In this document: in pieces, positions 1 to 33,454 of the stretch
Layout: each line of letters opens with the position of its first letter
Numbering within the stretch: the first letter of the stretch is position 1
Assembly (NCBI GenBank): GCA_031290885.1
Contig: JAISLQ010000050.1
Span: 1 to 33,454 of the forward strand
From: Acidaminococcales bacterium
GTDB taxonomy: Bacteria > Bacillota > Negativicutes > Acidaminococcales > JAISLQ01
DNA: 33,454 bases
Reading direction: 5' to 3'
Made by a program: the position numbers and the translations under genes
The notes under the pieces: model-generated
The model's database searches: none
Told to the model about the DNA's origin: nothing
What the model saw: the letters and a program-made list of their open reading frames with translations, nothing else

Positions 1-584
1 CCTTCGCCTTGAATCGGCTCCAGCAGGACGGCGCAGACTTCGCCGTCCATGGCCCCCGCCAAAGCGCCGGCGTCGCCGTAAGCGACGTGGACAAAGCCGG
101 GCGGCAAAGGCCGGTAGCCTTCGTGGTACTTGGGCGAGCCGGTGGCGGCCAGGGTGGCGAGCGTACGGCCGTGAAAAGAATTGTCGGCCGCGATTATTTT
201 GAATTTGTTCGGCTGATTTTTGTGGGCGTATTTGCGCGCCAGCTTGATCGCGCCTTCGTTGGCTTCGGCGCCGCTGTTGCATAAAAATACCCGCTCAAAC
301 CCGCTTATCGCGACGAGTTTTTGGACAAGGGCGGATTGCTCTTGGGTGTAAAAAAGCGACGAGCAGTGAATGAGCCGGGCGGCCTGGCGGGAAATGGCCT
401 CGGCCAGCCGGCGGTCGCCGTGCCCTAACGCGTTAACCGCTATGCCGGCCAGAAAATCAAGATATTTGCCGCCGCAGGCATCGTAAACCCAGCAGCCTTC
501 GCCGCGCTCCAGCACCAGCGGCATTCTGGAAAATACCGGCATGTAATGCCGGTTCTCTATGGCTATTATTTCTTCTTTGTTCAC
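1..584 (-). CDS. argD: Acetylornithine aminotransferase, N-terminal part (cut by window edge)
   Basis: PLP-dependent class III aminotransferase that converts N-acetylglutamate semialdehyde to N-acetylornithine in cytoplasmic arginine synthesis. About 194 codons are present; the C-terminal half, including the PLP lysine, lies outside the window. Visible family features are an N-terminal YMPVFSRMPLVLERGEG segment, the CNSGAEANEGAIKLARKY block that binds the PLP phosphate, SFHGRTLATLAATG, and LLEPIQGEG at the edge. I chose the GTG start at 584 because an AGGTGG ribosome site (590-595) sits five bases upstream; it overlaps the argB stop codon, so the two genes are probably translationally coupled. 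It is the last visible gene of argC-J-B-D. The substrate assignment rests on operon context plus family resemblance. Confidence 0.95.
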   Translation of the reverse strand, partial: MNKEEIIAIENRHYMPVFSRMPLVLERGEGCWVYDACGGKYLDFLAGIAVNALGHGDRRLAEAISRQAARLIHCSSLFYTQEQSALVQKLVAISGFERVFLCNSGAEANEGAIKLARKYAHKNQPNKFKIIAADNSFHGRTLATLAATGSPKYHEGYRPLPPGFVHVAYGDAGALAGAMDGEVCAVLLEPIQGE

Positions 585-594
585 AAAGGCCACC

Positions 595-1482
595 TCATTC
601 TTTTACAACTTCCGTGCCAACGCCGGCGTCGGTGAACAATTCCATGAGAATGGAGTGCGGTTCGCGCCCGTCGACGATATGGGTTTTCCTGGCCCCGCCG
701 GAGAGGGCGGTAACGCAGGCTTTTACTTTGGGAATCATGCCGCCGTCGATCAAGCCCTTGATCATGAGTTCCTGCGCCCGCTCAAAGGTCAGGGTGGATA
801 TGAAGGTGCTTTCGTCGCGGTAGTCGGTAAAAATGCCCTTGACGTCGGTCAGAAGGAGCAGTTTTTCCGCTTTCAGCGCCCCGGCGATTTCGCCCGCCAC
901 GCTGTCGGCGTTGATGTTGTAGGTTTCGCCGTTTAGTCCGACGCCGGTCGGGGCAATGATGGGAATATAGCCTTTGTCCAGAAGATCCTCAAGCAGCTTC
1001 ACATTGATTTTTGTTACTTCGCCGACAAACCCTATGTCCACCGGACGTATTTCCCCGGCTTCATATACTTCGGCCAGGTGCTTTTTCGCCGTAACAAGGT
1101 TGGCGTCCTTGCCGCTTAGTCCGAGCGCCCTGCCGCCCTGCCTGTTTATGAGGTTTACCAGTTCCGTGTTGATTTTGCCGACAAGCACCATTTCGGCGAT
1201 GGACACGGTCTCTTCGTCGGTTATCCGCAGCCCGTTCACAAATTCGGATTTTTTGTCAAGTTTTTTCAGCATGGCGGTTATCTCCGGGCCGCCGCCGTGG
1301 ACGACTACCGGCCGGATGCCGGCGCAGTACAGGAAAACGATGTCTTTCAGGACTTTGTTTTTCAATTCTTCGTTGATCATGGCGTTGCCGCCGTATTTTA
1401 TAACAACCGTCTTGTCCTTGAAGTCCATAAGGTAAGGCAAAGCTTCCACTAAGATATTGACTTCCTCGCTGCTTTTAAGCAT
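595..1482 (-). CDS. argB: Acetylglutamate kinase
   Basis: Phosphorylates N-acetyl-L-glutamate with ATP, the second step of arginine synthesis. The 295-residue protein has the amino-acid-kinase fold signatures VVIKYGGNAM (about residues 26-35) near the N terminus and VVHGGGPEI for substrate binding, and a C-terminal GGMIPKVKACVTAL segment typical of ArgB. The frame is open for 54 more codons upstream, but that extension reads through an inverted-repeat element. I place the start at ATG 1482, behind a GGGGGAG ribosome site five bases away, which gives the normal family length. It follows argJ after about 190 bases occupied by the repeat element, and its stop overlaps the argD ribosome site. In many bacteria this enzyme is feedback-inhibited by arginine; I did not test for that signature. 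Confidence 0.97.
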   Translation of the reverse strand: MLKSSEEVNILVEALPYLMDFKDKTVVIKYGGNAMINEELKNKVLKDIVFLYCAGIRPVVVHGGGPEITAMLKKLDKKSEFVNGLRITDEETVSIAEMVLVGKINTELVNLINRQGGRALGLSGKDANLVTAKKHLAEVYEAGEIRPVDIGFVGEVTKINVKLLEDLLDKGYIPIIAPTGVGLNGETYNINADSVAGEIAGALKAEKLLLLTDVKGIFTDYRDESTFISTLTFERAQELMIKGLIDGGMIPKVKACVTALSGGARKTHIVDGREPHSILMELFTDAGVGTEVVKE

Positions 1483-1501
1483 AATCTCCCCCCGCTTTCT
1501 T

Positions 1502-1676
1502 ATACTGTTCCCGGAGTAAAACCAAAGTGTCTTTCTTTGCTCTTTGCGGCCATTTTGCCGCCCCGCCTCGCTCCGAAGCCCCGCCGAACCTACTGCGGGC
1601 GCGCCTGCGTTTTGTGCCGCGCGGGAGGGAAATTTGTCTCGCAAGTCCGATTCATGCTTTAACCCGGGAACAGTAT
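1502..1676 (-). repeat. Inverted-repeat element A (MITE/REP-like) between argJ and argB
   Basis: A perfect 13-base inverted repeat, ATACTGTTCCCGG at 1502-1514 and CCGGGAACAGTAT at 1664-1676, encloses 149 bases with no gene. The inner 100 bases or so contain blocks such as GGCACAAAACGC and GCGGGGCGGCAAAAT that recur in the elements at 6588-6752 (opposite orientation) and 26503-26604 (same orientation). The outer end touches the first base of the argJ stop codon. The element has no transposase, so a MITE-like or REP-like non-autonomous repeat is my inference. An RNA structure that modulates argJ/argB expression is the alternative. Confidence 0.7.
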
Positions 1677-2881
1677 CATGTATGGTAGTCGGCGTTTATT
1701 TTAATATAATCGTAGCTTAGATCGCACGTCCACACGGTGGCCGACGCCGGTCCCGCGCCGAGCGCCAGTTTTAAGGTTATATCGCGCTCTTTCATGGCCG
1801 CGTCCAGTTTTTCCGCGTCGGCAATGGCCTCTCCGCCGCGCGCGAAAACTGCCAGGCCGTTTAAGGATACCGTCAAATTCTCCGGCGCAAAATCCACGCC
1901 GGCATACCCGGCCGCACAGATTATCCGCCCCCAGTTGGGATCGCAGCCGAAAAAGGCGGTTTTGACCAGAGGCGACTTGGCGACGGCCATGGCCACGGCT
2001 TTGGCGGCGGCGAAATCCGGCGCGCCGTCAACCGTAATTTCTAAAAACTTCGTCGCCCCTTCGCCGTCGCGCGCGACAAGTTTGGCAAGGTCAACGCTTA
2101 CCGCCACCAGCGCCGCGAAAAAAGACGCGTAGCCGGGATGTCTTTCCGAATCGATCGGGCTGTTGCCGCAAAACCCGTTGGCCAAAGCGATCAAAGAATC
2201 ATTGGTGCTTGTGTCGCCGTCCACCACCGCCATATTAAACGAAAGATCGGCCGCTTTTTTAACCGCCCTGTTTAAAACGGCCGGCGACACGGCGGCATCG
2301 GTGGTGATAAAGGCCAGCATGGTGGCCATGTCGGGATGGATCATCCCGGCGCCTTTGGCCATGCCGGCGATAACCGCCGTCCGCCCGTCCAGGGCGAATT
2401 CATAAGCGGCGCGCTTTATAAAGGTATCGGTGGTCTGTATGGCCGCCGCCGCTTTCTCGCCGCCGGCGGCCGACAATTCCCGGCAGGCGGCTTCAAGGCC
2501 GTGGGCGATTTTATCCATCGGCAGAAAAGGCCCTATGACGCCGGTGGAACAGACGAACACTTCCTGTTCGCCGCAGGGCAAAAGCTCCGCCACTAAGCGC
2601 GCCATGTCGCGCGCGTCTCTTAGCCCGCGCCCGCCGGTGGAAGCGTTGGCGCAACCGGCGTTGACCGCTATGGCGCGCGCGTACCCGCCCGCCGCGACGC
2701 GGCGGCTGACCAGCACAGGCGCCGCCGCCATGACATTTTGTGTAAACACCGCGCCGCAGGCCGCCGGCGCCTCGCTGACAATCAGCGCCAGATCCTCTTT
2801 GCCGCTGGCCTTGAGCCCGGCTTTGACGCCGGCGGCGGCAAAACCTTTGGGCGCGGTAATCCAGCCGTCTATCGCTTTCAT
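1676..2881 (-). CDS. argJ: Ornithine acetyltransferase / N-acetylglutamate synthase
   Basis: ArgJ moves the acetyl group from N-acetylornithine to glutamate and so recycles it in arginine synthesis; bifunctional members also acetylate glutamate from acetyl-CoA. The 401-residue chain has the autocleavage site KGAGMIHPDMATMLAF, in which Thr187 of ATML is the predicted nucleophile that starts the beta chain. The oxyanion-hole region CSTGVIGPFLPMDKI and the C-terminal GCDPNWGRI and DLSYDYIKINADYHT segments are also typical. ATG 2881 is preceded by AAAGGAATG. It lies 51 bases downstream of argC, and its TGA stop touches repeat element A. Because ArgJ is present, a separate ArgE deacetylase should not be needed. 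Mono- versus bifunctionality cannot be decided from sequence. Confidence 0.97.
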   Translation of the reverse strand: MKAIDGWITAPKGFAAAGVKAGLKASGKEDLALIVSEAPAACGAVFTQNVMAAAPVLVSRRVAAGGYARAIAVNAGCANASTGGRGLRDARDMARLVAELLPCGEQEVFVCSTGVIGPFLPMDKIAHGLEAACRELSAAGGEKAAAAIQTTDTFIKRAAYEFALDGRTAVIAGMAKGAGMIHPDMATMLAFITTDAAVSPAVLNRAVKKAADLSFNMAVVDGDTSTNDSLIALANGFCGNSPIDSERHPGYASFFAALVAVSVDLAKLVARDGEGATKFLEITVDGAPDFAAAKAVAMAVAKSPLVKTAFFGCDPNWGRIICAAGYAGVDFAPENLTVSLNGLAVFARGGEAIADAEKLDAAMKERDITLKLALGAGPASATVWTCDLSYDYIKINADYHT

Positions 2882-2932
2882 AATGACATTCCTTTCATAG
2901 CACTATATAACGGCAAGAAGCCGCCCGGCGCG

Positions 2933-3967
2933 TTACGGATAAAGCGGCGCTTGTTTCAGGCCCATAGTTTCCGGCAGGCCGAACATTATATTCATGTTTT
3001 GCACCGCCTGCCCGGAAGCGCCTTTTACCAGATTGTCCAGCGCCGACATGACGATGACCCGCCCCGTGCGCCCATCTATTTCCCAGCCGATGTCGGCGTA
3101 GTTGGAACCGCGGACCGCTTTCAGGGCGGGGCATTTTCCCTGCCCCAGCAGCCTGATGAAACACTCCCCGCCATACATACGGGCGAAAGAGGCCGCTACG
3201 TCCCCGCCGCCGGCGCCGGGCGCGAGCTTGGCGTAACAGGTGGCGAGCAGCCCCCTGTCGATCGGCAAAAGGTGCGGAACAAAAGTAATGACAACGCCCT
3301 CCCCGGCAAATTCCGTATAAACCTGCTCGATTTCCGGCGTGTGCCGATGGCCGGCGACGCTGTAGGGACGGAAATTGCCGAACACTTCGGAAAAATGAAG
3401 GTTGGTCGCCACGGCCCTGCCCGCGCCGGTAGAGCCGGATTTGGCGTCGATTATTATACTGCCGGCATCAATCAGCTTGTCCCGCAAAAGAGGCGCCAGC
3501 GCCAGTATGCTCGCCGTAACGTAACAGCCGGGGTTGGCTATGACACTGCCTTTTTTTATCTTGTCGCGGTAAAGCTCGCTCAGCCCGTAAACCGGCCGCG
3601 TAACGGCGTCAGTATGTTTTACCTTGTACCACTCTTCATATACTTCGGGTTTCAGCCGGTAATCGGCGCCGAGGTCAATCACCCTGACGCGGCCGTTATC
3701 TTTCAGGGAACGGCAAATATCCATAGCGTGGCCATGCGGCAATCCTATGAACAAGAGATCGCTCGCGGCGGCGATTTCCTCAAGCTGCTTTAAGTTTTCC
3801 AGTTTTTGCCCGTAAATTCCGGCCAGATGCGGATAGCTGTCGGCGATCGGAAGGCCGGGGGAGCTTTCCGAGGTTATGTGGACGACGGACGCTTCCGGAT
3901 GCCCGGCCAGTATGCGCAAAAGTTCCGCGCCTGTATAACCGGTAGCGCCGATTACGCTTATTTTCAT
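2933..3967 (-). CDS. argC: N-acetyl-gamma-glutamyl-phosphate reductase
   Basis: NADPH-dependent reduction of N-acetylglutamyl phosphate to the semialdehyde, third step of arginine synthesis, in the cytoplasm. The 344-residue protein opens with the nucleotide-binding motif MKISVIGATGYTGAELLR. It carries the catalytic cysteine in SVIANPGCYVTA (Cys148) and the SVAGHRHTPEIEQ segment with the active-site histidine, as in type 1 ArgC. I chose ATG 3967 because an AAAGGAG site lies seven bases upstream; a TTG one codon earlier (3970) is possible but less well spaced. It is the first gene of argC-J-B-D and has its own promoter, operator-like dyad and leader hairpin between 4046 and 4156. Confidence 0.97.
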   Translation of the reverse strand: MKISVIGATGYTGAELLRILAGHPEASVVHITSESSPGLPIADSYPHLAGIYGQKLENLKQLEEIAAASDLLFIGLPHGHAMDICRSLKDNGRVRVIDLGADYRLKPEVYEEWYKVKHTDAVTRPVYGLSELYRDKIKKGSVIANPGCYVTASILALAPLLRDKLIDAGSIIIDAKSGSTGAGRAVATNLHFSEVFGNFRPYSVAGHRHTPEIEQVYTEFAGEGVVITFVPHLLPIDRGLLATCYAKLAPGAGGGDVAASFARMYGGECFIRLLGQGKCPALKAVRGSNYADIGWEIDGRTGRVIVMSALDNLVKGASGQAVQNMNIMFGLPETMGLKQAPLYP

Positions 3968-4045
3968 CAAAAATCTCCTTTGCCCGCGAGTGCCGGCCGA
4001 GCGGCCTTAAACAAAAAGCGACGCGCAACAAACAAGCCCAAAGAA

Positions 4046-4066
4046 AGCCGCTTTTGCGCGGCGGCT
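4046..4066 (-). promoter_or_regulatory. Hairpin in the argC leader, possible attenuator
   Basis: In the predicted argC leader the minus strand can pair AGCCGC with GCGGCT (arms 4046-4051 and 4061-4066) around a nine-base loop; it is followed by TTCTTT. The stem is short and the U-tract weak, so a terminator-attenuator is only a possibility. I see no arginine-rich leader peptide in the short leader. The rest of 3968-4045 holds only the ribosome site and nothing else I recognise. Confidence 0.3.
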
Positions 4067-4118
4067 GTCCCAACGGCGGCCAGCCTTGCCAAAGCGCGGA
4101 ATAATATTTGAAAATACT

Positions 4119-4136
4119 GTATATATATTTATATAC
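4119..4136. promoter_or_regulatory. AT-rich dyad on the argC promoter, candidate ArgR operator
   Basis: An 18-base imperfect palindrome (GTATATATA / TTTATATAC, 8 of 9 positions pairing) overlaps the -10 hexamer of the argC promoter. Its size, AT-rich character and place agree with ArgR/AhrC ARG boxes, which are about 18-base weak palindromes that often cover arginine biosynthetic promoters. An ATACTGT heptamer is repeated directly at 4114-4120 and 4133-4139. No argR gene is in the window, so the regulator is inferred. Confidence 0.45.
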
Positions 4137-4156
4137 TGTCGGCAATAATCTGTCAA
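4128..4156 (-). promoter_or_regulatory. Sigma-A type promoter of the arg operon
   Basis: On the minus strand a perfect -35 TTGACA (4151-4156) is separated by 17 bases from TATAAA (4128-4133). Transcription should begin near 4121 and run through a leader of about 150 bases into argC. The -10 is embedded in the operator-like dyad, as expected for a repressible promoter. Confidence 0.7.
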
Positions 4157-4208
4157 TGCTTTTATAGCGGAAACCTCGGTTTTTGTTGGCGCGCGCGAAG
4201 GGTTCGGC

Positions 4209-4234
4209 AAAAAATTCTTAGGCGCCGGCGGCGC
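4209..4234 (-). terminator. Probable intrinsic terminator after the lytic transglycosylase gene
   Basis: About 35 bases past the stop of the transglycosylase gene the minus strand has a small GC-only stem (GCGCC/GGCGC, 4222-4234, three-base loop), followed after seven bases by six T residues (4209-4214). Longer alternative pairings exist in the surrounding GC-rich bases. It would close the polA-mutM-coaE-slt cluster ahead of the arg promoter. The gap between stem and T-run makes it imperfect. Confidence 0.45.
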
Positions 4235-4269
4235 GGCGAGTTATCTTGCTCCCGCGCGCGGCAAGCGGC

Positions 4270-4863
4270 TTATGTGTCCTGTTCCCAAACGTCTTTATAA
4301 AGCCTTTTATACATTTCCTTGTCGCTCAAAACTTTTTTCACATATTGCCGCGTTTCCGCGAAAGGGATTTTTTCCACGTCCCGGCCGTCCCATTGCTTGT
4401 CGCCAAGCCAAGCTTTCACTTGGCCGCGCCCGGCGTTATAGGCGGTGATGGCGAGAGGCTCGCTTTGGAACTCGAAGTTCAAATCCTGCAAATACCAGCA
4501 ACCCAGCCGAATATTGACGGACGGCTCGGCCAGGAGGCCGGGCGCGAATTTGCGCAAGCCCGCTTTCAGGGCGATCCAGCTGCCAGTTTCCGGCATGATC
4601 TGCATAAGCCCGACCGCGCCGCGCTCGGATACGGCCGAAGCTTTAAAGCCGCTCTCGTTTTTGATTACGGCGGCCACCAGCCAGGGGTTAAGGTTGTTGG
4701 CCGCGGCGTGGTTTTTGATGTCTTTGTCGTAAAGGAGCTGGTAGAAAAATTTCCGCTGGAAGTAATCGCTTTGCCAAACAGCAAAAAAAGCCATGCCCGC
4801 CAGAAGCAAAAACAACACCGCGCGTTTTATGTTTTTGCGGTTTTTGGCCGAAACGCTACTCAT
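4270..4863 (-). CDS. Membrane-anchored lytic transglycosylase (SLT domain)
   Basis: Cleaves the peptidoglycan MurNAc-GlcNAc bond with formation of 1,6-anhydro-MurNAc, outside the cytoplasmic membrane. The 197-residue protein has a basic N terminus followed by one hydrophobic segment (about residues 13-30) that should act as an uncleaved anchor. A compact SLT domain comes next: catalytic glutamate in AAVIKNESGF (Glu70), GAVGLMQIMPET (83-94) and AITAYNAGRGQVKAWLG. This is the minimal Slt70-type catalytic domain without the long superhelical part. ATG 4863 is preceded by AAGGTGG. It follows coaE after 167 bases that hold an inverted repeat. Housekeeping wall turnover is most likely; a role in flagellar assembly is conceivable because FlgJ here has no muramidase domain, but this gene is not next to the flagellar cluster. 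Confidence 0.9.
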   Translation of the reverse strand: MSSVSAKNRKNIKRAVLFLLLAGMAFFAVWQSDYFQRKFFYQLLYDKDIKNHAAANNLNPWLVAAVIKNESGFKASAVSERGAVGLMQIMPETGSWIALKAGLRKFAPGLLAEPSVNIRLGCWYLQDLNFEFQSEPLAITAYNAGRGQVKAWLGDKQWDGRDVEKIPFAETRQYVKKVLSDKEMYKRLYKDVWEQDT

Positions 4864-4995
4864 AATCCACCTTCAGAAAAGCTCCAATAATCCATTGCGG
4901 CGCGGCGGATCTTTTTCCGCCCGGACACTGTTTGCCAAAGTCAGCGGCACGGCTTTCGCCGCCTTGCAAGACGAAAAAATCTCCGGCCATACCTG

Positions 4996-5023
4996 CCTTG
5001 ACATTCGCAAGCGCTTGTCAAGG
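4996..5023. repeat. Inverted repeat between coaE and the transglycosylase gene
   Basis: CCTTGACA (4996-5003) and TGTCAAGG (5016-5023) form a perfect eight-base inverted repeat with a 12-base centre; a second palindrome, CAAGCGCTTG (5008-5017), overlaps the right arm. It lies just after the coaE stop. There is no T-run on the minus strand, so it is more likely an operator or an RNA hairpin than a terminator. The rest of 4864-4995 shows nothing clear. Confidence 0.4.
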
Positions 5024-5030
5024 GTTTCCT

Positions 5031-5636
5031 TTACAAAAGCAAGTTTTTCCACGCTTTTTCCACTTTTTCCCTAATTTGCGTTATGTCGCCGGAGTTATCA
5101 ATTACCAAGTCGGCGTAAGGCAATTTTGCCGCCAGCGGAAGCTGCGCTCCCATGCGTCGGCGCGCGTTTTCCGCGCTTAACCGGTCGCGTCGGCAAAGCC
5201 GCTCCAATTGCAGGTTTTCCGGCAGGTACACCAGCCATATTTTATCGACTTTGTTTTGCCAGGATTTTTCTATGAGCAAGGGTATGTCGGCAACCATAGC
5301 GGCAAAACCCCGTTTTTCGGCTTTTTCGGCGAATTTTCGCAGGTTCCGCTCTACTAAGCAGTGCAGATGACCCTCCAGGCGCGCCAGGAGCTTGGGTTCG
5401 CCGAACACGGCCGCGCCCAGCTTCTTCCTGTCAATCTCCCCGTCGGCGGCCATTATGTCGAGCCCAAGCCGGCCGGCGAATTCTTCCTTTATCGGCGCAA
5501 AGGCCGCGCCGCCTTTAGCTATGAGCCGGTGCGCTTCCCGATCGGCGTCAAAAAGCGGCGCTTTTAGTTTTTTAAGTATCGCGGAAACGGTGCTCTTGCC
5601 TGAAGCTATGCCGCCTGTCAACCCGACCACAATCAA
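5031..5636 (-). CDS. coaE: Dephospho-CoA kinase
   Basis: Phosphorylates the ribose 3'-hydroxyl of dephospho-CoA, the last step of coenzyme A synthesis, in the cytoplasm. The 201-residue protein starts with the P-loop GLTGGIASGKSTVS (about residues 5-18), followed by FDADREAHRLI, the DADxxxH motif of the family. VADIPLLIEKSW and CRRDRLSAENARRRMGAQL (lid region) complete the signature. The start is TTG 5636 with GGGGAGG eight bases upstream; no ATG is nearby. It follows mutM by 16 bases and precedes the transglycosylase gene. The polA-mutM-coaE succession is a known arrangement in Firmicutes. Confidence 0.96.
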   Translation of the reverse strand: MIVVGLTGGIASGKSTVSAILKKLKAPLFDADREAHRLIAKGGAAFAPIKEEFAGRLGLDIMAADGEIDRKKLGAAVFGEPKLLARLEGHLHCLVERNLRKFAEKAEKRGFAAMVADIPLLIEKSWQNKVDKIWLVYLPENLQLERLCRRDRLSAENARRRMGAQLPLAAKLPYADLVIDNSGDITQIREKVEKAWKNLLL

Positions 5637-5652
5637 GGGAAATACCTCCCCG

Positions 5653-6471
5653 TCATTTCTGGCAGAGCGGGCAATAGGTAGTGCCGCGCCCTGCCACGCG
5701 TGCGTAAGCGAGCGGAGCGCCGCATTTTCGGCAAGGCTGCCCGCGCCGCCCGTAAACCAGCAGATGGTTCTGGTTGTCGCCTTTTTGTCCGTCCCCGTCT
5801 TTATAATCGCGAAAACTGGTGCCGCGGTTGTCTATGCCCTGCCTGATCACGCTGATCAGCGCCTTGCGCAGACTTTCCGCCTCCTCCGGCGACAGGCCGG
5901 ACGCTTTCCTGGCCGGCAATATGCCGGCCAGCGCCAGCGCTTCGTCCGCGTATATATTGCCGATGCCGGCTATGGCCGACTGATCCAGCAACACGCCTTT
6001 GACCGCCGCCGAGCGTTTTTTCATTATTTCCGCGAAAAAGGCGGCGCTCAACTGCCCATCGAGCGGCTCGGGGCCGAGTTCGCGGAGCCCTTTAACGACA
6101 TTTTCGCCTTCGTCGAGCAAATAAAGCGTCCCCAGCGTCCGCACGTCGGTATACCATAGGCAATTGCCGTCCGACAGGGAAAAGCGGACGCGCGCGTAAG
6201 GCGGCGCATCCTCAGGCCCTGCGGCGATCAGCGCGCCGGTCAGCCGCATATGCGCGACCAATGATTTTTTGTCCTCAAAACTGATGATCAGATATTTGCC
6301 GCGGCGCAGGACGCCATTTATCGCGCCGCCGACAATGCCCCGGATGAAATCCCCGGGGGACGGCCATTTTATTATCCGATCAAGATAAATTTGCACAGCG
6401 TCGATCCTGCGCCCCAAAAGATGCGGGAGCAAGGTCAGCCTGATGTTTTCCACTTCCGGCAGCTCCGGCAT
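5653..6471 (-). CDS. mutM: Formamidopyrimidine-DNA glycosylase (Fpg)
   Basis: Excises oxidised purines such as 8-oxoguanine and formamidopyrimidines and nicks the abasic site. The mature enzyme uses the N-terminal proline as its nucleophile. ATG 6471 is therefore the right start: it gives MPELPEVENIR and has a GGGGGAG site upstream, although the frame is open for 28 more codons. Other signs are the lysine in VLRRGKYLI, the H2TH segment DQSAIAGIGNIYADEALALA, and a C-terminal zinc finger with four cysteines (CRKCG and CPLC). Length, 272 residues, is normal. It lies downstream of polA beyond repeat element B and a dyad at 6542-6574, and is followed closely by coaE. Confidence 0.97.
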   Translation of the reverse strand: MPELPEVENIRLTLLPHLLGRRIDAVQIYLDRIIKWPSPGDFIRGIVGGAINGVLRRGKYLIISFEDKKSLVAHMRLTGALIAAGPEDAPPYARVRFSLSDGNCLWYTDVRTLGTLYLLDEGENVVKGLRELGPEPLDGQLSAAFFAEIMKKRSAAVKGVLLDQSAIAGIGNIYADEALALAGILPARKASGLSPEEAESLRKALISVIRQGIDNRGTSFRDYKDGDGQKGDNQNHLLVYGRRGQPCRKCGAPLAYARVAGRGTTYCPLCQK

Positions 6472-6541
6472 GTTTCTCCCCCTAACCATTGGTGAGTTTC
6501 TGATAATAGACTTCCCGCGCAATATAAACGGCCCTGTCAAA

Positions 6542-6574
6542 ATTATACAACCCACAAATATAATCTTGTATAAT
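6542..6574. promoter_or_regulatory. Nine-base dyad with TATAAT on both strands, upstream of mutM
   Basis: ATTATACAA (6542-6550) and TTGTATAAT (6566-6574) form a perfect inverted repeat with a 15-base centre, about 70 bases before mutM. Each arm contains a consensus -10 hexamer (TATAAT), one on each strand. On the minus strand this could be the mutM-coaE-slt promoter, but neither -10 has a convincing -35 at 16-18 bases. A regulator binding site is the alternative. Confidence 0.4.
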
Positions 6575-6587
6575 GTCCCGCCTTGTC

Positions 6588-6752
6588 AGGGCGTGTTTGA
6601 AAGTTCGCCTTAGGTTGTATTTTCAAGATAATTTTTCATCGGGCAGGAAAGCGCGGCGGCGCGTACCGTATGAAGCCTGCTGCGGGATTCTGCCGCAGCG
6701 GAGCGGAAAATTATCCGCAAAGAGGCCAAAATGGAGTTTTCAAACACGCCCT
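6588..6752 (+). repeat. Inverted-repeat element B (MITE/REP-like) after polA
   Basis: A perfect 15-base inverted repeat, AGGGCGTGTTTGAAA at 6588-6602 and its complement at 6738-6752, bounds 165 bases without a gene. The right arm supplies two of the three bases of the polA TAG stop. The inside resembles element A in opposite orientation: CAAGATAATTTTTC against CGAGACAAATTTCC, and GCGGAGCGGAAAAT..CCGCAAAGAG against GCGGGGCGGCAAAAT..CCGCAAAGAG. The terminal arms of A and B differ in sequence. It looks like a non-autonomous mobile or structural repeat. Confidence 0.7.
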
Positions 6753-9342
6753 AAAAGTTCCCCTTAGTTTGCGCCCAGTTTTTGCCTGCCGCCACGTCCA
6801 CCACCAACGGCACCTTCAATTCGGCGGCTGCCTGCATTGTGCCTTTTACCATCTCTTCCAGCAGCCGCCTCTCGCCGTCCGGCGCTTCAAAGATCAACTC
6901 ATCGTGTACTTGCAGGAGCAGCCGCGATTTCATCTTTTTTGCCGCCAACAGCCGCGCCACGTCCACCATCGCCTTTTTGATTATGTCGGCGGCGGAGCCT
7001 TGGATGGGCGTATTTATCGCCGTGCGCTCGGCGAAAGAACGCCGGTTGAAATTGGAGCTGTTAATGTCAGGCAAATAACGGCGCCGGTTAAACATGGTAG
7101 TGGCGTATCCCGCTTTGCGCGCGTCTTCCACCGCCTGCCGCATGTAGTTTTTTATTCCCGGGTAGCGCCCGAAATATTTTTCGATATATACGGACGCTTC
7201 CGCGCGGCTTATGCCGAGGTCGCGAGCCAGGCCGAAATCGCTGATGCCATAGACTATGCCAAAATTGACCGCCTTGGCGCGCGTGCGCAAGGCCGGCGTT
7301 ACTTGCTCCGCCGGCACGCCGAAAACTTCGGCGGCGGTCTGCCTGTGTATATCCTGATTTTCCCAGAAAGCCCCGATAAAAAGCGGGTCGCCGGACATAT
7401 GGGCAAGTATCCTAAGTTCCACCTGCGAATAGTCAAAAGCCACCAGCCAGTCAAAGCCCGGGCCGGGAACAAAAAATTTCCTGATCCGCCGGCCGGTTTC
7501 CGTCCTGACCGGGATGTTTTGCAGGTTGGGCTCCGTGCTGGACAAGCGGCCGGTAGCCGTCGCCAATTGTTGGAAATGGGAGTGCACCCGGCCGGTTTCC
7601 CGGTCGATCAGCGGTTTCATGCCTTCAAGATAGGTCGATTGCAGTTTGCTGAGCAGCCTGAATTCCAAAACTTCATCGACCACCGGATGCAGGCCGGACA
7701 ATTTTTCCAGTACGTCCGCGTCCGTCGAATAACCGGTTTTGGTTTTTTTCTGCACAGGCAGGGCCAGGCGCTCAAAAAGCAGCGTTCCCAATTGCTTGGG
7801 CGAATTGAGGTTGAATTGTTCCCCGGCCAGGGCGTAAATTTCCGTTTGCAAAAGTTCGATTTTTTGCGAAAGTTCCTCCGACATGGCTTCAAGCTGGCGC
7901 CTGTCCACGGTTATCCCGTTCATTTCCATGGCGGCCAGCACTTTTGTCAGGGGCAGTTCCAGATCGCGGTAAAGTTGGACAAGCCCGGCCTTGGCCAGCT
8001 CTTGCGCCAAAACCGCCTGCAGCCGCGCCAAAAGCTCCGAGGGAGCGGCATCCGCGCCGCCCGGGCAAAAACGGGCGAAAAGAGATTCTATGGTGAAGTT
8101 GTTAAGCGAGGGATCGACTAAATAAGCGGCCACCGCTCCATCGTCCGCTATGCCCCGCAGCGGCGCGCCTTCTGACCGGACGGCCTGATAAAGTTCTTTC
8201 GCGTTAAGTGCGGCCTTGGGAAATTCGGCATCGGACAGCCATTCCAGCACGGCCGGCCAGGCCGCGGCTTCCGCTTGGAAAAGATAAACGCGCCCGCCGG
8301 TAAAAATTTCCATTTCTGCTAATTTAAGGCGCGGCAAAGTTCCCGTAATTTTGGGATAAACAAACGCCGTATCCTCCGTTTGGCCGAACAATATGGCACT
8401 TGCCCGCTCAAAACTGTCCACGGTTTCCGCCGCGCCGCTTTTGACCGGCTTTGCCGGCGCTTCGGGCAAGCCGCCGGCCGCGCATAACGAGGCAAGCTTG
8501 CCTTTCAGTCCGCTAAAATCCAGTTCGGCGACGAGCGATTCGGCTTTGGCCCGATCAGGGTTTATGGTGAACCGGGCGGGAAAAAATTCTATTGGCACGG
8601 CTTTGTCGATGCTGGCCAGCCGCCTGGACAAGAAAGCCAGCTCTTTGTTGGCCGCCAGTTTTTCGCCCGGCTTGCCTTTTATATGCTCAAGGTTGGCAAA
8701 AATATTTTCAACGGTCCCGTATTCCGCCAAAAGTTTGCCGGCGGTCTTTTCGCCTATGCCGGGCACGCCGGGAATGTTATCGGACGCATCGCCCATCAAA
8801 GCTTTAAGTTCGACAATCTGCGCCGGCGACAGGTTGTATTCGGCGCGCAAGGCGGCCAAATCAAAAAGTTTTGTGTTGGAAATGCCCTTTTTTGTCAAAA
8901 GTACCTTGGTCCGTTCGCCGACAAGCTGCAAAGCGTCACGGTCCCCGGTTACGACAATGTTGTCGCAGCCGGCGCCTTCCGCTCGCGCGGCCAGCGTACC
9001 GATAATGTCGTCAGCTTCGTAACCGTCAAAATCTAAAACCGCTATGCCAAAACTCTCAAGCAGCCGGCGCGCCAAGGGGAACTGCTCTATAAGTTCGGGC
9101 GGGGTCGGTTTGCGCTGGGCTTTGTACGCGCTGAAAAGGCCGGTGCGAAAGGTTACGCGCGATTTGTCGAAAGCCACCGCCATAAATTGCGGCTTCATTT
9201 CATCTATGAGGCGCAAAAGCATGTTGGCGAGGCCGTACACGGCGCCGGTATTTACGCCTTTGCTGCTGACAAGCGGCGGCAAAGCGTAAAACGCCCGATA
9301 GAGCAGGCTGCTGCCGTCAACTATGACAAATTTACCGTTCAT
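6751..9342 (-). CDS. polA: DNA polymerase I
   Basis: Fills gaps and removes RNA primers during replication and repair. The 863-residue protein has an N-terminal 5'-3' exonuclease domain (about 1-290, starting FVIVDGSSLLYRAFYALPPL, with VTGDRDALQLV and the helix-hairpin-helix GVPGIGEKTAGKLL). A middle 3'-5' exonuclease-like domain follows, then the polymerase domain with motif A DYSQVELRILAHMSGD (near 640), motif B RTRAKAVNFGIVYGIS (near 694) and motif C QVHDELIFEAP (near 812). In the middle domain the catalytic DxE and other acidic positions appear lost, so proofreading is probably absent, as in Bacillus and Taq enzymes. I chose ATG 9342 (GGATGG seven bases upstream); ATG 9366 would add eight residues. 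The stop overlaps repeat element B. Confidence 0.97.
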   Translation of the reverse strand: MNGKFVIVDGSSLLYRAFYALPPLVSSKGVNTGAVYGLANMLLRLIDEMKPQFMAVAFDKSRVTFRTGLFSAYKAQRKPTPPELIEQFPLARRLLESFGIAVLDFDGYEADDIIGTLAARAEGAGCDNIVVTGDRDALQLVGERTKVLLTKKGISNTKLFDLAALRAEYNLSPAQIVELKALMGDASDNIPGVPGIGEKTAGKLLAEYGTVENIFANLEHIKGKPGEKLAANKELAFLSRRLASIDKAVPIEFFPARFTINPDRAKAESLVAELDFSGLKGKLASLCAAGGLPEAPAKPVKSGAAETVDSFERASAILFGQTEDTAFVYPKITGTLPRLKLAEMEIFTGGRVYLFQAEAAAWPAVLEWLSDAEFPKAALNAKELYQAVRSEGAPLRGIADDGAVAAYLVDPSLNNFTIESLFARFCPGGADAAPSELLARLQAVLAQELAKAGLVQLYRDLELPLTKVLAAMEMNGITVDRRQLEAMSEELSQKIELLQTEIYALAGEQFNLNSPKQLGTLLFERLALPVQKKTKTGYSTDADVLEKLSGLHPVVDEVLEFRLLSKLQSTYLEGMKPLIDRETGRVHSHFQQLATATGRLSSTEPNLQNIPVRTETGRRIRKFFVPGPGFDWLVAFDYSQVELRILAHMSGDPLFIGAFWENQDIHRQTAAEVFGVPAEQVTPALRTRAKAVNFGIVYGISDFGLARDLGISRAEASVYIEKYFGRYPGIKNYMRQAVEDARKAGYATTMFNRRRYLPDINSSNFNRRSFAERTAINTPIQGSAADIIKKAMVDVARLLAAKKMKSRLLLQVHDELIFEAPDGERRLLEEMVKGTMQAAAELKVPLVVDVAAGKNWAQTKGNF

Positions 9343-9393
9343 TGGCGTACCATCCGTTTGAATCATTTGAGGCGCCCGGCTACTGATTGTATA

Positions 9394-9402
9394 ATTATAT
9401 CA
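9394..9402 (-). promoter_or_regulatory. Extended -10 promoter of polA
   Basis: The minus strand reads TGATATAAT, a perfect extended -10 (TG-N-TATAAT), about 50 bases before the chosen polA start. The expected -35 position shows no match to TTGACA, which extended -10 promoters tolerate. Transcription should start near 9387. Confidence 0.55.
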
Positions 9403-9410
9403 CAAGTAGC

Positions 9411-9432
9411 CGCAAAGAAAAAATTCTTTGCG
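9411..9432. repeat. Nine-base hairpin dyad just upstream of the polA -10
   Basis: CGCAAAGAA (9411-9419) and TTCTTTGCG (9424-9432) are perfectly complementary around a four-base centre. The dyad covers the place where a -35 would lie. It is either the terminator remnant of the upstream gene (no T-run follows) or an operator for polA. A second short palindrome, TTGTATATACAA, lies at 9470-9481. Confidence 0.4.
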
Positions 9433-9490
9433 CAAATATGCCGCAACAAAGCGCCGGCGGGCATGGCCATTGTATATACAAAATTTGCCC

Positions 9491-9507
9491 GCGCCCCCTG
9501 CGGGCGC
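9491..9507 (-). terminator. Weak terminator-like hairpin after the AMIN/glycosidase gene
   Basis: Directly after the stop codon the minus strand forms GCGCCC/GGGCGC (9502-9507 with 9491-9496) around a five-base loop, followed by GGGCAAATTTTG. The T-run is short and displaced, so termination would be partial at best. Confidence 0.35.
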
Positions 9508-9508
9508 C

Positions 9509-10924
9509 TTACGGTTCCGGCGGCTTGGACACAACCGCCAAAGCGACGCTGATCTTGCGTTCCTGTTTGTCCGACGGGCTATTCATCACCTGGCTGCCTA
9601 TGACCATTTCGCTTGAGCCGCCGCCGTCAAGGTTCATCGCTTCCACCACGCCGAAGGCCAGGAGTTCCTCCGCCGCTTCCCAAAGGGTCAGGCCAACGCT
9701 TTCTTTGCTGCGCCCGTCCGCGACGAACAAGACCACGTCGCCTCTGCCGTTTATGCCGACGGCTGTCCTGGGCGCGCGCCCGCTCATTATGTCCGGGGGG
9801 AAGCCCTCCGGGTTGCTCCCGGCCACAATCCGCCCCGTATCGACAAGGCGCGGCCCGGCGCCTAATACGTGGGCGGCTTCGTCGGCCATCTCGCCCATGC
9901 TTTGCGAAAAAATGACCGTATCGCCCGGACTAAGCGCGGATAGATGCCCGGCTGCCGTACCGTGCCCGGAAATTATAATCTGGTCATTTTCGCAAACGGC
10001 GTCCCCGGTAAAATCAAGCGCGAGGACTTTGCCGCCTTGGTCAATAATTACGTTGCAGCCGGGCTGGCTTGCCTTTACCCGCCGGGCGAAACTGCTTTCG
10101 TACACGACTAGGTCGTCCGCCAGCCGCACCCTGTTCACGCCCTTGACCGGCAAAACCGTTTTGTCGGGCAAAACTATCTGCGCGCAGTAAGCGGACAGGG
10201 AAAATTCCATGCCCTCATCCCGGTAGATGAGCAGCGCGGTGCGCTCCCGCTCTTCGCCGGCGATTATTTCGCCGTTTATTTTCAAATTGCCGATAACCCA
10301 GCCGTCGTAGTCAAAATAAGAAGCGTTGATCCCGGCCGCCGCGTTGTTGTCGTAGATTATGTTTTTTAAGCTGTCGCGCCTCAGCGTTTCCCGGTTGGCC
10401 ATGGCCGGCCGGATGTTCCAAAGCGACTTGTCCACCGTCAGATAGTGCATTTTCAAAGCGCGCCCGCCGGCGCGCCGCCTGATATTGGTATAAACAAGCC
10501 CGGGCGCTATGGTTTCTTCGTTTTTAATGTCATAGTTTTTAAAAATATCGACGACTATCCGCCAAGGCTCTTTGAGGACAAAGGCGCTATAGGCGGTTTC
10601 CTCGTCAAGCATTATGTCAAGCAGGAGCCGGCCGTCTTTTATTTTGAAAAGTTTGACTTGCCGCAAAAGCCGCCCGGAAAGAATGATGTCTTTTACATCT
10701 TCGCCTACCGCGCCCGGCCCGATTTCCAACGCTATGCGCTTGCCAAAGCCGGCCGGTTCCGCGAGCGTTACATTTTCGTTTATGTCGAGGACGACGCGCG
10801 TTTTTTCCGCGTAATCGCCGTAGCGCACGTTTTTGACGGTGAGCGCGGCTTGCGCGGCGCACGGCAAAAACAAAAAAACGGCTGCCAGCAAAAAAACGGC
10901 TGCCTGCCGCAAAAACAATTTCAT
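9509..10924 (-). CDS. Secreted AMIN-domain phosphodiester glycosidase family protein
   Basis: A 471-residue exported protein. Residues 1-27 are a signal peptide (basic start, long hydrophobic run, cleavage after CAAQA). Residues about 28-130 resemble an AMIN domain (TVKNVRYGDYAEKTRVVLDI, ending WRIVVDIF), a module that targets periplasmic proteins to the cell wall. From about 190 to the end lies a NAGPA/DUF2233-type domain, seen in AAGINASYFDYDGWVIGNL, GRAPRTAVGINGRGDVVLFV and the hallmark AMNLDGGGSSEMV near residue 436. Relatives hydrolyse GlcNAc-phosphodiester bonds or modify wall glycans; the substrate here is unknown. The ribosome site GGGAGG is about 11 bases from ATG, a rather long spacing. 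It sits between the flagellar terminator and polA. I found no clear promoter for it in 10925-10956. Confidence 0.8.
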   Translation of the reverse strand: MKLFLRQAAVFLLAAVFLFLPCAAQAALTVKNVRYGDYAEKTRVVLDINENVTLAEPAGFGKRIALEIGPGAVGEDVKDIILSGRLLRQVKLFKIKDGRLLLDIMLDEETAYSAFVLKEPWRIVVDIFKNYDIKNEETIAPGLVYTNIRRRAGGRALKMHYLTVDKSLWNIRPAMANRETLRRDSLKNIIYDNNAAAGINASYFDYDGWVIGNLKINGEIIAGEERERTALLIYRDEGMEFSLSAYCAQIVLPDKTVLPVKGVNRVRLADDLVVYESSFARRVKASQPGCNVIIDQGGKVLALDFTGDAVCENDQIIISGHGTAAGHLSALSPGDTVIFSQSMGEMADEAAHVLGAGPRLVDTGRIVAGSNPEGFPPDIMSGRAPRTAVGINGRGDVVLFVADGRSKESVGLTLWEAAEELLAFGVVEAMNLDGGGSSEMVIGSQVMNSPSDKQERKISVALAVVSKPPEP

Positions 10925-10944
10925 CTTATTTTATGCCTCCCGCG

Positions 10945-10979
10945 CTTGAAAAACAAATGCTTGCGGCCCGGACAAGCAT
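10945..10979 (-). terminator. Intrinsic terminator of the flagellar operon
   Basis: The minus strand has ATGCTTG (10973-10979) pairing with CAAGCAT (10957-10963) around a nine-base loop, followed at once by TTTGTTTTTC. Position (about 85 bases after the flgJ stop) and the T-rich tail fit a rho-independent terminator ending flgF-G-A-H-I-J. Confidence 0.7.
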
Positions 10980-11064
10980 ATCTATGCCGCAATGGATTCA
11001 AAGGCCCCCTTGCCGCCGGGCGTATATGCCAAAGGCTCTATCGCGCGCGGGACGGGTGAACGCC

Positions 11065-11514
11065 CTACTCTTTGGCGTTTGCGCCTTCCGGCAGCCTTTG
11101 CCGCCCGGAGCCGGAGAGCTGCCGGTATAAAAGCTCGCCCAGCCCCACGCCGCCGCCTGCCGCCATGACGCGGGTAAGTTCCACGTCCAGCATGGACTGC
11201 ATCATTTTCTCGCCGCTGCTTTTGGGAAAAAGCGTCCTTTCCGGCACGGTGTCGCGCATTTTGCCCAGCAGCATGTTCAGGAACACCGCTTCCATTTCGC
11301 GGCAAACCTCGCGCAGCTTGCCGTCTTTAGCCGCTTGATCCGGCGCGGTGGCAAGCCCCGCTTCTATTTTTTCTTCCGCCGCGCGCAATTTTTGCGCGAA
11401 AGCTTCGTCTTGGGCAGCCTCCACGCTGGCCTTGCCTTTGGCCAGGTTGACGTCGCTTGTCGCCGAGCGCATCACGCGCATGCCGCCCAGACCGCCGGCA
11501 AATATATCCGCCAT
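11065..11514 (-). CDS. flgJ: Flagellar rod-binding protein FlgJ, N-terminal-domain-only form
   Basis: Rod assembly factor. This 149-residue protein corresponds to the N-terminal rod-binding domain of FlgJ: EVCREMEAVFLNMLLGKMRD, then SGEKMMQSMLDVELTRVMA and GVGLGELLYRQL. The C-terminal muramidase domain of enterobacterial FlgJ is missing, as is usual outside proteobacteria, so wall clearance must come from another enzyme. ATG 11514 has GAAGGATGG upstream; GTG 11520 is an alternative. It follows flgI after about 110 bases and is the last gene before the operon terminator. The intervening 11515-11625 holds a palindrome (GCTTTTCCC..GGGGAAAAAGC, 11605-11624) directly after the flgI stop and no gene. 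Confidence 0.88.
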   Translation of the reverse strand: MADIFAGGLGGMRVMRSATSDVNLAKGKASVEAAQDEAFAQKLRAAEEKIEAGLATAPDQAAKDGKLREVCREMEAVFLNMLLGKMRDTVPERTLFPKSSGEKMMQSMLDVELTRVMAAGGGVGLGELLYRQLSGSGRQRLPEGANAKE

Positions 11515-11625
11515 AAACACCCATCCTTCGTTTCCTTTTCCCCCGGCTGAAGCCGCGTCCGCGAAATCCTCGCCGGGCAGCAGACAGCCGCAAAGCTTGT
11601 CCGTGCTTTTCCCGGGGAAAAAGCG

Positions 11626-12717
11626 TCAAATCATTTCTATAACCGCATGCAACGCTCCCGCCGACTGCATGGCCTGCAGGATCGTCATGATGTCGCGCGG
11701 GGTCGCCCCGGCGGCGTTGAGCGCCGTAACGACGTCGCTCACTTTGGTCGAGGTCGGCAATACGATCAGGTTCACTTTTTCTTCCTGGACATTCGTTTCC
11801 GTATTTCCCGTTACCACCGTCTGTCCCGGGGTGAAAGGCCCCGGCTGGGACACTTCCGTGCTTTTCGTGATGGTTACGGTCAGGCCGCCCTGCGACACGG
11901 CCACTTCGCTTATGCCGACGTTGCCGCCCATGACGACCGTGCCGGTCCTTTCGTTCAAGACGACTTTCGCCGCCTGATCCGGGTCAACCGAGATTTCTTC
12001 TATGCTGGCGATAAAACCCACTATGTCATGGCCGCCGCCCGGTATGCTGACGCTGACGGTGCCGGCGTCGCTCGCCATGGCGATGCCGCCCCAAACGGCA
12101 TTTATCCTGTTGGCGACCCGATCGGCGGTAGTGAAATCCGGTTTGTTAAGCGACAGGCGCAAAACGCCGTCGCTGGCCAAAGCGGTGCTGGTGCCGCGCT
12201 CGACAATCGCCCCGTTGGAGACCATGCCGGCGGTAGGGTGATTTTTCTGCTGGCCGCCGCCTCCTCCGCCGGCGGAATAGCCGCCGATAGAAACAGGGCC
12301 CTGCGCGACTGCGTAAACATCGCCGTTAGCCGCCTGCAGCGGCGACTGCAAAAGCACTCCGCCTTGAATGCTTTTCGCATCGCCCACCGAAGCCACATTT
12401 ATGTCAATAGTGTCGCCGGGTTTGGCGAAAGCCGGCAGTTTGGCCGTAACGATGACCGCCGCGACATTTTTCGGCTTTATATCGTTTACGTTGACGGTAA
12501 TGCCGAAATTTCTCATCATATTGACGATGGACATGATAGTATAGTCGCTTTTGGTAGAGTCCCCAGTGCCATTGAGCCCGACGACCACGCCGTAGCCCAG
12601 GAGTTGGTTGTCCCTCACCCCTTCCACTTTGGCCAGGTCTTTGATGCGCGCCGCTTCAAGGGGAAAAGAAAAACACAAGGTCAGGGCAGCCGCCACAAGG
12701 CAGATTATTGTCCTCAT
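11626..12717 (-). CDS. flgI: Flagellar P-ring protein
   Basis: Forms the P ring that surrounds the flagellar rod in the peptidoglycan layer of cells with an outer membrane. The 363-residue protein has a signal peptide of about 22 residues (cleaved near PLEAA) followed by ARIKDLAKVEGVRDNQLLGY, GVVVGLNGTGDSTKSDYT, the glycine-rich GGYSAGGGGGGQQKNHPT loop, NGAIVERG and a C-terminal EKVNLIVLPTSTKVSDVVTA. All are hallmarks of FlgI. I chose ATG 12717, eight bases after GGGAGG; TTG 12723 is less likely. It lies 16 bases downstream of flgH. Its presence next to FlgH is the best evidence in the window for a diderm envelope. Confidence 0.97.
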   Translation of the reverse strand: MRTIICLVAAALTLCFSFPLEAARIKDLAKVEGVRDNQLLGYGVVVGLNGTGDSTKSDYTIMSIVNMMRNFGITVNVNDIKPKNVAAVIVTAKLPAFAKPGDTIDINVASVGDAKSIQGGVLLQSPLQAANGDVYAVAQGPVSIGGYSAGGGGGGQQKNHPTAGMVSNGAIVERGTSTALASDGVLRLSLNKPDFTTADRVANRINAVWGGIAMASDAGTVSVSIPGGGHDIVGFIASIEEISVDPDQAAKVVLNERTGTVVMGGNVGISEVAVSQGGLTVTITKSTEVSQPGPFTPGQTVVTGNTETNVQEEKVNLIVLPTSTKVSDVVTALNAAGATPRDIMTILQAMQSAGALHAVIEMI

Positions 12718-12733
12718 TGCCAAACCCTCCCAT

Positions 12734-13318
12734 TTAAAACAAGAAATTCATAATCTGCGTCAGTATGCCCTGACGCTGTTTTCTCATGATCGGCCCTTTG
12801 CCGGTTACGGCGATCTTCGAGTTCGCCACATAATTTGACAGTATGGTGTTATTGGAAGAAATGTCCTGCGGCCGCACTTCGCCGGTAATGGTGATCATCT
12901 GCGTATCTTTGTTCTGTTTGATGGACTGGGTGCCCGATAAAAGAAGATTGCCGTTAGGCTGTATGCCCACCACCTGCACGGTGATGTTGGCGGTCAGCCG
13001 GTTGGCGTTGGTAATGTTGCCGGAAGTTTTGAAACTGTCTTTGGTGTTGGCGCCGTGAGCGGTCAGCCAGCCCAAAAGGGAGCCGCTGCCGGCGCTTAAA
13101 TTGACGCTGGCGTCTTTGGAGTTGTTCGCGGTGCCGCTACGCGTGGCGTTCGAGGTTTCCGATATGATAATCGTCAGTATGTCGCCGACGTTTCGGGCTT
13201 TGACATCCTGATAAATATTGTCTTTTTTGTTGTTCTGCCACAGAGATTCCGCCTCGCACAAAACCGGACGCGCCAACAAAAGGCTTGTTAGCGCGAAAAG
13301 CGCAATGGTTTTTTTCAT
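12734..13318 (-). CDS. flgH: Flagellar L-ring protein
   Basis: Subunit of the outer-membrane L ring of the flagellar basal body. The 194-residue protein has an N-terminal signal sequence, then SLWQNNKKDNIYQDVKARNV, GDILTIIISETSNA, the conserved NLLLSGTQSIKQNKDT and GEVRPQDISSNNTI. Typical FlgH proteins are lipoproteins with a lipobox near L-x-G-C. Here the only early cysteine (residue 21) is preceded by RPVL, a poor lipobox, so lipidation is doubtful. ATG 13318 has GGGGAG and GGTGA upstream. It sits between flgA and flgI, with a 76-base gap to flgA. Confidence 0.95.
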   Translation of the reverse strand: MKKTIALFALTSLLLARPVLCEAESLWQNNKKDNIYQDVKARNVGDILTIIISETSNATRSGTANNSKDASVNLSAGSGSLLGWLTAHGANTKDSFKTSGNITNANRLTANITVQVVGIQPNGNLLLSGTQSIKQNKDTQMITITGEVRPQDISSNNTILSNYVANSKIAVTGKGPIMRKQRQGILTQIMNFLF

Positions 13319-13394
13319 TTTTCACCACTCCCCAAAATTTCGCGGGGCAACTGTTGTCCCGCCGCTTTTTCATCCGCGTGGCAAAATGTTTTAT

Positions 13395-14117
13395 CTAAAC
13401 GAAACTTGAAACGACGACGGTCGTTGCGCTTTCGACCCTGGCAAGCAGGCTTTTGCCCGAATTGAGGTTGCGCACCCTTATCACGTCCCCGACCGCCCCC
13501 CCCTGCAGAGCCTGCCCGGCCACCTGCACGGTTACGGCCCCGGCCCTGCTGACGATAGTAATGTTGTCGCCCGCCCTTATCGCCTGCGGCCTGCCCAGCG
13601 CCGACTTGGTCACGACGCTGCCCGCGGTGAGCGGGCGCTTGGTTTCCAGCCCCGCGATATAGCCGACATCGGAAATGACGTCGTCAAACCTTGCGACTTC
13701 GCGCCGCTCCAGCAAAACGTCAGCTTCCGACAGAACCGTGCGCGCGGGAATGTCCCGCACGGTTACCAACACATAAGAGAACTTGCGCACCCGCCAAGCG
13801 GTCAGCAAATTCATCTGCGGCGCGCCATTGACCGCTATCGCGATCTTTACCTGCACCGGCGTATTATAGCGTATCGCCCCCACCAGTTCGGGCGCGACCG
13901 CAAGCGTCCCTTCCGGCAAGAAAATACTCTCCGGCAGCCGGGTCAGGCGCTCTATCTTGTATTCTGAACCGTCGCTGCGGTCCAGCCTGCTGCCGATAAA
14001 TTCCTCGACCAGCGCAAAGAGCGACGCGGACGGCAATGTTTGCTGCTGCCCGGCGGCTTTAACGGATGGCGGCGCCGCCAAAAACAGCGCGCACAGAACG
14101 ATTGCCCTGAGCAGCAT
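13395..14117 (-). CDS. flgA: Flagellar P-ring assembly chaperone FlgA
   Basis: Exported chaperone that helps FlgI assemble into the P ring. The 240-residue chain starts with a signal peptide (about 22 residues, cleaved near SVKAA). It ends with a SAF-like domain and the FlgA C-terminal segment: VTVRDIPARTVLSEADVLLE, KRPLTAGSVVTKSAL, RAGDNITIVSRAGAVTVQVA and GDVIRVRNLNSGKSLLARV. The start ATG overlaps the flgG stop by one base (TGATG), so translation is coupled. Genes for chaperone (flgA), L ring (flgH) and P ring (flgI) follow each other, which supports the assignment. Confidence 0.93.
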   Translation of the reverse strand: MLLRAIVLCALFLAAPPSVKAAGQQQTLPSASLFALVEEFIGSRLDRSDGSEYKIERLTRLPESIFLPEGTLAVAPELVGAIRYNTPVQVKIAIAVNGAPQMNLLTAWRVRKFSYVLVTVRDIPARTVLSEADVLLERREVARFDDVISDVGYIAGLETKRPLTAGSVVTKSALGRPQAIRAGDNITIVSRAGAVTVQVAGQALQGGAVGDVIRVRNLNSGKSLLARVESATTVVVSSFV

Positions 14118-14908
14118 CAGCGTTTCAGGCTCACCGCAGTTTGCAGCATTTCGTCACTGGTGGTGATCGCCTTGCCGTTTATTTCATAGGCCCTTTGGCA
14201 CACGATCATATTGACCATTTCTTCCACCAGCTGGACATTGGACATTTCAAGATAACGCTGGACGATAGTGCCTGTCCCTTCCACGCCGGGAGGGTTCACT
14301 ACCGGCTCGCCCGAGGCCGCCGTCTGGGTATAAAGGTTCTGCCCAAGCGCGCTCAGCCCGGCCGGATTGATAAAACGCGCCAATTCAATCTGCCCGAGCT
14401 CAACGGGGGCGTTCGCCCCGGCCTCAATTACTGACACGGTTCCATCGGAGGCGATGGTGATGGACGTGGCGTTTGCCGGTATGACGATCGCCGGTTCCAG
14501 CGCATAGCCATCGGCGGTAACAATGCGGCCTGTCTCGTCCTTCTTGAAAGAGCCGTCCCGCGTATAGGCCAGCGTGCCGTCCGGCATGGTTATCTGGAAA
14601 AACCCGTCATTTTGTATGACCAAATCAAGGTCGTTGCCTGTTTCCTGAAAAGCGCCCTGCAGATAAACCCTTTGCGTCGCGGCGACCTTGGTGCCGTGCC
14701 CTAAGTCAACGCCGGTCGGCACCTGGTTGTTGTCGTCGCCGGTTACCGTGCCGGCGGCCCGCAGGTTCTGGTACATCAGATCCTGAAAATCCACGCGGTA
14801 TTTTTTAAAGCCCACCGTGTTCACGTTCGCGATGTTGTTGGAGATAACGTCAAGGTTGACCTGCTGGCCTTTCATGCCAGTGCCGGCGGTCCAAAGCGAT
14901 CTCATCAT
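14117..14908 (-). CDS. flgG: Flagellar distal rod protein FlgG
   Basis: Major subunit of the distal rod. The 263-residue protein has the N-terminal rod signature MRSLWTAGTGMKGQQVNLD, then VISNNIANVNTVGFKK, the central YTRDGSFKKDETGRIVTADG and the C-terminal helix region EMVNMIVCQRAYEINGKA. Length fits FlgG (about 260). ATG 14908 is followed immediately by a second ATG (14905); a GGGAA site lies close upstream. It is separated from flgF by 96 bases that can form two hairpins, and overlaps flgA. It is exported by the flagellar type III system and needs no signal peptide. Confidence 0.96.
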   Translation of the reverse strand: MMRSLWTAGTGMKGQQVNLDVISNNIANVNTVGFKKYRVDFQDLMYQNLRAAGTVTGDDNNQVPTGVDLGHGTKVAATQRVYLQGAFQETGNDLDLVIQNDGFFQITMPDGTLAYTRDGSFKKDETGRIVTADGYALEPAIVIPANATSITIASDGTVSVIEAGANAPVELGQIELARFINPAGLSALGQNLYTQTAASGEPVVNPPGVEGTGTIVQRYLEMSNVQLVEEMVNMIVCQRAYEINGKAITTSDEMLQTAVSLKR

Positions 14909-14944
14909 TTCCCTTTTCGCCCCTTCTTTTTGAAAATAGCTTTT

Positions 14945-15000
14945 GCCCTGCTTCGGTCAGTCGTCAGGGCCGAGGCTCCCCGAAAGGGACCGCCCCTTTC
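14945..15000 (-). other. Two hairpins between flgF and flgG
   Basis: Just after the flgF stop the transcript can form a seven-pair stem (GAAAGGG/CCCTTTC, 14982-14988 with 14994-15000, five-base loop). A second stem (GCCCTG/CAGGGC, 14945-14950 with 14965-14970, 14-base loop) follows. Neither has a T-run. Such structures can stabilise upstream mRNA or set flgF:flgG ratios; the role here is inferred. Confidence 0.45.
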
Positions 15001-15004
15001 CATG

Positions 15005-15757
15005 TTATGCGCGCCCGACGTCATTCACCGCTTTTTCATTGAGCTGGTCATGGGTCTGGACGCCTTTGGCGTTGATTTCATAAGCGCGGTAGCTCGCGAT
15101 AAGGTTTACCATTTCCTCGATGACATTGACATTGGAAACTTCCAGCATGCCGCCGAAGACCTTGCCGGTAAAGGGACGGATCTGGCTTTCGTCCTCCAGC
15201 CGGAAAAAAACACCCGCTTCTTTGCGCAATGCGCGAGTGTTTTCCACGTCAACCAGCCCTAATTGGGCAATTTCCTGGTTGCCGTTGAAAACCCGTCCAT
15301 CGTTGCCGATATGGACCGGCTGGTTGTCAAAAACCGTAATGCTGGCGCCGGCGGCGGACAATACCGGATACCCATCCATCGTAACTATCGTCCCTTCGCT
15401 GTTTAGAGTAAAGGTCCCGTTACGGGTATAACGCACTCCGGCCGGAGTTTCCACAGTAAAATAGCCGCTTCCGCCGATCGCCGCGCTGAGCGGGCTGCCC
15501 GCTTCAATAAAGCCGCCCTTTTGATGAACGACAAAATTCTCCCACGCGACCGGCCCTGTCCCCAAATGGCCGATTTGGGGCGCGGGGTTTTCCCCGTCGC
15601 GGATTCTCTCAATCAGCATGCTGTTAAAATCCTTGCTGATATTTATGTCTTTTTTGTACCCGGCGGTATTGCAATTGGCCAGATTGTTGGCGATAGTATC
15701 GGTACGGACCATTTCAACCATCATGCCGCTGGCGGAAGTATAGATGCCCCTGTTCAA
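15005..15757 (-). CDS. flgF: Flagellar rod protein, FlgF/FlgG family
   Basis: Proximal rod subunit. The 250-residue protein shows the rod N-terminal pattern NRGIYTSASGMMVEMVRTD, IANNLANCNTAGYKK, the central YTRNGTFTLNSEGTIVTMDG and the C-terminal EVSNVNVIEEMVNLIASYRA. It is shorter and more divergent than the following FlgG and comes first, the usual flgF-flgG order (flhO-flhP in Bacillus). The start is TTG 15757, eight bases after AAAGGAGG; no ATG is suitable. It is the first flagellar gene, 155 bases after murA, with its own promoter at 15839-15867. FlgF rather than a second FlgG is inferred from gene order. Confidence 0.9.
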   Translation of the reverse strand: MNRGIYTSASGMMVEMVRTDTIANNLANCNTAGYKKDINISKDFNSMLIERIRDGENPAPQIGHLGTGPVAWENFVVHQKGGFIEAGSPLSAAIGGSGYFTVETPAGVRYTRNGTFTLNSEGTIVTMDGYPVLSAAGASITVFDNQPVHIGNDGRVFNGNQEIAQLGLVDVENTRALRKEAGVFFRLEDESQIRPFTGKVFGGMLEVSNVNVIEEMVNLIASYRAYEINAKGVQTHDQLNEKAVNDVGRA

Positions 15758-15838
15758 ACAAACGCCCTCCTTTCCCCTGTTTCATTTATGGCGCGTGGGT
15801 ATCAAGCGTTAAACTTCGTCTGGTACGGCACAGTTTAT

Positions 15839-15867
15839 ATTTTACTACAAAATATCTTTTTTTCCAA
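15839..15867 (-). promoter_or_regulatory. Sigma-A like promoter of the flagellar operon
   Basis: Minus-strand TTGGAA (15862-15867) and TAAAAT (15839-15844) are 17 bases apart in an AT-rich stretch between murA and flgF. I looked for a sigma-28 type element (TAAA, about 15 bases, GCCGATAA) and found none, so basal expression by the housekeeping sigma factor is likelier. Confidence 0.55.
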
Positions 15868-15912
15868 TTGTTATTTGCCGGGCCGCCCAAACCGTTTGCG
15901 GCGCGCCGCCGG

Positions 15913-17169
15913 CTATGCCTTGACCTTCCTGATGTCGGCGCCGATATTTTGCAGTTTTTCCACCAGTTTTTCATAGCCGCGGTCAATGTGATGCACGCAG
16001 CTTATCTCCGTTTCCCCTTCGGCAACCATGCCGGCCAGCACCATCGCCGCCCCCGCCCGGAGGTCGCTGGCTTTCACCGTGGCGCCGGTAAGCGTTTTGA
16101 CTCCTTCGACCACCGCGCTGCGCCCCTCGATTTTTATTTTCGCGCCCATGCGTTTCAGTTCGGTGGCATGCATAAACCTGTTTTCAAAAACCGTTTCCGT
16201 AATCAAACTTGTGCCGTTGGCCACCGAAGCCATAGCCATCATCTGGGCCTGCATGTCGGTCGGAAAGCCGGGATAAGGCAGCGTCTTTATGTCAACGGCT
16301 TTGAACGTGCCGTCGGAAACTATCCTGACCCCGTATCTGTCCTCCTCGACTTTGACGCCCGCTTCTTTTAATTTCGCCACAAGCGGCTTTTGGTGTTCGA
16401 CCAGCACATTTTCAACGCGCACGTCGCCGCCCGCCATGGCCACCCCGATCATGAAGGTTCCCGCTTCTATCCGGTCGGGGATGACCGTATGGGTTACTCC
16501 CTTTATTTCTTTGACGCCGTCTATTCTTATCTGATTTGTGCCGGCGCCGCGCACACGGGCGCCCATTACGTTAAGGTAATTGGCCAGGTCCACTATTTCC
16601 GGCTCCTGGGCGGAATTTTCCAAAACGGTCCGCCCTTTGGCCATAGCCGCCGCCATCATGATGTTTTCCGTCGCGCCCACGCTGGGGAAATCAAGATATA
16701 TCCGCTCGCCTCTGAGCCCTTTCGGGGCAGAGGCTTCTATGTAGCCGTGCCCGGTGGAGATCCGCGCCCCCAAAGCCGCAAACCCTTTGAGGTGGATGTC
16801 GATAGGCCGCGTCCCTATGGCGCAGCCGCCGGGAAGCGAAACGCGCGCCTCGCCTTTGCGGGCCAGGAGCGGGCCCATCACAAGGAAAGAGGCCCGCATT
16901 TTGCGCATCAATTCGTATGGGGGCTCGTTGCTGGTTATGTTTTTGCCGTCAATGCTTAAAGCATCGTTTTCCATTGTAACGGAAAGACCCAAACAAGTCA
17001 AAACTTCGCTGATCGTCCTCACGTCTTCCAAAACCGGGATGTCTTCGATCCGGCTGGGCGTCGTGGCCAATATGGACGCCGCGATAATCGGCAGGACAGC
17101 GTTCTTGGCGCTGCTGACTTTTATTGTGCCGCCAAGTTTTTTTCCGCCCCGTATAATAAGTTTGTCCAA
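15913..17169 (-). CDS. murA: UDP-N-acetylglucosamine 1-carboxyvinyltransferase
   Basis: Transfers enolpyruvate from PEP to UDP-GlcNAc, the first committed step of peptidoglycan synthesis, in the cytoplasm; it is the fosfomycin target. The 418-residue protein has the catalytic Lys22-Asn23 in [10 protein letters not shown] and the PEP-binding, fosfomycin-reactive cysteine (Cys116) in [13 protein letters not shown], so it should be fosfomycin-sensitive at the target level. The C-terminal GGYxxLVEKL-like end ([18 protein letters not shown]) is typical. Start is TTG 17169, seven bases after CGGAGG. It lies 47 bases after atpC without a terminator, so it is probably co-transcribed with the atp genes. 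In many Firmicutes spoIID and mbl follow murA; here flgF follows directly. Confidence 0.97.
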
Positions 17170-17216
17170 CTTGCCGCCTCCGTAAAAATCAACAAGTCAA
17201 TGAGCGGGCGACCGCC

Positions 17217-17633
17217 TCAACGCGCTTTGCCGCTCAATTCAACGGTTTTTATGCGCCCGGCGGCACGCTTTAAGGCAACCTGCGCTCTGGCATGATCGTA
17301 TTCACCTTTGGTCGCAAGCCGTTTTTCCGCTCTCTTCTTGGCTGCCCGCGCCCGCTTCGCGTCAATGTCGGCAGGCATTTCCGCAGCCGTGGCGAGAATG
17401 GAAATCTGATTGTTGCGCACTTCCATGAAACCGCCGCTCACGCTGACATAAGTTATTGCGCCGTCCTCATTTTTAAGCTTTACCGGCCATTCGCTCAAAG
17501 TAACGATCATAGGGATGTGCCCGGCCAAAATGCCGAGTTCCCCTTCCACCGAACGCACCACCACCATATTGTATTTTCCCGACAGCACCGTACTGTCGGG
17601 CGTTATGATGTCAACTTGCAGCCTGTCGGCCAT
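17217..17633 (-). CDS. atpC: ATP synthase F1 epsilon subunit
   Basis: Small central-stalk subunit that couples the gamma shaft to the c ring and can inhibit ATP hydrolysis. The 138-residue protein has an N-terminal beta-sandwich (LQVDIITPDSTVLSGKYNMV, GELGILAGHIPMIVTL, VSGGFMEVRNNQISIL) and an alanine/arginine-rich C-terminal helical hairpin (DIDAKRARAAKKRAEKRLAT). It starts four bases after the atpD stop and is the last gene of the atp operon. Confidence 0.96.
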   Translation of the reverse strand: MADRLQVDIITPDSTVLSGKYNMVVVRSVEGELGILAGHIPMIVTLSEWPVKLKNEDGAITYVSVSGGFMEVRNNQISILATAAEMPADIDAKRARAAKKRAEKRLATKGEYDHARAQVALKRAAGRIKTVELSGKAR

Positions 17634-17637
17634 AAAA

Positions 17638-19068
<1,431 letters not shown>

Positions 19069-19074
19069 TCATTT

Positions 19075-19962
19075 TCATTTTAAGGCTTCCGCTCCGCCGA
19101 CAATCTCGGTTATTTCACGGGTTATGGCGGCCTGGCGCACTTTATTGTAATAAAGCGTCAGCTTTGCGATTATGTCCGCTGAATTGTCGGTGGCCGCGCT
19201 CATCGCGGCCATTCTTGATCCCAACTCGCTGGCCGCCGCATTGATAAGGGCGGCGTAGATAACAGTCTCCAGATAGCGCGGCACGAGCGCGGCCAATGTT
19301 TCCTTCGTCCCCGGCTCAAAAATATATTCCTGGTCGCCGCGGGGAAGCCCCTTGCTCCTTACGAGGCCGCTTTCGCCGAATTCATCGTATTGGGGAGGTT
19401 CCACCGGCAACACTTTAACAACTATGGGAATCTGCCGCAAGGGCGAGTGAAATTGGGTATAGATTACGTTTATTTCGTCAAATTCGCCCGCAATGTATTT
19501 TGCCGACATAGATCGCGCTATTTCCACGGCGTTCTGGTAACTGGGCTTTTCGGAAAAGCTGTCAAAGCTTTCGATTATTTTATATTGCCGCCGCGAAAAG
19601 TATTCCCGCATTTTGCGCCCGACAGTTACAAGCTGCGCGTTGGCGCGGCCTTTTAATTCGGAAGCGGCCAATTTCGCGACATTTGAGTTGTAAGCCCCCG
19701 CCAGCCCTTTGTCGGCGCCGACAACATAATAAACGACGTTTTTTACCTCGCGCGCCACAAGCAGCGGATGGACTACTTCTTTCTCGACTGCGGCCACGTT
19801 AGCCAGCATTTCCTGTATCTTCAAGGCAAAAGGCTTGCTGGCGACGGCTTGCGACTGGGCGCGGCGAAACCTCGCCGCCGCCACCATTTTCATCGCTTTG
19901 GTTATATGCTGGATGTTCCTGACGCTGCGTATTCTCTGCCTGATGCCGCCTGTGGATGCCAC
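19075..19962 (-). CDS. atpG: ATP synthase F1 gamma subunit
   Basis: Rotating central shaft of F1. The 295-residue protein has the N-terminal helix RQRIRSVRNIQHITKAMKMV and AAARFRRAQ, the central VVGADKGLAGAYNSNVAK, and the C-terminal helix ELGSRMAAMSAATDNSADII and KVRQAAITREITEIVGGAEA. All are gamma signatures. Start is GTG 19962; its ribosome site (GAGGTG) overlaps the atpA stop codon, which couples the two genes. Length is normal. Confidence 0.97.
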   Translation of the reverse strand: MASTGGIRQRIRSVRNIQHITKAMKMVAAARFRRAQSQAVASKPFALKIQEMLANVAAVEKEVVHPLLVAREVKNVVYYVVGADKGLAGAYNSNVAKLAASELKGRANAQLVTVGRKMREYFSRRQYKIIESFDSFSEKPSYQNAVEIARSMSAKYIAGEFDEINVIYTQFHSPLRQIPIVVKVLPVEPPQYDEFGESGLVRSKGLPRGDQEYIFEPGTKETLAALVPRYLETVIYAALINAAASELGSRMAAMSAATDNSADIIAKLTLYYNKVRQAAITREITEIVGGAEALK

Positions 19963-19968
19963 CGCCCG

Positions 19969-21504
19969 TCACCTCGCTTCGCTGGCAACGCTGATTTTAC
20001 TTACGCCAAACATATCCTTGTATTCGGCTATGGCTTTCTTTAAGGTTGCTTCGGTTTCGGGCGAAATGGCTTTGGTTTCCATTATCGCTTTGCCGACTTC
20101 CGGATAGTTGGTTTTCATAAAGGCAAGAAATTCTTTCTCAAACCTGGAAATGTCTTCAACCTCCACATCGTCGATATACCCGTTGGTCGCGACATAAATG
20201 CTCATAACCTGCTGCTCCACCGGCAGCGGCGAGTACTGGCCCTGTTTCAGGATTTCCGTCATTCGGACGCCGCGATCGATCTGCGCCCTAGTGGCCTTGT
20301 CAAGGTCGGACCCGAATTGCGCGAACGCGGCCAATTCCCTGTATTGGGCAAGATCCAGCCGCAAGCGCCCGGCCACGGCTTTCATCGCTTTTATCTGGGC
20401 GGAGCCGCCGACGCGCGAAACCGAAAGTCCCACGTTGATCGCCGGCCGTATGCCGGAATAAAAAAGCTCGCTCTCCAAAAATATCTGCCCATCGGTTATG
20501 GATATGACGTTGGTCGGTATGTAGGCGGAAACGTCGCCCGCCAAGGTTTCAATGACCGGCAGGGCGGTGATGGATCCGCCGCCGTTTTCCGCGTCCAATT
20601 TGGCGGCGCGTTCCAAAAGCCTGGAATGAAGGTAAAACACATCGCCCGGATAGGCTTCGCGCCCGGGCGGGCGGCGCAAAAGCAAGCTCATGGCTCGATA
20701 GGCCGCAGCATGTTTGGACAGGTCGTCATAAACGCATAGCACATCCTGCCCTTTGCGCATGAAGTATTCGCCTATGGTAACGCCGGCGTAAGGAGCCAGA
20801 TATTGCAGCGGCGCGCTGTCGGAGGCGTTGGCCGCCACCACGATGGTGTAGTCCATGGAGCCGTGCTCTTCAAACGTGCGCACGACGCGCGCCACCGTCG
20901 ATGCTTTCTGCCCTATGGCTACGTATATGCAAATAACGCCGAGCCCTTTCTGGTTTATTATGGTATCGATCGCCACGGCGGTCTTGCCGGTGCCGCGATC
21001 GCCGATGATGAGTTCCCTCTGCCCACGCCCGATCGGCACCATGGAATCTATGGCTTTTATACCTGTCTGCAAGGGGATTTTTACCGACTCGCGGGCGGCA
21101 ATGCCGGGGGCCGGGCTTTCAACGGCGCGATATTCAGTGGCATCGATAATTCCCTTGCCGTCGATCGGCTGTCCCAGCGCGTTGACGACCCGCCCGACCA
21201 TGGCATCGCCGACCGGCACCTGCATGATCTTGCCGGTGCGGCGCACTATGTCCCCTTCTTTTACCAAGGTTTCTCCGCCCATGAGCACAACGCCGATGCT
21301 GTCGACTTCCAAGTTAAGGATCATCCCGCTTACGCCGTTTGGCAGCTCCAGCATTTCGCCTTCCATCGCCGTCCTCAAACCGTGTACGCGGGCGATGCCG
21401 TCTCCGACTTCGTCCACAATGCCTACTTCGTCAACATTGAAGTCCGTTTTGAAATTTTCCACCTGACGGCTGATGAGGGCCGTAAGTTCTTCAGGCTTCA
21501 TCAT
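19969..21504 (-). CDS. atpA: ATP synthase F1 alpha subunit
   Basis: Non-catalytic nucleotide-binding subunit of the F1 head. The 511-residue protein has the P-loop [16 protein letters not shown], the [10 protein letters not shown]-like segment [38 protein letters not shown] and [13 protein letters not shown]. Start is ATG 21504, followed by a second ATG; it overlaps the stop of the small delta-like gene upstream by four bases (ATGA). Length and order match the family. Confidence 0.98.
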
Positions 21505-21833
21505 ATTGCGTTTGTCACCCCGATCTTTTTGACGTCGACCTTTGACATCGTTTCATTATATTGCCGAAGCTGGCGGGCAACGCTGCCGTCAATGATCTTG
21601 TCGCCATATTGGATGATTATCCCGCCAATGATCCGGGGATCGATTTTTCTTTCGGCGAAAATTTCCCGGCCCAGCTTGCCCTTTAATCTCTTTACGATCG
21701 CATCGTACTCGTTTGGCGGCAACTCGCGGGCGGTAGTAATCTTTACCTGCGCGCCGCTTAAGCTTTGCGCGCCGACCGCATAAGAGCGTATTTGCCGCTT
21801 GATGGCGGCAAGGCTTTCATTTTTCAGTTTCAT
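21501..21833 (-). CDS. Extra small gene encoding a delta-subunit C-terminal domain only
   Basis: A 110-residue gene between atpH and atpA. Its residues about 30-100 repeat the C-terminal part of the delta subunit encoded just upstream: [15 protein letters not shown] against VTTARNLSESEYGLI, and [18 protein letters not shown] against IVGGMIVQIGDRLINGSV. The six-helix N-terminal domain that binds the alpha subunits is missing and is replaced by about 28 charged residues. Both ends overlap the neighbours by four bases (ATGA), so it is translated within the operon and is not a decayed fragment; the frame is intact. In known complexes the delta C-terminal domain contacts the b-subunit dimer, so this protein may sit on the peripheral stalk. 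That role is inference. It could be a tandem duplication of atpH that lost its first half. Confidence 0.85.
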
Positions 21834-22408
21834 CCCGCGTCCGCCGCCCCTTTCGCGTCGGAATTTATATTATCAAGCAGCCGACTGAAATCTCGCAGCT
21901 TTTTGCTTACGCTGCCATTTATCAGCCGGTCGCCTATTTGGACAATCATCCCGCCTACTATGCCTTTGTCCACGTGCCGTTCAAGCATTACCGGCTTTTT
22001 CAAAGCCGCCGCCAGTTTCTCCGAAATCAGCCCGTATTCGCTTTCGGACAAATTCCTCGCCGTGGTAACGCGTATTTCCACGATGCCTTCTTCCTCGTAA
22101 AGCAAGCTGTTAAAAGCTTTCAAAACAAGCGGCAGCAATTTTTCCATTCTTTTCTCCGCCAGCACCAAGATGAACTTCAAAGAGAGCGGCTGGACATAAG
22201 CCTTGAATATTTCTTCAATTGCATTTTTCCGGGCGTTTCTTTCCGCGAAAGGGTTTTCCAAAAAATCCCCTATTTGCGCGTTTTGCGCAAAAACAGCGGC
22301 CATAAATCGGATGTCTTCTTTCACTTTGGGCAAGGAACCTTCTTCCCGCGCCAATTCAAAAAGCGCCTGGGCATACTTGCCGGCGATTTCATGCGTCGTG
22401 TTCAGCAT
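21830..22408 (-). CDS. atpH: ATP synthase F1 delta subunit
   Basis: Links the top of the F1 head to the b subunits of the peripheral stalk. The 192-residue protein has the complete family layout. The N-terminal helical domain reads AGKYAQALFELAREEG, DFLENPFAERNARKNAI and FILVLAEKRMEKLLP. The C-terminal domain reads VTTARNLSESEYGLI, LERHVDKGIVGGMIVQIGD and NGSVSKKLRDFSRLL. ATG 22408 lies inside the last codons of atpF (seven-base overlap), and its own stop overlaps the start of the small delta-like gene by four bases. Confidence 0.96.
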   Translation of the reverse strand: MLNTTHEIAGKYAQALFELAREEGSLPKVKEDIRFMAAVFAQNAQIGDFLENPFAERNARKNAIEEIFKAYVQPLSLKFILVLAEKRMEKLLPLVLKAFNSLLYEEEGIVEIRVTTARNLSESEYGLISEKLAAALKKPVMLERHVDKGIVGGMIVQIGDRLINGSVSKKLRDFSRLLDNINSDAKGAADAG

Positions 22409-22902
22409 GGCAGTCCGCCGGACTTACTGGTAATTTCGTCCAGGAATTCGTTGATGAGCTTGCGGTCGGTTTCCTCGTCAAGTTTTTTCTCGACAACTTT
22501 GCTGGCCAGTTGCATGCTTAAAGCGACCACTTCGCCCCTGACCGCCAGGAGCGCGTTGACTTTCTCCCGCTCAATCTGTTCTTTGGCGCTCTTGACAATC
22601 TGTTCCTGTTCGGCGCGGGCTTCGGCCAGCATTTGTTCGCAAGCGTCATTGGCCGTTTTTTTGGCTTTGTCAATAATCTCCTGCGCCTGCGCGCGGGCCT
22701 CGTCCAACTGATGTTCATATTCCGCCTTGGCTTTTTGCGCGCCCAGCCTTACGGTCTCGGCGTTCTCCATGCTTTCAGCTATGCGCCTTTGCCGCTCGTC
22801 CATGATCTTTACTATGGGTTTGTAGGCGAAAAGAGCCACAATAGCGAACAAAATCAAAAAATTGAAAATTTGCGCAACCAGAGTCCAATTAATATCGACC
22901 AA
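22402..22902 (-). CDS. atpF: ATP synthase Fo b subunit
   Basis: Peripheral stalk subunit. The 166-residue protein has one N-terminal membrane helix (about residues 7-27, TLVAQIFNFLILFAIVALFA) and then a long charged alpha-helical coiled-coil rich in Glu, Lys, Gln and Ala, ending in the delta-binding region. Start is TTG 22902 with AAAGGAG about nine bases upstream; no ATG fits. A gap of 79 bases separates it from atpE. The end overlaps atpH. Confidence 0.96.
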   Translation of the reverse strand: MVDINWTLVAQIFNFLILFAIVALFAYKPIVKIMDERQRRIAESMENAETVRLGAQKAKAEYEHQLDEARAQAQEIIDKAKKTANDACEQMLAEARAEQEQIVKSAKEQIEREKVNALLAVRGEVVALSMQLASKVVEKKLDEETDRKLINEFLDEITSKSGGLPC

Positions 22903-22981
22903 AAAAAGGCACTCCTTTCTTATCCGACCGGCACCGGCAAAAGGCGGCGCCGGCTGATTTCAGTCATACTTTTCCCGCGCG

Positions 22982-23230
22982 TCAGATAAAGGGGTTGGCC
23001 AATACTAGGATTATGGCGATGACTATGCCGATGATCGGCACGGCTTCAATCAGTCCCATGTAAATAAGCGAATTGACAAGAATCTTGTCGGCCAGTTCCG
23101 GCTGGCGGGTCATGCTTTCCAGCGCCCTGCTGCCCAAAAAGCTGTTGCCGAACCCTGCGGCAATCGCCGCGCCAAAGCAGATAATCGCCGCGCCTACTGC
23201 GGAGCTTGCTATAATGATCGTCTGTTCCAA
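22982..23230 (-). CDS. atpE: ATP synthase Fo c subunit
   Basis: Rotor-ring proteolipid. The 82-residue protein forms two membrane helices joined by the RQPE loop. The ion-binding glutamate lies in the second helix (YMGLIEAVPIIGIV). Residues known to bind sodium in Ilyobacter-type c subunits (Gln in helix 1 and Ser after the Glu) are replaced by Asn and Ala, and a proline follows, so a proton-driven ring is more likely. The helix-1 glycine motif is partly changed to alanine (GAAIAAGFG). Start is TTG 23230, five bases after GGATGGAG. It lies between atpB and atpF. Confidence 0.96.
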   Translation of the reverse strand: MEQTIIIASSAVGAAIICFGAAIAAGFGNSFLGSRALESMTRQPELADKILVNSLIYMGLIEAVPIIGIVIAIILVLANPFI

Positions 23231-23282
23231 TTTTACTCCATCCTTTCAAAATTCATAATTTTATAATTTATAAATAATTTGC

Positions 23283-23984
23283 TCAATGCGAATCGTGTGC
23301 GGCAAATACCCCGCGCATATAGCAGATGCTGAGGCACGTAAAGATAATCGCCTGGATCAATCCGATCGCCAAGCTGAAGCCGACCCATATCTCCGGAACC
23401 AGCCACATGGCCAGCCGGTACAGGACGATCAGCAGTATCTCGCCCGCGACAATGTTGCCGAACAGACGAAAAGCCATGGTAAATGGCCTTAACAATTCAT
23501 CCAAGAGGTTTATGGGAAACATGATCGGCATCGGCTGGAAAAAATGCTTGAAATAAGAGAGGCCGTGCCGCGCGGCGCCAAGGACCTGAATGGTAATGAT
23601 CACCATAAACCCCAGCCCGAGGGTCGTGTTTATGTCGTTGGTGGGGGACGTTATGTGCACATGCAAAGGCGTAAAGAGTTGCGGCACAAGCCCCAATTCG
23701 TTGCCGATAAAGATGTACAGGAACAAAGTAACAAAAAACGACCCCACTAATTCCCTGCCGGTTTCAGTCAAGTTGTTTTTAACCAGCCCCAACACAAAGT
23801 CAAAAACCATTTCAACGCACAATTGCAACTTGCCCGGCACAAGCTTGGGATTGCGCCCGGCCGCGAACAAAAGGATCGCCACCAGCGCCATGGTCAGCCA
23901 AGACATATAAATTGTCTGTGTGTTTACGACAAAACCGGCGACCTCCTTTGTGCCAAAATCAATTATTGAACTTTCCGCTGTCAC
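23283..23984 (-). CDS. atpB: ATP synthase Fo a subunit
   Basis: Membrane channel subunit that passes ions to the c ring. The 233-residue protein has five or more membrane helices. The essential arginine lies in RPFTMAFRLFGNIVAGEIL, and FVTLFLYIFIGNELGLVP and FSLAIGLIQAIIFTCLS are typical. The frame is open far upstream, but I chose GTG 23984, eight bases after AAAGGAG; the preceding GTG is part of that ribosome site. The ribosome site overlaps the stop of the subunit-I gene. Confidence 0.95.
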   Translation of the reverse strand: MTAESSIIDFGTKEVAGFVVNTQTIYMSWLTMALVAILLFAAGRNPKLVPGKLQLCVEMVFDFVLGLVKNNLTETGRELVGSFFVTLFLYIFIGNELGLVPQLFTPLHVHITSPTNDINTTLGLGFMVIITIQVLGAARHGLSYFKHFFQPMPIMFPINLLDELLRPFTMAFRLFGNIVAGEILLIVLYRLAMWLVPEIWVGFSLAIGLIQAIIFTCLSICYMRGVFAAHDSH

Positions 23985-23989
23985 GCTTT

Positions 23990-24394
23990 TCACTCCTTTC
24001 CGCGCCCAGGGAGCTTTGCGCCCTCGCGCGCGATGATTACGACAAAAACCAGGCAAACCACATGCACAAGACAAAAAGCCAAGAAAAACCAGAACATATT
24101 TATCCCGGCTTTGATGGCCGGGAAACATACCGCGCCCGCAATGGCAACTCTCAGAAACATGTTCCTTTTCATAAGGGCAAAAGCCTTTGCCCCGCTTTTT
24201 CGAGAACTTCTGGCAATGCCCCCCAACATTACCGCGTTGTCAACCGCGCCGGCGGCAAATCCCGCCGCCAAGGCGGCGGAAACGGCGAATTTGCGCATCA
24301 GCGACGCCGCTATCACAAAAGGAAGAGAAACCAGTCCGGCCGCCAACAAAAACCGCCCTATTATTTTCAGCGGGGAATCACTGCGAATTGGCAT
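23990..24394 (-). CDS. atpI: ATP synthase subunit I (AtpI-like)
   Basis: Small membrane protein with four predicted helices (134 residues: IGRFLLAAGLVSLPFVIAAS, ALAAGFAAGAVDNAVML, NMFLRVAIAGAVCF, INMFWFFLAFCLVHVV). Position directly before atpB, and the N-ATP/AtpI-like pattern of four helices with short loops, support AtpI, which assists c-ring assembly in some bacteria. The sequence family is variable, so the assignment relies on context. It overlaps atpZ by one base (TAATG), and its stop lies in the atpB ribosome site. Confidence 0.8.
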   Translation of the reverse strand: MPIRSDSPLKIIGRFLLAAGLVSLPFVIAASLMRKFAVSAALAAGFAAGAVDNAVMLGGIARSSRKSGAKAFALMKRNMFLRVAIAGAVCFPAIKAGINMFWFFLAFCLVHVVCLVFVVIIAREGAKLPGRGKE

Positions 24395-24630
24395 TATTCT
24401 CTTTTCTTGGCGTGTTTGACGAAATTATCCTTTAGATGCCGCGCAATTGCCCAGACGGCAACAACCATGCCGCAAACTACCCCTCCGATCCGTCCCGCCG
24501 GATAAACGGCAAACCTGCCGTCAACCCATTTGCCGGCAAAATAGCCTGATATAAGGCAGCCGATCAAAGTGGAGCTGACGAAAGACATAAAAGAAAAAGC
24601 TAAAAATATCTCGTCCCATTTATTTTTCAC
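24394..24630 (-). CDS. atpZ: AtpZ-like small membrane protein
   Basis: First gene of the atp operon. The 78-residue protein has two predicted membrane helices (FLAFSFMSFVSSTLIGCLIS and GRIGGVVCGMVVAVWAIARH) joined by FAGKWVDGRF, the GxxxD-type loop of the AtpZ/AtpI family. In Bacillus AtpZ works with AtpI, and a role in magnesium supply has been proposed. I chose GTG 24630 because AAGGGG lies six bases upstream; a TTG two codons earlier (24636) would touch the ribosome site. Confidence 0.8.
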   Translation of the reverse strand: MKNKWDEIFLAFSFMSFVSSTLIGCLISGYFAGKWVDGRFAVYPAGRIGGVVCGMVVAVWAIARHLKDNFVKHAKKRE

Positions 24631-24689
24631 CGGCAACCCCTTTTTATTTGAGGCAGTTACGAGGATCGGCGAACGGCGGATTTAACAAA

Positions 24690-24738
24690 AATATAACTTT
24701 CTGACATTTATTCTACAAAACACTTGCAATTCCTGCAA
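24690..24738 (-). promoter_or_regulatory. Two overlapping promoter candidates for the atp operon
   Basis: Minus strand: TTGTAG (24713-24718), 17 bases, TATATT (24690-24695); and TTGCAG (24733-24738), 17 bases, TAGAAT (24710-24715). Both lie 60-100 bases before atpZ. Either or both could start the operon; neither is a full consensus. Confidence 0.45.
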
Positions 24739-24747
24739 GGATTAAAG

Positions 24748-24796
24748 CCGGGCGCAATAAATATCTCATTGGGCGGCTCATGTTTTGGGCGCCCGG
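24748..24796. repeat. Eight-base inverted repeat between wecA and atpZ
   Basis: CCGGGCGC (24748-24755) and GCGCCCGG (24789-24796) are perfectly complementary across 33 bases. In the wecA transcript this could act as a large terminator hairpin, but only CTTTAA follows. The rest of 24797-24849 is GC-rich and may pair further (GGCAA/TTGCC), with no T-run. Confidence 0.35.
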
Positions 24797-24849
24797 GGCA
24801 ACGGCAAAATCGGAGAAAAGCCTTGCCGCCCGTTTGCCAAAGCCGCCGG

Positions 24850-25863
24850 TCATATATCATTGAGAATGCCCATTTTCTTCGCGCCGACAAACACCGCCGC
24901 AATGACCAAGCCGATAACCGCCAGGCCGGCCCAATTGACGTAACCGGTAAAAAACACCGCGCTGGCGCTGAGCGCCGCGCTGATGAGATACATGAGGAAA
25001 ACAGCTTGTTTCTGGCTCAATCCGGCCGCCAGCAGCCGGTGGTGCAAATGGCCTTTGTCCGGCTGGAAAATAGGTTTGCCGTTGCTGTAGCGCCTCAAAA
25101 TAGCGCAGCAGGTATCTATGATCGGCAGCCCCAAGGCGACCGCCGGCGTCAGAAGGGCAATGGCGGCCGCGCTCTTGACCACGCCGAATACCGAAATGGC
25201 CGCCAGCATATAGCCCAAGAACATACTGCCCGTATCGCCCATAAAAATAGAAGCCGGGTTGAAATTATACTTGATAAAGGCAAAGGTCGCGCCCGCCAAA
25301 GCGGCCGTCATCACCGCCACCGGATAAAGCCCGTTCTGGACGGCGACAAGGCAGACGGTCAAAGACGCGATCATCGACACCCCGGCCGCCAGGCCGTCCA
25401 GCCCGTCAATCAGATTGAGCGCGTTGGTCATGCTCACCACCCACAAAATGGTAACGGGGACGGAGAAATGATCCATATAAAGATAGCCGCCAGTGCCGGG
25501 GTAGGTAAGCCATTCGATTTTCACGCCGAACAGGACGAGCACGCCCGCCGCGGCTACCTGCCCCAGCAGTTTCAGCTTCGCCGGCAGCTGGCATATATCG
25601 TCAATAACGCCTATTATGACAATCAGCGTGCCGCCCAAAAGCAATCCGGCTATTTCATGACTTAAATGCACGCTGGCAAAAATGGCGGCGACAAAGCCCG
25701 CATATATGGCAAGGCCGCCCATGCGCGGCACGGGGGCTTTGTGCACCTTGCGGTGATCCGGCCGGTCGATCGCGCCTAACCTTGCCGCCAGCCGACTGAC
25801 CGGCGGCGTCAATATGTAACAGGCGGCCAGGCCTATGACAAACGCCACGACATAAGTATGCAA
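24850..25863 (-). CDS. wecA: Undecaprenyl-phosphate GlcNAc-1-phosphate transferase family (WecA/TagO-like)
   Basis: Integral membrane enzyme that loads a HexNAc-1-phosphate from its UDP-sugar onto undecaprenyl phosphate and starts polymer synthesis on the inner face of the membrane. The 337-residue protein is hydrophobic with about ten helices. It has the family motifs KVHKAPVPRMGGLA, VIDDICQLPAKLKL (DD pair), NALNLIDGLDGLAAG, FMGDTGSMFLGY and the HLHHRL loop that distinguishes WecA/TagO from MraY. In a diderm the product could be O-antigen or another envelope glycan; in monoderms it is teichoic acid. I chose TTG 25863, eight bases after GGGAGGG; in-frame upstream starts would extend into a hairpin. 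Confidence 0.88.
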   Translation of the reverse strand: MHTYVVAFVIGLAACYILTPPVSRLAARLGAIDRPDHRKVHKAPVPRMGGLAIYAGFVAAIFASVHLSHEIAGLLLGGTLIVIIGVIDDICQLPAKLKLLGQVAAAGVLVLFGVKIEWLTYPGTGGYLYMDHFSVPVTILWVVSMTNALNLIDGLDGLAAGVSMIASLTVCLVAVQNGLYPVAVMTAALAGATFAFIKYNFNPASIFMGDTGSMFLGYMLAAISVFGVVKSAAAIALLTPAVALGLPIIDTCCAILRRYSNGKPIFQPDKGHLHHRLLAAGLSQKQAVFLMYLISAALSASAVFFTGYVNWAGLAVIGLVIAAVFVGAKKMGILNDI

Positions 25864-25877
25864 ACCGGCAACCCTCC

Positions 25878-25894
25878 CTCTGCCGAAGGCAGAG
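25878..25894 (-). promoter_or_regulatory. Hairpin abutting the wecA ribosome site
   Basis: CTCTGCC and GGCAGAG (25888-25894 and 25878-25884) form a seven-pair stem with a three-base loop, and its last base touches the GGGAGGG ribosome site at 25872-25878. It may position or limit ribosome entry; the effect is inferred. Confidence 0.45.
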
Positions 25895-25924
25895 CCGTAT
25901 CCGATAAAATATGACATCACCGTA

Positions 25925-25954
25925 AGTTTACATTATTTACCGCCCTGTTGTCAA
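25925..25954 (-). promoter_or_regulatory. Promoter candidate upstream of wecA
   Basis: Minus-strand TTGACA (25949-25954, perfect -35) lies 18 bases from TAAACT (25925-25930). The leader of about 55 bases includes the hairpin next to the wecA ribosome site. Remaining bases to 26000 show only GC-rich complementarity (AAGCGCCCGCTTTAGGGCGC) that might act as a weak terminator after the deaminase gene. Confidence 0.55.
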
Positions 25955-26000
25955 TTCGCCGGCCACCGCGCCCTAAAGCGGGCGCTTTTCGCCGCCCCGG

Positions 26001-26459
26001 CTATGGGAGCGACAAAACGGCCAATTGTATTCCGGCCTCGTTCAGCATGTTTTCCGCCAACTCGTCAGGGTAAGGATGGGCGAAAACTATTTTTTCCACG
26101 CCGGCGTTGATCAGCATTTTCGCGCAAACCACGCAGGGCTGATGGGTACAGTAAAGCGTTGAGCCGGCAATGGGCACGCCGTGCAGGGCCGCCTGGATGA
26201 TCGCGTTTTGTTCGGCGTGCAGGCCGCGGCAAAGTTCGTGCATTTTCCCGGACGGCACGTTGAGCTTCTGCCGCAGGCAACCGGTTTCGCCGCAATGTTT
26301 AAGGCCTTGCGGCGCGCCGTTATAGCCTGTCGCCAATATACGCTTGTTTTTTACGAGCAAAGCGCCCACGGCGCGCCTTAAACAGGTAGATCTTTTCCCG
26401 GCGGCCAAGGCAAATTCCATGAAATATTCGTCCCAGTCCGGGCGGGTTATATCGCGCAT
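26001..26459 (-). CDS. dCMP deaminase (ComEB family)
   Basis: Deaminates dCMP to dUMP, the substrate of thymidylate synthase. The 152-residue protein has the zinc deaminase signature: [12 protein letters not shown] (zinc histidine and catalytic glutamate) and [16 protein letters not shown] (zinc cysteines). It also has [19 protein letters not shown] at the N terminus, as in ComEB-type enzymes. ATG 26459 follows AAAAGGATAG. It lies downstream of glyA, which makes the methylene-tetrahydrofolate used in the same thymidylate step, so the two are metabolically linked. Substrate dCMP rather than a related base is inferred from family resemblance. Confidence 0.9.
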
Positions 26460-26502
26460 GGATAACTATCCTTTTCCTGCAAAATACTGCTCTTGGCTGA
26501 AA

Positions 26503-26604
26503 TAGCGGCCATTTGCGGCTTTTGCCGCGCCGCTTTGTCCAAAATCTCCGTCGCTACGGGCTGTGCGGCGTTTTGCGCCACGCGGGGCGGCGAATTGGCC
26601 GCTA
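26503..26604 (-). repeat. Inverted-repeat element C between glyA and the dCMP deaminase gene
   Basis: TAGCGGCCA (26503-26511) and TGGCCGCTA (26596-26604) bound about 100 bases that resemble the core of element A in the same orientation: GGCGCAAAACGC against GGCACAAAACGC, and GCGGCGCGGCAAAA against GGCGGGGCGGCAAAA. The arms differ from those of A and B, and the element is shorter, so it may be a truncated copy. It fills most of the 175-base gap 26460-26634, which contains no gene. Confidence 0.6.
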
Positions 26605-26634
26605 AATTTCGTCCGTGTTTTTGCCGGGGGCATA

Positions 26635-27879
26635 TCAGCTGATTTCGGGGTAGAGCGGGTAACTGCCGCAAAGCTTCGCTACCCTGAGCGATGACTGGGC
26701 GGCGGCCGCCCGGTCGCCGGCGTTTTTCAGCGCAAGGGCGATAATCGCCGCGACTTCCCCCATCGCGCCCTCGTCAAAGCCGCGAGTGGTTGCCGCCGCC
26801 GTTCCCAGCCTTATGCCGCTGGTAACAAACGGGCTGGCCGGATCGAAAGGTATGGCGTTCTTGTTGACCGTAATGCCGACCGCGTCAAGCAATTTTTCCG
26901 CGTCCTTGCCGGTTATGCCCTGCGGCCGAAGATCGAGCAGCATCATGTGGTTGTCGGTGCCGCCGGACACTACGCGAAAGCCCGCCTTGGTCAGTTCCGC
27001 GGCCAAAACCGCCGCGTTTTTAATCACGTTTTGCTGGTAGCGTTTAAATTCCGGCGTCGCCGCCTCCGCGAAAGAAACCGCTTTGGCGGCTATGACATGC
27101 ATTAAGGGGCCGCCCTGGATGCCCGGAAAAATAGTCTTGTCAATTGTCTTGGCGTATTTTTCCTTGCAAAGGATCATGCCGCCGCGCGGCCCGCGCAGCG
27201 TCTTGTGCGTGGTGGTAGTTACAAAGTCGGCGCAAGGCACGGGCGACGGATGAAGGCCTGCGGCAATGATGCCGGCCACATGCGCCATATCCACCATGAA
27301 GAGGCAGCCCGCTTCTTTGGCGATCGCGGCCATTCTCTCATAGTCTATGAACCGCGAATAGGCGCTCGCCCCGGCCACGAGCAATTTGGGCTTGTGCTCA
27401 AGCGCCAAGGCGCGCAAAAGGTCGTAGTCAATGGTTTCTTCCCGTTCGGTTACGCCGTAAGGCACGATTTTGTATAAAAGGCCGGAGAAGTTCACCGGGC
27501 TGCCGTGGGTCAAATGCCCGCCGTGCGCCAGGTTCATGCCCAAAATGGCATCGCCCGGCTGCAAAACGGAAAAATACACCGCCATATTGGCCTGGGCGCC
27601 GGAATGTGGCTGCACATTGGCGTGCTCCGCGCCGAACAGTCCCTTTGCCCGTTCAATCGCGAGCGTTTCCACTTCATCCACATATTCGCAGCCGCCATAA
27701 TAGCGTTTGCCCGGATAGCCTTCGGCGTACTTGTTGGTCAGTACGCTGCCCAGCGCCTCCAGAACGGGATAGCTGACGAAGTTCTCGGACGCGATCAGTT
27801 CGATTTTGTCCCGCTGGCGGTTCAGTTCCCTGACAATGGCGCTATGGAGCTCTTTGTCCGTATTTTTCAGCAAAGTCAT
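26635..27879 (-). CDS. glyA: Serine hydroxymethyltransferase
   Basis: PLP enzyme that interconverts serine and glycine and makes 5,10-methylene-tetrahydrofolate. The 414-residue protein has [48 protein letters not shown], the PLP-binding lysine in [17 protein letters not shown], and [17 protein letters not shown] 27879 is the only good start; the nearest ribosome site (GGGGG) is about 12 bases away, which is long. It lies 45 bases after rpiB, as in Bacillus. Confidence 0.98.
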
Positions 27880-27924
27880 TTCAACAGTGTTCCCCCTTAA
27901 ATAATGCCATATTGCCGATTTTCA

Positions 27925-28356
27925 TTATGTTTTATCTATCATCGCCAAGCGGCGCGTGTGCCGGCCGCCGGTAAATTCCGTCTCCAGCCAGCTTCTTGTT
28001 ATAAGAAGCGCCAATCCTGGCCCGATTGTCCGTCCGCCCAGGCAAAGCACATTGGCGTCGTTATGTTCGCGGCTCATCCGCGCGGAAAATTCGTCGCCGC
28101 ACAAAGCGGCCCTTATGCCTGAGAACCGATTGGCGGCAATTGACATGCCCACGCCGGTTCCGCAAATAAGTATGCCGCGCGCGAAACGCCCGTCTTTTAT
28201 GGCGGCACAAACGCGCGCGGCTATTTCGGGATAATCGGCCGGCTTCTCGTCAAACACGCCGTAATCCTCAAAGTCCATGCCCGCCTCGGACAACAAGCCC
28301 TTTACGCTCTCTTTCAGTTTATAGCCGCCGTGATCGCAAGATAGCACGATTTTCAC
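27925..28356 (-). CDS. rpiB: Ribose-5-phosphate isomerase B
   Basis: Interconverts ribose 5-phosphate and ribulose 5-phosphate in the pentose phosphate pathway. The 143-residue protein opens with KIVLSCDHGGYKLKE, has the active-site cysteine in GILICGTGVGMSIAANR and a SREHNDANVLCLGGRTIG segment, all typical of the RpiB/LacAB family. Start is GTG 28356, overlapping the stop of the phosphatase gene by four bases (GTGA). RpiB rather than galactose-6-phosphate isomerase LacB is inferred from the chromosomal context before glyA. Confidence 0.94.
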   Translation of the reverse strand: MKIVLSCDHGGYKLKESVKGLLSEAGMDFEDYGVFDEKPADYPEIAARVCAAIKDGRFARGILICGTGVGMSIAANRFSGIRAALCGDEFSARMSREHNDANVLCLGGRTIGPGLALLITRSWLETEFTGGRHTRRLAMIDKT

Positions 28357-28820
28357 TTTTCATCACCCAACATTACGGTTATTTTTTCCATTGCCTGCCC
28401 GAGCATGTCTTCCAGCCGGGCGGCGCAGGCTTCGTATTCTTCGCCGCCGCCGCCGAAAGGATCCGGCACGTCGCCGCCGCCGCAAAAATCCCCCAACAGG
28501 AAGGCTTTTCCCCGCGCGGCCGGGAAAGAAGCTGTTAATGCCCCGAGCTGAGCCAAAGTCATGGTGATAATGACATCCGCCCGGCCAACGGTCTCCGCGT
28601 CCACCGCGCGCGCGAAAAAACCGCCCGGCTCAATCCCCCTTTTGCGCATGGACACCCGCGCCGCCGCCGCCATTTCGTCGCCCGCGCGGGCGCAAAGCCC
28701 GGCGGACAGTACATGGAGCCGGCCGGACAGGCCTTTGTCTTTTATTTTGCGCAGCAAAAGAAATTGCGCCATCGGGCTGCGGCAAGTGTTGCCGCTGCAA
28801 ACAAAAAGGACTGTGTGCAT
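28353..28820 (-). CDS. ywlE: Low-molecular-weight phosphatase, protein-arginine phosphatase type (YwlE-like)
   Basis: Cytoplasmic phosphatase of the low-molecular-weight PTP fold, 155 residues. The P-loop is VCSGNTCRSPMA, with nucleophile Cys and catalytic Arg. The general acid is in VPDPFGGG. The threonine in GNTCRS is the residue that in Bacillus YwlE selects phospho-arginine over phospho-tyrosine. It is the first gene after a good promoter at 28852-28880 and is coupled to rpiB by a four-base overlap. The order tsaC, ywlE, rpiB, glyA is conserved in Firmicutes. Specificity is predicted from that single position and context; the partner arginine kinase (McsB) is not in the window. Confidence 0.85.
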   Translation of the reverse strand: MHTVLFVCSGNTCRSPMAQFLLLRKIKDKGLSGRLHVLSAGLCARAGDEMAAAARVSMRKRGIEPGGFFARAVDAETVGRADVIITMTLAQLGALTASFPAARGKAFLLGDFCGGGDVPDPFGGGGEEYEACAARLEDMLGQAMEKITVMLGDEK

Positions 28821-28851
28821 CGCAAAAGTTATCCCCGCCTATGTCATATAT

Positions 28852-28880
28852 ATCATATCAAAGAAAACAGGCTTGCGCAA
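28852..28880 (-). promoter_or_regulatory. Extended -10 promoter upstream of the phosphatase gene
   Basis: Minus-strand TGATATGAT (28852-28860, extended -10) with TTGCGC (28875-28880) 17 bases upstream of TATGAT. It lies about 32 bases before the phosphatase ATG and likely drives ywlE-rpiB-glyA. Confidence 0.55.
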
Positions 28881-28931
28881 TCGCAATCAATCCCGCCGCC
28901 TGCCCGCGCCGCGACCGGCCGGCCGCCCTTT

Positions 28932-29963
28932 TCAGCCAAAAACAAAAAACTTGCCGCCGGCCGCTTTAAAAAGGCGGTTGTTGACCGCCCGGCCTATTCC
29001 CGCCGCAGCGACCGGCTGCGCCAAGATAAGTTCCGCCCCGCGCCGGTCAAATTCCCGCAGCCATTGATAAAGATTGGCCGCCAGCAGCCCGTAGTCCTGT
29101 TCGCCGCGCCAACCGCCCAGGCCGATGATCCCTGCCGGCAGGTCGTCTAAAAGGTCGCGTCCGGCCAGTACGCCGACGCGCGATCTCCCTTGCCCCTGGC
29201 TTATGAGAAAAGCGGCGAGACGTGCCGCGTCAGCCGGCGACAAGAGATAAAGCGGCGCCCGCGGCGCGTAATGGCGATACTTCATGCCAGGCGAACGGGG
29301 CGCGCCGCTGCCTTGCTCCCCTTCCCGCACGGGCGACACCTTTTCTATGTCTTCGCGCGTAACCGCGCCCGGGCGCAATATAACCGGCGGGGAAACCGCG
29401 CAGTCCACTACGGTCGATTCTATTCCCCACGCGGCGCTGCCGCCGTCAATTATCCCCCCGATCCTGCCCATGAGGTCGTCGGCCACAGCTTGGGCTTCGG
29501 TAGGGCTGGGGCGGCCGGAAATGTTCGCCGAAGGCGCGGCCAGCGGCGTACCGCAAATGTTTATGAACCGGGCCGCCACCGGATGCGACGGCATCCTGAC
29601 CGCCACAGTATCAAGCCCCGCCGTTACGGCGTCGGGTACCTGCCGCCTTTTTTTCAAGACAAGCGTAAGTGGGCCTGGCCAGAAATTTTCAATGAATTTT
29701 TCCGCGCAATCCGGCACTTCTCGCGCCAAAAGCCTTATTTTTCCTTTGTCGGCAATGTGCAGGATGAGCGGATTGTCCGCCGGGCGCCCTTTGGCGGCAA
29801 AAATTTTTTTCACCGCCGTTTCGGACAGGCCGTCGGCGCCCAGCCCGTAAACCGTCTCCGTTGGAAACGCCACCGTGCCGCCGCCCCGGATCAGGGCGGC
29901 GGCTTCCGACAAAGCGGCGGTATTGTCTTTGCCTCGTTCCAGCCGCCAAAGCAGCGTACGCAT
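28932..29963 (-). CDS. tsaC: L-threonylcarbamoyladenylate synthase (Sua5/YwlC type)
   Basis: Makes threonylcarbamoyl-AMP from threonine, bicarbonate and ATP, the first step of the universal tRNA t6A37 modification. The 343-residue protein has a YrdC/TsaC domain (about 10-200): GGGTVAFPTETVYGLGADGL, KKIFAAKGRPADNPLILHI (KxR site), NFWPGPLTLVLKK and APSANISGRPSPT. A linker with SPGMKYRHYAP follows, then a C-terminal Sua5 domain. The two-domain form matches Sua5/YwlC rather than the short TsaC. The start ATG 29963 directly follows the prmC stop at 29964. Confidence 0.95.
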   Translation of the reverse strand: MRTLLWRLERGKDNTAALSEAAALIRGGGTVAFPTETVYGLGADGLSETAVKKIFAAKGRPADNPLILHIADKGKIRLLAREVPDCAEKFIENFWPGPLTLVLKKRRQVPDAVTAGLDTVAVRMPSHPVAARFINICGTPLAAPSANISGRPSPTEAQAVADDLMGRIGGIIDGGSAAWGIESTVVDCAVSPPVILRPGAVTREDIEKVSPVREGEQGSGAPRSPGMKYRHYAPRAPLYLLSPADAARLAAFLISQGQGRSRVGVLAGRDLLDDLPAGIIGLGGWRGEQDYGLLAANLYQWLREFDRRGAELILAQPVAAAGIGRAVNNRLFKAAGGKFFVFG

Positions 29964-30839
29964 TTAAAATCCGCCTTCCGAAACAAGCGCCGTCCGGTCA
30001 AGCCCGGCGTAATCCTTAATCACCGCGCAGCGCGCAAACCCGGCCTCTCGCGCCATGTCCGACACGGCGGCGGCCTGCGTGGAGCCAATCTCCAAAAAAA
30101 TACTTCCGCCTGCCGCCAGCAGCCTTTTGCCCCGCCCCAGGATCAGCCGGTAAAAACGCAGCCCGTCCCTTCCACCGTCCAAAGCCAAAAGCGGCTCTTT
30201 CCGCACCTCACGCGACAGCGCGGCGATTTCGCCGCTCGGGACGTAAGGCGGGTTGGAAATTATCAGGTCGAATTTTTCCGCGTCCGCGCAATCAAAAAAG
30301 TCGCCGATGTCAGAATTTATAAATTCTATCCGCCCGGCCAGGGAAAACTTTTCCGCGTTTTTTTTGGCCAGCCCCAAAGCGGCCAAGGATATGTCAAGCG
30401 CCACGGCGCGCGCGTCCGGGCAGCTTCGCAATACGCTTATGGCCAATGCCCCGCTGCCTGTGCCGGCATCCAAAAACCGCGCCTTTTTCCCTCGGCAGTA
30501 TTTTATCGCCGCTTCCGCCAAAAACTCCGTTTCCGGGCGCGGAATCAAAACATCCGGGCTGACGGCAAACTCCATGCCCATGAAACTCTTCCGCCCCGTT
30601 ATATAGGCTATTGGCTCCCCGCCCGCCCTGCGCCTGACAAGTTCCCGGTAAGCGTCTATTTCCGCCTCTTCCAGCGGCTGGTCAAAATGAACGTAAAGAT
30701 ATACCCTGTCTTTCCCGAGAATGTGGCAAAGCAGCATTTCCGCGTCCAGTCGCGGGTTTTCCACGGACCGGCCAATGAAATACCGCTTTGTCAGGTCAAT
30801 GAGCTCATTGATTTTTCGCGCCTGGCTTTTGCCTTTCAT
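29964..30839 (-). CDS. prmC: Release factor glutamine methyltransferase
   Basis: Methylates the glutamine of the GGQ motif in release factors RF1 and RF2. The 291-residue protein has an N-terminal helical domain, the PxYITGRKSFMGMEF segment (family: ITG..F.G), VLIPRPETEFL, the SAM-binding FLDAGTGSGALAISVL and the catalytic NPPY in IISNPPYVPSGE. It sits immediately after its substrate gene prfA, which supports the call. The start is uncertain: GTG 30845 overlaps the prfA stop; ATG 30839, two codons later, has AGGCG at about eight bases and is my choice. Confidence 0.95.
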   Translation of the reverse strand: MKGKSQARKINELIDLTKRYFIGRSVENPRLDAEMLLCHILGKDRVYLYVHFDQPLEEAEIDAYRELVRRRAGGEPIAYITGRKSFMGMEFAVSPDVLIPRPETEFLAEAAIKYCRGKKARFLDAGTGSGALAISVLRSCPDARAVALDISLAALGLAKKNAEKFSLAGRIEFINSDIGDFFDCADAEKFDLIISNPPYVPSGEIAALSREVRKEPLLALDGGRDGLRFYRLILGRGKRLLAAGGSIFLEIGSTQAAAVSDMAREAGFARCAVIKDYAGLDRTALVSEGGF

Positions 30840-30841
30840 TA

Positions 30842-31909
30842 TCACCGCGCCTGTTTCAGGCGTTCGCCCTGAACGGCGGCGGCCAGCCCGTCTGTCAGTT
30901 CTTTCAGGCCGCCGTTCAAAACCTCTTCCAATTTATGTAGGTTCAGGCCGATTCGATGGTCGGTTACCCGGCCTTGCGGGAAATTGTAAGTCCTTATCCT
31001 TTCGCTGCGATCGCCCGTCCCAACCTGATTTTTACGGCTCTCCGCCACCGCCGCGCGCTGGCCTTCCCGCGCCGCTTCCAAAAGTTTGGCCCTTAATACG
31101 CGCATACATTTTTCCCGGTTCTGCAGTTGGGATTTTTCATCCTGGCACTGCACAACTATTCCCGTCGGCAAGTGCGTAATCCGTACCGCCGATTCGGTCT
31201 TGTTGACATACTGGCCGCCGGCGCCGCTGGCGCAATAAGTGTCTATCCGCAAATCAACGGGGTTTATTTCCACCTCAACGTCTTCGGCTTCCGGCAAAAC
31301 CGCCACAGTTACGGTCGAGGTATGTATCCGGCCGCCGGATTCAGTTTCCGGCACCCTCTGCACGCGGTGCACGCCGCTTTCGTATTTCAGCCGGCCATAC
31401 GCCCCGTCCCCGTGAATCATTACAATGACTTCTTTAAAGCCGCCCAGTCCTGTGGGGTTGGCATCCATAAATTCGACGCGCCAGCCTTCGCTTTCCGCGT
31501 AACGGCTGTACATGCGGATAAGATCGCCCGCAAAAAGCGCCGCTTCGTCGCCGCCCGCGCCGCCGCGAATTTCAAGGATCGCGTTTTTTTCGTCATTTTC
31601 GTCTTTGGGCAAAAGCAACATTTTCAGTTCTTGTTCCGCCGCGCCGATCTTTTTTTTGGCCGCGTCAAACTCGTTTTGCGCCAGAGACAGCATTTCCGTG
31701 TCGGTTTCTTCTCGCAGCAGGGTTTGCGCGTCCGAAAGGTCGGCCAATATTTTTTTGTATTCGCGGAATTTTTCCACCAAATCCGTAAGACGCGCGCGTT
31801 CCCGGGTATATTTTTGCCATTCGCCCTGGCGCGCGATAACGTCCGGGTCGCTTATTTTGTTTTCCAGATCAAGATAATGATCTTCAATCGCCTGCAGTTT
31901 GCTCAACAT
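30842..31909 (-). CDS. prfA: Peptide chain release factor 1
   Basis: Recognises UAA and UAG in the ribosome and triggers release of the peptide. The 355-residue protein has the GGQ motif in [16 protein letters not shown] and the codon-reading PxT tripeptide as Pro-Glu-Thr in [19 protein letters not shown], which marks RF1 as opposed to the SPF of RF2. [20 protein letters not shown] is conserved. ATG 31909 lies 18 bases after the DUF1385 gene. It is followed by its methyltransferase prmC. Confidence 0.97.
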
Positions 31910-31927
31910 AATCCTACCTCTTATAAA

Positions 31928-32839
31928 TCAGCCGGCAAAACCCAGGCCCCGCCCTTCGCCGCCGGCCGCCCCTTCCGCGGCCGCCTCCGGCAAAACCGCT
32001 TCCAGGGCTTTTACCGCCACTTCTATCTGTTCGCCGGACGGCTCGCGGGTGGTCAGTTTTTGCAGCAAAAGGCCGGGCATTATCAGCAGCCTGACCAACC
32101 GATATTGGAAATTGTTTCCGGCAAAACGGATTATTTCATAACTTATGCCGGCCACCGCCGGCATCAAAAGCACCCGTGAAACGATCCGCCAAAGAAGGCT
32201 CGGCCAGCCCAAAAACGCAAAGATGACTATGCTTATTACCATCACGATAAGCAGGAAATTGGTCCCGCAGCGCGGATGCAGCGTACTGAATCCCTGTATC
32301 TTCTCAGGCGTAAGTTCCGCCCCCGCCTCATAAGCGTTAATGGTCTTGTGTTCGGCGCCGTGATACTGAAATACCCGCCGTATATCTTTCATCAGGGAAA
32401 TTCCCACGACATACAGCAAAAAAATGGCAAGCCGCAACAAGCCTTCCGCCATGTTCAGCCAGAAATGACCGAAGCCGCTGCCGGACAGAAACCTCGCCAT
32501 ATAGGTGGGTATGACAATAAAAAGCAAGACCGCCAAAAAAACGGCAAAAGCCATAGTCAACGCCAAATCGCGCGCGGTAAGCTGCTCCCCTTCTTCGCCC
32601 GCTTCCCGGGCCGACCAGGAAAGTTCCCTTATCCCACAGGCAAGCGATTCGGCAAGCATGACGAAGCCGCGCAGAAAAGGCTTTTTCAAGATAGGATGCC
32701 GGGAAGCGATGGTTACAAACGGCTTTTTGTTTACGACTATTTCGCCGTCAGGTTTGCGCACGGCCGTGGCCAGCCCGGACGGACCCCGCATCATGACGCC
32801 CTCGATTACCGCTTGTCCGCCGATAGGATTTTTCTCCAT
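31928..32839 (-). CDS. DUF1385 family membrane protein (YqhQ-like)
   Basis: Integral membrane protein of unknown function, 303 residues. The N-terminal GGQAVIEGVMMRGPSGLATA and the central YHGAEHKTINAYEAG, TLHPRCGTNFLLIVMVISI are hallmarks of the DUF1385 family, with a conserved His/Glu/His cluster that may bind metal (my inference). Four or five hydrophobic helices lie between about 100 and 250. The C-terminal tail is rich in Ala and Glu. I chose ATG 32839 behind GGGAG; the frame is open 28 codons further up but lacks a ribosome site. It sits between rpmE and prfA, a conserved Firmicutes order. Confidence 0.88.
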   Translation of the reverse strand: MEKNPIGGQAVIEGVMMRGPSGLATAVRKPDGEIVVNKKPFVTIASRHPILKKPFLRGFVMLAESLACGIRELSWSAREAGEEGEQLTARDLALTMAFAVFLAVLLFIVIPTYMARFLSGSGFGHFWLNMAEGLLRLAIFLLYVVGISLMKDIRRVFQYHGAEHKTINAYEAGAELTPEKIQGFSTLHPRCGTNFLLIVMVISIVIFAFLGWPSLLWRIVSRVLLMPAVAGISYEIIRFAGNNFQYRLVRLLIMPGLLLQKLTTREPSGEQIEVAVKALEAVLPEAAAEGAAGGEGRGLGFAG

Positions 32840-32919
32840 GCTTTCGCTCCCCAACTTATACAAACAGGGCAGAGCCAAAAACGCCCTGCCCAAGTTGCCG
32901 CCAAATGTCGGCGCCGGTT

Positions 32920-33123
32920 TCAAACATTCTCGCCGTAGCGTTTTTTGAATTTCTCAATGCGCCCGCGCGCGGCTACATTGCGTTGCTGGCCGGTAAAAAA
33001 CGGATGGCATTTGGAACAAACGTCTACCCGCAAATTTTTCCGCACCGACCCTGTTTCAAACGCATTGCCGCAAGCGCAGACTACCTTGGTCACCCCAAAA
33101 TCAGGATGTATTTTCTCTTTCAC
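32920..33123 (-). CDS. rpmE: 50S ribosomal protein L31 (zinc-binding type)
   Basis: Large-subunit ribosomal protein, 67 residues. [20 protein letters not shown] and [16 protein letters not shown] give four cysteines (CxC and CxxC), the zinc-containing C+ form of L31. GTG 33123 follows GGGAGG by eight bases; longer frames upstream lack support. A zinc-free paralogue often exists elsewhere in genomes and would be de-repressed under zinc starvation; none is visible here. It precedes the DUF1385 gene by 80 bases. Confidence 0.97.
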
Positions 33124-33223
33124 GCCTGTTGCCTCCCTTTCCGTTTCGTGCATCATCCCGACGATGCGCTTTTTTAATTGCCGTACGGGCCGTTGTTTTA
33201 TTGTTTCGCCCGCCAAAGCGCCG

Positions 33224-33454
33224 CTACTGATTTATCGAAACGACCACGCCGGAACCTACCGTGCGCCCGCCTTCACGGATGGCGAAACGCAGCTTCTCCT
33301 CTATCGCTATCGGCGTTATCAGTTCTATGTCCGTAGAGATGTTGTCCCCCGGCATGACCATCTCCACCCCTTCCGGCAGGGTTATCACGCCCGTAACGTC
33401 CGTCGTCCGAAAGTAAAACTGCGGCCGGTATCCGTTGAAGAACGGCGTGTGCCG
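33224..33454 (-). CDS. tuf: Elongation factor Tu, C-terminal part (cut by window edge)
   Basis: The last 76 codons of EF-Tu, which carries aminoacyl-tRNA to the ribosome. The visible segment is domain 3: [58 protein letters not shown] and [11 protein letters not shown], ending NQ-TAG. The reading frame is intact to the edge. It lies 100 bases upstream of rpmE; 33124-33223 contains the rpmE ribosome site and no clear terminator or promoter. A tuf copy outside the str operon next to rpmE is somewhat unusual. Confidence 0.96.

Follow-up and report, generated by a model that had tools for sequence, protein, structure and literature searches.

Element A, a gene-less inverted repeat between argJ and argB, very probably belongs to a MITE family specific to its lineage, that is, a family of non-autonomous DNA transposons with a 3-bp target duplication. 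This reading is supported by its terminal inverted repeats (TIRs), by the 3-bp duplication and by precise empty sites in both directions between two species of one genus; the elements are also short (150-175 bp, within the <~600 bp of MITEs), dispersed and without coding capacity for a transposase. The window, meaning the whole stretch of 33,454 nucleotides that was analysed, is contig 50 of an 85-contig assembly of 2.13 Mb that is 95% complete (G000). The sister species (G001, assembly 75% complete) was the sole other genome of the genus compared.

Results

The initial annotation described a perfect 13-base inverted repeat flanking 149 bases, and this is present at 1502-1514 / 1664-1676, extending to 17/19 bases. 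The limits it proposed for the element, 1502-1676, hold for the repeat but not for the element proper. At the argJ-argB junction, G001 reads CTTTC-TTA-TGTATGG where the window reads CTTTC-TTA-[TACTG...CAGTA]-TCA-TGTATGG, with flanks that are 92% and 88% identical and are joined precisely. Element A is therefore the 173 bp from 1503 to 1675, with a target duplication of 3 bp. The features of the window are as follows.

1500-1502, + strand: target duplication of 3 bp, left copy, TTA (from the empty site CTTTC-TTA-TGTATGG)
1503-1675, no strand assigned: element A, read as a full-length non-autonomous inverted-repeat element (MITE), bounded by the empty site in G001
1503-1521, + strand: left TIR of element A, TACTGTTCCCGGAGTAAAA (inverted-repeat search; family consensus)
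1530-1635, + strand: approximate inner core of element A, common to other end types (nhmmer match ranges, profile positions about 27-134)
1657-1675, - strand: right TIR of element A (inverted-repeat search; family consensus)
1676-1678, + strand: target duplication, right copy, TCA, differing from TTA at one base (empty site comparison)
6589-6751, - strand: element B, with ends unlike those of A (GGGCGTGTTTGAAA...) and a distantly related core, about 9 copies (profile match, family consensus)
26485-26621, + strand: element C, a decayed relative of A (covariance model and profile matches)

Read on the - strand, 1676-1678 is the stop codon of argJ (ArgJ was assigned by Pfam), TGA here and TAA in G001, and since the duplication coincides with this codon, it does not alter where the reading frame ends. 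On the other side of the element, the argB start and the purine-rich stretch upstream of it are intact in the sequence. A terminator role for element A was considered and set aside, as its one terminator-like site is no more than shuffles give.

Elements of the A family measure 150-175 bp (consensus about 160 bp), which is too short for a transposase gene, and end in TACTGTTC...GAACAGTA. The consensus runs from a TIR of about 19 bp (TACTGTTCYCRGATTAAAA) through a short variable spacer and an inner stem (TTTGCGGCCAATTTGCCGCCC / GGGCGGCAAATT..TCGCAAA) to an apical part. Among 21 copies, pairwise identity is lowest in the spacers (58-64%) and reaches 69-81% in the stems and TIRs. An internal core of ~107 bp is common to most copies from end to end. 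Many of the G001 copies (e.g. L265, L268) are about 210 bp long rather than 160, apparently through extra apical sequence. One 73-bp copy (L186, G000 C46:50178-50250) consists of little more than its two A-type ends, which means that persistence, at least, does not require the core.

That the element belongs to a dispersed repeat family rather than being a product of chance was borne out at several levels. The genome search for further copies that had been proposed gave 45 blastn matches to element A. A covariance model of the A family, built from 17 copies, reports 81 distinct places in the genome at E<1e-3, or 79 once mirror duplicates on contig 4 are removed, and the TIR pattern has 71 matches genome-wide, compared with 0 for a reversed-pattern control. 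The mirror duplicates (L022, L023, L224, L275-L285) lie at mirrored positions on opposite strands of the 34,388-base contig 4, which appears to be a self-inverted (palindromic) contig and is probably an assembly artefact.

With the A-family profile run over the window alone, element A is found at E 1e-39, element C at 26485-26621 in the same orientation (E 7e-16) and element B, inverted, at 6728-6616 (E 2.5e-6), and the next new match is at only E 0.05. The core blocks that the initial annotation saw recurring, inverted near 6588-6752 and in the same orientation near 26503-26604, are thus both recovered. The alignment scores also stand clear of shuffled sequence, as the A profile gives 23.3 bits for the B-family consensus and no more than 2.2 bits for any of 500 shuffles. 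The look-alike translations noticed across the cores follow simply from the shared core DNA. Element C is intergenic, between a deaminase gene and glyA (SHMT), with no recognisable matching TIR pair. Element B lies between polA and mutM/fpg with 3-bp flanks TCA/TAA. It is missing from the polA-mutM junction of G001, but this is not a clean empty site, because about 95 bp of adjoining sequence differ too. The polA gene apparently ends in TAG (window 6751-6753), with the last base supplied by the end of element B and two more residues than in G001.

Many A-family copies were also detected in G001 with the covariance model, and none in 61 other genomes of the order, under somewhat stricter filters. 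The family is therefore restricted to one genus among the genomes searched. Exact matches to a 21-base core in GTDB genomes occurred in JAISPA and as two single matches in unrelated bacteria (Planctomycetaceae and Hydrogenophaga), which were taken as chance. There was no exact 21-mer match to the family in IMG/VR and no blastn match to the element in phage and plasmid collections.

By simple ORF calling, 0 of the 41 copies with enough flank lie inside a long ORF; their gene context is tandem in 25, divergent in 6, convergent in 4 and undetermined in 6. An enrichment at stop codons is not claimed, since on a rough reckoning the numbers fit a random choice among TNA sites.

The reverse case to the argJ-argB site was found on contig 84 of G000, which is empty (CG-TGA-AATACAGG) where G001 is filled, with TAA on both sides. 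The insertion in G001 (L154, C6, about 1500-1887) is a 383-bp composite, in which a complete element is accompanied by a palindromic stretch that looks unrelated and by a solo A end. Over 35 copies, the 3-bp flanks are more alike within copies than between them (identity 0.57 vs 0.46, p 0.004); an excess at 2 bp (p 0.005) is nested in the 3-bp one, and none is seen at 4 bp or more. Only 17% of copies carry an exact 3-bp duplication, which is attributed to the age of the copies. The flanks, mostly TTA, TAA, CAA, TTG and TGA, make the duplication one of YNR/TNA type, matching the 3-bp TNA-type duplication of IS5-family (IS1031-like) elements.

The suggestion of conserved cores with different terminal arms proved apt, as A, B and type-3 ends surround a shared core, which lies at profile positions about 27-134 in the type-3 copies and in B. 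The outer ends of 68 core-bearing G000 copies were scored as mostly A-type, with about 12 of type 3 (GAGCCTGTTAACACTGCC). Some copies have mixed ends, combining type 3 with A (L084, L024) or B with A (L017), and one is a nested A/B copy (L040). Three end types around one ~107-bp core, together with chimeric copies, are the unusual part of this family, and the simplest inference is an exchange of ends by recombination through the core. It is also possible, if rather unlikely, that the core is an independent unit that repeatedly gains new outer ends, one hairpin core exploiting several transposases. An end-swapping superfamily covering the A, B and type-3 ends and the mixed-end intermediates forms part of that reading and is held to be similarly doubtful.

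Discussion

Of the three types of repeat proposed by the initial annotation, MITE, REP or structured RNA, the first is the one that fits, with its TIRs, 3-bp duplication and empty sites. The most substantial case for another reading is that of a structured RNA, for example a cis-regulatory hairpin or attenuator of the arg operon and other transcripts with its fold under selection. Compared with its shuffles, element A forms a more stable fold (z -4.3 on the - strand), and the consensus of the family gives a long, almost perfect hairpin with an energy of -74 to -86 kcal/mol, depending on the strand. The arms have also changed together between the two species (62 vs 44 two-sided cells, 0/500 shuffles). 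However, such covariation between species can arise from one founder change passed to all copies, and the excess appears only on combining the two species, largely at pairs where the species consensus sequences differ. The location of the excess at these pairs indicates that the founders kept their symmetry and that individual copies decay, which is the prediction for a transposon with symmetrical ends; for the inner stem, it is also conceivable that selection acted on a DNA hairpin in the founder. The covariance check that had been recommended gave nothing beyond shuffles within the species of G000, where the covariation score is 0.149 vs 0.150 and hairpin pairs are standard in 83.5% of cases, against a shuffled mean of 83.5% (21 copies for both). 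TIR arms are about as identical within copies (0.686) as between copies (0.681), RNAalifold on the first alignment gave no coherent structure, and no Rfam match was obtained, whether by gathering score or at E<0.5. A structured RNA would also leave insertion with a target duplication unexplained, and we regard it as improbable.

Decay of full-length insertion sequences into solo ends and internally deleted forms, rather than amplification of a MITE as such, could account for the copies with a TIR only or a shortened interior and for the IS5-like transposase fragments in the genome. Against this, most copies carry the same ~107-bp core end to end and were therefore amplified as short units, and searches of Rfam and of plasmid and phage collections gave no match to the element; this origin is very improbable. 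A REP/BIME-type repeat spread by a TnpA-REP (RAYT) Y1 transposase is the least probable of all, even with copies that are intergenic, palindromic and numerous and with one Y1_Tnp gene in G000. That single gene is on C19, where the covariance model reports no copy, and the G001 assembly (75% complete) has no Y1_Tnp match despite its many copies. The elements are also unlike REPs, which are given as 20-40 bp (PMC3733652): they measure 150-175 bp, their TIRs are paired and their insertion duplicates 3 bp of the target.

For the MITE family, an autonomous partner, whether TnpA-REP or a full IS with the same ends, was sought in the assembly as the initial annotation had advised and was not found. 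In the whole-genome list of A-type ends, no opposing pair lies 0.7-4 kb apart besides the known short copies. The DDE_Tnp_1 matches in the genome are few and mostly broken or truncated, and none is bounded by A ends; the ORFs beside solo A ends, read by eye, resemble housekeeping or other non-transposase genes. A missing helper says little, since high-copy elements are often absent from such assemblies, and the helper could conceivably have been collapsed during assembly (85 contigs, 95% complete).

Two contig ends (L194, G000 C21:1-199, and L196, the end of C57) have 199 bases in common at 95.5%, comprising the 3' end of an acetyltransferase-like gene (by eye) and an A end, with the homology ending at the TIR. 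Such an arrangement points to the duplication of a larger unit that has an A end as its border; the gene fragment gave no family match.

IS5-family transposase remnants are present in the genome. One fragment, of IS5_3 type, adjoins a B-like end, AGGCCTTGTTTAAAAACG (L207, G000 C53:21821 to the contig end), and in G000 none adjoins an A end. Further AGGCCTTGTTTAAAAACG-type ends, similar to those of B, occur on C74, C76, C8 and C27. The IS1031 group stands for IS5-family subgroups with a 3-bp target duplication, and the duplication of the A family is likewise 3-bp and TNA-like. B and type-3 ends (GGGCGTGTTTGAAA, GAGCCTGTTAAC) also resemble IS5-type ends. Unlike in the IS5-family subgroups, however, no transposase-bearing element with A ends (TACTGTTC...) at its borders turned up in this genome. 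Members of IS5 typically start with GG/GA and the A end starts with TACTG, so the helper family is uncertain and an IS5-type helper for the A family is a guess.

Movement of the A family would be driven in trans by a DDE transposase able to recognise its ends, most likely one from an IS5-family subgroup with 3-bp duplications. Inserted copies would survive mainly between genes and then decay; at argJ, the insertion point would have been the stop codon itself, and the duplication would have preserved it. As the species diverged, founder elements may have changed their ends and inner stem, both arms together, and at least two exchanges of the outer ends may have taken place around a single ~107-bp core, from which the three end types and a small number of chimeric copies would derive.

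IS-derived bacterial MITEs, such as those of Coxiella burnetii (PMC5896051) and MITEAba12 (PMC6382973; review, PMC10969869), are similarly short, gene-less and hairpin-capable, with TIRs, a target duplication and many copies. The A family differs from them in having no parent IS found, in its three end types on one core and in being found, across the genomes searched, in a single genus of Acidaminococcales. TIMEs (PMC4133298) are Tn3-derived miniature elements that form mosaic transposons, and their ends are able to enclose extra DNA, which can be compared with the 383-bp G001 composite; unlike TIMEs, the A family has no recognised Tn3-type ends and its target duplication is 3 bp. With REP/BIME and REPIN sequences (PMC2817692, PMC3116915), it shares palindromic structure, intergenic location and high copy number, but it is longer, with paired TIRs, a target duplication and no associated Y1 transposase.

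To summarise, the family is real, well-bounded and of a known kind (MITE), and no description of it was found in the resources searched. This abundant, lineage-restricted MITE family of uncultured Acidaminococcales appears to be undescribed, and its empty sites between species are clean. With one core shared by three end types, it is a natural setting in which to study how non-autonomous elements change from one transposase to another, and it accounts for intergenic hairpins in the genome that might otherwise be taken for regulatory RNAs.
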